A stretch of DNA of 64,000 nucleotides from Serratia sp. FDAARGOS_506 (GTDB lineage Bacteria; Pseudomonadota; Gammaproteobacteria; Enterobacterales; Enterobacteriaceae), in NCBI RefSeq assembly GCF_003812745.1, contig NZ_CP033831.1, positions 558,001 through 622,000 of the forward strand, written 5' to 3'. The stretch's first letter is position 1. Every line of letters starts with the position of its first letter. The notes under the pieces were generated by a model. It worked only from the letters and a program-made list of their open reading frames with translations. It was not told where the DNA came from and did no database searches. Both the position numbers and the translations under genes were made by a program. Positions 1 to 64,000 of the stretch are shown one piece after another.

Positions 1-2201
1 GAAGTGCCGATATCCAGCGTCAGTACGTTCGGGTTGCCCGCCTGCTCAATCGGCTGACGCTGTGCGCCAAAACCCGGATCGAACCAGGCGCCGGTCGCCA
101 TCAACACCACCCCGCGCGTCACGCCATCGGTGAGCGATGCTCCCGCCAAGCAGCTGCCGCGCGCGTTGCTGACCAGCACCTCCGCGCCGTCCACGACGCC
201 GCGCTGCGCCGCGTCGTCCGGATGCATATACAAGGTTTCGCGCCCGGCGGTCTTATTGCTCTGCGCCAGCGGCGCCGGATCCATCTGGCTGTGTAGACGA
301 TCGCTCGGTTGAATGGAGATCAGATGCAGCGGCCAGGTTTTGGCCTGCGGCGCCCCCAGCCACTCCACCGGCGGCCGCCACTGCGGATGCGGCGCGAACT
401 CCTCATAGCGATAACCGGCGATTCGTTCGCTGAACAGCTCGATCTTGCCGCTGGGCGTGTGCAGCGGGTGCGCCTGCGGATCGGCGCGAAACGCGTCGAA
501 AAACACGAACTCCTTGGCGGGTGCGGGCAGTTCTACATAGCCCCGGTGCCAGAAATCCTCAAACTCGGGCCAGGCGACGCCGGCGCGCTGCTGCGCTACG
601 CCGCATTGCCGGTAGATATCTTCGATCCAGGCCCGCTCGTCGCGATTTTCAGTAAAGCGTTCGCGATAACCGAGCCGCTCAGCCAGATCGGCGAAGATAT
701 CGAAATCGTTGCGCGCCTGATGCTGCGATGCAATCGCCTGATGCATCGCCAGCACGTAGCGATCGCGCGAGGAGCCGCCGATGTCGTTACGCTCCAGCGA
801 ACTGGTGACCGGCAGCACGATGTCTGCCATTTTAGCCGCCGCCGTCCACCAGATATCTTGTACGATCACCGTATCCGGCTTCTGCCAGCCTTCCACCAGC
901 CGGTTCAATTGCTGATGGTGGTGGAACGGGTTGCCACCGGCCCAGTGCACCAGGTGGATATCCGGGTAATGCCGCGTCTCGCCACAAAATTGGTAGGCTT
1001 CCCCTGGGTGCAGCAGCATGTCGCAGATACGCGCCACCGGGATCGCCAGTCCGGCCGGGTTTTCTCCCACCGGCATGGTCGGCGCTGGCGTGTCCACACG
1101 CGGATTACCAACGCCGTTCATCGAGCCGTGGCCGAAGGAAAAACCGCCTCCCGGCAATCCCACCTGACCCAACATCGACGATAACGCGATCATCATCCAG
1201 TAAGGCTGCTCGCCGCGATGCGCACGCTGCACCGAGTAAGAGCAGGTGATGAAACTGCGCACCCCGATCAGCTGCCGCGCCAGTCGCGCGATGCGCGCCG
1301 CTGGAATGCCGGTAATGGCGCTGGCCCAGGCCGGCGTTTTCGCCACGCCGTCGCTCACGCCGTTCAGGTAATCCGCCAACTGTTGATAGCCTACGCAGTG
1401 GCTGTGCAGGAAGGCTTCGTCCTGCGCACCCAACTGCTGAATTTCGTAAGCCAGCGCCAGCATCAGCGCCACGTCGGTGTTCGGCCTAATGGGGATCCAT
1501 TCCGCATTGACGAACGCGGGGCAATCATCGCGCATCGGGCTGATGTTGATTATCGGCGTGCCCTTCTGTGCCAGCTTTTGCAGCCAGGGTTTGAGCGCAT
1601 GCTCCGCCGCACCGCCGGAAGAGACCTGGGCATTTTTCAGCGCCAGCCCGCCAAACGCCACGAACAGCTCGCAATGTTCCACCACGCTCGGCCAACTGGT
1701 GACGCGCCCGGTCAACGGCGAGAAGGTGCCGATCACATACGGCAGGAAAAACTGCGCCGCGCCCCAGCTGTAGTTGCCCTGCTGATCGACCCCGCCGCCG
1801 CCGCTGAAATAAAACCGCCGCACCAGCGAGCGCGCATGATGCAAACGCCCGGCCGACGACCAGCCATAAGAGCCGGTAAACAGCCCGGAGGCGCCGTAGC
1901 GATCGCGCACCCGGCGATTCTCCTGCGCCACCAAATCGAGCGCCAGTTCCCAGTCCACCTCGACGAAGTCTTCCTTGCCGCGCAGCGTACGGTCGCTGCC
2001 CTCGCGCCTTTGCAGCCACGAGCGGCGCACCGCCGGCTTGCGGATACGTTTATCGGAGTAAACCATCGGTACGATGGAATCGAGCAACGGCGAAGGATCG
2101 GGATCGTCGGCGAAGGGTTCACAGCGGATAAGCCGACCGTCTTCAACCACGGCGGTATAAGCGCCCCAATGGGCGAGCTGCGGATAGCGTTTAATGGACA
2201 T
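1..2201 (-). CDS. Molybdopterin oxidoreductase, DMSO/TMAO/biotin-sulfoxide reductase family (C-terminus cut by window edge)
   Basis: The reading frame is open for about 733 codons to the window edge, so the last few dozen residues are missing. The protein starts MSIKRYPQLAHWGAYTAVV. Near residue 130 it has GNYSWGAAQ, matching the region that supplies the serine ligand to molybdenum in BisC, TorA and DmsA. Further on it has GGNPFHHHQQLNRL, typical of the molybdopterin-binding core, and close to the edge NPNVLTLDIGT, the conserved C-terminal signature of the family. I see no Tat signal and no N-terminal CxxC iron-sulfur motif, so a cytoplasmic BisC-like enzyme is the best fit. Such enzymes reduce S- or N-oxides such as biotin or methionine sulfoxide. 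The substrate cannot be read from the sequence. It is divergent from galR, with about 220 bp between them. Confidence 0.85.
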   Translation of the reverse strand, partial: MSIKRYPQLAHWGAYTAVVEDGRLIRCEPFADDPDPSPLLDSIVPMVYSDKRIRKPAVRRSWLQRREGSDRTLRGKEDFVEVDWELALDLVAQENRRVRDRYGASGLFTGSYGWSSAGRLHHARSLVRRFYFSGGGGVDQQGNYSWGAAQFFLPYVIGTFSPLTGRVTSWPSVVEHCELFVAFGGLALKNAQVSSGGAAEHALKPWLQKLAQKGTPIINISPMRDDCPAFVNAEWIPIRPNTDVALMLALAYEIQQLGAQDEAFLHSHCVGYQQLADYLNGVSDGVAKTPAWASAITGIPAARIARLARQLIGVRSFITCSYSVQRAHRGEQPYWMMIALSSMLGQVGLPGGGFSFGHGSMNGVGNPRVDTPAPTMPVGENPAGLAIPVARICDMLLHPGEAYQFCGETRHYPDIHLVHWAGGNPFHHHQQLNRLVEGWQKPDTVIVQDIWWTAAAKMADIVLPVTSSLERNDIGGSSRDRYVLAMHQAIASQHQARNDFDIFADLAERLGYRERFTENRDERAWIEDIYRQCGVAQQRAGVAWPEFEDFWHRGYVELPAPAKEFVFFDAFRADPQAHPLHTPSGKIELFSERIAGYRYEEFAPHPQWRPPVEWLGAPQAKTWPLHLISIQPSDRLHSQMDPAPLAQSNKTAGRETLYMHPDDAAQRGVVDGAEVLVSNARGSCLAGASLTDGVTRGVVLMATGAWFDPGFGAQRQPIEQAGNPNVLTLDIGT

Positions 2202-2388
2202 GGCGTTCTCGGCGCAAATCAGAATGCACAGACGTTACCTCAGCCCGCCGCCAGTGCCAACGTACAAATTGCGCTGTCGTTCGGCGGCCGGCGGTTATGC
2301 GCGCAGCCGCGAAAAGATTCTGCAACGGCTGCCACAAGTTGCGCACAACACCGCTTGCAGCCCCGGTTGTTTTCCGCAAAACTGGGGG

Positions 2389-2404
2389 ATGTAAGCGATT
2401 ACCC
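2389..2404 (+). promoter_or_regulatory. Putative GalR operator upstream of galR
   Basis: The 16-mer ATGTAAGCGATTACCC matches the E. coli GalR/GalS operator consensus (GTGKAANCGNTTNCAC, from memory) at most fixed positions, including the central CG. It lies 17 bp before the galR start codon, so autorepression is the natural reading. It could also affect the divergent oxidoreductase gene. Confidence 0.6.
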
Positions 2405-2421
2405 AGGATGTGTTGACTGAT

Positions 2422-3441
2422 ATGGCTACGATAAAGGATGTTGCCAGGCTGGCGGGTGTTTCCGTGGCCACGGTATCCCGCGTGATAAACCACTCCCCCA
2501 AGGCCAGCGAAGGGTCGCGCACCGCGGTGCTGGCCGCCATGGAACAACTGCAGTATCACCCTAACGCCAACGCGCGGGCGCTGGCGCAGCAATCCACCGA
2601 GACGCTGGGCCTGATCGTCTCCGACGTTTCCGACCCCTTCTTCGGCGCGATGGTCAAAGCGGTCGAGCAGGTGGCCTACGCTACCCACAATTTTCTGCTG
2701 ATTGGCAACGGTTACCACGACGCCGAAAAAGAGCGCCAGGCGATTGAACAGCTGGTGCGGCATCGCTGCGAGGCGCTGGTAGTGCACGCCAAAAGGCTGA
2801 GCGATCAGGAACTTTGCGGCTGGATGCAACAGATCCCGGGCATGGTGCTGATCAACCGCACGCTGCCGGGTTTTGAAACGCGCTGCGTGGCGCTCGACGA
2901 TCGCTACGGCGCCTGGCTGGCGACCCGTCATCTGATCCAGCAAGGGCATCAGCGCATCGCCATCATCTGCTCCACCCACCAGATTTCCGACGCCACCGAT
3001 CGCCTGCAGGGCTATCTCGACGCGCTGCAGGAGCACGGTATTGCGGTGGATGAAAAGCTGATCGCCTACGGCGAACCGGACGAGATCGGCGGCGAACAGG
3101 CGATGACCGAATTGCTCGGCCGCGGCCGTTCGTTCTCCGCCGTTACCTGCTACAACGATCCGATGGCCGCCGGCGCGCTTTCGGTGCTGAGCGACAACAG
3201 CGTCGACGTGCCGGGGCAAATTTCGCTGATCGGTTTCGACGACGTGCTGATTTCACGCTATTTGCGGCCGCGCCTGACCACCATTCGCTACCCGATCGTT
3301 GCAATGGCAACCCAGGCGGCGGAACTGGCTCTGGCCTTGGCCAATCGCCAACCGCTGCCGGAAATCACCAACATGTTCAGCCCGACGCTGGTGCGCCGCC
3401 ACTCGGTCGCCACCCTCAACAACGCGCACGAACAGCCTTAA
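2422..3441 (+). CDS. galR: Galactose repressor GalR (LacI family)
   Basis: This is a DNA-binding repressor of galactose transport and metabolism genes, inactivated by D-galactose. The first 22 residues, MATIKDVARLAGVSVATVSR onward, form the LacI-type helix-turn-helix, followed by the hinge helix and a periplasmic-binding-protein-like core. Long stretches such as SDPFFGAMVKAVEQVAY and LDDRYGAWLATRHLIQQGH are nearly identical to E. coli GalR as I recall it. Length is 339 residues, close to E. coli GalR. I chose ATG over a GTG 12 bp upstream because the family begins MATIKD. The order galR-lysA-lysR matches E. coli. A GalR-type operator just upstream suggests autoregulation. Confidence 0.95.
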   Translation: MATIKDVARLAGVSVATVSRVINHSPKASEGSRTAVLAAMEQLQYHPNANARALAQQSTETLGLIVSDVSDPFFGAMVKAVEQVAYATHNFLLIGNGYHDAEKERQAIEQLVRHRCEALVVHAKRLSDQELCGWMQQIPGMVLINRTLPGFETRCVALDDRYGAWLATRHLIQQGHQRIAIICSTHQISDATDRLQGYLDALQEHGIAVDEKLIAYGEPDEIGGEQAMTELLGRGRSFSAVTCYNDPMAAGALSVLSDNSVDVPGQISLIGFDDVLISRYLRPRLTTIRYPIVAMATQAAELALALANRQPLPEITNMFSPTLVRRHSVATLNNAHEQP

Positions 3442-3467
3442 TTCGTACCGCCGCATGACGCTGTAAA

Positions 3468-3492
3468 GCGGGCGCAGCACGCCCGCCCTTTT
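3468..3492 (+). terminator. Intrinsic terminator after galR
   Basis: GCGGGCG-cagca-CGCCCGC forms a perfect 7-bp stem with a 5-nt loop, followed by CCTTTTA. It lies between the convergent galR and lysA genes and ends right at the lysA stop codon. Confidence 0.75.
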
Positions 3493-3493
3493 A

Positions 3494-4756
3494 TCAGATA
3501 AGCTCCAGCGCGATCAGCTCTTCGATGGTCTGGCGACGGCGGATCAGGCGCGGCTCGCCGTTTTCGAACAACACCTCCGGCAACAGCGGACGGCTGTTGT
3601 AGTTGGAGGACATCGATGCACCGTAGGCGCCGGTGTCGTGGAACACCAGATAATCGCCGATCTGGACCGGCGGCAGTTCGCGGGTTTCCACGCCGCCGCC
3701 CGCCTGCTGGGTGAACACGTCGCCGGATTCGCACAGCGGCCCGGCGATCACCGTTTCGCGCAGCGCTTGCCCCGAAGTATCGCGCCCATCGGCCGGCAAC
3801 AGCGAAATGTGGTGATAGCTGCCGTACATCGCCGGGCGCATCAGATCGTTGAAACCAGCGTCCACCAGCACAAAGTGGCGGCTGCCCATGTCTTTTACCG
3901 CCCGCACTTCGGCCACCAAGACGCCGGCTTCCGCCATCAGGAAACGCCCGGGTTCGATCTCCAGCTGCACCGGATGCCCCAGATGGGCGGCGATACGTTC
4001 GCGTGCCCGGTTCCACAACCCGAAATAGTGTTCGGTATCGATCGCCTCTTCGCCGTACTGATACGGGATAGACAGGCCGCCGCCGGCGGAAATGGCACTG
4101 ATGTCATGACCGAGATCGATCACCTGCTGCACCATCGCATCGCAGACACGCTCCAGGTGCTGGTAATCGACGCCGGAACCGATGTGCATGTGTACGCCGA
4201 TCAGCTTCAGGCCGTAGCGGCGGATTTTCTCCACCGCCTGTGGCAGGTCGGCATACCAGATGCCGTGTTTGCTGTTCTCGCCGCCGGTGTTGGTTTTCTG
4301 GCTATGGCCGTGGCCAAATCCCGGGTTAATGCGCAGCCACACCGGGTGCCCTGCGGAAACCTGGCCGAGCTGATCCAGCATGTCGATGGAACCGGCGTTG
4401 ACCGGGATCTTCAATTCGCTGACGCGCGCCAGCGTGGCGTGATCCAACACGTCCGCAGTAAACACAATCTCGCTCGGTTCACCCCCCGGCTGAAAACCGG
4501 CCTGCAGCGCCCGCTCGATCTCGCCCAGCGACACCGAGTCCACCTTCACGCCCTGCTCGCGCATCAAGCGCAAAATATGAATGTTCGAACAGGCCTTCTG
4601 TGCGAAACGGATAGTGTCGAAATGGCGCAGCTGAGCGATGCGCTGGCTGATGATCTCCGCATCATAGGCCCAGACCGGGCAACCGAAACGCTGCGGCAAG
4701 GCCAGCAGATTAGCGGCATTCAACGCGGTGGAGGTGTCGTGCAACGGGCGTGGCAT
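3494..4756 (-). CDS. lysA: Diaminopimelate decarboxylase LysA
   Basis: This enzyme catalyses the last step of lysine synthesis, decarboxylating meso-diaminopimelate to L-lysine with PLP. It is an alanine-racemase-fold (group IV) decarboxylase. The Schiff-base lysine is K54 in RFAQKACSN, the glycine-rich SAGGG loop binds the phosphate, and GPLCESGDVF supplies the active-site cysteine from the second subunit. Length is 420 residues, equal to E. coli LysA. An in-frame ATG 51 bp upstream exists, but the family starts MP(R/H)xL, so the inner start is used. It is divergent from lysR across 133 bp; in E. coli LysR activates lysA when diaminopimelate is present and lysine is scarce. Confidence 0.96.
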   Translation of the reverse strand: MPRPLHDTSTALNAANLLALPQRFGCPVWAYDAEIISQRIAQLRHFDTIRFAQKACSNIHILRLMREQGVKVDSVSLGEIERALQAGFQPGGEPSEIVFTADVLDHATLARVSELKIPVNAGSIDMLDQLGQVSAGHPVWLRINPGFGHGHSQKTNTGGENSKHGIWYADLPQAVEKIRRYGLKLIGVHMHIGSGVDYQHLERVCDAMVQQVIDLGHDISAISAGGGLSIPYQYGEEAIDTEHYFGLWNRARERIAAHLGHPVQLEIEPGRFLMAEAGVLVAEVRAVKDMGSRHFVLVDAGFNDLMRPAMYGSYHHISLLPADGRDTSGQALRETVIAGPLCESGDVFTQQAGGGVETRELPPVQIGDYLVFHDTGAYGASMSSNYNSRPLLPEVLFENGEPRLIRRRQTIEELIALELI

Positions 4757-4889
4757 GGCGATATTCCCAATTCGAAAATGACGGCAGATAACCCCATAGT
4801 GCCGCACGCTGAATCGGGTGGAAAATATCTATTTAGCCGTAGTCTATTCATTTATGATATGGGTTTCCCCTTAATCGAGCGGCCTGACC

Positions 4890-5813
4890 ATGCACAGCAT
4901 CTCTTTGCGGCAGATCGAAATCTTTCGGGCGGTGATGACCACCGGCAACCTGACCGAGGCGGCGGCCCTGTTGCAAACCTCGCAACCGACCGTCAGCCGC
5001 GAGCTGGCGCGCTTTGAAAAGCTGATCCGGCTGCAGCTGTTCGACCGGGTGCGCGGACGTTTGTCCCCTACCGTGCAGGGGTTACGGCTGTTCGAAGAGG
5101 TGCAGCGCTCCTATTACGGCCTCGATCGCATCGTCAACGCCGCCGCCGGCATTCGCCAGTTTCAGCAGGCACAGCTGTCGATCGTGTGCCTGCCGGTATT
5201 TTCTCAATCGCTGCTGCCGGCGGTGTGTCGGCCCTTTATCGAACGTTACCCGGAAGTCAGCTTCAGCGTCATCCCGCAAGAGTCGCCGCTGCTGGAAGAG
5301 TGGCTGTCTGCCCAGCGTCACGATCTCGGGCTGACGGAAACCACCCTGACGCCGGCGGGCACCGAGCGGGTGACGCTGATGACGTTGAACGAGGTGTGCG
5401 TGCTGCCGATGGGCCACCCGCTGCTGATGAAAGATCGGCTGACGCCGCAGGACTTCGCCGGGCAGAACTTTATCAGTCTGTCGAGCACCGACAGCTATCG
5501 TCACTTGCTGGATGCGCTGTTTGGCGAACAGGGCGTCGAGCGCCGCATGGTGATGGAAACGCACAGCGCGGCGTCGGTGTGCGCCATGGTGAGGGCCGGC
5601 GTGGGGGTGTCCATCGTTAACCCGCTGACGGCGCTCGACTATGCCGGCAACGGTGTGCACGTGCGCCCGTTCAGCATCGACGTGCCGTTCACCGTCAGCC
5701 TGATCCGGCCGCTGCACCGCCCTTCATCGGCGCTGGTGACGGCCTTTATCGACCACCTTCATCAGCAGGCCACCACCTTTGCCGCTCGCCTGGCCGCCGC
5801 AGTCAAACGGTGA
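4890..5813 (+). CDS. lysR: LysR, activator of lysA
   Basis: This is the founding LysR-type regulator. The winged helix-turn-helix lies in the first 65 residues (LTEAAALLQTSQPTVSREL), followed by a linker helix and an effector-binding domain. Diagnostic stretches shared with E. coli LysR from memory include SQPTVSRELARFEK, PQESPLLEEWLSAQRHDLGL and ETHSAASVCAMVRAGVG. Length is 307 residues. Its place divergent from lysA confirms the ortholog. The shared intergenic region should hold the LysR-binding site, but I could not fix its boundaries by eye. Confidence 0.95.
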   Translation: MHSISLRQIEIFRAVMTTGNLTEAAALLQTSQPTVSRELARFEKLIRLQLFDRVRGRLSPTVQGLRLFEEVQRSYYGLDRIVNAAAGIRQFQQAQLSIVCLPVFSQSLLPAVCRPFIERYPEVSFSVIPQESPLLEEWLSAQRHDLGLTETTLTPAGTERVTLMTLNEVCVLPMGHPLLMKDRLTPQDFAGQNFISLSSTDSYRHLLDALFGEQGVERRMVMETHSAASVCAMVRAGVGVSIVNPLTALDYAGNGVHVRPFSIDVPFTVSLIRPLHRPSSALVTAFIDHLHQQATTFAARLAAAVKR

Positions 5814-5840
5814 AAACGGCGTGGGAATGTTGCCGCGGTC

Positions 5841-6749
5841 TTAGCGCAGCGTCGCCTGCCATTGCGGATCGGTGGCGAACCACTCCACCAGAAAGTCCAG
5901 CATGGTGCGCAAGGTAGCGGGCATCTGGCGGCGTGAGGTATAGATGCCGTAGATGCCCATCGACTGCGGCCGATAATCCGGCAACAGCTCGACCAGTTCG
6001 CCGCTGGCCAGCAGCGGCGCCGCCGAATAATAGGGCTGCATGGAAATGCCCGCCCCCTGCACCGTGCCGGCCATCAGCACCACCGACTCGTTGGCGCTCA
6101 GGTTGCCGCTGACCGCCACCGCCGATTTCACCCCCTGAGCGTCGAAGTGCCACAGGCTTTTGCCGAAATAGGAGTAGGTCAGGCAATTGTGCAACGCCAG
6201 ATCCTGCGGCTGGCGCGGGGTGCCGTGCGCCGCCAGATACGCCGGCGCAGCGCACACCACCGACGCGCAGGTGGACAGCGGCCGGGCGATCAGGTTGGGA
6301 TCCAGCTCGTTGGTGATGCGCAGCGCCAGATCGATGCGCTCTTCCACCAGGTTCACCGCCCGGTTGTTCATCTGCAGATCGACCGCCACCTGCGGGTGAC
6401 GCTTCAGGTACTGGGCGACGGCCCCCACCAGCGCCGTTTGCCCGAGCGACTGCGAACAGGTGATGCGCAGCAGGCCGCGCAGCTCATCGCTCTGCCCTTC
6501 CTCCACCAGGTCTATCTCCCCTGCCAGCGCCAGCATTTGCCGACAGCGTTCCAGAGTACGCTCCCCGGCGTCGGTCAGACTAAGCTTACGGGTAGTGCGG
6601 TGCAATAAACGCGCCCCGGCCCATTGCTCCATCTGCGCCAGGTAGCGCGTCACCATCGCGCGCGACATCTCCAGCGTTTCCGCGGCGGCGATCATGCTGC
6701 CGCGATCGACGATGGTGACAAAAACCTCAGCGGCGGTAATGCGATCCAT
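5841..6749 (-). CDS. LysR-type transcriptional regulator
   Basis: The 302-residue protein starts MDRITAAEVFVTIVDRGSM, with the LysR winged helix at residues 1-60 (AAAETLEMSRAMVTRYL) and the substrate-binding region after residue 90. It is of the CrgA/DmlR-like subgroup in general appearance. It faces the metallo-beta-lactamase-fold gene across 108 bp, a region that contains an LTTR-like dyad, so that gene is its likely target. The effector is unknown. The gene ends 27 bp from the lysR stop (convergent). Confidence 0.9.
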   Translation of the reverse strand: MDRITAAEVFVTIVDRGSMIAAAETLEMSRAMVTRYLAQMEQWAGARLLHRTTRKLSLTDAGERTLERCRQMLALAGEIDLVEEGQSDELRGLLRITCSQSLGQTALVGAVAQYLKRHPQVAVDLQMNNRAVNLVEERIDLALRITNELDPNLIARPLSTCASVVCAAPAYLAAHGTPRQPQDLALHNCLTYSYFGKSLWHFDAQGVKSAVAVSGNLSANESVVLMAGTVQGAGISMQPYYSAAPLLASGELVELLPDYRPQSMGIYGIYTSRRQMPATLRTMLDFLVEWFATDPQWQATLR

Positions 6750-6765
6750 GATTAGTCCGATTTAT

Positions 6766-6780
6766 GCAATGAATAATTGC
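6766..6780. promoter_or_regulatory. LTTR-like dyad GCAAT-N5-ATTGC
   Basis: A perfect inverted repeat with 5-bp arms lies 16 bp upstream of the LysR-type gene and about 80 bp upstream of the divergent metallo-beta-lactamase-fold gene. It fits the T-N11-A type of LysR-family recognition site. A related half-site TTATGCAA recurs about 38 bp further right. Confidence 0.4.
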
Positions 6781-6857
6781 TTATTATCCGGTTTTTCTAT
6801 CGCTTTATGCAACCTAACATCATTACAACATTAACCGATACCTAAGGACCTCTGCCC

Positions 6858-7742
6858 ATGTTTAAGAAATCACTGTTAACTCTGGCCTTCACTGGCGTCG
6901 CCACCCTTAGCACCTATGCCACCGCTGCCGACACTCTGACCATGGAAGTGTATAACCCGGGCGAGAAAAGCGTGTTCCCGGTGTCTTCCGAAATCGTCAG
7001 CGGCAAACACGAAGTGGCGCTGATCGACGCGCAGTTCCAGCGTAACGATGCCGAAGAGCTGGTGAAAAAGATCAAGGCGACCGGCAAGAAACTGACCACC
7101 GTTTATATCAGCCACTCAGATCCGGATTTCTATTTCGGTCTGGACGTGATTAAGGCGGCCTTCCCGGAGGCGAAAATCATCGCTTCGCCAGGCACCATCA
7201 AAGACATCAACGCGACCAAAGACGGCAAAGTCGCCTATTGGGGCCCGATCCTGAAAGAGAACGCCCCAAAAACCGTGATTGTGCCGCAGCCGCTGCAGGG
7301 CGACAGCTTCACCATCGACGGGCAGAAAGTGGAAGTGAAAGGCCTGAACGGCCCGACCCCCGATCGCACCTTCGTGTGGATCCCGGCGCTGAAAGCGGTT
7401 GTGGGCGGTGTGGCCGTCGCCGGTGACAACATCCACCCGTGGATCGCAGACAACCAGAGCGTGGAATCGCGCCAGCACTGGCAGCAGACGCTGAAAAACA
7501 TCGAAGCGCTGAAGCCGCAGGTCGTCGTGCCGGGCCACTTCCTGCCGGGCGCTGCGCAAACGCTGGCATCGGTGCACTTTACCCAGAAGTACCTGACTAC
7601 GCTGGAAGCCGAGCTGCCGAAGGCCAAGGATTCCGCCGCGCTGATTGAATCGATGAAAAAGCATTATCCGACGCTGAAAGACGAGTCGAGCCTGGAACTG
7701 AGCGCGAAAGTGCTGAAAGGCGAGATGAAGTGGCCGCAATAA
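6858..7742 (+). CDS. Periplasmic metallo-beta-lactamase-fold protein with altered metal motif
   Basis: The 294-residue protein starts with a signal peptide (MFKKSLLTLAFTGVATLSTY, cleavage near ATA-AD), so it is exported. The MBL fold is indicated by the HxHxDH-like strand-loop SHSDPDFYFG at residues 85-94, AGDN near residue 195, and VVPGHF near 225. The first motif is unusual: the second and third metal-binding histidines of THxHxDH are replaced by D and F. Related secreted MBL proteins with HxDPD motifs exist, but I know no firm function for them. The gene has an AAGGA ribosome site and is followed after 68 bp by a DsbA-like gene on the same strand, so they may be co-transcribed under the divergent LysR-type regulator. 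Confidence 0.8.
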   Translation: MFKKSLLTLAFTGVATLSTYATAADTLTMEVYNPGEKSVFPVSSEIVSGKHEVALIDAQFQRNDAEELVKKIKATGKKLTTVYISHSDPDFYFGLDVIKAAFPEAKIIASPGTIKDINATKDGKVAYWGPILKENAPKTVIVPQPLQGDSFTIDGQKVEVKGLNGPTPDRTFVWIPALKAVVGGVAVAGDNIHPWIADNQSVESRQHWQQTLKNIEALKPQVVVPGHFLPGAAQTLASVHFTQKYLTTLEAELPKAKDSAALIESMKKHYPTLKDESSLELSAKVLKGEMKWPQ

Positions 7743-7810
7743 GCGCCCGTGCGTGATTGAACCAGCCCTGGCGCCGCAGTGAGCTGCCGCGCGCCAGGCG
7801 AGGAGTAAAG

Positions 7811-8458
7811 ATGACTGAAACCACTCTGCATTACATTTTCGATCCGCTGTGCGGCTGGTGCTACGGCGCCGCGCCGCTGGTGAAAGCGGCTCAGAGCCTC
7901 CCCGGGCTGAAGATCGTGCCGCACGCCGGCGGTATGATGACCGGCAACAATCGCCGCCAAATCACCGACGAATGGCGCAACTACGTCATTCCGCACGACA
8001 AACGCATCGCCGAGATGACGGGCCAGCCTTTTGGCGAAGCCTATTTCAACGGCCTGCTGCGCGATACCACGGCAGTGATGGATTCCGAGCCGCCGATCAC
8101 CGCTATCCTGGCGGCGGAAAAGCTGGCGGGGCGCGGGCTGGACATGCTGCACCGCATTCAGCAGGCGCACTATCAGGAAGGCCGGCGCATCGCCGACACG
8201 CCGGTGCTGGAAGCGTTGGCGAAAGAGCTGGGGTTGCCTTCGGCGGCGTTTATCGCCGAAATGCGTTTCAACAGCGGCGCGCCGACCGCGCAACACATCG
8301 CGGAAAGCCGGGCGCTGCTGGCCAAAGTGCAAGGCCAGGGCTTCCCGACCTTTGCGCTGCAGGACAGCGAAGGCCGCCTGCATCTGCTGCCGGCCGGCAA
8401 CTATCTGGGTAAGGTGGAAGCCTGGAAAAACCTGCTGGGCGCCGCCGCGCTGGCGTAA
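7811..8458 (+). CDS. DsbA-family (FrnE-like) thioredoxin-fold protein
   Basis: The 215-residue protein has CGWC at residues 14-17 immediately after the first strand and no signal peptide, so it should act in the cytoplasm. A long helical insertion (residues about 60-150) and a final GFPTFAL cis-proline loop are typical of the DsbA/FrnE/HCCA-isomerase superfamily. Likely role: a disulfide oxidoreductase or glutathione-linked isomerase in the oxidative or electrophile response; the sequence does not distinguish these. The ATG with an AGGAG site 6 bp upstream sets the start. Confidence 0.85.
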   Translation: MTETTLHYIFDPLCGWCYGAAPLVKAAQSLPGLKIVPHAGGMMTGNNRRQITDEWRNYVIPHDKRIAEMTGQPFGEAYFNGLLRDTTAVMDSEPPITAILAAEKLAGRGLDMLHRIQQAHYQEGRRIADTPVLEALAKELGLPSAAFIAEMRFNSGAPTAQHIAESRALLAKVQGQGFPTFALQDSEGRLHLLPAGNYLGKVEAWKNLLGAAALA

Positions 8459-8469
8459 CCAACCTCTCT

Positions 8470-8488
8470 CGCCCCGACTGCCGGGGCG
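8470..8488. terminator. Hairpin between convergent genes
   Basis: CGCCCCG-actgc-CGGGGCG forms a perfect 7-bp stem between the DsbA-like gene and the convergent periplasmic-protein gene. There is no clear T-run on either side, so it may act as a weak or factor-assisted terminator. Confidence 0.4.
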
Positions 8489-8490
8489 GG

Positions 8491-9198
8491 TCATTCGACC
8501 CGCACAAACCGCCCTTCTGCTCGCACGTTGTGACCGAACCCGCAATCTCCGCGCGTGTGCATCTCCAGCGCTTGCTCACCAAACTCCAGCGTGACGTCGC
8601 AGACCTGCGCGCTTTCCGAGTCATGCTGATGATAAACAGCTTTGCCATGCTCGATCGGCAGCTCAGCGGTGAAGTCGCCCATGTTCGGGCCGTAATACAA
8701 CCCCATCTGCGGCATGGCGTAGCCGGAGAAATCGATCAGCCAGCGCTCGCCCTGCGGCTTCACTACCACTTCGCTCCACACGCCGCGCCCGGCGTATTGC
8801 CAATACACGCCGGCCGGCCCCTGCGGCTGCGGCCGCTGCGCCAGCCGTTGGCGCAACAGGCTCATGTTGTGCTGCGATTTGTCGTCGTGCGGCGCCAGCG
8901 CCAGATAGGCCTGCGCCTTGAGCAATTCGCCGGCGTGCATCAGCGACAGCGCCACGTTGTTGTAGGCCGTGGCGACGGCCTGCTCGCTCAGGCCGCAAAA
9001 CTCGCTCCAGGCCGCCTGATCGCGAAAAATGTCGGCAGCTTTGGCGTAATCCTGCCGTTGATAGGCCTTTTTTCCCAGTTCGGCGTAGCTCGCCACCTTT
9101 TGGCAATCGGCGGCGATGTCCGGCTCGTCAATGTGCGCCCAGGCTCGGGCGCTGGCGAAGACGCCGCAAGTCAGCAACAGGGGAAACCAAGCCTTCAT
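8491..9198 (-). CDS. Exported protein with TPR-like helical repeats
   Basis: I do not recognise a named family. The 235-residue protein has a signal peptide (MKAWFPLLLTCGVFASARAWA). The N-terminal half resembles one or two tetratricopeptide-like helical pairs (YAELGKKAYQRQDYAKAADIF, then AYNNVALSLMHAGELLKAQAYL). The second half, from about residue 125, is beta-rich with spaced cysteines (CDVTLEF, GDCGFGHNV) that could form a disulfide in the periplasm. The start is set by AAAGGAT 6 bp upstream. It is divergent from the ABC exporter gene across 205 bp. Confidence 0.7.
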   Translation of the reverse strand: MKAWFPLLLTCGVFASARAWAHIDEPDIAADCQKVASYAELGKKAYQRQDYAKAADIFRDQAAWSEFCGLSEQAVATAYNNVALSLMHAGELLKAQAYLALAPHDDKSQHNMSLLRQRLAQRPQPQGPAGVYWQYAGRGVWSEVVVKPQGERWLIDFSGYAMPQMGLYYGPNMGDFTAELPIEHGKAVYHQHDSESAQVCDVTLEFGEQALEMHTRGDCGFGHNVRAEGRFVRVE

Positions 9199-9403
9199 CG
9201 TTTATCCTTTCTGCAAAAATTCGGCGCCAGTATAACCGCCCGGCGCCGGAGTGTATGCCGTAATTGCGCCCACCTGCGCACCGCTGACGATTCAACCGCC
9301 TTATTTCAAACGGTTAGCGAGATCAAAACTGCTTACAGTCGCGGTTTGTTTGTTACCGGCCCGCGGCCCATGCTGAACAAAATGCCGCAATCATCGAGTC
9401 GCT

Positions 9404-11131
9404 ATGAACGCAACCCCCTTGCAGAAACACGCCGTTTGGCAGCTGATCAAACCCTTTTGGGTGTCGGAGGAGCGATGGCGCGCCTGGACGATGCTGATCG
9501 CCATCGTCGTCCTGTCGCTTGGCCTGGTCTATATCAGCGTGCAGATCAACCAGTGGAACCAAGTGTTCTACGATGCGCTGCAGAACAAGAATTATCCTGT
9601 CTTCAAGGCGCAGCTGTGGCGCTTTACCTATCTGGCGCTGATCTTCATCGTGCTGGCGGTCTACAAGATCTACCTCACCCAGGGGCTGCAGATGCGCTGG
9701 CGGCGCTGGATGACGGAAAAGTTCATGGGGAAATGGCTGGCGCACCAGGCGTATTACCACACCGAGCAACAGCAGATCGTCGATAACCCCGATCAGCGTA
9801 TCGCCGAAGATCTCAACGTATTGACCCAATACACCCTGTCGCTGTCGCTCGGGCTGCTCTCCAGCCTGGTGACGCTGTTTTCCTTTATCGATATCTTATG
9901 GCACGTCAGCGGGCCGATGACCTTCGCGCTCGGTCAGCACGCCATTACGCTGCCCGGTTATATGGTGTGGTTCGCGCTGCTGTATGCGGTGCTGGGATCG
10001 CTGCTGATCTGGTGGGTTGGCAAACCGCTGGTCATGCTGGGCTTCAATCAGGAAAGGTACGAGGCGAACTTCCGTTTCGGCCTGATCCGCATCCGCGAAA
10101 ATAACGATGCCATCGCGCTGTATCACGGCGAACCGCGCGAGGCGCAGCAGCTGGGCGATCGTTTCGACACCATTCGCAGCAACTGGTGGGCAATTATGCG
10201 CATCACTCGGCGGCTGAATATCGCCACCAACTTCTACGGCCAGTTCGCCATCGTGTTTCCCCTGCTGGTGGCGGCGCCGCGCTACTTCTCCGGCGCCATT
10301 CAGATGGGCGGCCTGATGCAGATCGCCTCGGCCTTCGGTCAGGTACAGGGTGCGCTGTCGTGGTTTATCGACGCGTTTAACGATTTGGCGACCTGGAAAG
10401 CCTGCGTCAACCGTCTGGCCGGCTTCAACGCTGCCGTCGATCAGGTGCATCATCAGCCGCGCGGCATTCAGCTACGGCAAGAGACCGCCCATCCGTTAAC
10501 GCTGAACAACCTCAGCCTGAACTTGCCCGACGGCCAGCCGCTGCTGGTCGGCGCCGAGATGACGCTGCAACGCGGCGATCGCCTGTTGATCGTCGGCCCT
10601 TCCGGCTGCGGCAAGTCGACGCTGCTGCGGGCCATCGCCGGTATCTGGCCTTATGGCGCGGGCGCTATCGGGGTAGCGGCCAACGCCAACACGCTATTCC
10701 TGCCACAGCGCAGCTACATTCCGATCGGCACGCTGCGCGAAGCATTGAGCTACCCGAGCCTGGCGTCGGAATACAGCGATCCGCAGCTGATGCGGGTGCT
10801 GGAAAACTGCCGCCTGAAGCACCTGCAGCGTTGGCTGGACACCTCCGCCAACTGGAGCCATCGCCTGTCGCCGGGCGAGCAACAGCGGCTGGCGTTCGCC
10901 CGCGCCCTGTTGATTCGCCCGAGCATCCTGTTCCTCGACGAAGCCACCAGCGCACTGGACGACGAAACCGAGCAGTTGATGTACTGCCTGCTGGTGGATG
11001 AACTGCCGGACGTGACGCTGATCAGCGTAGCGCACCGCAACAGCGTGGCGAAGTACCACCAAACCTGCTGGCGCTTCAGCCGCGGCGAAGACCAACCGGC
11101 GCGCCTGGCGCTGAGCCCGTTGCCGGCATAA
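9404..11131 (+). CDS. YddA/SbmA-type ABC exporter, fused membrane and ATPase domains
   Basis: The 575-residue protein has an SbmA/BacA-like membrane domain (about six helices, residues 25-330) and an ABC ATPase domain after residue 370. Walker A is GPSGCGKST near residue 398, the signature is LSPGEQQR near 488, and Walker B is SILFLDEATS near 506, so the ATPase should be active. DNPDQRIAEDLNVL is a characteristic membrane-domain motif shared with E. coli YddA. Family members move peptides or vitamin-like molecules; the substrate here is unknown. The ribosome site before the chosen ATG is poor, so the true start may differ slightly. Confidence 0.88.
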   Translation: MNATPLQKHAVWQLIKPFWVSEERWRAWTMLIAIVVLSLGLVYISVQINQWNQVFYDALQNKNYPVFKAQLWRFTYLALIFIVLAVYKIYLTQGLQMRWRRWMTEKFMGKWLAHQAYYHTEQQQIVDNPDQRIAEDLNVLTQYTLSLSLGLLSSLVTLFSFIDILWHVSGPMTFALGQHAITLPGYMVWFALLYAVLGSLLIWWVGKPLVMLGFNQERYEANFRFGLIRIRENNDAIALYHGEPREAQQLGDRFDTIRSNWWAIMRITRRLNIATNFYGQFAIVFPLLVAAPRYFSGAIQMGGLMQIASAFGQVQGALSWFIDAFNDLATWKACVNRLAGFNAAVDQVHHQPRGIQLRQETAHPLTLNNLSLNLPDGQPLLVGAEMTLQRGDRLLIVGPSGCGKSTLLRAIAGIWPYGAGAIGVAANANTLFLPQRSYIPIGTLREALSYPSLASEYSDPQLMRVLENCRLKHLQRWLDTSANWSHRLSPGEQQRLAFARALLIRPSILFLDEATSALDDETEQLMYCLLVDELPDVTLISVAHRNSVAKYHQTCWRFSRGEDQPARLALSPLPA

Positions 11132-11140
11132 CTCACGAAG

Positions 11141-11165
11141 CCGGGCGCGTCCGCGCCCGGTTTTC
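11141..11165 (+). terminator. Intrinsic terminator after the YddA-type gene
   Basis: CCGGGCGCG-tc-CGCGCCCGG forms a 9-bp GC-only stem (the loop opens to about 4 nt), followed by TTTTCGTT. It ends next to the stop codon of the convergent agaF gene. Confidence 0.85.
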
Positions 11166-11167
11166 GT

Positions 11168-11602
11168 TCAAATGCCATCGGCCTGCGCGTCTTCGCACTT
11201 CACCCGGCGGCGTTCATGCCACAGGCTTGTCAGGCCGCGTTTGCCGCACGCCAAAGCCATCTCGCGAAATTCCTCCAGATTCAGCCCATCGCGCTCCAGC
11301 ATCATTTCCGCCGCCAACTGCATATTGACGCCGGTGAGCACTTCGCAATCGCCATGCGCATCCGCCAGTTCGCAGGCGCTGCGAAACGGCGAGCCGCCGA
11401 GCATGTCGGTGAGAAATACCACGCCGTCCGGCTGCGCCACCGCCGCCAACGCCGAGCGCAAGGCGTCGTTGAGCTGCACGGTGCTCATCTGTTCGGGGAA
11501 ATCGACCGCCACGCAGTGCGGCTGCGGCCCCACCACCTGTTCCACCGCCTGCAACAGCCCGGTGGCGAAGCCGCCGTGGCCGGTAATCACAATGCCTGGC
11601 AT
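11168..11602 (-). CDS. agaF: PTS N-acetylgalactosamine/galactosamine EIIA component AgaF
   Basis: This cytoplasmic EIIA of the mannose (Man) PTS family passes phosphate from HPr to EIIB. The N-terminus MPGIVITGHGGFATG carries the phosphorylated histidine at H9, and TDMLGGSPFRSAC is a conserved family stretch. Length is 144 residues, as for AgaF. A start 42 bp upstream is possible but would add a non-homologous tail. It is the last gene of the agaRZVWEF operon, 10 bp after agaE. Confidence 0.88.
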   Translation of the reverse strand: MPGIVITGHGGFATGLLQAVEQVVGPQPHCVAVDFPEQMSTVQLNDALRSALAAVAQPDGVVFLTDMLGGSPFRSACELADAHGDCEVLTGVNMQLAAEMMLERDGLNLEEFREMALACGKRGLTSLWHERRRVKCEDAQADGI

Positions 11603-11612
11603 AGCCCACTCC

Positions 11613-12506
11613 TCACAAAATGCCGATAAATTTGCCCACCACACCGATCACAACGGTGACGCCAATCAGTTTCACCGGCGAGAAACCGCGCTTCATCAGG
11701 AAGAAAATGAGCAGCGTGAAGCACAGCGGCAACAAGTTGGGCATCAACTTGTCCAGCACGTCGGTCTGCAGCGCCACGCTGGCCTTGCCGGCATGCATCA
11801 CCAGCGGGGTGGACAGGTGCACATACGAGGCCACCAGCGCGCCGATCACCGTCATGCCGACGATCGACGCGGCGTGAGAAATGCGCCGGGTGTGGGTCTT
11901 CAACAACGCCAGCGCGCTGGTGCCGGCCTGATAGCCGTAGTGCGCCAGCCCGAAGCGCAGGCCGAAGTGGAACAGGTTGAACAGCAGCAGGAAAACGATC
12001 GGCCCGAACAGGCTGCCCTCCAGCGCCAGCGAAGCGCCTATCCCGGCGCAAATCGGCAACAGCGTCAGCCAAAACAGCGCATCACCGATGCCGCCGAGCG
12101 GCCCCATCAGCGCCACTTTCACCGCGCGAATGGTGGAGATCTTCTCCTTGTTCTGCTCCATCGCCAGCACCAGGCCGGACAGGAAGGTGACGTCGAACGG
12201 ATGCACGTTGATAAATTCCATGTGCATCTTCATCGAGTTGGCCAGATCCTGCGGGTTGCGGTGGATCTTGCGCAGCCCGGGGATCAGCTGATACAACCAG
12301 CCGCCGGCCTGCATGCGTTCATAGTTGAACGACGCCTGCAACAGCAGCGAACGCCAGGCCATGCGGTTGATGTCGCCGCGCGTCAGCGCTTCGGCGGGCT
12401 GGCTGTCCAGATAGTCGTCCTGCTCCACCTGGCTGGTGGCCAGCGCCTGCGCCATGCGTTGATCGGCCTTTTGCGCCAGCAGATCGTCGGAATCGTTAAA
12501 TGCCAT
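11613..12506 (-). CDS. agaE: PTS EIID membrane component AgaE
   Basis: This is the EIID subunit of a mannose-family PTS permease. The 297-residue protein has a soluble N-terminal region (GDINRMAWRSLLLQASFNYE, a conserved EIID signature) and C-terminal membrane helices. Its ATG overlaps the end of agaW by 11 bp, suggesting translational coupling. Together with AgaW it forms the sugar channel in the inner membrane. Confidence 0.88.
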   Translation of the reverse strand: MAFNDSDDLLAQKADQRMAQALATSQVEQDDYLDSQPAEALTRGDINRMAWRSLLLQASFNYERMQAGGWLYQLIPGLRKIHRNPQDLANSMKMHMEFINVHPFDVTFLSGLVLAMEQNKEKISTIRAVKVALMGPLGGIGDALFWLTLLPICAGIGASLALEGSLFGPIVFLLLFNLFHFGLRFGLAHYGYQAGTSALALLKTHTRRISHAASIVGMTVIGALVASYVHLSTPLVMHAGKASVALQTDVLDKLMPNLLPLCFTLLIFFLMKRGFSPVKLIGVTVVIGVVGKFIGIL

Positions 12507-13275
12507 CTTCGGCGTCCTCCTGCGGAGCGGGCCGAGCCGTCGTCTCTGCCGCGCCGCGTTGCGTGTTGAAAAAGTCGATCAGGGCGATCGCCAGGGCGCC
12601 CAGCGCCACCGCCAGGATCGGCAGCTTGAGGAACGTGACCGAGATGAAGCCGAGGATAAAATAGGCCACGTAGGTTTTTTTCATCATCACCTTCATCAGC
12701 AGCGAGAAGCCGATCGCCGGCATCATGCCGCCCGCCACCGCCAGCCCGTCCAGCAGCCAGCCCGGCGCCTTTTGCACCATGGCGCTGGCCGCATCGGCGC
12801 CAAAGTAAATCGGCAGGAACGCCACCACGAAATAGAAGATGAACAGGATGCTGATGCCGAGGTAATTCACCCGTTCGATGCCGCGCCAGTTCAGCTCTTT
12901 CACCATGCGATCGCAGCGGTGCATCATCGGTGAGAACAGCGTAAACAGCAGCGTGATGCAGCCTTGCACCGCAATCGAGAAGGGTACCGCCACGCCGATC
13001 GCCACTTTAGGATCGGCCTTGGTCAGAATGGCGAACGCGGTGCCGATCACCCCGCCGATCACCACGTTAGGCGGTTGGGCGCCCGCCAGCGGCACCATCC
13101 CCATCCACACCAGCTCCAGCGTGCCGCCCACCAGCAAGCCGGTGTAGACATCGCCCAAAATCAGCCCCACCAGCGGCCCCATCACCACCGGCCGGTGGAA
13201 GTGGGTCAGGCCGTCGAACAGGTCAACCCCCGCCAGCCCAGCCAACAGCGCAATCAATAACGCATCCGTCAACAT
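12496..13275 (-). CDS. agaW: PTS EIIC membrane component AgaW
   Basis: This EIIC subunit has about 259 residues and several membrane helices. Family stretches include GLAGVDLFDGLTHFHRPVVMG near the N-terminus and LVGGTLELVWMGMVPLAGAQPP, the segment that lines the sugar site in mannose-family EIIC. I chose the ATG giving MLTDALLIALL rather than one 18 bp upstream. Gene order V-W-E-F matches the E. coli aga cluster. Confidence 0.88.
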   Translation of the reverse strand: MLTDALLIALLAGLAGVDLFDGLTHFHRPVVMGPLVGLILGDVYTGLLVGGTLELVWMGMVPLAGAQPPNVVIGGVIGTAFAILTKADPKVAIGVAVPFSIAVQGCITLLFTLFSPMMHRCDRMVKELNWRGIERVNYLGISILFIFYFVVAFLPIYFGADAASAMVQKAPGWLLDGLAVAGGMMPAIGFSLLMKVMMKKTYVAYFILGFISVTFLKLPILAVALGALAIALIDFFNTQRGAAETTARPAPQEDAEDGI

Positions 13276-13289
13276 GCTTTCCCCCTGGC

Positions 13290-13766
13290 TCAAAAGAGCA
13301 GTTTGCCGATCGCCTCGCCCGCCTCATCCGGCACCCGGCGCACTTCGCACTCCACGCCCAGCGCCGCCAGCGCGCGGAAAGCGGCCACATCGCCGTCGTC
13401 CAGCGACACCGTTTTGTGCACCTGCCGCTTCCCCTCGGCGAAATGCATGTTGCCGACGTTGACGAAACGGATCGGCACCCCGCCGCGTACCAGCGTCAAC
13501 ACGTCCTGCGGCGTTTTGCACACCAGAAAAATCTTCTGCCGATCCGCCGCCTTGTGGATCACGTCGATGGTTTTCTGCAGCGTGAAGTAGCGGGTCTGCA
13601 CCCCTTCCGCCACCACCATATCCATCAGGTTCTGCTGCACCGGATCGGCGGCGGCCTCGTCGTTGGCCACCACCACCAGGTTGGCGCCGAGGGTGTTGGT
13701 CCAGGTCACGCCCACCTGGCCGTGCACCAGGCGGTTGTCGATGCGGGTCATTAAAATGTTCGGCAT
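13290..13766 (-). CDS. agaV: PTS EIIB component AgaV
   Basis: This cytoplasmic EIIB subunit has 158 residues. The N-terminus MPNILMTRIDNRLVHGQVG carries the phosphorylated histidine H15 in the canonical RLVHGQV motif. It accepts phosphate from AgaF and gives it to the incoming sugar. The start codon lies one base after the agaZ stop codon, so the two are probably translationally coupled. Confidence 0.9.
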   Translation of the reverse strand: MPNILMTRIDNRLVHGQVGVTWTNTLGANLVVVANDEAAADPVQQNLMDMVVAEGVQTRYFTLQKTIDVIHKAADRQKIFLVCKTPQDVLTLVRGGVPIRFVNVGNMHFAEGKRQVHKTVSLDDGDVAAFRALAALGVECEVRRVPDEAGEAIGKLLF

Positions 13767-13767
13767 A

Positions 13768-15051
13768 TCAGCGGCCCTCCGGGTAGCAGGCGGCATGGTA
13801 ATCGTCGAGCACCTGCGTCACTTTATGCAGCACCCACTCCTGCGGATCGGCACTCAATTCGCCGGCGTTCAGCGCCCGCGCCTGATCCGGCAGGTACTGG
13901 CTGAGCAGCGCCAGCGGCGCCGGGCTGCGGCGCAGGTTGTCCAGCAAACCGTCGACCGCCTGCTGCACCTGCGGCTGCGGCCAGTAGTAACGCACCCGAT
14001 CGCTCAGGCTGTAGTGGCGATCGAGATACTGCTGGTGCGGCGTGCCGTGGTAATAGCGGCTCCACTGCTGCGGCTGCTCGCGCATCACCTGCTCCAGCGT
14101 GGCGCACAGCTGCGCCGACTGGCGTTCTCCCAACCATTCGCGTTCTATGCGATCGAGGGCGAACAACGCTTCGCGCAGCGCGAAGGTCAGCGCCGGCCCT
14201 ACTTTCAGGATGGCGAAGTGATCGCGCACCAGCTGGCGGTAGGCCTGCGGCGGTTGGTAATCCGTAGAGTGCGCTTCGTAGATCATGCCCGGCTGCCGTT
14301 CGATGAAGTGGCTCAATGCGTCGGCGCGCTGCGGTTGGTAATGTTCAACGCTGTGGTGATCGAACTCGACGCCCGGCTGTACCACCAGCGCGATGGTTCG
14401 CTGCCAGGCATCGTTCAGCTCGGCCTTTTGCCAGGCGATGCGGTGTGTTTCCAGCGTTTGCGCTACCGCCTGTGGCGTAGTGACCTGCAGCCCCGCCAGC
14501 GCCTCCTGTGCGCCGCCCGGCACCGGCACTTCAGTGCCGATCACATAGACCGGCGCTTCGCCACCGCTCTGCGCCCAGGCGCGCTCCGCCACCTCGCACA
14601 AGCGCGCCGCGCGTTCGGCGACCGTGGCATCCCCCAGAGGCGTAGGATCGCCGGCGCACGACATGGAACAATCGAGATGAATCTTGCGAAATCCGGCGCG
14701 AACGTAATCGTCGATCAAGGTTTCCGCCAGCGCCATCGCCTCCTGAGCCGGGCGGTCTTGCCAGGCGTTGGGCCCCAAATGATCGCCGCCCAGCCACACG
14801 TGCTCGCGCGCCAGGCCAACCTCATCTGCCAGGCGCCATAGCGCATCGCGGAACTGAGCCGCCGTTTGGCCGGTATAGCCGCCGAACTGATTGACCTGGT
14901 TCGACGTCGCCTCCACCAACACCGGCGTGCCGCGCGCTTTGGCCTGCCGCAGCGCGGCCTTCAGAACCCAGGGATGGGCGGAACAGACGGAAAAGATCCC
15001 GACCGGCATACCGGCCTTGTGCTGCTCGACAAGCTGTAACAACTGCTGCAT
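13768..15051 (-). CDS. agaZ: D-tagatose-1,6-bisphosphate aldolase non-catalytic subunit (AgaZ/KbaZ/GatZ family)
   Basis: This 427-residue protein belongs to the KbaZ/GatZ family, which stabilises and activates the class II tagatose-bisphosphate aldolase KbaY/GatY. Typical stretches are GIFSVCSAHPWVLKAAL near the N-terminus, VWLGGDHLGPNAWQ, and FRKIHLDCSMSCAGDPTPL. The start is placed at MQQLLQLVEQHKAG, preceded by a GGGGGC element; the open frame extends about 200 bp further upstream through agaR, but that part looks non-coding in this frame. The catalytic partner (agaY/kbaY/gatY) is not in this operon, so it would have to be supplied from elsewhere in the genome. Confidence 0.88.
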   Translation of the reverse strand: MQQLLQLVEQHKAGMPVGIFSVCSAHPWVLKAALRQAKARGTPVLVEATSNQVNQFGGYTGQTAAQFRDALWRLADEVGLAREHVWLGGDHLGPNAWQDRPAQEAMALAETLIDDYVRAGFRKIHLDCSMSCAGDPTPLGDATVAERAARLCEVAERAWAQSGGEAPVYVIGTEVPVPGGAQEALAGLQVTTPQAVAQTLETHRIAWQKAELNDAWQRTIALVVQPGVEFDHHSVEHYQPQRADALSHFIERQPGMIYEAHSTDYQPPQAYRQLVRDHFAILKVGPALTFALREALFALDRIEREWLGERQSAQLCATLEQVMREQPQQWSRYYHGTPHQQYLDRHYSLSDRVRYYWPQPQVQQAVDGLLDNLRRSPAPLALLSQYLPDQARALNAGELSADPQEWVLHKVTQVLDDYHAACYPEGR

Positions 15052-15074
15052 GAAGCCCCCATGCAGGCGCCCTG

Positions 15075-15848
15075 CTACCGATCGGCGATGATGACCTCCA
15101 CGCCCAGCTCGGTTAACGCCCGCTCGTATTCGTCCGGAAGACGGCTGTCGGTGATCAGCCGATGGATTTGTCCGGCTTCGCGAATCATGCAAAAGCTCTT
15201 GCGACCGAATTTGCTGGCATCCGCCACCGCGATAATCTCGCGCGCCACCTCGCACATCACGCGATTGAGGTGCGCCTCACCGGGGTGAGGCGTGGTGATG
15301 CCGGCGCTCAGGTCGAACCCGTCGACGCCCAAAAACAGTTTGTCGAAGCGGTACTGACGCAATTGCTGCTCGGCAGCCGGACCGTAGAGCGAGTAAGAGT
15401 TGCGGCGCACGCTGCCCCCCAGCACCATGACCTCCACCCCGTCGTTTCCCGAAAGCTCGTAGGCAATGTTCAGCGCATTGGTCATCACCACCAGATCACG
15501 CCGCCCCTTCAGGAACGGCACGATCTGCGCGGTGGTGGAACCAGAATCGAGGATCAACGCATCGCCGTCGCGCACATAGCCGGCCGCCGCGTTGGCGATC
15601 AGCGTTTTAACGTCGCGATTCAACCGCCCTTTGTCCCGCAGCGGCCGATCGAAAGCGAATTGCTGATTGAGCATCGCGCCACCGTAAGCGCGCAGCGCAC
15701 ACCCTTTTCGTTCCAGAAAGCGCAGATCGTTGCGGATCGTCACCGTGGATACCGCAAACTGTTTGCTGAGCTGCTCCACGCGCACGCTGCCGTGCTCGCA
15801 TAACAGATCGATGATGTGTTCACGTCGCTTTGCGGTATTCACTGGCAT
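15075..15848 (-). CDS. agaR: DeoR-family repressor AgaR
   Basis: The 257-residue protein has a DeoR helix-turn-helix at residues 8-60 (EQLSKQFAVSTVTIRNDLRF) and a sugar-phosphate sensor domain with DGDALILDSGSTT and LFLGVDGFD. Sequence and context (first gene of the agaZVWEF operon, 23 bp before agaZ) identify AgaR. In E. coli AgaR represses the aga genes until a phosphorylated amino sugar is present. The promoter region carries TTTC-rich repeats and CRP-like sites. Here agaR is co-directional with its operon, so it should be autoregulated with it. Confidence 0.88.
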   Translation of the reverse strand: MPVNTAKRREHIIDLLCEHGSVRVEQLSKQFAVSTVTIRNDLRFLERKGCALRAYGGAMLNQQFAFDRPLRDKGRLNRDVKTLIANAAAGYVRDGDALILDSGSTTAQIVPFLKGRRDLVVMTNALNIAYELSGNDGVEVMVLGGSVRRNSYSLYGPAAEQQLRQYRFDKLFLGVDGFDLSAGITTPHPGEAHLNRVMCEVAREIIAVADASKFGRKSFCMIREAGQIHRLITDSRLPDEYERALTELGVEVIIADR

Positions 15849-15920
15849 GAGCTGCGGTCCTCAGGTTTCCGGCATCGCCGGGGAGAAGATGGCTTTCGCT
15901 CTACTGCGCTGGCATTACAG

Positions 15921-15944
15921 CAAAGCGAAAGCAATGAAATTGTG
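15921..15944 (-). promoter_or_regulatory. Possible AgaR-binding repeat
   Basis: Read on the minus strand, the segment contains ATTTCATTG followed by CTTTCGCTTTG, a TTTC-rich direct repeat like the E. coli AgaR consensus (remembered as TTTCRTTTYRTTTY). It lies about 75-95 bp upstream of the agaR start. The match is loose. Confidence 0.35.
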
Positions 15945-15956
15945 ATCGGGCTTACA
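15941..15956. promoter_or_regulatory. CRP-like site upstream of agaR
   Basis: TGTGA-tcgggc-TTACA matches TGTGA-N6-TCACA at 9 of 10 fixed positions. It lies about 95-110 bp upstream of the agaR start, a sensible place for catabolite activation of a PTS operon. Confidence 0.5.
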
Positions 15957-15992
15957 GCCCCGTTTTAGCAAAAAAATCGCCAAAAAACCTTT

Positions 15993-16012
15993 CGAATCGA
16001 AACGAATCGAAA
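15993..16012. repeat. Perfect 2 x 10-bp tandem repeat, likely DeoR-type operator
   Basis: CGAATCGAAA occurs twice in direct contact (TTTCGATTCG twice on the minus strand), with a further TTCGAA overlapping the left side. A ten-base period places successive copies on the same face of the helix. DeoR-family repressors, including AgaR, commonly bind such short direct repeats. The site is about 145-165 bp upstream of agaR. Confidence 0.5.
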
Positions 16013-16142
16013 AGACAAAAAGCAGGTGGGAGGGAAAGTGAAATGCCATGACGGGCGCAAGCGCCGGAGGGCCACGGCGCCGACGGCGAGGAAAGCGAAA
16101 GCGGCACATAGCGCGCCCCGCGCCATGACTTTTAGTTCGCTC

Positions 16143-16158
16143 AGTGACCAGGATCACA
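16143..16158. promoter_or_regulatory. CRP-like site between agaR and the CynX/NimT-type gene
   Basis: AGTGA-ccagga-TCACA matches the CRP consensus at 9 of 10 fixed positions. It is about 195 bp before the rightward transporter gene and about 295 bp upstream of agaR, so its target is unclear. Confidence 0.45.
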
Positions 16159-16351
16159 TAATGGCAATTATCCTGCGGCCATCAGGGGTTAACCACCATC
16201 ATCCCACCGGCCCGTCCCCTTGTCAGCGTGAGCCATCTTCCCTACACTTGCGATCGAATACCGCCAATTTGTCGGTACGTAAGCGTTAACGTCAATCAAC
16301 GCATCACGCCATGCAGCACTGATTGACTGCATGCCCTGGTGCGAGGAACTC

Positions 16352-17572
16352 ATGCCGCAACCCGCTTCATCCCCAGCGTCCACCGCGACCCCGCGTCGCC
16401 GTTTACACCGTCCTGTCCTGCTGATCGTCGGCATTATGCTGATCGCGGCCAACTTGCGCGCCGCCCTGACCAGCGTCGGTCCGCTGTTGGAACAAATCCA
16501 GCAACAGCTGGCGCTGTCCGCCACCGCCGCCGGCCTGATCAACTCGCTGCCGCTGATCCTGTTCGCCGTTCTCTCACCGCTGACGCCAACGCTGGCGAAA
16601 CGCATCGGCATCGAGCGCACCCTGGGCCTCGCCCTCGCGCTGCTGGTCTGCGGCATCGCGCTACGTTCCCTGCCGCAAGACGCCATGCTCTGGCTGGGCA
16701 GCATCCTGATCGGCGCCGCCATTGCCTTTGCCAACGTGGTGCTGCCGACGCTGGTGAAAAGAGATTTCCCGCATCGCGCCGCCGCGATGATCGCCGCCTA
16801 TGCGGCGGTGATGTCACTGGTTGCCGCCATCGCCTCCGGTCTGGCGGTGCCGCTGGCTACCCTGGCCGACCTCGGCTGGCGGTTCTCCTTGCTGTGCTGG
16901 GCTTTGCCCGCGTTGCTGGCGCTGCTGGTGTGGTTGCCGCAGCTGCGGCGCTCAGCCACCCCCGCCGCCAAAGAACCGCAACCGACGGAGCCACAGCGCT
17001 ATCGTTCTCCCTGGGGCAGCGCGCTGGGTTGGCAAGTGGCGATGTTCATGGGGCTGCAATCGATCGCTTTCTACACCATCATCGGCTGGTTCAGCGCCTT
17101 TGCCGCCAGCCACGGCACTTCCGCCCAACAGGCCGGATTCGAGCTGTTCGTTTACCAGGTGGTGGCGATCGTCGCCAACTTTGTCATGGTGGTGATTTTG
17201 CCGCGGGCGCGCGACCAGCGGGCAATAGCGCTGGGCAGTTCCCTGCTGATATTCATCGGCGTCGGAGGATTATTGGTGCAACCTGCCAGTTCACTGGTGT
17301 GGCTGACGTTTGCCGGGTTGGGGGCAGGGAGTTCGCTGGTGCTGGCGCTGTCGTTCTTTGGGTTACGCAGCCAGCATCATCATCAGGCCACGCTGCTGTC
17401 GGGTATGGCGCAATCGGTCGGCTATTTGTTGGCGGCGCTGGGGCCCACGTTGTTCGGCCTGCTACACGATCTGACGGAAGGCTGGCGTTTGCCGCTGATC
17501 GCCCTGCTGTGCCTGACCGTTTTGCAAATGCTGTTCGGCGCATTGGCCGGCCGCAGCCGCGTGATCAGCTAG
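16352..17572 (+). CDS. MFS transporter, CynX/NimT (YeaN) family
   Basis: The 406-residue protein has about twelve hydrophobic helices, beginning after a basic N-terminal tail. The motif LRAALTSVGPLLEQIQ near residue 40 is characteristic of the CynX/NimT/YeaN group, which includes cyanate and 2-nitroimidazole transporters. Substrate unknown. The start is the second in-frame ATG, which has GAGGAA 4-9 bp upstream. Its stop codon overlaps the stop of a small gene on the other strand. Confidence 0.85.
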   Translation: MPQPASSPASTATPRRRLHRPVLLIVGIMLIAANLRAALTSVGPLLEQIQQQLALSATAAGLINSLPLILFAVLSPLTPTLAKRIGIERTLGLALALLVCGIALRSLPQDAMLWLGSILIGAAIAFANVVLPTLVKRDFPHRAAAMIAAYAAVMSLVAAIASGLAVPLATLADLGWRFSLLCWALPALLALLVWLPQLRRSATPAAKEPQPTEPQRYRSPWGSALGWQVAMFMGLQSIAFYTIIGWFSAFAASHGTSAQQAGFELFVYQVVAIVANFVMVVILPRARDQRAIALGSSLLIFIGVGGLLVQPASSLVWLTFAGLGAGSSLVLALSFFGLRSQHHHQATLLSGMAQSVGYLLAALGPTLFGLLHDLTEGWRLPLIALLCLTVLQMLFGALAGRSRVIS

Positions 17573-17730
17573 CGCCGTTGGGCGATGGGACGCACTGGCT
17601 CAGGCGCGTTATCCAGCCACAAGTCTTCAATAAAGGCGCGTTGCTCATCGCTCAACACCCACGAAGGCGGAATTTTGGACTGCGCACGACGCTGAGCGCC
17701 CTCACGGTTTTTAGCCTGCTTTTTGTTCAC
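17569..17730 (-). CDS. Small basic protein, 53 residues, YciX-like
   Basis: A GTG start follows GGAAGG at good spacing. The predicted protein begins VNKKQAKNREGAQRRAQSK, continues with IPPSWVLSDEQRAFIEDLW, and ends in a charged tail. The N-terminus is strongly basic and the middle looks like one amphipathic helix. It lies 24 bp after a tiny membrane-protein gene on the same strand. In E. coli the small genes ymiA and yciX are similarly paired; I call this YciX-like on that arrangement and from memory, not from an alignment. No function is known to me. Its last codons overlap the transporter gene's stop. Confidence 0.6.
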   Translation of the reverse strand: MNKKQAKNREGAQRRAQSKIPPSWVLSDEQRAFIEDLWLDNAPEPVRPIAQRR

Positions 17731-17754
17731 AAATCGCCTTCCTGCTTAACCTGC

Positions 17755-17865
17755 TTAATTCAGTAACCAATAAATCACGGCGGCGATGAGTAGCCAGAAC
17801 AGCCCACTACCGATAAATACGCACAGCCATGCTTTACGTTTGATATTTGATCCATCCTTGCTCAC
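17755..17865 (-). CDS. Tiny single-pass membrane protein, 36 residues, YmiA-like
   Basis: The protein has a short polar N-terminus, then IKRKAWLCVFIGSGLFW and a hydrophobic run to the C-terminus, so one transmembrane helix with the basic side inside. The pattern KRKAWL-VF-GS-LFW is the same as in E. coli YmiA as I remember it. Two overlapping GTG starts are possible (17865 or 17868), both behind GAGGGCG. It forms an operon with the YciX-like gene downstream. A 9-bp inverted repeat lies about 45-70 bp upstream. Confidence 0.6.
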   Translation of the reverse strand: MSKDGSNIKRKAWLCVFIGSGLFWLLIAAVIYWLLN

Positions 17866-17907
17866 CACAGCGCCCTCAACCAATAGATTAAACCATTTAA
17901 ATTTAGA

Positions 17908-17934
17908 TTATCGATCTATTTTAACGATCGATAA
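17908..17934. promoter_or_regulatory. Inverted repeat TTATCGATC-N9-GATCGATAA
   Basis: This is a perfect 9-bp inverted repeat with a 9-nt AT-rich spacer, centred about 55 bp upstream of the YmiA-like start. Position and symmetry suggest a repressor or activator operator for the small-gene operon. The half-site TTATCG recurs in a second dyad near 18034. Confidence 0.45.
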
Positions 17935-18219
17935 AGTCGTTTTTTCCTATGGCATTTTAAAAAACTGCTGCTATGCATAGACCTGTACTGCGGCCTCAGT
18001 AAGAACGGCACCGTGGATACCACTGTTATCGGCAGCCGATAACTTGTATTGATAGGCGAACGAATGCGCAGTGTGCCACACCTTGAAAGGTCAAAATTAA
18101 ACCACTGGTAAATAATTTAACCATCAATCATTTGACTGGTCATAAGCCAAATCGGCAACAGACCGAACTGAAGGGGGAAGAGAAAATGAAGCGACGTACT
18201 GAAATTCTGCGGGGAGAAG
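17935..18219. other. Gene-free spacer with a 19-bp palindrome
   Basis: This spacer of nearly 300 bp lies between the small-gene promoter and the end of yojI. I see no convincing gene. It contains the palindrome at 18025-18043 and a 24-codon frame beginning at 18186 behind a GGGGGAAG element; that frame runs straight through the yojI terminator hairpin and is probably not a gene. Confidence 0.5.
18025..18043. repeat. 19-bp perfect palindrome GTTATCGGCAGCCGATAAC
   Basis: The arms GTTATCGGC and GCCGATAAC are exact complements around a single A. As RNA it could form an 8-bp stem with a CAG loop; as DNA it looks like an operator. It shares TTATCG/CGATAA with the inverted repeat at 17908-17934. 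Confidence 0.5.
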
Positions 18220-18252
18220 CGCCGGCCCGTTTTGCTCTCGCCCGGGCCGGCG
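18220..18252 (-). terminator. Hairpin after yojI
   Basis: CGCCGGCCCG and CGGGCCGGCG form a 10-bp GC-rich stem with a 13-nt loop, 4 bp beyond the yojI stop. No T-run follows on the minus strand, so efficiency is uncertain. Confidence 0.5.
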
Positions 18253-18256
18253 TGAG

Positions 18257-19909
18257 TTAGCCGATTCTGCTGACGGAATCCCGGCTGGCGTGTTCACGCT
18301 CGATGCCGGTCAGCTCGCGCAAATGGCCGGAGCGCATTTCCAGCAGCCGATCGGCATGTTCGAAATAATGATCGTCATGGCTGATGGCAAACACCGTTTT
18401 GCCCAGCGCGCGCAATTCCGGCAACAGCTCGCGGTAGAAAATGCGCCGGAACTGCGGATCCTGATCCGCGGCCCATTCATCCAACAGCAAGATATCGCGC
18501 TGTTCCGCCACCGCCAGCAACAGGGCCAGACGTTTGCGCTGCCCCTGCGACAGCTGCGGGTTGGTCACCCTGGTGCCGTCGAACTGCAATTTGCTTTTCA
18601 TATTCAACCGCTCGAGCCAACCGGCGACCAGTTCCTCATCGGGTTTACCGCCTTCCGGCCCTTGCAAACGGTCGAACTGGTGAAAATCGGTGAAAATCGC
18701 CGAAAACAACCGACGGTAGTCCGGCATGTCCGCCGCAGTCTGTACGACGCCATCCAGAACAATGTGCCCGCTCACCGGCGGGTACAACCCGGTCAGCAGC
18801 ATCGCCAGCGTTGACTTGCCACTGCCGTTGCCGCCGATCAGAAAGACCAGCTCACCCCGCCGCAACGTCAGATTGAGCGGCCCGACGGCAAACCCGGGCT
18901 GCTGTTCCGTACCCGCATAGTGAAAAACCACGTCGCGCAGCTCCAGCGTCTGCCAGGAACGGCCAACGGCGTCAGGAAACGCCGCTTGATACTCAGCCAG
19001 ACGCAGCGTCTTGAGCTTGTTAAAGGCCACTTCGGCACTGACCAGCGTCGGAAACGCCCCGACCGCCTGCAGTAATGGCGTTCGCAAGAACAACAGCGTC
19101 AGTGAATAGGTGGCGGCCACCGTCGAGTCCGCCCATCCCAGACTGTTGGCCATAAAGAACACCAGCCCGATCGCCCCCAACATCATGATGTTTGACCAGT
19201 TGAGCGCACTCAAATGGAAGGTATCGGCGCGAATGATATGGTAGCGATAGGCTTGCGCATCGGGTTGATAGGCCTGTTCGTACAGCGCCTGCGCACGCTT
19301 GCGGTTCAACGTCAGTTCCTTGCGACCGTCAATCACCGACTCATAATGATGATAGAGACGCTCCTCTGACTCGCGCAAACTGGCCATATGGCGATAGACC
19401 CGCGACACCAGGCAACCGCTGCCCACGACGGTCACCGCCACCCAGACTGCCGTGATCGCCAGCATTTTCGGCGATAGCCACCCCAGATAGGCCGCCGCCC
19501 CCAAGGTTAAAATCACCCCCTGCACCAGTTCAGGCAAGCGTACGAAGGCAACGGTGATATTGCGAATATCGCTCGACAGGCTGGCCAGCAACGAGGCACT
19601 GCCCAACTGTTCGAGGCGTTCAATATCGGTATCCAAAATGCGCTTCACCAGTTGCCCGCGCAGGCGATAGACGAAGTAATGGCCCAATGTCGTCAGCGCC
19701 AATTGCGAGCCCAGCGTGACCGCTATCAACAATGCCAGCAGGGCGAGAAACATCGGCAGCACGGCCAATGCATCGCCGCCGGCGTCCATCAGGTATTGAT
19801 TGATAAAAGCAATGATACCGATGCCTAAGCCGGCGCTGGCCATGGTCAGCGCCATAACCGCCAGAAATGGCCAACGATACTGGTGATAAACCACCCGTAG
19901 CAGTTCCAT
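18257..19909 (-). CDS. yojI: YojI, ABC exporter of the cyclic-peptide/siderophore type
   Basis: This half-transporter fuses a six-helix membrane domain (residues 1-310) to an ABC ATPase. In E. coli YojI exports microcin J25 together with TolC. Walker A is GGNGSGKST, the signature is LSQGQRKR, and Walker [14 protein letters not shown] matches the YojI/PvdE subgroup, which has DEWAAD instead of DEATS. Stretches such as [15 protein letters not shown] and [20 protein letters not shown] are nearly identical to E. coli YojI from memory. Length is 550 residues from [13 protein letters not shown]; an upstream start adds 20 non-homologous residues. A Fur-like sequence lies 45-80 bp upstream. Confidence 0.93.
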
Positions 19910-19954
19910 GAAAAAACCTCTGAAATCGCGATCTGGCAGGCATTGTAAGCGGCA

Positions 19955-19987
19955 CGAGAATGAGATCAAGACGAATTCTCATTGTTC
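19955..19987. promoter_or_regulatory. Weak Fur-box-like sequence upstream of yojI
   Basis: The minus strand reads AACAATGAGAATTCG and, 13 bp later, CATTCTC, giving the inverted pair GAGAAT...ATTCTC. The core AATGAGAAT is a good Fur half-site, but the second half does not align with the 7-1-7 spacing. This is a suggestion only. Confidence 0.25.
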
Positions 19988-20087
19988 ACGCGGCCTCCGA
20001 TTGCGGCGCCAATGGCACTTTGATGATTGCTTATTGAAACGAGAGACTTACACTGACGCCTCTTTCTGCTGAAGGGAACAGCCGATT

Positions 20088-21008
20088 ATGCTCGCCACTC
20101 ACGAATACGCCAATGACCTGATTCTGTTCGCCCTGATTGTCGACTGCGGCTCGTTCAGCAAAGCCGCGGAGAGCGCCGGCATCACCAGCTCGGTGGTCAG
20201 TAAACGCATCGGGCGGCTGGAAAAATCGCTGGGCGCCCGGCTGCTGTACCGCACCACCCGCAGCCTGACGCTGACCGAGAGCGGCCAGGCGCTCTACCAG
20301 CAGGCCAAAGAGATCGGCGCAAAAGTACAGGAGGCGCTGTACGCCGTCAGCGAAAAGAGCGAAGAGTTGACCGGCACCATTCGCATGTCGGTACCAACCA
20401 TTTCGGGCGAATTGCTGCTGAGCGAAAGCGTGGCGGAATTTTGCGCCCTGCATCCCAGCCTGAAGGTCGAGATGCGACTGGAAAACCGCTTTGTCGATCT
20501 GGTGGAAGAAGGTATCGATCTGGCGATCCGTACCGGCACCATGCCGGATTCGAGCCTGATAGCCCGGCCGATCTTCGATTCCCGCTGGGTGATCGTCTGC
20601 TCGCCGGGTTACCTGGAAAGCCACCCGGAACCACGCAGCGCCGAAGACCTGCTCGACCACAACTGCCTGACCTACACCTATCAGGAGAGCGGCACCGCCA
20701 ATTGGCTGATGAAACGGCCGGGGCGCAACGAAATCTATGAGCTGCAGGTTAACGGCAACCTGTCGGCCAACAACGCGCGGGCGATCCGCAAAGCGGTGAT
20801 CGGCGGCCACGGCATCGCCATGGTGCCGCGCTGCATGGTGTATGAAGATTTGCAGGACGGCAAACTGACGGAGATCCTGGCCGGCCACTGCGGCAAAGTA
20901 TTGGGCATTTACGCCGTTTATCCTTACACCCGCAATCTGCCGTTAAAAACCCGTCTGCTGATCGAACATATCATCGGTTCCTACCAAAATATCAGCCATT
21001 ATTTTTGA
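20088..21008 (+). CDS. LysR-type transcriptional regulator next to the lld genes
   Basis: The 306-residue protein has the LysR winged helix at residues 8-66 (SFSKAAESAGITSSVVSKRI) and a substrate-binding domain with DLVEEGIDLAIRTG, typical of the CrgA/DmlR-like group. It lies upstream of lldP and lldD on the same strand but separated by 323 bp and a hairpin, so it is probably transcribed alone. The usual GntR-type lldR of the E. coli lldPRD operon is absent here. I infer that this protein may control lactate use, with no direct proof. Confidence 0.88.
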   Translation: MLATHEYANDLILFALIVDCGSFSKAAESAGITSSVVSKRIGRLEKSLGARLLYRTTRSLTLTESGQALYQQAKEIGAKVQEALYAVSEKSEELTGTIRMSVPTISGELLLSESVAEFCALHPSLKVEMRLENRFVDLVEEGIDLAIRTGTMPDSSLIARPIFDSRWVIVCSPGYLESHPEPRSAEDLLDHNCLTYTYQESGTANWLMKRPGRNEIYELQVNGNLSANNARAIRKAVIGGHGIAMVPRCMVYEDLQDGKLTEILAGHCGKVLGIYAVYPYTRNLPLKTRLLIEHIIGSYQNISHYF

Positions 21009-21028
21009 GTTCCCTGCTCTGATTATTT

Positions 21029-21054
21029 CCCTGCGGCCGCAAAAAGCCGCGGGG
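21029..21054 (+). terminator. Probable terminator after the LysR-type gene
   Basis: CCCTGCGGC-cgcaaaaa-GCCGCGGGG pairs over 9 positions with one G.T wobble. It is followed by ATTACCGCATTTTT, so the T-run starts about nine bases after the stem. Confidence 0.5.
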
Positions 21055-21278
21055 ATTACCGCATTTTTGGACATAATCTATTGAACATTACCGCCTAATT
21101 AATGTGAACTCGCGCATTCATCACACAATAAACGCTTCTATCAAACTGATTTTAAAGCATTAAATTCAGCCCCTCCTGTCGGCTATTTTCCCGCCGCCGG
21201 CGCCGTTCGCCGATGTTAAAAAATTACCGCATAGCATCGTCGTCAACGTTGTGATTAGAATGAAAATGTTGCGGTAAT
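21055..21278. promoter_or_regulatory. Four copies of ATTACCGC upstream of lldP
   Basis: The 8-mer ATTACCGC occurs at 21055, 21087 and 21223 on the plus strand and inverted at 21271-21278. Three of the four copies share the ninth base as ATTACCGCA; the copies at 21223-21231 and 21270-21278 form a perfect 9-bp inverted pair with 38 bp between them. All four fall in the 323-bp gap before lldP. The pattern suggests a regulator binding several half-sites or looping. The regulator is unknown; the adjacent LysR-type protein is the obvious candidate. The rest of the gap is AT-rich promoter DNA with no gene. Confidence 0.5.
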
Positions 21279-21331
21279 TAACCTTTCAGCTACATATCTC
21301 TGCCCATAAAAATAATAACCCTGAGGATCTT

Positions 21332-22915
21332 ATGCCCCTGCTTTTCAGTATTGCGCCCATCGTCCTGCTGATTTGGATGATGACCAAAAGGAATGGCGTG
21401 CCCTCTTACCTCGCCCTGCCGCTGACGGCCGCCGTGGTCTATGCCGTACAGCTCTTATGGTTCGATGCCTCGCTGCGGCTGCTGCATGCCAATATCATCA
21501 CCGCGCTGGTGTCGACGCTGACGCCGATCACCATCATCGCCGGCGCCATCCTGCTCAACAAACTGATGCAGGTAAGCGGCGCGGAAAATGTGGTGCGCCG
21601 CTGGCTGGAAACCGTCAGCCCCAATCCCGTGGCCCAGCTGATGATTATCGGCTGGGCGTTCGCCTTTATGATTGAGGGCGCCAGCGGCTTCGGCACACCG
21701 GCCGCCATCGCCGCGCCGATTCTGGTCGGGCTGGGCTTCAACCCGCTGCGCGTCGCCCTGCTGACGCTGGTGATGAACTCGGTACCGGTCTCCTTCGGCG
21801 CCGTGGGCACCCCCACCTGGTTCGGCTTCGCCAATCTCGGCCTGTCGGACGCCAGCCTGCTGGAGATCGGCCGGCAAACCGCGCTGATTCACTTTGTCGC
21901 CGGCTTCGTCATTCCTCTGCTGGCGCTGCGCTTTATCGTTTCCTGGCAGGATATCCGCCGCAACCTGCCGTTTATCCTGCTCAGCGTGCTGAGCTGCACC
22001 GTGCCCTATCTGCTGCTGGCTCAGGTGAACTATGAGTTCCCGGCGCTGGTTGGCGGCGCGATCGGCCTGGCGCTGTCGGTGCTGCTGGCGCGCGGCGGCA
22101 TCGGCCTCGTCCGCAGCGACAAGCCGCAGAGCGCCGGGCAAGCGGTGCCGTTCTTGCAGGTGGTCAAGGCCATGACCCCGACCCTGCTGCTGATTGCTAT
22201 TCTGATAGTGACGCGCGTCCACCAGCTGGGCCTTAAGGCGCTGCTCAACAACACCGCGCTGCTGTGGCAAGAAAAGCTCGGCTGGCTCGGGGAGCTGCGC
22301 ATCAGCCAGGCGCTGATCGTCGAACTGCAGCAGGTGCTGGGCACCTCCGCCGGCGCCGGTTACAAAACGCTGTATGTACCGGCGCTGATCCCGTTCCTGC
22401 TGGTGGTGCTGCTGTGTATTCCGCTGTTCCGTCTGAATGGTGGCCAGGTGCGGCAAATGTTCAGCGAAACCGGCGGACGCATCGCGCGCCCCTTTATCGC
22501 CCTGTTCGGCGCGCTGGTGATGGTCAACCTGATGATGCAGGGTGGCGACAACGCACCGGTGATCCTGATCGGTAAAGCGCTGGCGGCGCTGACCGGCGAG
22601 AGCTGGCTGCTGTTCTCTTCATTCCTCGGCGCGCTGGGCTCGTTCTTCTCCGGTTCCAATACCGTTTCGAACCTGACGTTCGGCGGCATTCAGCAGTCGA
22701 TCGCCCAGAGCGGTGGCCTTGACGTTAACCTGACGCTGGCCTTGCAGTCCGTCGGCGGCGCCATGGGCAACATGGTGTGCCTGAACAACATTATCGCGGT
22801 CTGTTCGATCCTCGGGATCGGCAACGCCGAAGGCAAAATCATCAGAAAGACCGTACTGCCGATGCTGGCGTACGGCGGGATCGCGGCCGGCATGGCGGCG
22901 CTCCTCACGCTCTGA
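21332..22915 (+). CDS. lldP: L-lactate permease LldP
   Basis: This is an inner-membrane lactate/proton symporter of the LctP family with about twelve to fourteen helices. Diagnostic stretches are FMIEGASGFGTPAAIAAPIL near residue 115 and LGSFFSGSNTVSNLTFGG near 440, both conserved in LldP/GlcA. At 527 residues it is a little shorter than E. coli LldP (551). GAGGATCTT before ATG sets the start. lldD follows after 42 bp on the same strand, so import and oxidation of lactate are coupled. Confidence 0.93.
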   Translation: MPLLFSIAPIVLLIWMMTKRNGVPSYLALPLTAAVVYAVQLLWFDASLRLLHANIITALVSTLTPITIIAGAILLNKLMQVSGAENVVRRWLETVSPNPVAQLMIIGWAFAFMIEGASGFGTPAAIAAPILVGLGFNPLRVALLTLVMNSVPVSFGAVGTPTWFGFANLGLSDASLLEIGRQTALIHFVAGFVIPLLALRFIVSWQDIRRNLPFILLSVLSCTVPYLLLAQVNYEFPALVGGAIGLALSVLLARGGIGLVRSDKPQSAGQAVPFLQVVKAMTPTLLLIAILIVTRVHQLGLKALLNNTALLWQEKLGWLGELRISQALIVELQQVLGTSAGAGYKTLYVPALIPFLLVVLLCIPLFRLNGGQVRQMFSETGGRIARPFIALFGALVMVNLMMQGGDNAPVILIGKALAALTGESWLLFSSFLGALGSFFSGSNTVSNLTFGGIQQSIAQSGGLDVNLTLALQSVGGAMGNMVCLNNIIAVCSILGIGNAEGKIIRKTVLPMLAYGGIAAGMAALLTL

Positions 22916-22957
22916 CTGAACACTCGTTATCGCAAGCAAGACAAGAAGGTAAACACT

Positions 22958-24097
22958 ATGATCATCTCCGCGTCAACCGACTACCGGGCCGCCGCCCAGG
23001 CCAAACTGCCGCCGTTTCTGTTTCACTATATCGATGGCGGGGCCTACGCGGAGCATACGCTGAAGCGCAATACCGACGATCTGGCCGATATTGCCTTGCG
23101 CCAGCGCGTGCTGCGCAACATGTCCGAACTCAGCCTGCAGACTACGCTGTTCGGCGAGCAGCTGGCGATGCCAGTCGCGCTGGGGCCGGTGGGGTTGACC
23201 GGCATGTACGCCCGCCGCGGCGAAGTGCAGGCTGCGCGCGCCGCGGCCAAAAAAGGCATTCCGTTCACGCTGTCCACCGTGTCGGTCTGCCCGATCGAAG
23301 AGGTGGCGCCGGCGATCGATCGGCCAATGTGGTTCCAGCTCTACGTGCTGAAAGATCGCGGCTTTATGCGCAATGCGCTGGAGCGCGCCAAGGCCGCCGG
23401 CGTGAAAACGCTGGTGTTTACCGTCGACATGCCGGTGCCGGGCGCCCGTTACCGCGACGCCCACTCAGGGATGAGCGGCCCTAACGCCGCGCTGCGCCGC
23501 GTGCTGCAGGCGTTTACCCATCCGCAGTGGGCCTGGGATGTCGGCCTGCTCGGCAAGCCGCACGATCTGGGCAACGTCTCGGCCTACCGCGGCAAACCCA
23601 CCAGCCTGGAAGACTACATCGGCTGGCTGGGCGCCAACTTCGATCCGTCGATTTCCTGGAAAGATCTGGAGTGGATCCGCGAATTCTGGGACGGCCCGAT
23701 GATCATCAAAGGCATTCTGGATCCGGAGGACGCCAAAGACGCGGTGCGCTTCGGCGCCGACGGCATCATCGTCTCCAACCACGGCGGCCGCCAGTTGGAC
23801 GGCGTGCTGTCGACCGCGCGCGCCATGCCGGCGATCGCCGACGCAGTGAAAGGCGACATCACTCTGCTGGCCGACTCCGGCATCCGCAGCGGCCTGGACG
23901 TAGTGCGCATGATCGCCCTGGGGGCCGACAGCGTGCTGCTGGGGCGCGCCTTCGTCTATGCGCTGGCGGCAGCCGGCGAAGCCGGGGTGGCTAATTTATT
24001 GGATCTGATCGACAAGGAAATGCGCGTCGCCATGACGCTCACCGGCGCGAAAACCATTGCGGAGATCAACGCCGGATCGCTGGTCAGAAACGCCTGA
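22958..24097 (+). CDS. lldD: FMN-dependent L-lactate dehydrogenase LldD
   Basis: This membrane-associated enzyme oxidises L-lactate to pyruvate and feeds electrons to quinone, allowing growth on lactate. It is an FMN-binding alpha-hydroxyacid oxidase TIM barrel of 379 residues. Visible active-site segments are [28 protein letters not shown], and the FMN/substrate motif [10 protein letters not shown] with the catalytic histidine; the [20 protein letters not shown] stretch closes the phosphate site. The stop codon lies one base from the stop of the convergent MoaF-like gene. Confidence 0.96.
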
Positions 24098-24098
24098 A

Positions 24099-24908
24099 TC
24101 AAAGCGGTTGTACCCCTTCCGGGTAGGCGTTATAGCTCATCTTGCTGATGAACGCCCCGGCCGGTGACACCAACACCCGGCCGGCAGCGTCCAGTCCGAG
24201 GAAGGTGCCGGTGCAGCGACCGGAAATAAAGTCGAAGAAGAACACCGAGCACACCGGGATAATCTTTTCCCGGAAGGTGAACAGGAACATCTCGTCCTCA
24301 AACTTGTAGTAGGTGGCGTAGTCCATATCGCCGTGGCCGAATTGCTCGCCGCGCAGGTTTTGCCAGGCATAGCGCTCGGTGTTGACGTAGAAGTGTTCGT
24401 AATAGTGGTTGGGGCTGTAGACGTTCAGCGTACGATAGCCGATCAGCTCGCGGGTCAGATGCGGCGCGACGCCACCCGGCGTGACGCCGACAATCCGGCC
24501 GACGTGGAAGCTTTGCTTAAGGCGCGAGCCCTTTTCCACGGTCTGTTCCGGCAACAGCGTGCTGCGCACCAGCAGCGCCCGGCCGCTGTCACGATTGAGT
24601 ACCAGCGTCAGGCACTCGTTGCCCGGCGACTGCAGCGGAATATTGAAGAAATAGCGCGCGGCGGAGGTTTGCACCTCTTCGTAAGCATCCTCGCCGCTCT
24701 CTCCGCCCCAAGCCCACAGCACCCGTTGCCGATCGGCACTGAAGCGCAGCGTGATTTCCCCGTCTTTTTCAAAGGCGATCTGCAGCGTTTTCCCACGCCA
24801 CTCCTGAGTGCCCGGCAGCCGGTTAGTGTCGATACCGCGCGCGAAATCGTCGTAATTCTTCCAGTCCGGTTCGGCATTTTGATTCAGTACGGATTGTTCT
24901 GCTGACAT
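24099..24908 (-). CDS. MoaF-like protein
   Basis: The 269-residue cytoplasmic protein appears to be of the MoaF family, with two beta-rich lipocalin-like domains: an N-terminal half with GKTLQIAFEKDGEITLRF and a C-terminal half with IIPVCSVFFFDFISGRCTGTF. MoaF was first described in a Klebsiella moaEF operon linked to regulation of molybdoenzyme/monoamine genes; its biochemical role is unsettled, and family members are often found beside aromatic or small-acid catabolism genes. The following MFS transporter gene starts 36 bp upstream in the same operon, so a ligand-binding role for a transported compound is plausible. The family assignment is from memory. Confidence 0.65.
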   Translation of the reverse strand: MSAEQSVLNQNAEPDWKNYDDFARGIDTNRLPGTQEWRGKTLQIAFEKDGEITLRFSADRQRVLWAWGGESGEDAYEEVQTSAARYFFNIPLQSPGNECLTLVLNRDSGRALLVRSTLLPEQTVEKGSRLKQSFHVGRIVGVTPGGVAPHLTRELIGYRTLNVYSPNHYYEHFYVNTERYAWQNLRGEQFGHGDMDYATYYKFEDEMFLFTFREKIIPVCSVFFFDFISGRCTGTFLGLDAAGRVLVSPAGAFISKMSYNAYPEGVQPL

Positions 24909-24944
24909 CTTCGCTCTCCTTGATTGAATAGGATGAAAACCGCC

Positions 24945-26210
24945 TCAAACGTCGGCGACGCCCGCCGGTTTCACCGCTCTGCGATTCACCACCGCAGGTG
25001 CAGTTTCATCGAGAAAACAACTCAGTACGCCGGCGCACACCGCGCCGGCGGCCGCCAGCCACATCACGCTGACCAGCCCGTAGCGATCGGCGATCAGCCC
25101 GGCGATAAACGGCGCCAGACAGCCGCCAATCACCTCGCCAATCCCCATCACCAGCCCCAACGCGGTCGCGATGCGGGCCGGCGACACCGTTTCCGACGGA
25201 ATGGTGGCCATAAACAGCGTGAAGCAGCCAAGGCCGGTATAAGACAGAAACACCAGCACGCCCAGCAGCCACGGATTATCGACGTAGCTCAGGAACAGCG
25301 GGCAACACACCGCCAACAGCGAAAAGAAGATCAGCGTCGGCTTGCGGCCGAGGCGATCGGAGATAGCCGGTACCGCCACGCCCCAAAAAACCCAGGCGGC
25401 GCCGATGGCGCTCATGATGCCGCCCATCGTGCCTTCGCCGAAGCCGCGGTCGGTCACCAAAAAGTTGGGGGTGAAAGTAATGATGATCATGAACCAGGTG
25501 ACGAACACGCAGGAGATCAGAATGCACAGCGCCACATTCTTGATTTTAAACAGCTCGCCGTATGCAGCTTTGTTCATCGCCTTGTCGGTCGCCGGCGCGG
25601 CGCTGAAAGCGGGATCCTTCTTGCCGTTTACATAGCGATAGATCAGCCACGCCAGAATGATGCCCGGCACCGCCGTCAGATGAAACGCCATGCTCCAGCC
25701 CCATTTCTGTGCCAGATAGATGATCAGCGGTGGTGCGATAATACCGCCCAGCAGCCCCGGTGCCGCCCCCTGGATCAGCCCCATGTTGAAGCCACGGCGC
25801 TGCGGCTGCGATTTTTCCACCATCAGCGATTGCGCGATCGGCAGCACCGGCCCTTCGGCGATCCCCATCAGCGCGCGGAAGATCAATAGCATGGCAAAGC
25901 CGCTGACCAACCCCGACAACGCGGAGAACAACGAAAATACCAGGATCGACAGAATCAGCATCGGTTTGCGGATATTAAAGCGATCGGCAATCGCCCCCAA
26001 CCCCGCGCCGGACAGTGCCCAGGTCAATGCCAGCACCGCCGACAGCGTGCCGAGATGCACGTTGCTCAGCTTCAAATCGGCGGCGATCATCGGAAACAAG
26101 AAAGAGATAGTCAGGCGATCGACGAACACGCAGCCGAAAACGAAAAATAAAATAATCAGCAATCGGTTCTCTTCGCTCAATCGCGAGCGCTGCCCTGGCG
26201 AGTTATTCAT
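24945..26210 (-). CDS. MFS transporter, anion:cation symporter (ACS) type
   Basis: The 421-residue protein has twelve predicted helices. FGCVFVDRLTISFLFP at helix 1 and RALMGIAEGPVLPIAQSLM around helix 4 match the ACS group, which takes up organic acids such as hydroxybenzoates, hexuronates and tartrate. It is the first gene of an operon with the MoaF-like gene. A perfect 16-bp palindrome lies 14 bp upstream of its start codon, where a repressor would block transcription. Substrate unknown. Confidence 0.85.
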   Translation of the reverse strand: MNNSPGQRSRLSEENRLLIILFFVFGCVFVDRLTISFLFPMIAADLKLSNVHLGTLSAVLALTWALSGAGLGAIADRFNIRKPMLILSILVFSLFSALSGLVSGFAMLLIFRALMGIAEGPVLPIAQSLMVEKSQPQRRGFNMGLIQGAAPGLLGGIIAPPLIIYLAQKWGWSMAFHLTAVPGIILAWLIYRYVNGKKDPAFSAAPATDKAMNKAAYGELFKIKNVALCILISCVFVTWFMIIITFTPNFLVTDRGFGEGTMGGIMSAIGAAWVFWGVAVPAISDRLGRKPTLIFFSLLAVCCPLFLSYVDNPWLLGVLVFLSYTGLGCFTLFMATIPSETVSPARIATALGLVMGIGEVIGGCLAPFIAGLIADRYGLVSVMWLAAAGAVCAGVLSCFLDETAPAVVNRRAVKPAGVADV

Positions 26211-26223
26211 AGCGTCATTTGTC

Positions 26224-26239
26224 CATAAGTTAACTTATG
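26224..26239. promoter_or_regulatory. 16-bp palindrome CATAAGTTAACTTATG
   Basis: This perfect dyad sits immediately before the MFS/MoaF-like operon. Related half-sites CATAAGT (26258) and AACTTAT (26338) lie further upstream. The size and symmetry are like GntR-, MarR- or TetR-type operators. No regulator gene is adjacent on this side. Confidence 0.45.
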
Positions 26240-26864
26240 AATGGCTATTCGCCATGGCATAAGTCGGTTAAGCGCTCGGCCAAGAGAAACATTGGCCATC
26301 GGTCACGGCAACAACTCATTAACATATTAACGATATAAACTTATCTCAAGCTGCAGGCATGTCAAACCGCCATTGAAAACGGCGACAAGGGGAAAGAATC
26401 AGGCATTTTTCATCGTGCACTAATGACATGAAAATAAATCAACTTTTTGTTTTTAATATTTAAAATAAATCTGTTTGGCACTTTTCCCTTTTATCGAAAA
26501 AGCCAAAACATCGTGACTGATAAACAGGTTAACAAATAAATCTTAACCATTACTTATAAATAGACGGCATTTACCCTTTCATCGGTCTCATTGCCTCACT
26601 CTCTTTATTATTTGAATCTGCTTAGCTTTATAGCGGCATGGCGCGAACGATTAACTCCATTGTGTTAATTAATAATCACGCCATGACATTATCAATGCTG
26701 AATAATAATAAAAGCCCAGGCCGTGACGGAAATCACAAACAGAACGCCCATTAGCGGCCCGTGAGCGGGTTATTACCGGCGCGGCTAGCTTATGCCAACT
26801 CGATCCAACCCCGGATGAAAAACAGCGGCATGATAAGCGGCAGGCAACAAGCAAGGAGATAAAC
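26240..26864. other. Long AT-rich intergenic region
   Basis: About 620 bp lie between divergent genes, clearly more AT-rich than the neighbourhood (runs such as AATATTTAAAATAAAT). I see no coding frame with a ribosome site and no RNA gene. A 77-codon frame on the minus strand overlaps the next gene's start and looks like chance. The region probably carries the two divergent promoters and may be a leftover of a lost gene. Confidence 0.6.
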
Positions 26865-27296
26865 ATGACGGTAGCACTGACAAAAGCCGGTTTCTGGCGC
26901 AAAACCGCCGATTCCTCATCGCTGCGCGAGCCGCGCGTGTTGATTCGGGTCTACGTTGGTGAAGGGGAAATCGACCGCGCCATCGCGTTTTACGAGCAGC
27001 TGCACGGCGTAAAAGCGGATATGCGCTTCGATTTTCCCGAGCATCGGCTGGTATTGGCGGCGGTGGGACCGTTTCTGATCCTGGAAGGGGCGGAAGAGCA
27101 GCTGCGCCCCTTCCGCAGCACCGTCGGCACGCTGCTGGTCGATGATATTTATCCCTACCACCAGCGGCTGCTGGCCGCCGGGGCCGAGATTTTCTTCGGT
27201 CCGGTGGAGGTTCCCACCGGCGCCTGTTTCAATGCGCGCCTGCCGGACGGCACGACTGTCGAGTACGTGCACCACCGGCCGCGCGCAGGCGAATAA
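26865..27296 (+). CDS. VOC-family (glyoxalase/dioxygenase-fold) protein
   Basis: The 143-residue protein starts behind AAGGAGATAAAC, a near-ideal ribosome site. After a short tail, VLIRVYVGEGEIDRAIAFYEQLHG gives the first beta-alpha-beta unit of the vicinal-oxygen-chelate fold, and VGTLLVDDIYPYHQRLLAAGAEIFFGP the second; it ends with TVEYVHHRP. Metal ligands are not obvious, so it could be a binding protein or an isomerase/lyase. It is convergent with the BCCT gene, with 6 bp between them. Confidence 0.78.
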   Translation: MTVALTKAGFWRKTADSSSLREPRVLIRVYVGEGEIDRAIAFYEQLHGVKADMRFDFPEHRLVLAAVGPFLILEGAEEQLRPFRSTVGTLLVDDIYPYHQRLLAAGAEIFFGPVEVPTGACFNARLPDGTTVEYVHHRPRAGE

Positions 27297-27302
27297 ACCG
27301 CT

Positions 27303-28847
27303 TCAGGGCAGCACCGGCTTCATGGCATAACGGCACAGATCCTTGCGCAGGCTGACCATGTAAAGCACGATCACCGCCGAGAATGGCAGGCCGCACAACA
27401 CCACTGCAGTCTGCATCGCACTGAAACTGCCGGCGTACAGCAGGCCGGCGCATACCAGCGTGGTCACCGCCGCCCAGAATACCCGCAGCCAGGCCGGCGC
27501 GTCATCATGGGCGGAACCGCCCTGGCAGGAGAGATTCGCTATCATCAGCGTGCCGGAATCGACCGGCGTCAGGAACAGCACGAAGCTGATCACCACCACA
27601 AAGCCGGCGGTCAGCTGGGTATAGGGCAAGTATTCGAACAACTTGAACACCGCCATCGGCGGATCGCTTTGCGCCACCTGCCCCAGGATCGCCTGCCCGC
27701 CTTCCAGCACCAGGCTGATGGCGGTATTGCCGAAGATCGACAACCACGCCAGCGTGAAGCCCAGCGGGATCAGCAGCACGCCGAAAATCAGTTCGCGAAT
27801 GGTGCGCCCTTTGGAAATGCGCGCGATGAACAGCCCGACGAACGGCGCCCACGCCACCCACCAGGCCCAGTAGAACAGCGTCCAGGCGCCCTGCCACTGG
27901 CGCGCCTTGCCGTACAGATACATATCGAAGCTGCGGCTGACCAGCGAGGTGAGATAATCGCCGAGGTTTTGCAACATGCCGTTCAGCAGATTGAGCGTCG
28001 GCCCGGCCAGAAACACGAACAGCAGCAGCAGGCACAGAAAGCCGACGTTGATGTTCGACAGCATGGCGATGCCCTTTTCGACGCCGGTGACCGCCGCCAG
28101 CGTGGCCACCACCATCATCACCACGATCAGCGCCAGCAGCACGCCGGTGCTTTGCGGAATATCGAACAGATAAAACAGCCCCGAGTTCACCAGCAGCGCA
28201 CCGATCCCCAGGTTGGTGACCATCGAGATCACCGTCACCAGAATGCCGAAGCTGTCCACCAGATGGCCAACGCCGCCGTGAGTGCGCTCGCCGAAGATCG
28301 GGTATAACGCAGAGCGCAGCGCCAGTGGCAGGCCGCGGCAATAGGCGAAATAGGCCAGCGCGGTAGCGATCAGCGCATACAGCGCCCAGCCGTGCAGCCC
28401 CCAGTGCAAAAAGGTCAGCGCCATCGCCTGTCGCGCTGCCTGCACGCTGCCGCCGCTGCCTTCCGGTGGCGACAGAAAGTGATCCAGCGGTTCATAGGCA
28501 CCGTAGTACACCAGCGCAATGCCGATGCCCGATGAGAACAGCATCGCCACCCACGAGGGATAGCTGAACTGCGGCGGTTCGTCATCCTGGCTGAGGCGAA
28601 TATGGCCGAAGCGCGACAGCGCCAGCCAGAAGACAAACGCCATGCAGGCGACCATCAACAGCATGTAGTACCACCCGAACACGTCGGCGACCCAGCTTTG
28701 TGCGGCATTCAGCCACAGCTTGCTGGCGGAAGGAAACAGAACGACCAGCGATCCCAGCAGCAGGATCACCGCCGCCGAACCGAAAAACACCGGAACATTC
28801 AATCTGATAGGTTCTTCATCAAGCGATGGGGAATTTTTCACTGTCAT
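27303..28847 (-). CDS. BCCT-family transporter (BetT/CaiT type)
   Basis: The 514-residue protein has about twelve membrane helices and the BCCT signatures: FWLALSRFGHIRLSQDDEPP near the N-terminus, SSGIGIALVYYGAYEPL, and the tryptophan-rich FYWAWWVAWAPFVGLFIARIS that forms the quaternary-amine site. It lacks the long C-terminal extension of E. coli BetT. It should take up choline, betaine, carnitine or a related zwitterion. It is divergent from a BetI-type repressor with an excellent operator between them, which favours a choline-responsive role. betA and betB are not nearby. Confidence 0.9.
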   Translation of the reverse strand: MTVKNSPSLDEEPIRLNVPVFFGSAAVILLLGSLVVLFPSASKLWLNAAQSWVADVFGWYYMLLMVACMAFVFWLALSRFGHIRLSQDDEPPQFSYPSWVAMLFSSGIGIALVYYGAYEPLDHFLSPPEGSGGSVQAARQAMALTFLHWGLHGWALYALIATALAYFAYCRGLPLALRSALYPIFGERTHGGVGHLVDSFGILVTVISMVTNLGIGALLVNSGLFYLFDIPQSTGVLLALIVVMMVVATLAAVTGVEKGIAMLSNINVGFLCLLLLFVFLAGPTLNLLNGMLQNLGDYLTSLVSRSFDMYLYGKARQWQGAWTLFYWAWWVAWAPFVGLFIARISKGRTIRELIFGVLLIPLGFTLAWLSIFGNTAISLVLEGGQAILGQVAQSDPPMAVFKLFEYLPYTQLTAGFVVVISFVLFLTPVDSGTLMIANLSCQGGSAHDDAPAWLRVFWAAVTTLVCAGLLYAGSFSAMQTAVVLCGLPFSAVIVLYMVSLRKDLCRYAMKPVLP

Positions 28848-28944
28848 TGGCAGGCTTCCATGGTGCGAAAGACAGACGATTTCAATGCAACTTATTGTTA
28901 ACATCTTATCGTCATTTATTTGACATTTTTGCAGCATATAGAGT

Positions 28945-28966
28945 ATTGATTGACCGTTCAATCAAT
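28945..28966. promoter_or_regulatory. BetI-type operator, ATTGATTGA-CCGT-TCAATCAAT
   Basis: Perfect 9-bp inverted arms flank 4 bp, midway between the BCCT and BetI-type genes. The sequence closely resembles the TTGATTGGACGTTCAAT element I recall from the E. coli betT-betI intergenic region. Binding would control both divergent genes. Confidence 0.7.
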
Positions 28967-29005
28967 CAAATTCAAAGTGTGACTGGCCTATCAGTTGAGG
29001 GAAAT

Positions 29006-29602
29006 ATGTACCGCAGAGACATTCCGGAGCAGCGTAAGGAGCAGCTGATTAACGCCGCTTTCGAGACCATTAACGTCGTCGGGCTGGCCGGCGTCACCCT
29101 GTCTCAGGTGGCGAAAGAAGCCGGGCTGTCGACCGGCATCGTCAGCCACTATTTTGGCGATAAAGAGGGGTTGCTGAGCGCCACCATGCGCAAAATCCTG
29201 CGCGATCTGCGCGATGCGGTGGCCGAGAGCCGCGCGCAGGCGGCGAGCGACAGCCAGTCACAGCTGTTCGCCATTATCCAGGGCAACTTCCACCCCAGCC
29301 AAACCAACGCCATATCCATGCGCGCCTGGCTCGACTTCTGGGCCGCCAGCATGCACCAGCCGGTGCTGCGCCGCCTGCAGCGCGCCAACGACAGGCGGCT
29401 CTATTCCAATATTTGCTATCAGTTTCGCCGCGAGCTGCCGTTACACCAGGCGCGTGATGCCGCACGCGGGCTGGCGGCGATGATCGATGGACTTTGGCTG
29501 CGCGGCAGCCTGGCCGGCGATGAAACCGACCTGACACAGGACTCCCGCATCGCCTGCGACTACGTGGCACAGCGGCTCAATGCCGCTCAACCTCAGGGAT
29601 GA
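29006..29602 (+). CDS. betI: BetI-type TetR-family repressor
   Basis: The 198-residue protein has a TetR helix-turn-helix (SQVAKEAGLSTGIVSHYFGD, residues about 30-55) and a C-terminal ligand domain. Stretches such as FWAASMHQPVLRRLQRANDRRLYSN and AARGLAAMIDGLWLRGSLAGD align closely with E. coli BetI, the choline-sensing repressor of the bet genes. The start ATG follows TTGAGGG. Because betA/betB are not adjacent, this may be the genome's BetI or a paralog devoted to the divergent transporter. Confidence 0.8.
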   Translation: MYRRDIPEQRKEQLINAAFETINVVGLAGVTLSQVAKEAGLSTGIVSHYFGDKEGLLSATMRKILRDLRDAVAESRAQAASDSQSQLFAIIQGNFHPSQTNAISMRAWLDFWAASMHQPVLRRLQRANDRRLYSNICYQFRRELPLHQARDAARGLAAMIDGLWLRGSLAGDETDLTQDSRIACDYVAQRLNAAQPQG

Positions 29603-29617
29603 ACGTGAACGGCGCCG

Positions 29618-31426
29618 TCAGTGTGACTCCTGCTCTTCGCTGTACTGGGTTTGCCACATCGCGGCGTAGCGGCCGTTCGCGGCCAGCAGCGCTTCGTGGC
29701 CCCCGCGTTCGACGATCTCTCCCGCCTCCAGCACGATGATTTCATCGGCATCCACCACGGTGGAGAGACGATGGGCGATCACCAGCGTGGTATGGTTGCG
29801 GCTCACTTCGCGCAGGTGCCCCTGGATCTCGCGTTCGGTCTGGGTGTCCAGCGCGCTGGTCGCCTCGTCGAACACCAGGATGGCCGGATTTTTCAGAATG
29901 GTGCGCGCGATCGCCACCCGCTGCTTTTCACCGCCCGACAGCTTCAGCCCGCGCTCGCCCACCCGGGTGTCGTAACCATCAGGCAAACCGACGATAAAAT
30001 CATGGATATGCGCCAGCCGCGCCGCCCGCTCGATTTCTTCATCGCTGGAACCGGTCTTGCCGTAGCCGATGTTGTAGCGCAGCGTATCGTTGAACAGCAC
30101 CGTATCCTGCGGCACGATGCCGATCGCCTGCCGCAGGCTGGCCTGGGTCAGTTGGCGAATGTCCTGTCCGTCGAGGGTAATGGCGCCGCCCTGCACGTCG
30201 TAGAAGCGGAACAGCAAGCGCGACAGCGTGGACTTGCCCGCGCCGGAAGCACCGACCACCGCCACCGTGTGGCCCGCCGGAATAGTAAAACTCACCTGCT
30301 TGAGGATCGGCCGGCGCGTGTCGTAACCGAAGCTGACCGCGTCGAACCGCACTTCGCCGCGATCGAGGCGCAGCGGTTGCGCGCCTGGGCTATCGACGAT
30401 TTCACGCTTTTCCTGCAGCAGATCGAACATGTTCTCCATGTCGATCAGCGCCTGTCGCACCTCGGAATAAATAAAGCCGAAGAAGTTCAGCGGCTGATAC
30501 AGCTGCAGCAGATAGGCGTTGACCAGCACGAAGTCGCCGACCGTCATCGTCCCCCGTGTAATGCCCTGTGCCGCCATGGCCATCATCACGATCAGCCCGA
30601 TCGAGATAATGGCGGTTTGCCCCAGGTTGATCGCCGTAAAACTGAATTGGTTCTTGATGGCGGCGTATTCGTACAGCCGGCGCGACAGGTCGAAACGTTC
30701 AGCCTCGAACTCTTCATTGCCGAAGTATTTCACGGTCTCATAGTTCAGCAGGCTGTCGATGGATTTGCTGTTGGCGTCGGCGTTGGCCTTGTTGAGCTCG
30801 CGGCGAAAGCGGGTGCGCCAGCTCACCGCCAGCACGGTAAACAGGATGTAGCAACCGACCGTCGTCAGGATTGCCAACGCGAACCAGCCGTTCAGCATAT
30901 GCCACATGATCGCCGTGACCAGCGAGAGTTCGAACAGGATCGGCACGATGGAGAACAGCAAGCGCGACAGCACCGTGGCCACCGCCTGGGTGCCGCGCTC
31001 GATGGACAACGACAGCCCGCCGGTCTGGCGCTCCAGATGGAAGCGCAGGCTCAGCGCATGCAGCTGGCGAAATACCCGCACGCCCAGCAGGCGCGTGGCA
31101 TTCTGGCTGACGTGGATAAACATCACGTTGCGCAGTTCCTCGAACAGCGCGCCGCCCACCCGCGCCACGCCATAGGCGACGATCAGCCCCAGCGGTACCG
31201 CCAGCATTTTCGCCGTCTCGCCGCTCAGCGCATCGACCATCGCTTTGTAGGCCAGCGGCACCAGCGTGGTGCTGACCTTGGCCGCCACCATGAACACGAA
31301 GGCCACCACCAGATACCCCCGCAGCCGCGGATTGTCTTTCGGCCACAGGTAGGGCAGCAGGAATTTCAGCAAACGGGAACGATCCATCATGTAATATTCA
31401 TCTTCTTGGTCGGGATCGCGGCGCAT
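29618..31426 (-). CDS. ATM1-type ABC exporter
   Basis: The 602-residue half-transporter has a six-helix membrane domain (residues 35-330) and an ABC ATPase with Walker A GASGAGKST, signature LSGGEKQR and Walker B LVFDEATSALD. The NYETVKYFGNEEFE motif in the membrane domain is diagnostic of the ATM1/HMT1 group, which exports glutathione conjugates or metal-thiolate complexes. Bacterial members give heavy-metal or electrophile tolerance. The start could be the first methionine or one of two a dozen codons later. Substrate inferred from the group only. Confidence 0.88.
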   Translation of the reverse strand: MRRDPDQEDEYYMMDRSRLLKFLLPYLWPKDNPRLRGYLVVAFVFMVAAKVSTTLVPLAYKAMVDALSGETAKMLAVPLGLIVAYGVARVGGALFEELRNVMFIHVSQNATRLLGVRVFRQLHALSLRFHLERQTGGLSLSIERGTQAVATVLSRLLFSIVPILFELSLVTAIMWHMLNGWFALAILTTVGCYILFTVLAVSWRTRFRRELNKANADANSKSIDSLLNYETVKYFGNEEFEAERFDLSRRLYEYAAIKNQFSFTAINLGQTAIISIGLIVMMAMAAQGITRGTMTVGDFVLVNAYLLQLYQPLNFFGFIYSEVRQALIDMENMFDLLQEKREIVDSPGAQPLRLDRGEVRFDAVSFGYDTRRPILKQVSFTIPAGHTVAVVGASGAGKSTLSRLLFRFYDVQGGAITLDGQDIRQLTQASLRQAIGIVPQDTVLFNDTLRYNIGYGKTGSSDEEIERAARLAHIHDFIVGLPDGYDTRVGERGLKLSGGEKQRVAIARTILKNPAILVFDEATSALDTQTEREIQGHLREVSRNHTTLVIAHRLSTVVDADEIIVLEAGEIVERGGHEALLAANGRYAAMWQTQYSEEQESH

Positions 31427-31567
31427 GGCCGCTCGGGGTTATGAGTTTGGCCTGGCCGGCGGCGAACGCCGCAGCCATCCCGTTTTCCTGCGGCAGCAAT
31501 TCAGCATCATCCGTCAGGAGAAGCGGCGGCGGCTCGGGCAAAGTTCAGGCATGGAGGAGACAATCAC

Positions 31568-32425
31568 ATGCCCCAGACATATGCAAAGCGCTTTGCGCAG
31601 GTCTTTGACTATATCGACCGCCATCTGGACGAGGCGCTCACCGTCGAAAAACTGAGCGAAGTGGCCCACTTTTCGCGCTTTCACTTTCAACGCCAGTTTA
31701 GCGCGTATTGCGGCATCTCGGTGTGGCGTTATGTCCAGTGGATGAGGCTCAAACGCGCCTCGTACCGCCTGGCATATAACCCGCTGGAGCCGGTGATTGA
31801 CATCGCGCTGGACGCCGGTTTTCAAAATCCGGAGTCCTTCAGCCGCGCCTTCAAACAGGCGTTCAGCCAAACGCCAAGCCAGTTTCGCAAACGGCCGGCC
31901 TGGATCGATTGGCAGCAGCGCTTTCCCGAGCCGAAACACAAAAGGAAACACCCCATGAAGGTAGATATTGTCGACTTCCCGGCCACGCCGGTGGCGATGA
32001 TCGAACATCGCGGCCCGTCCGCGCTGGTCAACGAAACCGCCGCGCGCTTTATCGGCTGGCGCAAAACCAGCGGCCTGTCGCCGGTCAGCAGCAGCCGCAC
32101 TTTCGGCATCGCACCGCACGATCCGGCCACCACCGAAGCGCAGGACTTCCGCTTCTTCATTTGCGGCGAGGTCACTGCGCCGATCCCGGAAGACAACGCC
32201 TTCGGCGTGGTGAACAGTACGCTGCCGGCCGGGCGCTGTGCGGTGCTGCGCCATCACGGCTCGCTGGATGGGCTCTCGGAAAGTGCCCATTATCTGTACC
32301 GCGAGTGGTTGCCGGCCAGCGGCGAGGAACTGCGCGATTTTCCGCTCTATTTCCATTACCACAACTTCGTGCACGAGGTGGCAGAATATGAGCTGGTGAC
32401 CGATCTTTACCTGCCGTTGAAGTAG
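31568..32425 (+). CDS. AraC-family regulator with GyrI-like ligand domain
   Basis: The 285-residue protein has two AraC helix-turn-helix units at residues 1-110 (LTVEKLSEVAHFSRFHFQRQF and DIALDAGFQNPESFSRAFKQ), a linker, then a GyrI/SbmC-like domain from about residue 135 (MKVDIVDFPATPVAMIEHRG). This is the Rob layout: DNA binding first, drug- or small-molecule-binding second. Such regulators often activate efflux genes, and this one faces away from the ATM1-type exporter gene, which is a plausible target across 141 bp. Confidence 0.88.
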   Translation: MPQTYAKRFAQVFDYIDRHLDEALTVEKLSEVAHFSRFHFQRQFSAYCGISVWRYVQWMRLKRASYRLAYNPLEPVIDIALDAGFQNPESFSRAFKQAFSQTPSQFRKRPAWIDWQQRFPEPKHKRKHPMKVDIVDFPATPVAMIEHRGPSALVNETAARFIGWRKTSGLSPVSSSRTFGIAPHDPATTEAQDFRFFICGEVTAPIPEDNAFGVVNSTLPAGRCAVLRHHGSLDGLSESAHYLYREWLPASGEELRDFPLYFHYHNFVHEVAEYELVTDLYLPLK

Positions 32426-32431
32426 CAAACA

Positions 32432-32453
32432 TCAGGCTCCGCCAGGAGCCTGA
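32432..32453. terminator. Bidirectional hairpin between convergent genes
   Basis: TCAGGCTCC-gcca-GGAGCCTGA forms a perfect 9-bp stem between the AraC-type gene and actS. There is no strong T-run, but position and symmetry fit a shared terminator. Confidence 0.6.
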
Positions 32454-32459
32454 ATGACG

Positions 32460-33215
32460 TTAACAGGACGGCGACGAACCTTGCGGCGGCAAATAACGCT
32501 GCGGATCGAGCGCGGTCGCGCGGTAGCGGATCTGGAAGTGCAGGAACACCGAATCGGTGCCGGTGCTGCCCATGGTGCCGATCTTCTGCCCCGCTTTCAC
32601 ATCCTGCCCGTTGCGCACCAGCGTGGTGTCGTTGTGCGCATAAGCGGTAATGAAGTCCTCGCCATGCTTAATCATGATCAGGTTGCCGTAGCCGCGCAGC
32701 TGGTTGCCGACGTACACCACTTTGCCCTTGGCGGAAGCGTAGATCGGCTGGCCGCGTTTGCCGGCGATGTCGATGCCCTTGTTGCCGCCATCTGAATTGG
32801 AGTAGGCCTGCACGATCCGCCCGCTGGTCGGCCAGCGCCAACAGCGGGCGGCGCCCGGCGGCGGCGTCTGCTTGGCGATCGCGGCGGAAGAAGAGGAGGT
32901 TTTACGGCGCGTGGCGGCGGTTTTGGTCGGTGCGCTGCCGCTCAGCCGCAGTTTCTGCCCCACTTCCAGATTATAAGGCGGACGTATCTTGTTGATTCTG
33001 GCCAGATCGCTGACTTCGCTGTCGGTGATCCAGGCAATGTAGTACAGCGTATCGCCCCGTTTGACGGTGTAGGACTTGCCGGTGTAGCTGCCCTTCGGCA
33101 GTTTATCGTAGTCACGGTTGTAGGTGTTTTTACCCGAACACCCGGCCAACAACAGCCCCAATGTCAGACACACCGCGATGCGGCGCCACCCAGCCCATTT
33201 GCTTCCTGTGCTCAA
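32460..33215 (-). CDS. actS: Lipoprotein with LysM and degenerate LytM domains, ActS (YgeR)
   Basis: This outer-envelope activator of peptidoglycan amidases has 251 residues. The signal peptide ends in the lipobox LLAGC. A LysM domain follows (SYTVKRGDTLYYIAWITDSE, residues about 48-92), then a low-complexity linker (TRRKTSSSSAAIAKQ), then an M23/LytM domain. The zinc-binding HxxxD is changed to NKGIDIAG and only the final LHFQ histidine remains, so it should be non-enzymatic, as in E. coli ActS, NlpD and EnvC, which activate AmiA/B/C. Not in an obvious operon; divergent from hdeD. Confidence 0.85.
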   Translation of the reverse strand: MSTGSKWAGWRRIAVCLTLGLLLAGCSGKNTYNRDYDKLPKGSYTGKSYTVKRGDTLYYIAWITDSEVSDLARINKIRPPYNLEVGQKLRLSGSAPTKTAATRRKTSSSSAAIAKQTPPPGAARCWRWPTSGRIVQAYSNSDGGNKGIDIAGKRGQPIYASAKGKVVYVGNQLRGYGNLIMIKHGEDFITAYAHNDTTLVRNGQDVKAGQKIGTMGSTGTDSVFLHFQIRYRATALDPQRYLPPQGSSPSC

Positions 33216-33364
33216 ATCCAGTCCTCAGTCGTCGTTTCGGTTCTGATACGCGTCAGCCGCACAGTGTAACATTTGCGCCGGGTCAGTCAAAAACCCCCAG
33301 ACGGTCTATGCTAAACAGGTAAGGATGACTGATTAATTACCCAACGACGAAATGGAGTACTGTC

Positions 33365-33934
33365 ATGTTGAACCTCGATCGCAATAATCTGCCCCTCCTG
33401 AGCGAAGAACTGCTCAAAAAGCAACGTACCACCCTTTTGATCATCGCCTTCCTGCTGCTGGCGGGCGGCATACTGTGCCTGGTCAATCCTTTCGCCTCCG
33501 GCGCAGCGCTGAGCATCGTGGTCGGCATCCTGTTGCTGTTGAGCGGCGCCGGGCTGATTATCGCCATGATCGCCAATCGGGCGCAGAATACCTGGCCGAT
33601 GATCGGCGGCATTCTGCTGGGCGTGGCCTACCTGATTATCGGCTATGTATTCATCACCAGCCCGCTGGCGGGCATTCTGGCGCTGGCGGTGTACCTCGCC
33701 GTGCTGTTCGCGCTCGGCGGCATTGCGCGCCTGGCGGCGGGCTACATGCGCCGCGGGCTGCCGGGCAACTGGCTGCAGTTCGTCATCGGCGTGCTCGATT
33801 TGATCATCGCCTGGATGCTGATCGGCTCAGGCCCGGCGGCGTCGGTCACGCTGGTGACGGCGATCGTCGGCATCGAGATGCTGGTCAGTTCCTTTGCGCT
33901 GTTCCAGGCGGCGAATCTGTTTAAACGCGCCTGA
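33365..33934 (+). CDS. hdeD: HdeD-family membrane protein
   Basis: The 189-residue inner-membrane protein has six predicted helices. It aligns along its length with E. coli HdeD, e.g. LVNPFASGAALSIVVGILLL, YLIIGYVFITSP and WLQFVIGVLDLIIAWML. HdeD contributes to acid resistance at high cell density by an unknown mechanism. The hdeA and hdeB chaperone genes of E. coli are not present here. A strong terminator follows 11 bp after the stop codon. Confidence 0.88.
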   Translation: MLNLDRNNLPLLSEELLKKQRTTLLIIAFLLLAGGILCLVNPFASGAALSIVVGILLLLSGAGLIIAMIANRAQNTWPMIGGILLGVAYLIIGYVFITSPLAGILALAVYLAVLFALGGIARLAAGYMRRGLPGNWLQFVIGVLDLIIAWMLIGSGPAASVTLVTAIVGIEMLVSSFALFQAANLFKRA

Positions 33935-33944
33935 CTCTCCGCTT

Positions 33945-33971
33945 CCGCCGCCCGACAACGGCGGCGGTTTT
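33945..33971 (+). terminator. Intrinsic terminator after hdeD
   Basis: CCGCCGCC-cgacaac-GGCGGCGG forms a perfect 8-bp stem with a 7-nt loop, followed by TTTTC. Confidence 0.8.
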
Positions 33972-34370
33972 CACCCTGTGTACGCCGTTTCCTCCCGCAC
34001 TGAGAAGAAAATGTTATGCAACAGGTGGAAAAACAGCCTACCTCACCGGCTCGATCGCCAGCCGCAAGCCGATTTTCTCTGTCACCCCTTCCTGAGCGAT
34101 GTCCGAGACAATCGCATACCGATTCATCGACGCCTGGTGCCCCACCTGTTCGCGCTCACCGCCAACAGGCACGCAAAGCAGGGGGATCGGGCAGCGATAG
34201 AGAGCAACTTTCGGCGTTCACTTCGTTCTTCAGCAAGTTGGCAGACGATACCCGTACCAAATAGGTGACAGAGCCGCTTTCCCCTCATCTCGACATTGCT
34301 CATTAGGTCGCCCGCGAACGTGGGCGTTCACCCGGCTTTACGACCGCCGTCACACCTTGCCACCGCCAAA
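33972..34370. other. Gene-poor spacer, possibly decayed DNA
   Basis: About 400 bp with no confident gene. Rightward frames of up to 124 codons exist but have repetitive serine/arginine/proline composition and no known motif. On the minus strand a 29-codon frame (34038-34127; MNRYAIVSDIAQEGVTEKI...) looks more protein-like but lacks a clear ribosome site. A CGCCC...GGGCG hairpin lies near 34309-34326. It could be a gene remnant. Confidence 0.4.
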
Positions 34371-34398
34371 TTGCGTTGGTTATAGAGTCGTCTACAAT
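34371..34398 (+). promoter_or_regulatory. Candidate sigma-70 promoter of the dioxygenase operon
   Basis: TTGCGT, 16 bp, then TACAAT. This places the start point near 34405 with a leader of about 45 nt. A small inverted repeat AATTC-aatc-GAATT (34396-34409) covers the start point and may be an operator. Confidence 0.45.
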
Positions 34399-34450
34399 TC
34401 AATCGAATTACCCCCTACAACATCAGAAATTATTATTATTAGAGGTGATT

Positions 34451-35095
34451 ATGTTACAGAAACACGAAAACGTAATAAGTATGACTGTGCTAAGCCCGCA
34501 AGCCACCCGACAACTGATGCCTTCATTTTCCTCCTTGCCTCATACGCAACACGCCGACGGAAAATATCGCCTGCGCCGTTATTCGGTCGTTAAATATCTC
34601 AACCCCAACATCGTTGAAGTGGGGCCGCGCACTTTCATGCAGTCCGAGCAGATCAACCACTTCCAGGGCAACGTGGTGCGCCGCTTCGAACCCATCGACA
34701 GCAGCGTACTGCAGAGCGCAGGCATGGCAGAAATGTGCAACCTGTTTGCCGAAAGCAACGAACTGCCGGAAGGCACCGAGATAGAGATCCACCAGATGCG
34801 CGTGGTCGCCATCGAGAAAGATACCCAGGTGGCGCCGGAAGGCATTCACCAGGACGGTTTCGACCATATCGCGATGATCGCTATTCACCGGCACAATATC
34901 GTCGGCGGTGAAATCATGCTGTACGACGACAACCGCCACGATCCTTTCTTTAAAAAAGCGCTGGCGGACGGTGAAGCCGTGTTACTGGCGGACAGCAAAC
35001 TGTGGCACAACGCCACGCCGATCAACGCCGTGAGCCCCGCAGAAGAAGGCCACTTAGATCTCTTCGTCCTCACCGCGCGGGGAGGGAAAGCATGA
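34451..35095 (+). CDS. 2-oxoglutarate/Fe(II) dioxygenase family protein (amino-acid hydroxylase type)
   Basis: The 214-residue protein looks like the 2OG-Fe dioxygenase family that includes bacterial L-isoleucine hydroxylase (IDO). The iron-binding facial triad is visible: H133-x-D135 in GIHQDGFDH and a distal H186 in LWHNATPI; an arginine near residue 210 (LTARG) would hold 2-oxoglutarate. Reaction expected: hydroxylation of a free amino acid or similar small molecule with CO2 and succinate as by-products. The start follows AGAGGTGATT. Its stop overlaps the ATG of the next gene (ATGA), so the two are translationally coupled and probably act on one pathway. The substrate is not known. Confidence 0.75.
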   Translation: MLQKHENVISMTVLSPQATRQLMPSFSSLPHTQHADGKYRLRRYSVVKYLNPNIVEVGPRTFMQSEQINHFQGNVVRRFEPIDSSVLQSAGMAEMCNLFAESNELPEGTEIEIHQMRVVAIEKDTQVAPEGIHQDGFDHIAMIAIHRHNIVGGEIMLYDDNRHDPFFKKALADGEAVLLADSKLWHNATPINAVSPAEEGHLDLFVLTARGGKA

Positions 35096-36324
35096 TCTTT
35101 ACGCCCGAACTCGCCCGACGCCAATTCAGCGCTCTGTCTCAGCAAATCGACGGCAAACCGGCGATCTTTTTCGACGGCCCCGGCGGCGCACAGGTTTCAC
35201 GCGGCGTGCTGGAAAAAATGACGGACTACCTGGGGAAATACAACGCCAACCTGGGCGGCCACTACTTCTCCAGCCGAGTCACCGGCGAGGTGATGGGCCA
35301 GGCGCGGGAATCGGTGCGCGCCCTATTAAATGCGCCGTCGCCCGACAATATCGTCTTCGGCATGAACATGACCACGCTGACTTTCCATCTCAGCCGCATC
35401 ATCAGCCGCGACTGGCAGGCCGGCGATGAGGTCATCGTCACCGCATTGGATCACTACGCCAACGTCTCCAGTTGGCAGCAGGCCGCCGCCGATAAAGGGG
35501 CCGTGGTGCACCAGATACCGCTGGAAAGCGCCGACTGCGCATTGGATGCAGTTAAGGTGTGTGAACGCATCAACGCCAATACCCGCCTGGTGGCGGTCAG
35601 CTACGCCTCCAACGTCACCGGCAGCATCGTCGATATCAAAACCATCGTCGAAGCCGCGCATCGAGTCGGCGCGCAGGTGTATGTCGACGCCGTGCACTAC
35701 GCGCCGCACAACCTGATCGACGTGCAGGCGTTAGGCTGTGATTTCCTGGTGTGCTCCGCCTACAAGTTCTTTGGCCCGCACGTCGGTATGGCCTACATCG
35801 CGCCGCAGTGGCTGCAACGCCTGCGGCCGTACAAAGTCGAGCCGGCCACCGATATCGGCCCCGGCCGTTTCGAGACTGGCACGCAGAACTTCGAAGCGCT
35901 GGCCGGCGTCGCGGCGGCGATCGACTATCTGGCGCAGTGGGGGGCGCCGGGCGCGCCGCTGAGGGAGCGTTTGCAGGAGAGCTTCGCCGCCTACCACCGG
36001 CATGAAGAGGCGCTGTGCCGCCACTTTTTGCAACGGCTGCAGCAACTCGACGGCGTCCGGTTATATGGCAACCCTTTGGCGGACAGTGCACGCCGCACGC
36101 CGACTTTCGCCCTAACCTTCAGCGGCCATACGCCAGACGCTATCGCCCGCCGTCTGGGGCAGCACAACATCTGCGCGGGCAGCGGGCATTTCTATGCATT
36201 GGGCTTGGTGAAACAGCTGGGGTTGCAGGACGGCGGCGTACTGCGCATCGGCATGATGCACTACAACACCCTGGACGAGATCGATACGCTGTTCGAGGTG
36301 ATCGCCGAAGATATCCTCAGCTAG
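35092..36324 (+). CDS. Cysteine-desulfurase-like PLP enzyme (class V aminotransferase fold)
   Basis: The 410-residue protein has a class V fold. The PLP-binding lysine is K225 in CSAYKFFGPHVG, preceded by D199 and H202 in VYVDAVHYAPH that stack on the cofactor; the N-terminal FFDGPGGAQVSRGVLEKM matches the CsdA-like group that lacks a defined sulfur acceptor. I see no conserved mobile-loop cysteine near residue 330-350 except C175-type positions outside it, so real desulfurase activity is doubtful; beta- or gamma-lyase, or aminotransferase action on the hydroxylated product of the coupled dioxygenase is as likely. Start overlaps the previous stop by 4 bp. Confidence 0.8.
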   Translation: MIFTPELARRQFSALSQQIDGKPAIFFDGPGGAQVSRGVLEKMTDYLGKYNANLGGHYFSSRVTGEVMGQARESVRALLNAPSPDNIVFGMNMTTLTFHLSRIISRDWQAGDEVIVTALDHYANVSSWQQAAADKGAVVHQIPLESADCALDAVKVCERINANTRLVAVSYASNVTGSIVDIKTIVEAAHRVGAQVYVDAVHYAPHNLIDVQALGCDFLVCSAYKFFGPHVGMAYIAPQWLQRLRPYKVEPATDIGPGRFETGTQNFEALAGVAAAIDYLAQWGAPGAPLRERLQESFAAYHRHEEALCRHFLQRLQQLDGVRLYGNPLADSARRTPTFALTFSGHTPDAIARRLGQHNICAGSGHFYALGLVKQLGLQDGGVLRIGMMHYNTLDEIDTLFEVIAEDILS

Positions 36325-36362
36325 CCCGCCATATCGGCCCGTTCATGTTATTGGGCGGGCCA

Positions 36363-36385
36363 AAAAGGCAAGCTGCCGGCCTTTT
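36363..36385. terminator. Terminator-like hairpin after the PLP-enzyme gene
   Basis: AAAAGGC and GCCTTTT pair over 7 bp around a 9-nt loop, followed by CTTTC. Just upstream, GCCCGCC...GGCGGGC offers a second, wider pairing. Either could end the two-gene operon. Confidence 0.55.
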
Positions 36386-36514
36386 CTTTCAGGAGAGTCC
36401 ACGGCGCATCGTGCGGTTGTCACCGGATACGGCTGAGGCAGCGCATTGCACGCATTCTCTTTTGACTCGGCAGTGGGCATAATGACAAATACGGTCTGGG
36501 TCAGATGAGTATGA

Positions 36515-37510
36515 ATGGTGAAGTCGCAGCGAATTACGTTAAATGACATTGCTGTACTGGCTGGTGTAACCAAAATGACGGTCAGTCGCTATCTGCGCAC
36601 GCCGGACAGGGTTAAACCAGAAACCGCTGAGCGCATCGCCGCCGTGATCGAGGAGGTCGGCTATCGGGCCGATCCTGACAATCCAGCCCTCTATTCCAAT
36701 AGCCCTCCCCTCATCGGCGTTCTGGTTCCTTCTTTTAACAATCTGATATTTGCTGATGTCCTCGCCGGCATTGAATCCGTGACGTCTGTACATGGCTATC
36801 AAACGCTGGTCGTGAATTATGACTACAACAGCAAACGCGAGGAGGAGCAAATTGCCGCGATCCTGGCTTTTAAGATCAAAGGGCTGCTGCTGACCGAGTC
36901 GGTCCATAGCCTGCGGGCGGAAAAATTCCTGCAGGCGGCCAAAATACCCGTGGCTGAAATCATGGGGCTGTCAGGCAATACAGATCGAATTAACGTGGGT
37001 TTTGATAATGTGAAAGCCGGCTACGATATGACCACCATGTTGCTGGCCAGCGGTAAAAAACGCATTATCTATTTTGGTTCAATGTCTGATATCCGCGATG
37101 AACAGCGTTACACGGGATACTGTCAGGCAATGGCTAACCATGATTTACCTACCGGTCGTATTTCCCCCAATAAGGTCTCTTCCATTTCGATTGGGACAGG
37201 CATGATGACGCTTGCAAGCCAGATGTATCCGGATATGGACGGTATTCTCTGTACCAACGACGATCTGGCCGTGGGAGTGCTGCAGGAATGCCTGGCAACC
37301 GGTATCAGCGTTCCAGCGCAAATTGCCATTGCCGGATTTCACGGCCTTGAGATCGGGCAGATCATTACCCCCCGGTTAGCCAGCGTACTGACGCCACGAT
37401 ATGAGATGGGGAAAGTGGCGACAGAAATCATAATCAAAAAAATTAAAGGGCTACCGACCATTGAACGTGTCGATCTCCACTTCCGCCTGTCAATGGGGGA
37501 GACCATATAG
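36515..37510 (+). CDS. LacI-family regulator, GntR/IdnR-like
   Basis: The 331-residue protein has a LacI-type helix-turn-helix at residues 6-30 (TLNDIAVLAGVTKMTVSRYL) and a sugar-sensing core. The sequence TKMTVSRYLRTPDRVKPET resembles the gluconate regulators GntR and IdnR. Codon use is visibly less GC-rich than in the flanking genes. It is convergent with the gluconate-dehydrogenase-type operon and shares a compact region with ketogluconate genes, so it likely controls them in response to gluconate or a ketogluconate. No gluconate kinase is present in the window. Confidence 0.85.
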   Translation: MVKSQRITLNDIAVLAGVTKMTVSRYLRTPDRVKPETAERIAAVIEEVGYRADPDNPALYSNSPPLIGVLVPSFNNLIFADVLAGIESVTSVHGYQTLVVNYDYNSKREEEQIAAILAFKIKGLLLTESVHSLRAEKFLQAAKIPVAEIMGLSGNTDRINVGFDNVKAGYDMTTMLLASGKKRIIYFGSMSDIRDEQRYTGYCQAMANHDLPTGRISPNKVSSISIGTGMMTLASQMYPDMDGILCTNDDLAVGVLQECLATGISVPAQIAIAGFHGLEIGQIITPRLASVLTPRYEMGKVATEIIIKKIKGLPTIERVDLHFRLSMGETI

Positions 37511-37520
37511 CTTGCCCTAT

Positions 37521-37541
37521 GCCAGTGACTTCATCACTGGC
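37521..37541. terminator. Hairpin between the LacI-type gene and the cytochrome c gene
   Basis: GCCAGTGA-cttca-TCACTGGC is a perfect 8-bp stem. No T-run follows. Its position between convergent genes favours a terminator; it also resembles a CRP-type dyad with a 5-bp spacer, which is less likely here. Confidence 0.45.
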
Positions 37542-37630
37542 CATAACTGCCCGCCTCGTCAAAAGAACATCACTCGCTATCCCGACCAAGATTCGGCCAG
37601 ATGGCGTCACCCACCTGACCGAACGCCTCC

Positions 37631-39028
37631 TTAACGTGCCTTGCGGCGCCGGAGCCAGAATAAGATCAGCAGAATAATGATGACCGCCGCGGTCGCCATG
37701 CCAGGCAGAATCATCGGCTGCGCACGCGCCAACAGCGGTTTCGGGCCCCCGGCGCGAACTTCACTCACGTCGGCCTCAGTCACGCTCAGCGTGCTGTTGC
37801 CGTATTTCTGCAGCACGAAATTAGCGATATCGGCAACCTGCTTATCCGTCAACTCCCCGACATAGGACCCGGTGCCAAAGCTCGGCATCAGTACGTGCTT
37901 GCCGTCGACCCGGCGATCAACCCCTTGCAAAATGGCGGCAATCAGGTTTGCAGGATTGCTCGCGGCCGTGGTGGAGTTGTTGAATAGCGAAGGGTAGGCC
38001 TGGTTCAAACTGCCGCTGCCGTCCGGCTGATGGCAACTGGCGCAGTAGCCGCTGTATAGCGCCTCGCCGCTATTGAGCGTGTGGTTGGCATTGGGCGAGT
38101 TCATGCCGCGGAGATGGTGCTCAACGTTGTAGTGCGCCTGACTTAGGCTATTGCCCTGACGCTCGTCGCCCTGTGACGGCACGGTCTTCAGGTAAGTTGC
38201 AATCGCCTGCAGCTGCCGGTCGGTCAGGTATTGGAAGCTGTGCTCAACGGCTTCCGCCATTGGCCCCGCAGCTTGCGCGCGCCCTTCCGCCCGACCGGTT
38301 TTCAGGTAGTCCACCAGCTCCTTCTCGCTCCAGTTGCCGATCCCTTCCTGGCGATCGGCGGTGATATTCGGTGCGAACCAAGAGCCCAACGATGCCCCCA
38401 TCAGGAAGCGCGAATTGTCCTCCGCCATCAGCATATTACGCGGCGTATGACAGGTTCCGCAGTGAGCCGGCCCCTGCACCAACGCAGCCCCTTCGTTCCA
38501 CGCCTCACCTTTCGTCAGATCGGGGGTAAAGCGCCGATTGTCCAAATAAAGCATGTTCCATACCGCCATGGAGAGGCGGATGTTAAACGGAAACGGCAGA
38601 TCGGTTTGGTGTTTGGCGGGCTCATCGACCGGAGCAACGCCATGCATGAAATAGGTATACAGCGCGTGGATCTCGTCATCACTCAGACGGGTGTAGGCGG
38701 TGTAGGGCATTGCCGGATAGAGATACGACCCATCTTTGCGGATCCCGGAGCGCAGAACGTCGGCAAACGCCGCTTCGGAATAGCCGCCGATGCCGTATTT
38801 TACCGATGGAGTAATATTGGTGGCGTAGATAGTGCCCATGGGGGAAGCAATGCCGTACCCTCCGGCAAAAGGCTTGCCCTGCTGCTGCGTATTCGTATGG
38901 CAAGCCATGCAGTCAGAGGCGATCGCCAGCGCTTGCCCTTTAGCGATCAGATCGCCGTCCTGGGCATGCGCCGCAAAACCGCTTCCCAGCAACAGCGTCA
39001 CTGCCAGCGAGTGGGTGATTTTATTCAT
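37631..39028 (-). CDS. Gluconate-2-dehydrogenase-type cytochrome c subunit (three haems)
   Basis: This periplasmic subunit transfers electrons from the FAD subunit to ubiquinone. The 465-residue protein has a signal peptide (cleavage near AHA-QD), three c-type haem sites at C40MACH44, C190GTCH194 and C329SCH-type CASCH (329-333), and a C-terminal membrane anchor (ATAAVIIILLILFWL) followed by RRRKAR. This layout matches the cytochrome subunit of FAD-dependent gluconate, sorbitol and alcohol dehydrogenases. Its ATG overlaps the end of the flavoprotein gene by 4 bp. Third gene of the small-large-cytochrome operon. Confidence 0.92.
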   Translation of the reverse strand: MNKITHSLAVTLLLGSGFAAHAQDGDLIAKGQALAIASDCMACHTNTQQQGKPFAGGYGIASPMGTIYATNITPSVKYGIGGYSEAAFADVLRSGIRKDGSYLYPAMPYTAYTRLSDDEIHALYTYFMHGVAPVDEPAKHQTDLPFPFNIRLSMAVWNMLYLDNRRFTPDLTKGEAWNEGAALVQGPAHCGTCHTPRNMLMAEDNSRFLMGASLGSWFAPNITADRQEGIGNWSEKELVDYLKTGRAEGRAQAAGPMAEAVEHSFQYLTDRQLQAIATYLKTVPSQGDERQGNSLSQAHYNVEHHLRGMNSPNANHTLNSGEALYSGYCASCHQPDGSGSLNQAYPSLFNNSTTAASNPANLIAAILQGVDRRVDGKHVLMPSFGTGSYVGELTDKQVADIANFVLQKYGNSTLSVTEADVSEVRAGGPKPLLARAQPMILPGMATAAVIIILLILFWLRRRKAR

Positions 39029-40677
39029 TTGCTCTCCAGGGCTCGAAGTACGTCATTGGCCGCCTTGAGTCCAAGAGCCGCCATCGTCAACGTGGTGTTG
39101 ACAACGCTGGCTGAAACCATGGCGCCTCCCCCCGGGATCCAAAGGTTGTCGTGATCGTGGGCGCGGCAATTACCGTTCACCACCGAGTTCGCGGGGTCGC
39201 TACCCATGATCGTGCCGCCCATAATGTGGTTGTTGGCATTCAGCTTGTCGTTAATCACAAACTCTTGCGCATCAAACAAGTCGCCAATCTGCCGTAGCTG
39301 GGTTTTGACCACGTCCAGCCCTTTGCGCACGTAATCGCCGACGTCGTAGTGGATGTCCGGGCAGGCCAGGCCATGCTTGTCTTTACGGGTGGGGCTCAGG
39401 GTAAGACGGTTGTTCGGATCCGGCAGCGGTTCCAGGCTGATGGAAAGATCCACCGAACGGCTGGCGCGATCGCGCACTTCATCCTGCAGCGCCTTGCCGA
39501 CCTTACCCGTTTTCAGTACTTCAAGGGCGGAGGGGATCACCCGGTTGATGTTGTTGACGATGATCTTGTTGGCGGAGTGGTCGCTGCGGAACGCACCGTC
39601 ACGATACCCCACCATGCAGCTGCTCTGCGCCGGGCCGCGGCCGATCCACAGGGCCTCTCGCGCCAGGAAGGAGCAGTGCAGGCCAGAGTGATCCATCATG
39701 TTGCGCCCCACCTGATCCGAACTGTTCGCGATGCCGTTCGGGTTCTTTTCGTTGGCCGCCAGCAGCAGCAAGCGCGGGTTCTCAATCCCGTTGCAGGCCA
39801 GAACGAACGTTTTACCGATCGCCCGATGGGAGTTGTGCGCCGTGTCGTACCAGTGAACGGCGGTGACGCGGTTATTGTCGTCGGTATCAATTTTGTACAC
39901 CACCGCCTCGGGGATCACCTTCGCCCCCTTGTGTTCGGCCCGTTCAACGTGGTGAATGCCGTTGTACATTGCCCCGATCGGGCAAATCGGCTGGCAATTG
40001 TTATTGCCGCAGCAGGTGGGCCGTCCGTTCCAGGGCCGTGTGCTGCGGCCTTGCGGAATGGGCACCGATTTAAAACCGTGAGGATTAACAATTTCAGCAA
40101 TGCGTCTGTCGCCGTAGGCCCAGGGCACCATGTCCATCGGGTAAGGTCCGCTGCGTTCCGCAGGGGACTGCCACTCCGGATTATTCGGGCCGGCAACGCC
40201 TATCTCCTCTTCGGCTTTCGCGTACCACGGTTCGATGTCTTCGTAGGAAATAGGCCAGTCTCTCCCCACGCCATAGAGAGATTTCATGCGAAAATCATTG
40301 GGGTGGTTGCGCCAGCAAGAAGCGGCCCAGTGCCAGGTGGTTCCCCCTACCACACGCAAATAGCCCTGTTTAAAGCCAGATCCATTGGGGCCAGTCAGTT
40401 TGATATAGTCGTTTTCCGGGAAATAGAGCGGCGCGGTGGCATACTCCGATTGCGGGTAAAGCCCCTGAAAATCCGACCCCGCACGATTGTGCAGTGGCAT
40501 ATTGCGCCAGTTTTCCACCGCCTGAGCGCGCTCAATGCGCGGGCCAGCCTCAAGTACCAGCACCGAGTAGCCTTGGCTCACCAAAGCATCCGCCATCAGA
40601 CCGCCCACAATACCGGAACCGACAATGACGACATCGGCCTCTGCATCGCCGGAAGCATTAATTATTGGGCTTTTCAC
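39025..40677 (-). CDS. GMC-family flavoprotein, gluconate-2-dehydrogenase large subunit
   Basis: This catalytic FAD subunit has 550 residues. The dinucleotide motif DVVIVGSGIVGGLMADAL is near residue 15, and the GMC C-terminal region carries NNHIMGGTIMGSDPANSVV with the catalytic histidine/asparagine area. It has no signal peptide of its own, as usual: it is exported bound to the Tat-type small subunit. The combination with a three-haem cytochrome and a short subunit identifies a gluconate-2-dehydrogenase type complex oxidising D-gluconate to 2-ketogluconate in the periplasm; 2-ketogluconate dehydrogenase has the same layout and cannot be excluded. Overlaps both neighbours by 4 bp. Confidence 0.9.
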   Translation of the reverse strand: MKSPIINASGDAEADVVIVGSGIVGGLMADALVSQGYSVLVLEAGPRIERAQAVENWRNMPLHNRAGSDFQGLYPQSEYATAPLYFPENDYIKLTGPNGSGFKQGYLRVVGGTTWHWAASCWRNHPNDFRMKSLYGVGRDWPISYEDIEPWYAKAEEEIGVAGPNNPEWQSPAERSGPYPMDMVPWAYGDRRIAEIVNPHGFKSVPIPQGRSTRPWNGRPTCCGNNNCQPICPIGAMYNGIHHVERAEHKGAKVIPEAVVYKIDTDDNNRVTAVHWYDTAHNSHRAIGKTFVLACNGIENPRLLLLAANEKNPNGIANSSDQVGRNMMDHSGLHCSFLAREALWIGRGPAQSSCMVGYRDGAFRSDHSANKIIVNNINRVIPSALEVLKTGKVGKALQDEVRDRASRSVDLSISLEPLPDPNNRLTLSPTRKDKHGLACPDIHYDVGDYVRKGLDVVKTQLRQIGDLFDAQEFVINDKLNANNHIMGGTIMGSDPANSVVNGNCRAHDHDNLWIPGGGAMVSASVVNTTLTMAALGLKAANDVLRALESK

Positions 40678-41261
40678 ACGCGGTCCTCATATTTTTTATC
40701 GGCTACGGCAGGCAAATCTGTTGCGGGAATGGAAGGTTGGCGGCTAACGCCCGGCGGCAAGCCGGTCCACCACAGCGGGCCAAAATTGCACCAGGTCGGA
40801 ACAATCAGGGCATCCTGGACCGTGCGATACATCAGCGCTTCTTTATAAGCAATCAACTGACCATGCTCGGCGTTTGAAGGATCTACGGTTCCGGTATACC
40901 ACGCGGTCACGATCGCTTGGATAAGCTCCCTCTGCCCGTGTTCAATCGCATATCGGTTCAAGGTTTCCGCATCGGAGGCTCGCTGGCTCAGGGTGAACAA
41001 GGCGTTGAGCTGCGGGTTCAACTGCGGAAAATGTTCGCGCAGTGCAGAAAAATAGCGGGCGGAGAGTGTGACGTCCAAATCTTCAAACTCGGTAATTTTC
41101 CTCGAAATTTGCAGAAATTGCGCGTATTCGACGGGCGAAGAGGCAATTTGCGCCCGTTCGGCATAGGTTATATTTGAATAAGGCAACAGGCTGGCGGCGA
41201 CGATTACGCCCACCATTTTTACCAGCGCCTCCCTGCGGGTAAGCACGATTTGCAACGACAT
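40674..41261 (-). CDS. Gluconate-2-dehydrogenase-type small subunit with twin-arginine signal
   Basis: The 195-residue protein begins with a twin-arginine-like signal, LTRREALVKM followed by VGVIVAASLLPYSNITYAE. The mature part ends in TWCNFGPLWWTGLPPGV, typical of the small (gamma) subunit of gluconate, sorbitol and related GMC dehydrogenases. It probably escorts the folded flavoprotein through the Tat pathway and stabilises it. It is the first gene of the operon, transcribed leftward from a 387-bp AT-rich promoter region. Confidence 0.85.
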   Translation of the reverse strand: MSLQIVLTRREALVKMVGVIVAASLLPYSNITYAERAQIASSPVEYAQFLQISRKITEFEDLDVTLSARYFSALREHFPQLNPQLNALFTLSQRASDAETLNRYAIEHGQRELIQAIVTAWYTGTVDPSNAEHGQLIAYKEALMYRTVQDALIVPTWCNFGPLWWTGLPPGVSRQPSIPATDLPAVADKKYEDRV

Positions 41262-41648
41262 TGTTAGCTCCGAAATAATTTTGTTTTTATATAGTTTTTT
41301 TAATATGTATCAGAACGCATGCAAACAAAAATAAAAAATGGCGCCAATGGGGAGGAATCGCATTAAAAGATCAAGGCGTTATGAGATTGTCTACATCAGC
41401 TACAGAGGTAAACTCATGGTTATTAATGATGCACTGTGAACCTGAAGCGAATAAGCCTGTAAATAATTCGGCGTGATTTCTGCCGTAGATTTATTCAATC
41501 CGACGCAATCTTTAACAGTCAGGGGCAATTGGCTTTAACAGGAAAGGCGTATTCTTCGGAATGGGTGCAGACAGCGGATGAGCAAAGCTTTCCGCCGGGC
41601 TGCCTGAAGTAGCGATACCATCCCCCTGGCCCGCCGCTGAACGTCTTG
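41262..41648. other. AT-rich promoter region of the dehydrogenase operon
   Basis: No gene seen. The part nearest the operon has long A/T runs (TTTTTATATAGTTTTTTTAATATG), suitable for a promoter and for H-NS binding. TTTGCATGCG near 41318-41327 (minus strand) contains a short GCATGC dyad. I could not identify a LacI-type operator with confidence. Confidence 0.5.
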
Positions 41649-42119
41649 CTACGTCAGCAGGGCAGCGTCGATTTTCGCCACAATTTTACGTAGAGCTGCC
41701 GGTGCTGTGCAGGTACTCATCGGGCGGTGCAGCTCCCCCGGGAAGATAACGGCCAATTCACCGGGTTGCAGATGGATAAGCGTCTCACCGGGGATCGCCG
41801 GGCTAAACCCAAGATCGTGCGCCTCGTTAAACGGCTCACTCAGGGGCAGAGGTAGCCCCAAGACCCCGGCACCAATCACTTCTTTCCCTTCCAGAACAAG
41901 ATGGATATCCAGATACTGGCGATGAAACTCCGGCTTCTGGTCGGCCAATAGTTTGGTTTCCCCTTCAACGACGTTAAAGAACATCTGTTTACCCTGTACC
42001 TGATAGTGGCCGACAGGTAAATTAGACGGCTCACACTCAATAATGCTGGCCAGCATTTTGCGGATAGCCGCCGGATAGAAACTATTATTTACGGCAGTGG
42101 TTAAGGCATCAATAATCAT
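41649..42119 (-). CDS. YhcH/YjgK/YiaL-family protein
   Basis: The 156-residue cytoplasmic protein is a cupin-like beta-barrel of the YhcH/EbgC family. Metal-binding residues appear in EFHRQYLDIHLVLEGKE and FPGELHRP. Family members accompany sugar-acid, sialic acid and beta-galactoside genes and probably act as sugar mutarotases or isomerases (EbgC, YiaL). Here it fits the ketogluconate module. It is transcribed leftward, divergent from the dehydrogenase/transporter pair across 597 bp. Confidence 0.85.
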   Translation of the reverse strand: MIIDALTTAVNNSFYPAAIRKMLASIIECEPSNLPVGHYQVQGKQMFFNVVEGETKLLADQKPEFHRQYLDIHLVLEGKEVIGAGVLGLPLPLSEPFNEAHDLGFSPAIPGETLIHLQPGELAVIFPGELHRPMSTCTAPAALRKIVAKIDAALLT

Positions 42120-42411
42120 GATATTTTCTCTGGTAGAGATCGGTGCGGTACTTCACCGACAAGAACAATGGCTGAGTGGTTTTATAGCAATACGCAATCC
42201 AGACATAATTGCAGTAGACTTATTTATTAACCTTCTGTTCTCAAGAGGCCGCTCTATGGCCACCACGATTAATATGAATAAGCAGCAATGCAACCCTCTC
42301 GTTTTCTAATATTTACAACCCATTACCACTGTGAGTAAACTCCATCTAAAAAGCTATTCGGCATGGTGAAATAAGTCATGGCCTATCTCACGGTTTTTAA
42401 CCGTTTAAAAC

Positions 42412-42427
42412 TGTGACAAAAGTCACT
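42412..42427. promoter_or_regulatory. CRP-like site of the ketogluconate module
   Basis: TGTGA-caaaag-TCACT matches the CRP consensus at 9 of 10 fixed positions. It lies about 290 bp upstream of both divergent genes, consistent with catabolite control of sugar-acid use. Confidence 0.55.
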
Positions 42428-42437
42428 TAATTAAGTG
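42424..42437. promoter_or_regulatory. 14-bp palindrome CACTTAATTAAGTG
   Basis: This perfect dyad overlaps the right arm of the CRP-like site by 4 bp. Overlap of an activator site and an operator-like dyad suggests competition between CRP and a specific repressor, possibly the GntR-like LacI protein, though LacI operators usually have a central CG, which this lacks. Confidence 0.4.
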
Positions 42438-42716
42438 TTACGAAACGACGTTACTTATCCTGTGATCCACGGCAGAAAATCACTGGGTATTCACCCTTCT
42501 CACCAGAATCGATCGATTTCGCATTCTCCTCCTACGGGCATAGTGGGTTATCTGGCCCGATAATAACTGACAGAAACCCCGAAATTGCACACGAGATCAC
42601 GCCGGGAGTAACATGCTTTTTTAACACTCTTTGGCGTGATGTAGATCGCAAAAATAAGCGGTAAAAAAACGTCTGATACAGGATATCCCCTATTTTTTTC
42701 AGACAGGAACGCAACT

Positions 42717-43667
42717 ATGCATACTGATACTCACCCCACCATTTTACTTATCGCGCCGGTGATGGATGCTTTGCAGGCCGCGCTGGATGCCAGTTACCGG
42801 GTATTCCGTCTCTATGAACAATCAGATATTCCAGCCTTCCTGGTTCGCCATGGCGCAGACGTTCAGGCGGTGGTCACCCGTGGCGACGTGGGGGTAACCC
42901 GGCAGACGCTGGAGCAGTTGCCGCAGGTGGGCATGATTGCTGTCTTTGGCGTGGGGACCGACGCTATCGACCTCGACTACACCCGGGAGCGCCATATCAG
43001 CGTCGGGATCACCGCCGGTGTGCTGACCGATGATGTGGCCGATCTGGCGATGGGGTTGATGCTGTCCGCCAGCCGCCGTCTATGCCAAGGGGACCGTTTT
43101 GTACGCGAAGGCCGCTGGGAAACGACGCCGCCGCCGCTGGCGAACAAAGTGAGCGGTAAACGCATCGGTATTTTTGGCATGGGGAATATTGGCCAAGCCA
43201 TCGCCCGGCGGGCGAAAGGCTTCGATATGGCCATCCTGTATACTGACCGCCAGCGCAAAGACGACCTGGATTACCAGTGGTGCGCCGATCTGCACACGCT
43301 CGCCGCGAAGAGTGATTTCCTGGTGATCGCGGCATCTGGCAGTGCGGAAAACCGCGGGATTATTGATGCCAGCGTATTTAACGCCATGCCCAATAGTGCC
43401 TGGCTTATCAATATCGCCCGCGGCAGCCTGGTCGATGAGGCGGCGCTGATAAAGGCGTTACAAAATCATGTTATCGCCGGGGCCGCTCTGGATGTATTTG
43501 AAAACGAGCCCCATGTCCCGACAGCGTTCTTTGCTCTCGAGAACGTTCTGCTTCAGCCCCACGTGGCCAGTGCTACCGTAGAAACTCGTCAGGGAATGAG
43601 CCAATCCGTTTTGGATAATCTGGCAGGTTATTTTTCCCATCAGGATATTCCTGGATTAATTAAATAA
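42717..43667 (+). CDS. D-2-hydroxyacid dehydrogenase, probably 2-ketogluconate reductase type
   Basis: The 316-residue NAD(P)-dependent enzyme has the Rossmann motif GIFGMGNIGQAIARRAKGF near residue 147 and the catalytic triad: arginine in NIARGSLVDE, glutamate in LDVFENEPHVP, histidine in LQPHVASAT. Hydroxypyruvate and 2-ketogluconate reductases (GhrB/TkrA) share this fold. In this setting, conversion of imported 2-ketogluconate to gluconate is the likely role. The MFS gene starts 86 bp downstream on the same strand. Exact substrate and NADH/NADPH preference cannot be read here. Confidence 0.85.
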   Translation: MHTDTHPTILLIAPVMDALQAALDASYRVFRLYEQSDIPAFLVRHGADVQAVVTRGDVGVTRQTLEQLPQVGMIAVFGVGTDAIDLDYTRERHISVGITAGVLTDDVADLAMGLMLSASRRLCQGDRFVREGRWETTPPPLANKVSGKRIGIFGMGNIGQAIARRAKGFDMAILYTDRQRKDDLDYQWCADLHTLAAKSDFLVIAASGSAENRGIIDASVFNAMPNSAWLINIARGSLVDEAALIKALQNHVIAGAALDVFENEPHVPTAFFALENVLLQPHVASATVETRQGMSQSVLDNLAGYFSHQDIPGLIK

Positions 43668-43753
43668 AAATGATCACCTGAGTTACGAATAATCATTTTT
43701 ATCCGCCAACACAATAATCCTCGGTGGATGGCGGATATCATCGAGACGCTATT

Positions 43754-45064
43754 ATGACCGATAAAATACCAGGAACTCGCTGGCTGCGGGTTATCGCGCC
43801 GATCCTTGTCACCTGCATTATTTCATTTATGGATCGCGTTAATATCAGCTTTGCTCTGCCGGGCGGCATGGAACAGGATTTAGGCATTACCAGCCAGATG
43901 GCTGGCGTGGCCAGCGGTATCTTTTTTATTGGTTATTTATTTCTGCAAATCCCTGGTGGACGACTTGCGGTTTACGGAAGCGGGAAACGTTTTATCGCCT
44001 GGTCCCTCGTGGCCTGGGCGGTTGTCTCTATCGCCACCGGGTTCGTCACCCATGAATATCAGCTGCTCGTGCTGCGTTTTATTCTCGGGATCTCCGAAGG
44101 GGGAATGTTGCCCGTCGTGCTGACCATGGTAAGCAATTGGTTCCCGGAAAAAGAACTGGGCCGCGCCAATGCCTTTGTCATGATGTTTGCCCCACTAGGA
44201 GGGATGCTGACAGCCCCGGTTTCCGGCGCGATTATTGCCACTCTCGACTGGCGCTGGCTGTTCATTATCGAAGGCTTGTTGTCGGTCGTAGTGCTGACCA
44301 TTTGGTGGCTGGTGATCAGTGACCGTCCGGAAGAGGCGCGTTGGCTGCCGGCGAAAGAACGCGACTATTTATTGACCGAGCTGGCACGGGAACGCAAAGC
44401 GCGAGAAGGAATGGTGCCGGCAGCCAAGGCGCCGTTAAAAGCGGTGTTCCGCAACAAGGGATTGATGCGCCTGGTCGTGCTGAATTTCTTTTACCAGACC
44501 GGGGACTATGGGTATACGTTGTGGCTGCCCACCATCTTGAAAAACCTGACAGGCGGCAGTATGGCTAATGTTGGGGTATTGGCGATCCTGCCGTTTGTCG
44601 CCACTCTGGCGGGTATTTATGTGATTTCGATGTTCAGCGATCGCAGCGGTAAACGCCGTTTGTGGGTCAGGATCTCCCTGTACTGTTTTGCGGCGGCGCT
44701 GATAGCCTCAGTGATCCTGCATGAGCACGTAGTGGCCGCCTATATCGCGCTGGTGGTGTGCGGCTTCTTCCTTAAAGCGGCGACCAGCCCCTTCTGGTCA
44801 ATTCCCGGACGCATTGCGACGGCAGAAGTGGCGGGCAGCGCACGCGGGGTGATCAATGGGCTGGGCAACCTCGGTGGGTTCTGTGGCCCCTATTTGGTAG
44901 GCGTCATGATTTATGTGTACGGACAAAGCGTCGCGGTTTGCGCGCTGGCAGCATCGCTGTTGCTGGCAGGAAGTATCACCTTCCTGCTGCCGAAAGAATG
45001 CGATCGCTCCTGCGAAGAAACAGACAGCCTCCTCCCATCCGGGGCCAAACAGAAATGGAGTTAA
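43754..45064 (+). CDS. MFS transporter, ACS type, probable ketogluconate uptake
   Basis: The 436-residue protein has twelve predicted helices. FMDRVNISFALPGGMEQDLG at helix 1 and LRFILGISEGGMLPVVLTMVS at helix 4 are typical of the anion:cation symporter group, which includes glucarate, galactonate and 2-ketogluconate (KguT-like) transporters. It follows the reductase gene on the same strand, so it would bring in the product of the periplasmic dehydrogenase. An upstream GTG in frame is possible, but the ATG fits the family better. Confidence 0.87.
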   Translation: MTDKIPGTRWLRVIAPILVTCIISFMDRVNISFALPGGMEQDLGITSQMAGVASGIFFIGYLFLQIPGGRLAVYGSGKRFIAWSLVAWAVVSIATGFVTHEYQLLVLRFILGISEGGMLPVVLTMVSNWFPEKELGRANAFVMMFAPLGGMLTAPVSGAIIATLDWRWLFIIEGLLSVVVLTIWWLVISDRPEEARWLPAKERDYLLTELARERKAREGMVPAAKAPLKAVFRNKGLMRLVVLNFFYQTGDYGYTLWLPTILKNLTGGSMANVGVLAILPFVATLAGIYVISMFSDRSGKRRLWVRISLYCFAAALIASVILHEHVVAAYIALVVCGFFLKAATSPFWSIPGRIATAEVAGSARGVINGLGNLGGFCGPYLVGVMIYVYGQSVAVCALAASLLLAGSITFLLPKECDRSCEETDSLLPSGAKQKWS

Positions 45065-45242
45065 CGCGGAGTGGGCAGCGACGGCGGCTCACACCCGCGT
45101 CAGGATTGGGCTGCGCGTTGTTTATCGCCTTAAGATGCCAGGCCAATGGCTTGATTGACTCACAACTAACCCACACCAAACGATGATGCAATTGTTGAGA
45201 ATCAGCTTTTCTGAAAACGGTGCGTGAGGCATAGGGAGATTT

Positions 45243-45316
45243 TGGAGCGGGTGAAGGGAATCGAACCCTCGTATGCAGCTTGGGAAGCTGCCGTTCTACC
45301 ATTGAACTACACCCGC
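45243..45316 (-). tRNA. glyU: tRNA-Gly (anticodon CCC)
   Basis: The minus strand folds as a full cloverleaf: acceptor GCGGGTG/CACCCGC, D arm GTTC-AATGGTA-GAAC, anticodon arm GCAGC-TTCCCAA-GCTGC, T arm GAGGG-TTCGATT-CCCTT, and encoded CCA. Anticodon CCC reads GGG. It is nearly identical to E. coli glyU. Its 3' end faces the AT-richer ketogluconate module. Confidence 0.97.
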
Positions 45317-45413
45317 ATCGGTGTGCGACAGGCATTATAACCGGTTATCGGCGGCGGGCAAGCGGAGATGGCGCGTAACTGTCGATGTTTTAAGCGGTTA
45401 AGTCCAGTGGGCG

Positions 45414-45445
45414 AAAAAAAACCGGCGCAGTCGCCTGCACCGGTT
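45414..45445 (-). terminator. Intrinsic terminator after lysS
   Basis: On the minus strand AACCGGTGCAG-gcga-CTGCGCCGGTT (11-bp stem with one wobble) is followed by seven T residues. This is a textbook terminator 18 bp beyond the lysS stop codon. Confidence 0.92.
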
Positions 45446-45463
45446 GTTGCACGCTAAACGGGA

Positions 45464-46981
45464 TTATTTCTGTGGGCGCATCGCCGGGAACAGAATCACG
45501 TCGCGGATGGTGTGGCTGTTGGTAAACAGCATTACCATACGGTCGATGCCGATGCCCAGACCGGCGGTCGGCGGCAGGCCGTGCTCCAGCGCGGTGACGT
45601 AGTCTTCGTCGTAGAACATCGCTTCGTCGTCGCCGGCGTCTTTGGCGTTCACCTGATCGGCAAAGCGCTGTGCCTGATCTTCGGCGTCGTTCAGCTCGGA
45701 GAAGCCGTTGCCGATTTCGCGGCCGCCGATGAAGAACTCGAAGCGGTCGGTGATTTCCGGGTTAACGTCGTTGCGGCGCGCCAGCGGCGACACTTCAGCC
45801 GGGTACTCGGTGATGAAGGTCGGCTGAATCAGATGGCTTTCCGCCACTTCTTCAAAGATCTCGGTCACAACGCGGCCCAAACCCCAGCTCTTCTCAACCT
45901 TGATGCCGATGGATTCGGCGATGGCCACCGCTTTGCCCATGTCGGCCAGGTCAGCCAGATCGGTTTCCGGGCGGTATTTCTTGATCGCCTCGGTCATGGT
46001 CAGCTTCTCGAACGGCTTGCCGAAGTCGAACACTTCGTCACCGTACTGCACCTGGGAGGTGCCCAGCACTTTCTCGGTCAGGGTGCGGAACAGCGTCTCG
46101 GTCAGCTCGATCAGGTCTTTGTAATCCGCGTAAGCCATGTAGAGTTCCATCATGGTGAACTCTGGGTTGTGACGCGGAGAAACGCCTTCGTTGCGGAAGT
46201 TACGGTTGATTTCGAACACGCGCTCAAAGCCGCCGACCACCAGACGCTTCAGATACAGTTCCGGCGCGATGCGCAGGTACATGTCGATATCCAGCGCATT
46301 GTGGTGCGTGATGAACGGACGCGCGGACGCGCCGCCCGGGATCACCTGCATCATCGGGGTTTCGACTTCCATGAAGCCGCGTTCCACCATGAAGTTGCGG
46401 ATAGCCGACATCACCTGAGAACGCACCTTGAAGGTATTGCGCGATTCTTCGTTGGCGATCAGATCCAGGTAACGCTGGCGGTAACGGGTTTCCTGATCCG
46501 CCAGGCCGTGGAATTTGTCCGGCAGCGGACGCAGCGCTTTGGTCAGCAGACGCAGCTCGGTGCAGTGGATCGACAGTTCGCCGGTCTTGGTTTTGAACAG
46601 CTTGCCGCGTGCGCCGAGGATATCGCCCAGGTCCCACTTCTTGAACTGGTCGTTGTACACGCCTTCAGCCAGATCGTCGCGCGCGACGTACAGCTGAATG
46701 CGGCCGCCCACGTCTTGCAGCGTGACGAAGGATGCCTTGCCCATAATACGGCGGGTCATCATGCGGCCGGCGACGGTCACTTCTACGCCCAGCGCTTCCA
46801 GCTCTTCGTTGTCTTTATCGCCGTACTCGGCGTGCAGTTTGTCGGAGATGGAGTCGCGACGGAAGTCGTTCGGGAACGCAATGCCGTTCTCGCGCAGGCC
46901 GGCCAGTTTCTCGCGGCGGGACTGCAGTTCGTTATTGAGATCCAGCGCCTGATCGGCGCCCTGTACTTGTTGTTCAGACAT
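45464..46981 (-). CDS. lysS: Lysyl-tRNA synthetase LysS
   Basis: This class II synthetase charges tRNA-Lys. The 505-residue protein has an N-terminal OB-fold anticodon-binding domain ([21 protein letters not shown], residues about 65-145) and the catalytic domain with motif 2 ([20 protein letters not shown]) and motif 3 ([12 protein letters not shown]). The length equals E. coli LysS. It lies 9 bp after prfB and is presumably co-transcribed with it, the conserved prfB-lysS arrangement. Confidence 0.98.
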
Positions 46982-46990
46982 TTCTATTCC

Positions 46991-48089
46991 TCATAACCCG
47001 GCTTTCAAACTTGCCTCAATGAATTTATCCAGGTCGCCATCCAGTACGGCCTGCGTGTTACGCGTTTCGACGTTGGTGCGCAAATCCTTGATGCGGGAGT
47101 CATCCAGCACGTAAGAACGGATTTGGCTGCCCCAGCCGATGTCGGACTTGTTGTCTTCCATCGTCTGCTTATCAGCATTTTTCTTTTGCATCTCAAACTC
47201 GTACAGCTTGGCTCGCAGCTGTTTAAACGCTTGATCCTTGTTCTTATGCTGAGAACGATCGTTCTGGCACTGCACCACGATGTTGGTTGGCAGGTGAGTA
47301 ATACGTACGGCGGATTCGGTTTTGTTGACGTGCTGACCACCCGCACCGGAGGCGCGATACACGTCGATACGCAGATCCGCCGGGTTGATTTCGATATCGA
47401 TATCGTCGTCGACTTCCGGGTAGATGAACACCGAACTGAACGAGGTGTGACGACGGCCGCCGGAGTCGAACGGGCTCTTGCGCACCAGGCGGTGAACGCC
47501 GGTTTCAGTGCGCAACCAGCCGAACGCGTAGTCGCCGATGATCTTGATGGTGGCCGATTTCAGGCCCGCGACGTCGCCGTCGGACTCTTCGATCACTTCA
47601 GTCTTGAAGCCCTTGGCTTCGGCCCAACGCAGGTACATGCGCAGCAGCATGCTGGCCCAGTCCTGCGCTTCGGTGCCGCCGGAACCGGCCTGGATATCCA
47701 GGTAGCAGTCCGCGCTGTCGTATTCACCGGAGAACATGCGGCGGAATTCCAACTGATCCAGCTTGCTCATCAGTTGATCCAGTTCGGCGACCGCTTCGTT
47801 GAAGGTCTCTTCATCGTCGGCTTCCACCGCCAGTTCCAGCAGCCCGCCGACGTCTTCGCCGCCCTGCTCCAACTGATCGATGGTTTCAACGATGGCTTCC
47901 AGCGCGGCGCGCTCTTTGCCGAGCGCCTGCGCGCGTTCCGGCTCGTTCCAAACGTCCGGCTGCTCCAGCTCGGCGTTGACCTCTTCTAGGCGTTCCTTCT
48001 TGGCATCATAGTCAAAGATACCCCCTAAGAACCGCAGTCCGCTCGGACAGGTCCTGAATTCGGTTTTTTACCGGGTTAATTTCAAACAT
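46991..48089 (-). CDS. prfB: Peptide chain release factor 2 (RF2), programmed +1 frameshift
   Basis: RF2 ends translation at UGA and UAA. Translation starts at 48089, reads 25 codons ([20 protein letters not shown]...) and meets an in-frame TGA at 48014-48012. A +1 slip on CTT-TGA-C then continues as [12 protein letters not shown] to the stop, giving 365 residues as in E. coli. The stop-recognition tripeptide SPF ([10 protein letters not shown]) and the catalytic GGQ ([15 protein letters not shown]) are both present. The slip lets RF2 control its own level. The gene has its own 166-bp upstream region and leads into lysS. Confidence 0.98.
48011..48026 (-). other. RF2 programmed frameshift signal
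   Basis: The minus strand reads AGGGGGTATCTTTGAC: a Shine-Dalgarno-like AGGGGG, a 3-nt gap (TAT), then the slippery CTT TGA C. This is the canonical RF2 +1 site. Base 48014 (T of TGA) is skipped. Confidence 0.97.
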
Positions 48090-48255
48090 GGTTTCGTTCT
48101 TTTACGTTGATGTCGTCGATGGCGGAATGCCATTGGAACCGCTAATTCTAACGGATCCGGGCGGCAGTTTATAGCGAGTTGGTCAGTTTTTGTGGCGATC
48201 GGGAAGGATGCAGGGGATTGGAGAGCCCAATCCCCGAATTGTGTTCAATTTCGCC

Positions 48256-49989
48256 TTAGCGCGGCCAAAGATGCTGAATCAGCAGCTGCACGTTGCGGTT
48301 GCCGCGAAACTCGTTGACGTCGAGCTTGTAGGCCAGTTCGACCTCGCGCACGCTGCTGTCCGGCCACAGCGTGGTGTCCACGTTGAACGCGATGCCGTCG
48401 AGCAGCGGGCCGCCACCGAGCGGTTCCACCATCAGCTTCAGGTGTTTCTCGCCCACCAGCCGCTGCTGCAGAATGCGGAACTTGCCGTCGAAAGTCGGTT
48501 CCGGGAACGCCTGCCCCCACGGGCCGCCCTCGCGCAGCAGCTCCGCCGTCGTCAGCGACAGCTCCTGCATCGCCAGTTCACCGTCGGACCAGATCACGCC
48601 TTCCAACATCGCCGGATCGAGCCATTCCCCTACCAGATCGCCGAAGCGTTGACGGAACTCGTCAAACTTGTCCTCTTCCAGCGACAGCCCGGCCGCCATC
48701 GCGTGACCACCGAACTTCATCATCAGGCCGGGGTTAAGCATATCCAGCCGCTCCAGCGCGTCGCGCATGTGCAGGCCGGGCACCGAGCGGCCGGAGCCTT
48801 TCAGGATGCCGTCGCCCGCCGGCGCAAACGCGATCACCGGACGGTGGAAACGCTCTTTGATACGTGAAGCGAGGATACCCACCACGCCCTGGTGCCATTC
48901 CGGGTGATACATCGCCAGCCCGTAAGGCAGCTCGGTACTGGTGCGCTCCAACTGGTCGCACAGCTGCAGGGCTTCCACCTGCATGCCCTGCTCTATCTCG
49001 CGTCGCGTCTGGTTCAACGCGTCGAGATCGTTGGCCAACATGCGCGCCTGCGCGATGTCGTCGCTCAGCAGCAGCGCCACGCCGATCGACATATCGTCCA
49101 GCCTACCGGCGGCGTTGAGACGCGGGCCGAGGGCGAAACCGAGATCGTTGGCCGCCAGTTGGCGAGCGTCGCGGTTGGCCACTTCAAGTAGCGCGCGGAT
49201 GCCCGGACGGCATTTGCCGGCGCGGATGCGGTTTAACCCCTGATACACCAGAATGCGGTTGTTGGCGTCCAGCGGCACCACGTCGGCCACGGTGCCGAGC
49301 GCCACCAAATCCAGCAGTTCCGCCAGATTGGGCATCGCCAGAGCGCGCTGCTCGAACCAGCCGCTGTCACGCAGGCGAGCGCGCAGCGCCAGCATCAGGT
49401 AGAACGCGACGCCCACCCCAGCCAGCGATTTGGACGGGAAGGCGCAGCCGCGCAGATTAGGATTGACGATCGCTTCGGCCGCCGGCAGGGTCTCCCCCGG
49501 CAGGTGGTGATCGGTCACCAGCACCTGCATGCCCTTGGCGTGCGCCACATCGACGCCGGCGTGGGAGGAGATGCCGTTATCGACGGTGACGATCAGCTCC
49601 GCGCCGCGCGCCGCCGCCTGGTCCACCACTTCGGGGCTCAGGCCGTAGCCGTCTTCAAAGCGGTTAGGCACCAGGTAGTCAACAGCTGCGCCGCCCATGC
49701 TGCGCAGCGCCAGCACCGTCAGCGCGGTACTGGTGGCACCGTCAGCGTCGAAATCGCCCACCACCATGATGCGGCGACCGTCGGCCAGCGCCTGTTGCAG
49801 CAGGCTGACGGCGTCGTCGATGCCGTCCAGCTGTTGCCAGGGCAGCATGCCCTTGACGCCGCGCTCCAGCTCATGCTCACCCTGCACGCCGCGCAGGGCG
49901 TACAGCCGGCGCAGCAGCGGCGGCAAACTGGCGGGCAGATGCGTGTCGTCCGCCGCCGGGCGGCGACGTAGTTGCGTTTTGATACTCAC
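48256..49989 (-). CDS. recJ: Single-strand-specific 5'-3' exonuclease RecJ
   Basis: RecJ acts in RecF-pathway recombination, base excision and mismatch repair. The 577-residue protein has the DHH-phosphoesterase motifs: DFDADGATST near residue 80, DNGISSHAG, and VTDHHLPGE with the DHH that binds Mn2+. The C-terminal OB-fold region is intact. It follows dsbC by 6 bp in the xerD-dsbC-recJ operon. A GGGGATTG...CAATCCCC hairpin lies 20-43 bp beyond the stop (48213-48235), without a T-run. Confidence 0.97.
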   Translation of the reverse strand: MSIKTQLRRRPAADDTHLPASLPPLLRRLYALRGVQGEHELERGVKGMLPWQQLDGIDDAVSLLQQALADGRRIMVVGDFDADGATSTALTVLALRSMGGAAVDYLVPNRFEDGYGLSPEVVDQAAARGAELIVTVDNGISSHAGVDVAHAKGMQVLVTDHHLPGETLPAAEAIVNPNLRGCAFPSKSLAGVGVAFYLMLALRARLRDSGWFEQRALAMPNLAELLDLVALGTVADVVPLDANNRILVYQGLNRIRAGKCRPGIRALLEVANRDARQLAANDLGFALGPRLNAAGRLDDMSIGVALLLSDDIAQARMLANDLDALNQTRREIEQGMQVEALQLCDQLERTSTELPYGLAMYHPEWHQGVVGILASRIKERFHRPVIAFAPAGDGILKGSGRSVPGLHMRDALERLDMLNPGLMMKFGGHAMAAGLSLEEDKFDEFRQRFGDLVGEWLDPAMLEGVIWSDGELAMQELSLTTAELLREGGPWGQAFPEPTFDGKFRILQQRLVGEKHLKLMVEPLGGGPLLDGIAFNVDTTLWPDSSVREVELAYKLDVNEFRGNRNVQLLIQHLWPR

Positions 49990-49995
49990 CGGCGA

Positions 49996-50712
49996 TTAAC
50001 CACCGGCTTTGGTGGCGGCCTGGTGCGCGTCCAGCATGGCGGCCATCTCTTTCGGCCCCTGATAGCCTGGGATCATCATGCCGTTTTCCAGAATGATCGC
50101 CGGCGTGCCCTGAATGCCGAACTGCACGCCCAGCTCGTAATGCTTGCTGATGTCAGTTTTGCAGGTTGCCGGGGAGATAGCGTCGCCCTTCATGGCAGCG
50201 TCGAACGCCTTGGCTTTGTCGGCGGTGCACCAGATGGACTTCATGTCTTTCTCAGCCTGGGAAGCCAGCCCCTGACGCGGGAACGCCAGGTAACGCACGG
50301 TGATGCCCAGATCGTTGTACTCTTTCATCTGCTGGTGCAGCTTATGGCAGTAACCGCAGGTGATATCGGTGAACACGGTGATCACGTGTTTCTCTTTCGG
50401 CGCCTTGTAGACGATCATCTGATCTTTCAGCGCTTCCATCTTGCTGCTCAGCAGTTGGTTGGTCACGTTGACCGGCTCTTTACCGCTAACGTCAAACAGC
50501 GGGCCCTGCAGAATGTGCTTGCCGTCTTCGGAGGCGTACAGCACGCCGCTGTCGGTCAGCACCGTTTTCAGGCCGTTGACCGGCGAAGGCTGCACATCCG
50601 CCTGTTGGATGCCCAGGCTGGCCAGCGCTTTTTTGATCGCCGCGTCATCGGCATGGGCTGCACCGGTCACCGAAGCCACCAGCAGAGAGAGCAGCATTAA
50701 ACCTTTTTTCAT
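49996..50712 (-). CDS. dsbC: Periplasmic disulfide isomerase DsbC
   Basis: DsbC reshuffles wrong disulfides in the periplasm and is kept reduced by DsbD. The 238-residue precursor has a signal peptide (cleavage near AHA-DD), an N-terminal dimerisation domain, and a thioredoxin domain with C119GYC122, which becomes C98/C101 of the mature protein as in E. coli. A second, structural cysteine pair is visible (IWCTAD and ATCKTD). The start at MKKGLMLLSLL is set by signal-peptide logic, although the frame is open further upstream. Lies between xerD and recJ. Confidence 0.97.
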   Translation of the reverse strand: MKKGLMLLSLLVASVTGAAHADDAAIKKALASLGIQQADVQPSPVNGLKTVLTDSGVLYASEDGKHILQGPLFDVSGKEPVNVTNQLLSSKMEALKDQMIVYKAPKEKHVITVFTDITCGYCHKLHQQMKEYNDLGITVRYLAFPRQGLASQAEKDMKSIWCTADKAKAFDAAMKGDAISPATCKTDISKHYELGVQFGIQGTPAIILENGMMIPGYQGPKEMAAMLDAHQAATKAGG

Positions 50713-50738
50713 TGTTCCAATCCTTTCGAACCCGCCGC

Positions 50739-51638
50739 TCAGGCGCGCGGGTGATGCTGTTGATGTAGCTGTTTCAGTCGTTCGGTCGCTACATGAGTAT
50801 AAATTTGCGTGGTCGAGAGATCGCTGTGCCCTAACAACATCTGTACGACACGGAGATCGGCCCCATGGTTCAGCAAATGGGTGGCAAACGCGTGCCGCAA
50901 CACGTGCGGCGACAGACGTTCGCTGTCGATGCCCGCAAGGATGGCATAGTGTTTGATGCGATGCCAGAACGTCTGTCGGGTCATTTGCTGGCAGCGGGAG
51001 CTGGGGAACAGCACGTCCAGCGTCTGGCCGTTGACCAGCCATGGGCGGCCATGTTCCAGATAATTTTCAATCCAGTAGACCGCTTCTTCGCCCAGCGGCA
51101 CCAGCCGCTCCTTGTTGCCCTTGCCGATCACCCGCACCACGCCCTGGCGCAGGCTGACGTCGCTGATGCTCAGCCCCACCAGCTCGGAAACCCGCAGCCC
51201 GGTGGCGTACAACACTTCAAGCATCGCCTTGTCACGCAGCTCCAGCGGCTGATCGACGCAAGGCGCCTGCAACAGCGCATCGACCTGCGCCTCGCTCAGA
51301 TCCTTCGGCAAACGCTGCGGCAGTTTGGGGGACGCCAGTTGCGCGGTGGGATCGTCGGCGCGCAGCTTTTCGCGGTACAGGTACTGAAACAGGCGGCGCA
51401 TGGCGCTCAGCAAACGCGCGGAGCTGGTGGCCTTGTAACCGCCCTCCACTCGTTCGGCGAGAAAAGCCTGCAGATCCAACGCCTGCGCCTGCAGCAAGGC
51501 GGTGTTTTGCTGGCCAAGCCAGGTGCCCAGGGCCTGCAAATCCAGCCGGTAGGAGGCCAGCGTATTTTCCGCCAGATTACGCTCAAGCCACAGCGCATCC
51601 AGGAATTGTTCAATCAGCGCATTGTCTTGCTGTTGCAC
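50739..51638 (-). CDS. xerD: Tyrosine recombinase XerD
   Basis: XerD works with XerC at dif to resolve chromosome dimers. The core-binding domain is followed by the catalytic domain with arginine in ATGLRVSELVGL, HVLRHAFATHLL (H-x-x-R) and the nucleophile tyrosine in TTQIYTHVATERL. I choose a GTG start because it has a strong AGAGAGGA site 5-12 bp upstream and gives 299 residues, matching E. coli XerD (298); ATG codons 21 and 36 bp upstream would add unrelated residues. First gene of the xerD-dsbC-recJ run. Confidence 0.95.
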   Translation of the reverse strand: MQQQDNALIEQFLDALWLERNLAENTLASYRLDLQALGTWLGQQNTALLQAQALDLQAFLAERVEGGYKATSSARLLSAMRRLFQYLYREKLRADDPTAQLASPKLPQRLPKDLSEAQVDALLQAPCVDQPLELRDKAMLEVLYATGLRVSELVGLSISDVSLRQGVVRVIGKGNKERLVPLGEEAVYWIENYLEHGRPWLVNGQTLDVLFPSSRCQQMTRQTFWHRIKHYAILAGIDSERLSPHVLRHAFATHLLNHGADLRVVQMLLGHSDLSTTQIYTHVATERLKQLHQQHHPRA

Positions 51639-51744
51639 GCGGTCCTCTCTTTGTTGCATTTCCACCCGCGCCATTATGCCTTAAGCCGGCGCAAATCAGG
51701 TATACTCGCTGCAATTCTCTAAACAGCAACGTAACGGTTTACAC

Positions 51745-52263
51745 ATGAAGATTGGTCTGTTTTACGGCTCCAGCACCTGCTACACCGAGATGGCGGCAGA
51801 AAAAATCCGTGAGATTCTGGGTGAAGACCTGGTCGACCTGCACAACCTGAAAGACGTCTCTCCCAAGCTGATGGAGGACTATTCCATTCTGATCCTCGGT
51901 ATCCCGACCTGGGATTTCGGCGAACTGCAGGAAGACTGGGAAGCGATCTGGCCGCAGCTGCCGGCGCTGGATCTGCAAGGCAAGATCGTCGCCATGTACG
52001 GCATGGGCGATCAGCTCGGTTACGGTGAGTGGTTCCTTGACGCACTCGGCATGCTGCACGATCAGCTCGCACCGCTGGGCGTGCAGTTCGTCGGCTTCTG
52101 GCCGACCGACGGTTTCGAATTCACCAGCCCCAAACCGCTGAGCGCCGACGGCAAACATTTCGTCGGCCTGGCGCTCGATGAGGTTAACCAATACGATCTG
52201 AGCGAAGAGCGTCTGCAGCAATGGTGCGAGCAGATCCTGTTGGAAATGGAGCCGCTGCTGTAA
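51745..52263 (+). CDS. fldB: Flavodoxin FldB
   Basis: This 172-residue flavodoxin binds FMN and carries electrons in the cytoplasm. The FMN phosphate loop is [14 protein letters not shown] near residue 9, the 50s loop is [15 protein letters not shown], and the 90s loop is [17 protein letters not shown]. The position beside xerD identifies FldB rather than FldA. It is divergent from xerD and followed directly by a hairpin terminator. Confidence 0.96.
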
Positions 52264-52295
52264 CGCCGCCGGCGTTCAGCCCTCTGCCGGCGGCG
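52264..52295. terminator. Hairpin after fldB
   Basis: CGCCGCCGGC and GCCGGCGGCG form a perfect 10-bp stem with a 12-nt loop directly after the fldB stop. It lies between convergent fldB and ygfX and can serve both. Confidence 0.65.
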
Positions 52296-52322
52296 AAGCG
52301 TTTCCCCGCCGGCCCGGCCGTC

Positions 52323-52745
52323 TCACTCTGGTTCGCCGTCACCCGCCGGCGGATAAAGCAACAGCTGCCGCAGATGGCGCCACTCCTCTTTGCTCATGCA
52401 GTCGGAAGCCAGCCACAGCCGGCGGCGCTTTTTGCCCTCCGTCGGCTGCAGCGTCAGCAGCATGCCATAGCCCGGCATCCACGGTTTTTTCGCCAGCCGC
52501 CACTCGCGGCCGTGCCAGCTGAAGCGCCGGTCCGCCAGCAACCGCAGCTCGCCCTGCACTGCGGCGATGCGCTTCTGGCTGCGAATGCACTGAAACACCA
52601 CCAGCGTCAACAGCACCAGCCAAAGCGGGCCCAAGCCTTCCGGCCAAGGCGAAATCAGGATCAGCAGGATCAGAACGCCGTGGGTCAACAGTGAAAACAG
52701 CTGAGTGCGCCAGGAAATGCGGATATCACATCGCCACTGGGCCAC
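52323..52745 (-). CDS. ygfX: YgfX (CptA), membrane partner of SdhE
   Basis: The 140-residue inner-membrane protein has two closely spaced helices ([16 protein letters not shown] and [14 protein letters not shown]) and a cytoplasmic C-terminal domain ([22 protein letters not shown]). YgfX was called CptA, the toxin part of a proposed toxin-antitoxin pair in E. coli acting on FtsZ/MreB, while work in Serratia links it with SdhE. It overlaps the end of sdhE by 20 bp, so the two are co-translated. Confidence 0.93.
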
Positions 52746-52992
52746 GGTCTTTATTTCGCGTTTGGATCAGGGTCACCATTCTCTGCAGCTCGCTGTCCTG
52801 CGGCGCGCCATGATTCATCAGCCAGTTGAACAAATCGGGATCGTCGCACTCCAGCAGGCGGATGAACAACGCCTTGTCCGCGTCATTCAGGCTGTCGTAT
52901 TCGTATTCGAAGAACGGCATGATGGAGATGTCCAGCTCGCGCATGCCACGACGGCAAGCCCAGTGAATACGTGCTTTGTTGTTAATATCCAT
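52726..52992 (-). CDS. sdhE: FAD assembly factor SdhE
   Basis: SdhE helps insert FAD covalently into SdhA and FrdA. The 88-residue protein starts [20 protein letters not shown] and contains the conserved RGxxE motif (RRGMRELD) that contacts the flavoprotein, followed by [22 protein letters not shown] start 15 bp upstream is possible but not supported by family length. It is the first gene of sdhE-ygfX and divergent from ygfZ. Confidence 0.95.
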
Positions 52993-53312
52993 GTTGTTAT
53001 GACTCACCTCTTTTCAGCGCGGCAGCGCCAGCGCAGGGTTCAAATGACACACTGTATGGCAACGCCGTCGCAATATAATTCCATCAGCCGGGGATCTGTC
53101 TGCAAGGGTGCCCTGGCCGCAAGCCTATAGAGTAACAATTTGACATACACGCCGGGAAGGCGCTTTGCTGCGGAAAACGTAATAAAGCGCAAAATGCCAA
53201 AAAAAGCGCACCCCGGCGCTGCGGCGCGAATAACAGTTTGCAAAGCCCGCCGCCTCTTTTACCATGGGTTCAATACCCTTCAGGTAAGCTAAACGTTGAG
53301 CAGGAACTTACT
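52993..53312. other. Divergent promoter region sdhE/ygfZ
   Basis: About 320 bp without a gene. A candidate -35 TTGACA-like element (TTTGACAT) lies at 53139-53146, and AT-rich GAAAACGTAATAAAGCG at 53173-53189. I see no strong operator or RNA gene. Confidence 0.5.
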
Positions 53313-54305
53313 ATGGCGCATAACATTCCATTCCCACCCCGTCAGCCCTCCGCTTCCACCCATCTGCCCCTGACGCTGATCTCGCTGGAAGATTGGGTGC
53401 TGGTGACGTTGAACGGGCCGGACACGGTGAAATATCTCCAGGGCCAGGTGACGGCGGACATCGACGCGCTGGCGGCCGACCAACACGTGCTGTGCGCCCA
53501 CTGCGACGCCAAGGGCAAAATGTGGAGTAACCTGCGTCTGTTCCACCGTGGCGAAGGCTTCGCCTATTTGGAACGCCGCAGCGTGCTGGACAGCCAGCTG
53601 GCGGAAATCAAAAAATATGCGGTGTTCTCCAAAGTCACCATCGCCGCCGATAACGATGCGGTGTTGCTGGGCGTCGCCGGTTTCCAGGCGCGCGCCGCGC
53701 TGGCGGGCCTGTTTGCTACGCTGCCGGATGCCGAACGCCCGGTGGTACAGGAAGGCGATACCACGATTCTGCACTTCAATGCGCCGGCGGAACGTTTTCT
53801 GCTGGTGACCTGCCCCACCGTGGCCGAACAGCTGATCGGCAAGCTGCATGACCAGGCGGAACTCAATGACAGCGGCCAGTGGCTGGCGCTGGAGATCGAA
53901 GCCGGTTATCCGGTTATCGACGCCGCCAACAGCGCACAGCTGATCCCGCAGGCCACCAACCTGCAGGCGCTGGAGGGCATCAGCTTCAGCAAAGGCTGCT
54001 ATACCGGTCAGGAGATGGTGGCGCGCGCCAAATTCCGCGGCGCCAACAAGCGTGCGCTCTACTGGCTGGAAGGTAAAGCGGCCCGCGCCCCGCAGGCGGT
54101 GGAGGACCTGGAGCTGCAGCTGGGTGAAAACTGGCGCCGCACTGGCACCGTACTGGCGTCGAGCCAACTGGCCGACGGCACGCTGTGGGTACAAGTCGTG
54201 ATGAACAACGATTTGGACGCCGACAGCAAGCTGCGGGTGCGCGACGATGCCGCCAGCCAGCTGGCGATCAAACCGTTGCCCTACTCGCTGGCCGAAGAGA
54301 AATAA
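53313..54305 (+). CDS. ygfZ: Folate-dependent iron-sulfur/tRNA-modification protein YgfZ
   Basis: YgfZ supports MiaB-type and other iron-sulfur enzymes with tetrahydrofolate. The 330-residue protein has the aminomethyltransferase-like fold and the diagnostic K-G-C-[YF]-x-G-Q-E motif, here [16 protein letters not shown] near residue 228, whose cysteine is essential in E. coli. An N-terminal extension to the preceding ATG-less region (25 codons) is open but unsupported; the AGGAACTTACT element sets [10 protein letters not shown] as the start. A strong terminator follows. Confidence 0.95.
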
Positions 54306-54310
54306 TCCGC

Positions 54311-54345
54311 CGGCCGCAGGCGCCCTGCCTGCGGCCGTCTTCGTT
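54311..54345 (+). terminator. Intrinsic terminator after ygfZ
   Basis: CGGCCGCAGGC-gccct-GCCTGCGGCCG forms a perfect 11-bp stem, followed by TCTTCGTT. The T-run is interrupted but the stem is very stable. Confidence 0.75.
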
Positions 54346-54841
54346 ACTCGTCCAATTCCCCGTCGCGCTGCACCAGATAGATCAGCACCAGAATGATAGT
54401 GACGAAGAAGCGAAACGCACTCGGTACGCCGTTCCACTGCTGCGACATCCACATGCCGAACCACTCTCCCCCAATCGACATGAAACCGACCTGCCAGGTG
54501 AGGAAGCCGAGCGTCAGCCCCGCCACCGCCAGCTTTTTCCGGCTGTTGAAAGCTGTAGCGGGCAGCTTCAGGCCACCCAACAGACGCAGGCCGCCAATCC
54601 AACACAGCAGCGCGGTCAGGCTCTCCAGCGTAATGATGAAAATATAACCGGCGTGATGCAGCCACGGCGTCTGTATCGAACGATAGCCGATGGTGGCGTC
54701 GGGAAAAATGGTGTCCATCATAAAGACGTGGCGCACGAAGGCGAAGTTGGAGCCATAGTCGGTGATGTTACCGAAGGCGACCAGCGAAGCGAACAAGGCG
54801 ATAGCGCAGACCAGCAGCGCTTTGGATAAGCGAACGATCAT
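54344..54841 (-). CDS. DUF2165-type small integral membrane protein
   Basis: The 165-residue protein has four predicted membrane helices (starting LSKALLVCAIALFASLVAFG). NITDYGSNFAFVRHVFMMDT and SIQTPWLHHAGYIFIITLES in the loops are typical of the DUF2165 family. No function is known to me. The ATG follows a short TCAAG/AAGA stretch; an upstream extension of 29 codons has no hydrophobic continuity. It lies between ygfZ and trhA and is transcribed leftward after a hairpin. Confidence 0.75.
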   Translation of the reverse strand: MIVRLSKALLVCAIALFASLVAFGNITDYGSNFAFVRHVFMMDTIFPDATIGYRSIQTPWLHHAGYIFIITLESLTALLCWIGGLRLLGGLKLPATAFNSRKKLAVAGLTLGFLTWQVGFMSIGGEWFGMWMSQQWNGVPSAFRFFVTIILVLIYLVQRDGELDE

Positions 54842-54928
54842 CTTGGTGAGTCCTGAATAGAGGTTAGAGAAACAGCATGCGGGCTCAGAAATGAAAGAAT
54901 GGGCTTGCTGGATACCCGAAAGAAGCAA

Positions 54929-54957
54929 GCGCCTCTTTTTTAAAATAAAAGAGGCGC
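54929..54957. terminator. A/T-flanked bidirectional terminator
   Basis: GCGCCTCTTTT and AAAAGAGGCGC form an 11-bp stem around 7 nt. The T-rich and A-rich inner arms give U-runs on either strand. It lies 35 bp past the trhA stop and upstream of the DUF2165 gene, so it should isolate the two. Confidence 0.8.
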
Positions 54958-54991
54958 CAGTTCAATACGCATTCAGGCGTAGCGGCAACGC

Positions 54992-55666
54992 TTAGACGTA
55001 CAGGTAGATCGCCATGAAATGGCAGGCGCTGCCGCCGAGCACGAAGGCGTGCCAGATGGCGTGGCCAAAGCGAATGCGCTTGGAGGCGTAGAAAATCACG
55101 CCCAGGGTGTAGACCACCCCGCCAATCGCCAGCAGCGTGACGCCGCCGGCTTCCAGCCGCGTCACCAACTGATAAATCACGATCAGCGACAGCCAGCCCA
55201 TCGTCAGGTAGGTCACCAACGACAGGGCTTCAAAACGGTGCGCGAAGGCCAGCTTGAACAGCACGCCCAGCAACGCCAATCCCCAGATTACCGCCATCAG
55301 GCCCTTCGCCAGCGGCGAATCCAGCCCCACCAGCAGAAACGGGGTGTAAGTCCCGGCAATCAGGAGATAAATGGCGCAGTGGTCAAATTTTTTCAGCCAA
55401 TGCTTGGCCTTCTGATGCGGAATCGCATGGTACAGCGTGGAAGCGAGAAACAGCAGGATCATACTGCCGCCGTACAGACTGTAACTGGTGATGGCCGTCA
55501 CATCGGCGCCGGTATTAACCGCCTGCACCAACAGCAACACCAGGCCGACGATGCCGAATACCAGCCCGATACCGTGGCTGATGCTGTTGGCGATCTCTTC
55601 CGCCCACGGATAAGCCGCGGCGGTCCTCTTATCGGTCCCGGCTTTCACTACGTCCGTTTTCCCCAT
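54992..55666 (-). CDS. trhA: TrhA/YqfA, hemolysin-III family membrane protein
   Basis: The 224-residue protein has seven membrane helices and the PAQR/hemolysin-III motifs: [12 protein letters not shown] near residue 32, [27 protein letters not shown], and the C-terminal [23 protein letters not shown], which carry metal-binding histidines. In E. coli YqfA (TrhA) affects membrane energetics and belongs to the unsaturated-fatty-acid regulon. The ATG 9 bp after GAGGGG is preferred to a TTG 9 bp earlier. A FabR-type operator and a leader hairpin lie upstream. Confidence 0.92.
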
Positions 55667-55689
55667 AACGCGCAACCCCTCAAAATGCC

Positions 55690-55718
55690 CTGCTTTGTGC
55701 GAAATTAACGCAAAGCAG
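55690..55718 (-). ncRNA. Hairpin in the trhA leader RNA
   Basis: CTGCTTTG and CAAAGCAG form an 8-bp perfect inverted repeat, extended by an inner GCG/CGC after a one-base bulge, around an AT-rich loop. If transcription starts near the FabR site, this structure would lie in the 5' untranslated leader, about 24 nt before the start codon. A role in mRNA stability or translation is possible. Confidence 0.4.
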
Positions 55719-55737
55719 CTTAACTGAGAATAATTCC

Positions 55738-55755
55738 AGTGTACACGTGTACGCT
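55738..55755. promoter_or_regulatory. FabR-type operator upstream of trhA
   Basis: AGTGTACACGTGTACGCT differs by one base from the perfect palindrome AGCGTACACGTGTACGCT, the FabR (YijC) pattern I remember from fabA and fabB. yqfA was also a predicted FabR target in E. coli. It lies 72-89 bp upstream of trhA and about 95 bp upstream of the divergent HD gene. A second, degenerate copy GTGAACGCGTGTAAC is at 55767-55781. Confidence 0.7.
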
Positions 55756-55849
55756 AAAATAAAAATGTGAACGCGTGTAACCATCGAAATCCCCCGCCCG
55801 GTGGTCTACAATCGTCAGGCTTCAACCCACCCACCTTGAGGTTTACACC

Positions 55850-56458
55850 ATGTCATCCGCTGTACCCGCGTTAGATTTCGGCTCAATGACCCAGGTCATC
55901 CAGTTCCTGATGGAAATCGATAAGTTGAAAGGCGTGCAACGCCGCACCAAAGTGCTGGGTACCCAGCGCCAGGAAAACTCCGCCGAACACAGTTGGCACT
56001 TCGCCATCGCCGCCATGAGCCTGGCGCCCTACGCCGGTGATGACGTGGACATTCATCGCGTGATCCAGATGGCGCTGCTGCATGACATCGTGGAAATCGA
56101 CGCCGGCGACGTGCTGGTCTACGATCTGGCGGCCCGCGCGGCGATCCACGATCAGGAAGTGGCGGCGGCGCGCCGTCTGTTCGGCATGTTGCCGGAGGCT
56201 CAGAGCGAGTATTTCACCGGTTTATGGCAGGAGTATGAAGATGGCGAAAGCGCCGATGCGCGTTTTGCCATGCTGCTGGATCGCACCATGCCGATGCTGA
56301 TGAACCTGCACAATGAAGGCCAAAGCTGGGTAGAAAACGGCATCAGCCTGGAACAGGTGCTGACGCGCAATGCATCGATCGCCGACGTGCACCCCGAACT
56401 GTGGCACTACATGGAACAACATCTGTACGATGCGCAGCGCAAAGGCTGGTTGAAGTAA
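55850..56458 (+). CDS. HD-domain hydrolase (YfbR/HDDC2-like)
   Basis: The 202-residue protein has the HD phosphohydrolase pattern: histidine in ENSAEHSWHFA near residue 48, HD in ALLHDIVEIDAGD near 80, and a distal aspartate in FAMLLDRTMPMLMN near 146. Its overall order resembles YfbR-like 5'-nucleotidases and the HDDC2 family, which remove phosphate from deoxynucleoside monophosphates. It is divergent from trhA and convergent with the kinase operon. Substrate not determinable. Confidence 0.82.
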   Translation: MSSAVPALDFGSMTQVIQFLMEIDKLKGVQRRTKVLGTQRQENSAEHSWHFAIAAMSLAPYAGDDVDIHRVIQMALLHDIVEIDAGDVLVYDLAARAAIHDQEVAAARRLFGMLPEAQSEYFTGLWQEYEDGESADARFAMLLDRTMPMLMNLHNEGQSWVENGISLEQVLTRNASIADVHPELWHYMEQHLYDAQRKGWLK

Positions 56459-56490
56459 GTGAACCGGGCTGCCGGCGCAGCCCTTCAACG

Positions 56491-57417
56491 TCAAGCGAAC
56501 GCCTGCTGGCGTTCCAATGCCTCCTCATAGCTCGGCATCGATCCCGCCGCCCCGGCGCGCTCCACGCAGACCGCCGCGTAGGCGGCGGCGAAGCGCACCG
56601 CATCGGCTAACGGCACCTGACTCGCCAACTGCGCCGCCAGGGCGCCGTTAAACGCATCGCCCGCGCCGGTGGTGTCTTTCGGCTGCGCCGGATACGCCGG
56701 GATCAGCTCGCTGTTTTCTCCATCCGAGAACAACGCCCCTTGCGTGCCCAAAGTCACAATCAGCAAGCGAATGCCTTTGGCGTGCAGCACCTGCGCCGCC
56801 TGGCGCGCCGACGCCACATCCCGTACCGGCACGCCGGTCAGCAAGGTACACTCGGTGGCGTTGGGCGTCAGCATATCGACCTGCGCCAGCAGGCTGTCCG
56901 GCACCGGCTGAAACGGCGCCGGGTTGAGAATGATGAACGTTCGCGCCTCGCGGGCGATGGCGATCACCTGCTCAATCGCCGGCAGATTGTTCTCCAACTG
57001 GGTCAACAGAATATCCGCCGCAGCGATCGCCGGCCGACACTGGCGCACTTCGTCTTCGCTGACCGTCAGGTTGGCGCCGGGATCGACGGCGATCATGTTC
57101 TCTGCCTCCTCGCCGGCAACGTAGATCAGCGCATTGCCGGTCGGACAATCGCCGGTCGAGAACAGCGTCACCGCATCGAAACCGGCGGCGGCGAGGTGCC
57201 GCCGGGCGAAGGTGCCGAAATCGTCGCGCCCCACCTTGCCGATATAATGTACCCGCGCCCCGGCGCGCAGTGCGGCGGTGGCCTGGTTAGCGCCCTTACC
57301 GCCCGCGCCCATCATACTGTTGCGGGCAATCAGCGATTCGCCGGGCTGCGGAAAACGCGCCATGCCGGCGACGATATCCAGGTTGAACGAACCGAACACG
57401 CAGACTTTGCCTTTCAT
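56491..57417 (-). CDS. Ribokinase-type (PfkB family) sugar kinase
   Basis: The 308-residue enzyme has both PfkB signatures: MGAGGKGANQATAALRAGA near residue 37 and the catalytic-base motif KDTTGAGDAFNGALAAQL near 250. The sequence is ribokinase-like (FGSFNLDIVAGMARFPQPGE at the N-terminus). It is the last gene of the leftward ABC/epimerase operon; its start overlaps the ROK kinase stop by 4 bp. In this context it could phosphorylate a ketohexose such as allulose at C6 or ribose; having two kinases in one operon is unusual. Confidence 0.88.
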   Translation of the reverse strand: MKGKVCVFGSFNLDIVAGMARFPQPGESLIARNSMMGAGGKGANQATAALRAGARVHYIGKVGRDDFGTFARRHLAAAGFDAVTLFSTGDCPTGNALIYVAGEEAENMIAVDPGANLTVSEDEVRQCRPAIAAADILLTQLENNLPAIEQVIAIAREARTFIILNPAPFQPVPDSLLAQVDMLTPNATECTLLTGVPVRDVASARQAAQVLHAKGIRLLIVTLGTQGALFSDGENSELIPAYPAQPKDTTGAGDAFNGALAAQLASQVPLADAVRFAAAYAAVCVERAGAAGSMPSYEEALERQQAFA

Positions 57418-58322
57418 TGTGGGTACTCCCTGCTCAATTGGAGGTGGCGCCGGGCGGCCAGGCAGGCGCCTTTGCTGCCGGTTTCATCGGTCAGACGGCT
57501 GACGGAGATCGCCAGCCCCTGCGCCGGCTGCGGCCCGCGCAAATGGCGGCGGATCTCTTGCTCAAGGTGCGCCAGCGGAAAACCGCTCATGGCGATCACG
57601 CCGCCACCCAAGATCAGCCGCTGCGGATCGAGCACGTTCATTTCGATGGCGATGGTCTGCGCCAATCGTTCGACGAAGCGCCGCAGATCCGGATGATCGC
57701 CGTGGCGTTCGAACAGCCGTTCGAACGGCGTTTGCGCCGCGTTGGTACGCGCCCAGCCGGTCAGCCAGTGGCCGGAGGTCAGGCTCTCGACGCAGCCCCG
57801 TTTACCGCACGGACACTCGCCCTGATGACCCGGCCAGGGAATGTGCCCCAGCTCGCCGGCGGCGCCGTGCGCCCCGTGGTAAAAATCGCCGTTCAGCCAC
57901 AGGCTGTTGCCCATGCCGGTGCCCAAATACAGCCCCACCGCCACCTGCGGCAACGCCGGCAACTGCTGCAAATCCCACCACAGCAGGTGATTGACGTCTT
58001 TATCCATCCGCACCGGCAGCGCTAACACATCGGCCAACAGCGCCGCCACCGGCTGGGCGTCCAACGCCGGAATGAACGGCAGCGACAGCACCCGCGAGCG
58101 ATCGCGGCTGAGGCTCCCCGGCAGCCCGAGCATCACCTGCGCCACCTGACGATCTTTGCAATGCCCGGCGATCAGGCGGCCCAACGCCACCAGCGGATCG
58201 GCCTGCCGTGCCCAATCGGCGGTCGCTATTTTGCGGTACCCGCTGAACTCGCCGTCATCATCCATCAACAGCAGGCGGGTATTGGTGCCGCCGACGTCAA
58301 CGCCAAGAAAATGCCGCATCAT
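57414..58322 (-). CDS. alsK: ROK-family sugar kinase, AlsK-like
   Basis: The 302-residue kinase has the ATP-binding FLGVDVGGTNTRLLLMD at the N-terminus and the ROK zinc/sugar motif GELGHIPWPGHQGECPCGKRGC around residue 160-180, with the catalytic aspartate region MDKDVNHLLWWDL near 105. The latter resembles the allose kinase AlsK (DKDVN rather than EDAN). An AlsE-type epimerase lies 10 bp upstream, as in the E. coli als operon. The true start may be the second of two adjacent ATGs. Confidence 0.78.
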   Translation of the reverse strand: MMRHFLGVDVGGTNTRLLLMDDDGEFSGYRKIATADWARQADPLVALGRLIAGHCKDRQVAQVMLGLPGSLSRDRSRVLSLPFIPALDAQPVAALLADVLALPVRMDKDVNHLLWWDLQQLPALPQVAVGLYLGTGMGNSLWLNGDFYHGAHGAAGELGHIPWPGHQGECPCGKRGCVESLTSGHWLTGWARTNAAQTPFERLFERHGDHPDLRRFVERLAQTIAIEMNVLDPQRLILGGGVIAMSGFPLAHLEQEIRRHLRGPQPAQGLAISVSRLTDETGSKGACLAARRHLQLSREYPQ

Positions 58323-58332
58323 GTCCCCCGCC

Positions 58333-59004
58333 TCAGGCCGCCTGCCGCATCTGATCCAGCATTTTTTCCCATGCCGTCTCCAGATCCGGATCGAGGTTGA
58401 ACAGCCCGGAGCTGCCGACGATCAAAACTTCCGCGCCGGCGCCCATCAGATCGCGGTAGGTGCGCTGATTGCAGGATCCGTCGATCTCGATCAGATAGCT
58501 CAGATTTTGCTGGCGTTTCAGATCGCGCAACTGGCGGATCTTGTCCAGCATTTCGGGAATGAACGGCTGCCCGGCATAGCCCGGATCGACGGTCATCACG
58601 GTGACCTTGTCCAGCAAATGAAGGTAGTGGCGGATAAACTCCACCGGCGTGGCCGGGTTCAGCACCACCCCCACTTTTTTGCCCAGCGCGCGGATCTGGT
58701 TGATCACCCGGAACGCATCACGGTTGATGGTTTCGGCATGCGGACAGATAAAGTCTGCGCCGGCGCGGGCGATCGGGTCGATAAAATCGGTCGGGTTCTC
58801 CACCATCAGATGCACGTCCAGCAGCAACGAGGTGTGCGGGCGGATCTGTTCGATAAAGAACGGCGACAGCGTGATGTTTTTAACGTAGTGCCCGTCCATG
58901 ATGTCAATATGCAACATATCGGCGCGGCGGTTCAGCACCGCCAATTGCTGCCGGATATCCATCAGGTTCATGCACATCAGTGAAGGTGAAATCTGGTATT
59001 TCAT
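58333..59004 (-). CDS. alsE: D-allulose-6-phosphate 3-epimerase AlsE
   Basis: This ribulose-phosphate-3-epimerase-family TIM barrel converts allulose-6-phosphate to fructose-6-phosphate. Metal- and substrate-binding residues are in MLHIDIMDGHYV, LDVHLMVENP, TVMTVDPGYAGQPFIPEML and IEIDGSCN. The sequence MKYQISPSLMCMNLMDIRQQL at the N-terminus resembles E. coli AlsE more than Rpe. Length is 223 residues. The start is set at MKYQISP, 18 bp inside a longer frame. It lies between the permease and ROK kinase genes. Confidence 0.88.
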   Translation of the reverse strand: MKYQISPSLMCMNLMDIRQQLAVLNRRADMLHIDIMDGHYVKNITLSPFFIEQIRPHTSLLLDVHLMVENPTDFIDPIARAGADFICPHAETINRDAFRVINQIRALGKKVGVVLNPATPVEFIRHYLHLLDKVTVMTVDPGYAGQPFIPEMLDKIRQLRDLKRQQNLSYLIEIDGSCNQRTYRDLMGAGAEVLIVGSSGLFNLDPDLETAWEKMLDQMRQAA

Positions 59005-59035
59005 TAGCGTTATCCTGCGCAAAAGGGAAAAAGGA

Positions 59036-60070
59036 TCAGTGGCCCGCTGCGGCTCTGGCCTGGGCCGCGCTGCGGCGCATCGCCCGCCGCTGCCGATAGC
59101 GATGGCGGAAAAATTTCAGCGCCAGCACCGCGATCAGCACCGCGCCCCACATCGCCAGACTGAAATGCGGGCTGACATTCATCAGGTTCAAACCGGTGGC
59201 GATCACCTGCAGCACCACCAGCGCCAGGACCACGCCGCTGACCCGGCCAAAACCGCCGAACGGATCGGTGCCGCCCAAAATGATCGCCAACACCGTCAGC
59301 AGCAGGTAAGAGTCGCCGTAGCCCATGCGCGCCGAGTTGAAGCGCGCCATCATCACCAGCCCGGCGATCACGCACAGCAGGCTGGAGAGGGTATAAATGG
59401 CGATCAGCACCCGGTGGGTATTCACGCCGCTGAAGTGGGTGGCGTTGATGTTGCTGCCGCTCATGTAGATACATTTGCCGAGCCGGGTTTTCTGCAAGAA
59501 CAGCGCCAGCAGCACGGCGACCGTCAGGAAGATCAGCAGCGGTACCGGCATGCCCAGCACGCGCTCGGCGCCGATAAACCGCACGATCTCCGGCATGCCG
59601 CTCAGGGCTGCGCCGCGCGTCAGATAGATGCCAATGCCGTTAACCGTGGTCATGGTCGCCAGCGTCACCAGAATCGGATGCGCGCCGACGTAGGCCACCA
59701 ACGCGCCGGTCGCAGCGCCGATCATCACGGCCAGCAGCATCGCCGCCGCCAGCGCCAACACCAGCCACAGCGCCTGCAACCCCAGCCCGGCGTCCGCCGG
59801 CAGATAGCTGATGAACAGCCAGGCCATCAGCAGACTGGTCAGGTTGGCGCTGGCGATAATGCACAGGTTCAGGCCACCGCTGAGGATCGGAATGAACATC
59901 GCCAGGGTCAGCAGGCCCAGCTCCGGCAGCTGGAACGCCACGCTGGTGAAGGTGGCGCCGCTGAAGAAGCGCCCAGGCATCAGCAGGCTAAAGGCCAGTA
60001 CCACCGCCACCAGTAGCGCCAACAGACCGACGGCGGTGCCGTCCGCACGAAATTTCAGGTAGTTGCCCAT
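59036..60070 (-). CDS. Sugar ABC transporter permease (second)
   Basis: The 344-residue inner-membrane protein is of the RbsC/AlsC type with about nine helices. GGLNLCIIASANLTSLLM and LAIILGGTDPFGGFGRVSG match the family; the glycine-rich GGTDPFGG loop contacts the ATPase. GAGGAG 7 bp before the ATG sets the start. It differs clearly from the other permease of the operon, so the two probably form a heterodimer. Confidence 0.88.
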   Translation of the reverse strand: MGNYLKFRADGTAVGLLALLVAVVLAFSLLMPGRFFSGATFTSVAFQLPELGLLTLAMFIPILSGGLNLCIIASANLTSLLMAWLFISYLPADAGLGLQALWLVLALAAAMLLAVMIGAATGALVAYVGAHPILVTLATMTTVNGIGIYLTRGAALSGMPEIVRFIGAERVLGMPVPLLIFLTVAVLLALFLQKTRLGKCIYMSGSNINATHFSGVNTHRVLIAIYTLSSLLCVIAGLVMMARFNSARMGYGDSYLLLTVLAIILGGTDPFGGFGRVSGVVLALVVLQVIATGLNLMNVSPHFSLAMWGAVLIAVLALKFFRHRYRQRRAMRRSAAQARAAAGH

Positions 60071-60080
60071 CAAGCGCTCC

Positions 60081-61067
60081 TCAGGCGAAACCAACGTCGG
60101 TTTCTTTGCGTTTCTTGTAGTGGGTGACGGTAATCGCCGCGACGATCACCAGGCCGATCACCACGTTCATGAAGTAGCTGGACACACCGATCAGGTTGAG
60201 GCCGTTTTTCAAGACGCCGATCAGAAACACGCCCATCAGCGTGCCAATCACGCTCCCCTTGCCGCCGTTCAGGCTGGCGCCGCCCAACACTGCCGCCGCC
60301 AACACGTCGAGCTCGCCGCCCACCAGCGCGTTGGGCACCACTTCCCCCATGCGGTACACCTGCACCAGGCCGCCGATCGCCGCCATCACGCCCAGATAGC
60401 CATAGGCGAACAGGTGCAGCAGGCCGACGCGAATGCCGATGCGCCGCGCCGACTCCGCATCGCCGCCGACGGCAAACAGCTGGCGCCCAAGGTGCGTCTT
60501 GTTCAGCAGCAGCCAGGTCAGCAACGCCATCACCAGCATCACCAGCGTCGGCAAACCGAGCTGATAGCTCTGTTCACCCAACTGAAACGGCAGCACGCTA
60601 CGCGGCAGCGTCCACCAGTCCGGCAATGCATACAGGCTGCGGCCGTTGGTCAGCCACATCAGCATGCCGAACAAGAACGCCTGCATGCTGATGGTGACGA
60701 TGATCGAGACGATGCGCAGGCAGTAGATCAAAAGCGCGTTGACCATGCCCAGCGCGGCGCCGATCGCCAACGCCAGCAGGATGCTGCCCGCCGGGCTGGC
60801 CAGCCCGTAGTGGGTCGCCAACGTGGCGATCAGGTACTGCACCACCGAGGCCACCGCAGCGAAGGAGATATCGATGCCGCCGGTCACCAGCACCACGAAC
60901 AGGCCGAGGGCGAAGATGCCGCTCACCGCATAGCTTTCGCTGAGATCGAGCAGGTTTTGCACCGTTAAAAACTGATCGCTGAGCAGCGAAAAAACGATGA
61001 CCGTCAGCAGCAGCACCCAGGCCAGGTAGCCTTCGTTGCCGCGCGATTTCAGGCTGAATCTACGCAT
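60081..61067 (-). CDS. Sugar ABC transporter permease (first)
   Basis: The 328-residue RbsC/AlsC-type permease has about ten helices. LVTGGIDISFAAVASVVQYL near residue 60 and LAAAVLGGASLNGGKGSVIGTL near 250 are family signatures. Its start overlaps the ATPase gene by 8 bp and it ends 10 bp before the next permease, so all four transport genes are translated together. Confidence 0.9.
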   Translation of the reverse strand: MRRFSLKSRGNEGYLAWVLLLTVIVFSLLSDQFLTVQNLLDLSESYAVSGIFALGLFVVLVTGGIDISFAAVASVVQYLIATLATHYGLASPAGSILLALAIGAALGMVNALLIYCLRIVSIIVTISMQAFLFGMLMWLTNGRSLYALPDWWTLPRSVLPFQLGEQSYQLGLPTLVMLVMALLTWLLLNKTHLGRQLFAVGGDAESARRIGIRVGLLHLFAYGYLGVMAAIGGLVQVYRMGEVVPNALVGGELDVLAAAVLGGASLNGGKGSVIGTLMGVFLIGVLKNGLNLIGVSSYFMNVVIGLVIVAAITVTHYKKRKETDVGFA

Positions 61068-62577
61068 TGATCGCCTCCGCCAGCTGTTGCTGGCTCACCT
61101 GCCCCGGCAGGTATTCGCCGATCACGCTGCCGCCGCTGAAGTGCAGCACCCGATCGCAGTTGTAATACACCTCCGGCACCTCGTCGGAGATCAGCAAAAT
61201 GGCGATCCCCTCCTGCGCCAGCAGATGGATAAGTTGGTAAATGCTGGCCTTGGCACCAACGTCGACGCCGACGGTCGGCGAGTCGAGGATCAGGATCCGC
61301 GGCTGGGTTAGCACCCACTTGGCCAACACGATCTTTTGCTGATTACCGCCGGACAGCGTCGAAACCGCTTGCTCCGGATCCGCCACCCGCACGCCGAGTT
61401 TGGCGATCCACTCCGCGACGATGCGATTCTTGCGGTAGTCGTCAATCAGGCGAAAACGCCCGCGCAGCTTATCGAGAATGGTCAGCACCGCGTTGTCCGC
61501 CACCGACTGTTGCTGCACCAGCCCCAGCGTCAGACGATCCTCCGAGACATAGCCGATGCCGGCCTTGATCGCGTCCTCATGGCCGCGAAAGCGTACCGGC
61601 TTGCTGTCGAGATAGAGCTTGCCGCTGTCCGGCCGGGTCATGCCGAACAAGCTCAGCGCCAGCTCGGTGCGCCCGGAGCCGAGCAGCCCGCACAGCCCGA
61701 GCACCTCCCCTTGATGCAACCGGAAGCTCACGTCCTGATACTGCCCGGCGCGGCTGAGGCGATCCGCCTCCAGCATTACCCGATCCTTATTCATGCTGGG
61801 TGACTTCAGGCGATAGTCCAGCGTCAGACCGGTCATCAACTCAGTCAGGCGATCGCCGGTGATCTCCGCCGCCGGCCAGGTGCCTATCTTGTTGCCGTCG
61901 CGGATCACCGTGACGCGATCCGAGATCTCCAGCACCTCGTCCAGCCGGTGGCTGACGAACACCACGCAGATACCTTTCGCTTTCAGGTAATCCACCGTGC
62001 GCAGCAGCTGATTGACCTCGGTGCGCGTCAGCGAGGCAGTCGGTTCATCCATGATCACCAGCCGCGCCTCTGCCACCAGCGCACGGCAGATCGCCACCTG
62101 CTGGCGCTGAGCGATCGGCAGCTCCGCCACCCGTTTGTCGAGATCCAGATGAAAACTCAGCTCCTGCAGCAGGCGCTCGGCGGTGCGCCGCAGCCGTGCC
62201 GGGCGGTACCACCCCAGCAACCCGTGCAGGTTGTGCTCAAAAGCGATGTTTTCCGCCACCGTCAGGTTGGGAAACAGCGACAGATCCTGGTAGATCACCT
62301 GAATACCGAAGGCGCGTGCCTGATCCGGCGACAACCGGCCGAAGGTCTGCCCATCGATGGTGATGCGGCTGCCGTCATCCGGTTGATATACGCCGGCGAT
62401 CGCCTTGATCAACGTACTCTTGCCGCAGCCGTTGGTGCCTGCCAGGCAGTGCACTTCCCCCGGCATCAGCGCCAGCGAGATAGCGTTCAGCGCCCGCTGC
62501 CCGCCAAAGGTCATCGACAGCTGTTGCAGCGCGATCAGCGGCGCGCCCTGCGTTGCCGTATTGCCGGAAATCCCCAT
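61060..62577 (-). CDS. Sugar ABC transporter ATP-binding protein, two ATPase domains
   Basis: The 505-residue protein has two ABC domains in tandem, as in RbsA and AlsA. First domain: Walker A GTNGCGKST, Walker B LVIMDEPTASLT, with the signature region LPIAQRQQV. Second domain: the degenerate Walker A GLLGSGRTE, signature LSGGNQQK and Walker B ILILDSPTVGVD. It energises uptake through the two permeases. Starts 2 bp after the binding-protein stop codon. Confidence 0.94.
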   Translation of the reverse strand: MGISGNTATQGAPLIALQQLSMTFGGQRALNAISLALMPGEVHCLAGTNGCGKSTLIKAIAGVYQPDDGSRITIDGQTFGRLSPDQARAFGIQVIYQDLSLFPNLTVAENIAFEHNLHGLLGWYRPARLRRTAERLLQELSFHLDLDKRVAELPIAQRQQVAICRALVAEARLVIMDEPTASLTRTEVNQLLRTVDYLKAKGICVVFVSHRLDEVLEISDRVTVIRDGNKIGTWPAAEITGDRLTELMTGLTLDYRLKSPSMNKDRVMLEADRLSRAGQYQDVSFRLHQGEVLGLCGLLGSGRTELALSLFGMTRPDSGKLYLDSKPVRFRGHEDAIKAGIGYVSEDRLTLGLVQQQSVADNAVLTILDKLRGRFRLIDDYRKNRIVAEWIAKLGVRVADPEQAVSTLSGGNQQKIVLAKWVLTQPRILILDSPTVGVDVGAKASIYQLIHLLAQEGIAILLISDEVPEVYYNCDRVLHFSGGSVIGEYLPGQVSQQQLAEAINA

Positions 62578-62579
62578 GA

Positions 62580-63563
62580 TTACAGCCCCATCTTCACCAA
62601 TTTCGGCAGGTTTTGCTTATCCAGGCTTTCGGTGGCATTGCCGAGAATGGTGTGCTGCTGCGCATCCACCTGCACCTTACCCATGCCTTCGATGGTCATG
62701 CCGTCGGTGATTTTTTCTCCCTTGTGCATCATGTCGGCGATGCGCACGAACACTTCGCCTGCCAGCATCGGATTCCAGATATAGCCGCCCTTGATAGCGC
62801 CGCGGTTGACCAGCGAAGCGCCCTGGCCCGGGCTGAACGGCCCGATGACGCAGATATCGTTGCTTTTGCCGCGGTTGAGCACCGCACGCCCGGCGCCGAT
62901 CGGCCCCTGCGATCCGAACGCCAGCACGCCTTTCAGATCGGGATATTTGGCCATCAGATCGTTGGTGGTGCGCACGCTGTCATCCAGCGACTCGCCCACG
63001 CCGAACTTGTCGCCCACCAGCTGCATATTCGGATAGTGCTGCTTTTGGTAGTTGATGGCCGAGTCCGACCAGGTGATGTGCAGCGGCACCGTCAGACTAC
63101 CGACGTACACCGCGTACTTGCCCTGCTCTTTCATGCAGGCGGCCAGCGCTTTCATGTGGTTAACGCCGTGCTGCGAGGCGTCCACCAGCTCAAAGTCCCA
63201 GTCGGCGTACTTTTGGCCGGGGGATTCGTGCACGATCACCTTGATGCCCGCCTCCTGCGCGCGCTTGAGCACCGGCTCCAGCACCCGGGCGTCGTTCGGC
63301 ACCACGCCGATGATGTCCACCTTCTGTGCGATCAGATCTTCGATGGCGCGCACCTGCAGCGCCGGATCCGCCGCCGTCGGCCCGACCATCCAGGCATCGA
63401 TGCCGCGTTTGGCGCCCTCGCTTTTGATGCCGGCCTCCATGGCGTTGAACCAGGGAATGCCGCCGATCTTCACCACCACGCCCATTTTCAGTTTGTCCGC
63501 CGCCTGCGCGGAGACCGAAAGCAGCAGCGAGGCAAACAGACCGACCAGTACGGATTTTTTCAT
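62580..63563 (-). CDS. Periplasmic sugar-binding protein of the ABC transporter
   Basis: The 327-residue type I periplasmic binding protein has a signal peptide (MKKSVLVGLFASLLLSVSAQA). The mature part starts KLKMGVVVKIGGIPWFNAMEAG. It resembles autoinducer-2 (LsrB) and rhamnose/ribose binding proteins in the pattern VGPTAADPALQVRAIEDLIAQ. Ligand not determinable by eye; the AlsE epimerase next door favours a ketohexose or allose. Preceded by a regulator gene 48 bp upstream. Confidence 0.9.
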   Translation of the reverse strand: MKKSVLVGLFASLLLSVSAQAADKLKMGVVVKIGGIPWFNAMEAGIKSEGAKRGIDAWMVGPTAADPALQVRAIEDLIAQKVDIIGVVPNDARVLEPVLKRAQEAGIKVIVHESPGQKYADWDFELVDASQHGVNHMKALAACMKEQGKYAVYVGSLTVPLHITWSDSAINYQKQHYPNMQLVGDKFGVGESLDDSVRTTNDLMAKYPDLKGVLAFGSQGPIGAGRAVLNRGKSNDICVIGPFSPGQGASLVNRGAIKGGYIWNPMLAGEVFVRIADMMHKGEKITDGMTIEGMGKVQVDAQQHTILGNATESLDKQNLPKLVKMGL

Positions 63564-63611
63564 TGTTCTCTCTCCACAAGTGTTGGCTGTAATAAAGGGT
63601 TTTCGTTGTTG

Positions 63612-64000
63612 TTATCGCGCCGCCCTTTTCGCGGCGGGTGAAACTTCAATCACGTCGACATTGTTCCAGGCCAGTTCCTGACGAAACTCGTCGTCGCTGA
63701 GCCGATCGGTGATTAGGGTATCTATCTCCCGGTAGTGGCAGATGCGCGCGAACGAGCGGCGGCCGAACTTGTTGCTGTCTACCAGCAGGAACTTGCGCTC
63801 CGACGCCAGCAGCATCTGCTGCTTCAACCGCGCATGGTGCTCGTTGCTCTCGCGGATGCCGCCGTCCTGGCAGATGCCGTGGCAGGAGAAGAACAGCTTG
63901 TTGATCACAAACTCCTTCAACATCTGCTCCGCCAGCACGCCGATAAAATCCTCGTACTTGGCGGAATACTCGCCCCCCAGTCCGATGGTGCGCACGTTGG
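63612..64000 (-). CDS. DeoR-family regulator (N-terminus cut by window edge)
   Basis: Only the C-terminal 129 residues or so are in the window. They show the sugar-phosphate sensor domain of DeoR regulators: TIGLGGEYSAKYEDFIGVLA, KLFFSCHGICQDGGIRESN and LVDSNKFGRRSFARICHY, ending DVIEVSPAAKRAAR. The DNA-binding domain lies beyond the right edge. It is upstream of and co-directional with the ABC/epimerase/kinase operon and likely controls it in response to a sugar phosphate. Confidence 0.88.
   Translation of the reverse strand, partial: NVRTIGLGGEYSAKYEDFIGVLAEQMLKEFVINKLFFSCHGICQDGGIRESNEHHARLKQQMLLASERKFLLVDSNKFGRRSFARICHYREIDTLITDRLSDDEFRQELAWNNVDVIEVSPAAKRAAR

Follow-up and report, generated by a model that had tools for sequence, protein, structure and literature searches.

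Two adjacent genes on the plus strand were analyzed in the window, the whole stretch of 64,000 nucleotides of Serratia sp. FDAARGOS_506 DNA under study, and their coordinates and those of the associated features were collected in Table 1. The first gene (DOX) encodes a putative Fe(II)/2-oxoglutarate dioxygenase and the second a class-V PLP enzyme. The stop-start overlap ATGA, which a preliminary description of this DNA had pointed out, was seen at the junction, and overlaps of 4-26 bases were found between the two genes in other genomes. Longer alternative open reading frames exist, starting from TTG at 34376 and from GTG at 35002, and the starts at 34451 and 35092 were preferred because they were backed by the relatives and by the conserved AGAGGTGA site. 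Both frames were intact, and purifying selection was found on each of them, with dN/dS of about 0.07-0.15. The pair had also been credited with a promoter and a terminator of its own. Judged from the sequence, both are no more than plausible: TTGCGT-N16-TACAAT as the promoter of the pair was not listed by a simple sigma-70 consensus scan, and the terminator hairpin was without conservation in other Serratia. In the window the pair was flanked by genes for a DUF308 protein and an IdnR-like regulator. This regulator, of the LacI family, faces two minus-strand genes (36515-40677 for the regulator and both genes), whose products by eye resemble the cytochrome c and FAD subunits of a membrane gluconate-type dehydrogenase, an ordinary arrangement.

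Table 1. Features of the DOX/PLP locus, in window positions
Feature	Position	Strand	Basis
Plausible promoter TTGCGT-N16-TACAAT	34371..34398	+	within a stretch conserved across 12 Serratia sequences
Ribosome-binding site AGAGGTGA of DOX	34441..34448	+	sequence; conserved in Serratia
DOX, Fe(II)/2-oxoglutarate dioxygenase, PF10014, 214 aa	34451..35095	+	profile match, triad alignment, model
DOX iron ligands H133 and D135, codons	34847..34855	+	invariant in alignment
DOX third iron ligand H186, codon	35006..35008	+	invariant in alignment
ATGA stop-start overlap, DOX/PLP	35092..35095	+	sequence
PLP, class-V PLP enzyme, TIGR01976, 410 aa	35092..36324	+	profile matches, residue alignment, model
PLP Schiff-base lysine K225, codon, Tyr224 just before	35764..35766	+	invariant
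PLP Tyr368 codon, position of desulfurase catalytic Cys	36193..36195	+	alignment with SufS, CsdA
Plausible terminator: hairpin 36336-36361, then T-rich stretch	36336..36390	+	z=-2.05

In the profile search, DOX matched PF10014 with 186 bits (curated cut-off 23.1, E=7e-55). The H-x-D...H triad of H133, D135 and H186, described earlier as intact, was invariant in 20 of 20 aligned sequences. The resemblance to amino-acid hydroxylases was borne out by the family and by the model (pLDDT 90), of which the nearest structures in the PDB were HrmJ, BelL, 3pl0 (a homolog of BsmA) and IDO, an isoleucine hydroxylase; the closest named relatives of the window DOX were from Serratia species. Characterized enzymes of PF10014 place the hydroxyl group on C4 when they act on free L-Leu, L-Ile or L-Thr; for Leu this holds with both IDO and HilB, and Met is also among the substrates of the family (PMC3684760). 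By inference from this family, DOX was predicted to hydroxylate a free L-amino acid at C4, L-leucine being the best guess. DOX is like IDO, HilB, HrmJ and BelL in family, triad and fold, but these enzymes are encoded in other operons (those of Hil, IDO, hormaomycin and belactosin), whereas the paired DOX proteins form a group of their own and are accompanied by the PLP enzyme. The core of the Hil operon in Pantoea and Pseudomonas consists of hilR, hilP, hilA (PF13640), hilB and hilC (PMC3684760), and it was absent among the genes flanking DOX and PLP.

PF10014 was also observed in other settings. A second dioxygenase of this family, with 293 residues, is encoded in the same genome outside the window (L093:6740-9156, C2 about 681740-684156), directly upstream of the gene for a BrnQ branched-chain amino-acid transporter and close to an EamA-type exporter gene of the opposite strand; this dioxygenase fell outside the paired DOX group. 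In L171 (G473:C251:29500-33500), a frame of 714 residues carries PF10014 behind an apparent ATP-grasp amino-acid ligase, identified by eye, with an MFS gene adjoining, and this fusion may make a hydroxylated dipeptide.

The co-occurrence of the two genes was evaluated in a sample of 395 genomes of the order. A PLP match was found in 60 genomes, and 59 of these matches were more than 50% identical to the window PLP enzyme. PF10014 was present in all 59, compared with 18 of the 336 other genomes, and the 60th match, only 34% identical, came from a genome without PF10014. The associated p value (1e-54) is indicative only, since the sampled genomes are related. The two genes were adjacent on the same strand in 52 of the 59 genomes, lay within 5 kb of each other in 4, and were unlinked in 3 (group f194, which shares its gene context with an Aeromonas plasmid). 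In group f120, which matches a Piscirickettsia context, both genes were present on different contigs. The identities of the groups were derived from synteny, from named plasmid records and from the layout of the replicons. The adjacent pair was also found in named records of Salinivibrio, Photobacterium and the cyanobacterium Gloeothece verrucosa. The preliminary description had left the conservation of the pair to be checked, and it proved to be wide outside this strain: DOX and PLP are a real, widely conserved two-gene unit.

The flanking genes differed between loci, even within Serratia, so that the module was taken to be DOX and PLP alone. A larger operon was rejected, no third gene recurring across the groups; only three loci had a Bcr/CflA-type MFS exporter gene close to the pair. 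The PLP enzyme was found in 92 of 118 genomes of a Vibrio-like genus, a label that rests on synteny, on a V. campbellii second-replicon match and on named Vibrionaceae records. In several of these genomes, the match to the V. campbellii stretch was on the second contig. In this group only, the pair was adjoined by cydC-cydD-trxB-like genes, which in V. cholerae are VC1180-VC1182; the TIGR01976 family takes its name from VC1184. The PLP gene was split or carried stops in two genomes of the genus (G706:C37 and G794:C529), which suggests recent loss or assembly error.

Phylogenetic trees were built for both proteins. All co-occurring DOX proteins formed one group (support 94/91; SH-aLRT 82 in a second tree), and the sampled PF10014 proteins of PLP-less genomes and the same-genome paralogs fell outside it. 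The pairwise distances of DOX and PLP were correlated (r=0.51, Mantel p=0.005), and r was 0.69 without group f2. In this group (L143, L091), DOX was about 28% identical to the window DOX and its PLP partner 63%, which may mean that the hydroxylase evolved fast or was replaced long ago. That the two genes are chance neighbours was rejected on the co-occurrence, the adjacency and the single DOX group. The PLP enzymes of the Vibrio-like family taken together with those of Salinivibrio did not form one clade (AU p=0.002), which pointed to horizontal movement. Acquisition of the pair by Serratia from Vibrio is not claimed, the exact nesting of Serratia being undecided (p=0.13).

The PLP enzyme matched Aminotran_5 (E=5e-69) and, with 504.5 bits against a curated cut-off of 352.35, TIGR01976, the VC1184 family. 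K225, D199, H121 and R385 were retained, and neither this active site nor that of DOX looked broken by residue alignment. The best PDB match of a profile of 18 relatives was FGM3 (8.3e-79, full-length, profile positions 2-409), followed by SufS (4e-76), a narrow lead in sequence. Y224, H230, H390 and D120 were common to FGM3 and absent from the desulfurases, and the Y-K, GPH and HYNT motifs were found in both homologous proteins. Among the conserved positions, 8 matched FGM3 and not the desulfurases, while 9 matched the desulfurases and not FGM3. In the tree, FGM3 attached between two clades, nearer TIGR01976, on a long branch that makes this weak evidence, and no FGM3 entry was present among the 50 structural matches from the PDB listed for the PLP model. 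The base of FGM3 is Y225 (PMC10367076), and its alignment with the tyrosines of the PLP enzyme is uncertain.

In the fusaoctaxin cluster of Fusarium graminearum, Fgm1 hydroxylates C4 of L-Arg, then Fgm3 (FGM3, PDB 9x4u) cleaves the Cbeta-Cgamma bond to yield L-Ala and an aldehyde (PMC10967133; PMC10367076). The chemistry of the pair was inferred from this precedent, because a C4 hydroxylase together with an FGM3-like enzyme repeats the logic of Fgm1/Fgm3 with a different oxygenase: C4 is hydroxylated, and a class-V PLP enzyme then splits the product into L-alanine and a carbonyl compound. Fgm1 is a P450 acting on arginine within a peptide biosynthesis cluster, whereas the pair has a PF10014 dioxygenase and consists of two genes alone. 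In the proposed route, DOX, as expected from its family, would introduce a hydroxyl group at C4 (gamma) of a free L-amino acid with Fe(II), 2-oxoglutarate and O2. The PLP enzyme would then, by homology with FGM3, take up the hydroxylated amino acid in an aldimine that displaces K225 and isomerize it to a ketimine. The Cbeta-Cgamma bond would be broken by retro-aldol cleavage, a base, for which Tyr224 and His390 come into question, taking the proton of the gamma-hydroxyl group; L-alanine would form once the enamine is protonated, and the side chain would depart as a carbonyl compound. UstD (PDB 7mkv), a decarboxylative aldolase and likewise a class-V PLP enzyme, works in the opposite direction to this step and makes gamma-hydroxy amino acids via a nucleophilic enamine, but it is more distant in sequence (7e-23) and its enamine comes from aspartate decarboxylation. 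The preliminary description had suggested hydroxylation of an amino acid, without naming a substrate, and then its cleavage or transamination; this was supported and narrowed to retro-aldol cleavage of Cbeta-Cgamma, both activities being inferred. Without activity data, C4 hydroxylation with PLP-dependent retro-aldol cleavage, whatever the substrate, is regarded as likely.

With L-leucine as the substrate, 4-hydroxyleucine would be converted to acetone and L-alanine, and the pair would act as a leucine-to-alanine shunt that vents acetone. Nemecek-Marshall and colleagues are said to have reported in 1999 that vibrios and Photobacterium convert L-leucine to acetone in an O2-dependent manner, that the methyl deuteriums of isopropyl-d7-leucine are retained in the acetone, and that alpha-ketoisocaproate is also converted; the enzymes were reportedly not identified. 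Leucine was considered the likeliest substrate because this pathway would be explained, and the O2 dependence, the origin of acetone from the isopropyl group and the retained methyl deuteriums are each predicted by the proposed route. Transamination to leucine would explain the conversion of alpha-ketoisocaproate, and a ketoacid oxygenase route is possible as well. The pathway shares with the pair the genera Vibrio and Photobacterium, but it is a phenotype without assigned enzymes, and its link to the pair is inferred. Leucine as substrate with acetone as product, guessed from family precedent and the reported phenotype, was judged evenly balanced. The fuller proposal, that the pair supplies the missing enzymes of the O2-dependent vibrio pathway, an L-leucine 4-hydroxylase and a PLP-dependent 4-hydroxyleucine retro-aldolase, also in Serratia and a cyanobacterium, is tentative and falls just short of that balance.

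The same hydroxylase and retro-aldolase could act on another substrate, in catabolism or in small-molecule biosynthesis, for example on Ile to give 2-aminobutyrate and acetaldehyde, or on Arg, Lys, Orn or Glu. The other substrates of PF10014 members (Ile, Thr and Met), the use of 4-hydroxyarginine by FGM3, and the rhizobial relatives that adjoin genes for aldehyde dehydrogenase and amino-acid transporters all lend it support, but an aldehyde product usually needs a partner enzyme. No aldehyde-processing gene, such as one for an aldehyde dehydrogenase, recurred near the gammaproteobacterial pairs, which fits an inert ketone product, and under this alternative the acetone phenotype of vibrios would be left unexplained. 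It was considered unlikely, though the strongest of the alternatives weighed.

Less probable still is that DOX hydroxylates an amino acid and the PLP enzyme then performs gamma-elimination, cyclization, beta-elimination, decarboxylation or transamination. PLP enzymes of fold type I are highly varied, and GntC cyclizes the same 4-hydroxyarginine that FGM3 cleaves (PMC10367076). However, GntC belongs to a different aminotransferase class and was only a weak match to the PLP enzyme (28.5 bits, cut-off 415), FGM3 being much closer to the window protein.

The preliminary description had noted that the PLP enzyme keeps its lysine and shows no clear desulfurase cysteine, and both points were upheld. 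SufS and CsdA share with it the fold and the core PLP-binding residues: the nearest structures to the PLP model (pLDDT 90) were SufS in the PDB structure search, at about 31% identity and TM 0.90. Differently, the catalytic Cys of their C-terminal loop is replaced by Tyr368, which was invariant in the 18 aligned TIGR01976 rows, only rows with that column aligned being counted; FGM3 has Phe at this position. The enzyme also has a dioxygenase partner, and its scores were far below the desulfurase cut-offs (sufS 225 bits against 475; CsdA 145 against 494). Although the similarity to SufS, the automatic name 'cysteine desulfurase-like' and the listing of vc1184 among Fe-S genes in one paper speak for a cysteine desulfurase or selenocysteine lyase in Fe-S or sulfur supply with DOX as an unrelated neighbour, this was rejected as highly improbable on the missing Cys, the low desulfurase scores, the separate SufS and CsdA encoded in the same genome, and the strict co-occurrence with one DOX group. 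The name 'desulfurase' is probably wrong for this enzyme, and the listing of vc1184 probably reflects that inherited name.

A two-enzyme oxidative cleavage module was the best explanation overall, held with no more confidence than doubt. The genes, their coupling, their co-conservation and the residues were observed directly, the chemistry is an inference, and the substrate is a guess based on outside data. Against the explanation stand the narrow FGM3 lead, the 9 positions against 8, the structural matches to SufS and the 28% identity of the f2 DOX. The literature searched contained no description of the pair or of its function, in agreement with the earlier statement that no pathway was known for it, and the pair appears as a new combination of known enzyme families in bacteria. 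If the explanation is true, a bacterial two-gene module for oxidative C-C cleavage would be defined, and the misleading name 'cysteine desulfurase-like' would be replaced for a family spread over several phyla. Candidate genes would also be provided for the biological formation of acetone from leucine in marine bacteria, which bears on ocean and air chemistry; to our knowledge, no enzymes have been reported for this route. Additionally, a retro-aldolase that naturally releases a ketone would be of interest for the production of gamma-hydroxy amino acids.

Some TIGR01976 relatives were observed that had no PF10014 gene next to them. On Rhizobium plasmids (L156, L157) they lie beside genes for an aldehyde dehydrogenase, an M20 hydrolase, an HTH-cupin regulator and amino-acid transporters, and in L158 beside agmatinase and creatininase-type genes. 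The cupin gene was ruled out as a swapped hydroxylase, since it encodes the HTH-cupin regulator. These relatives perhaps act on other substrates by the same chemistry.
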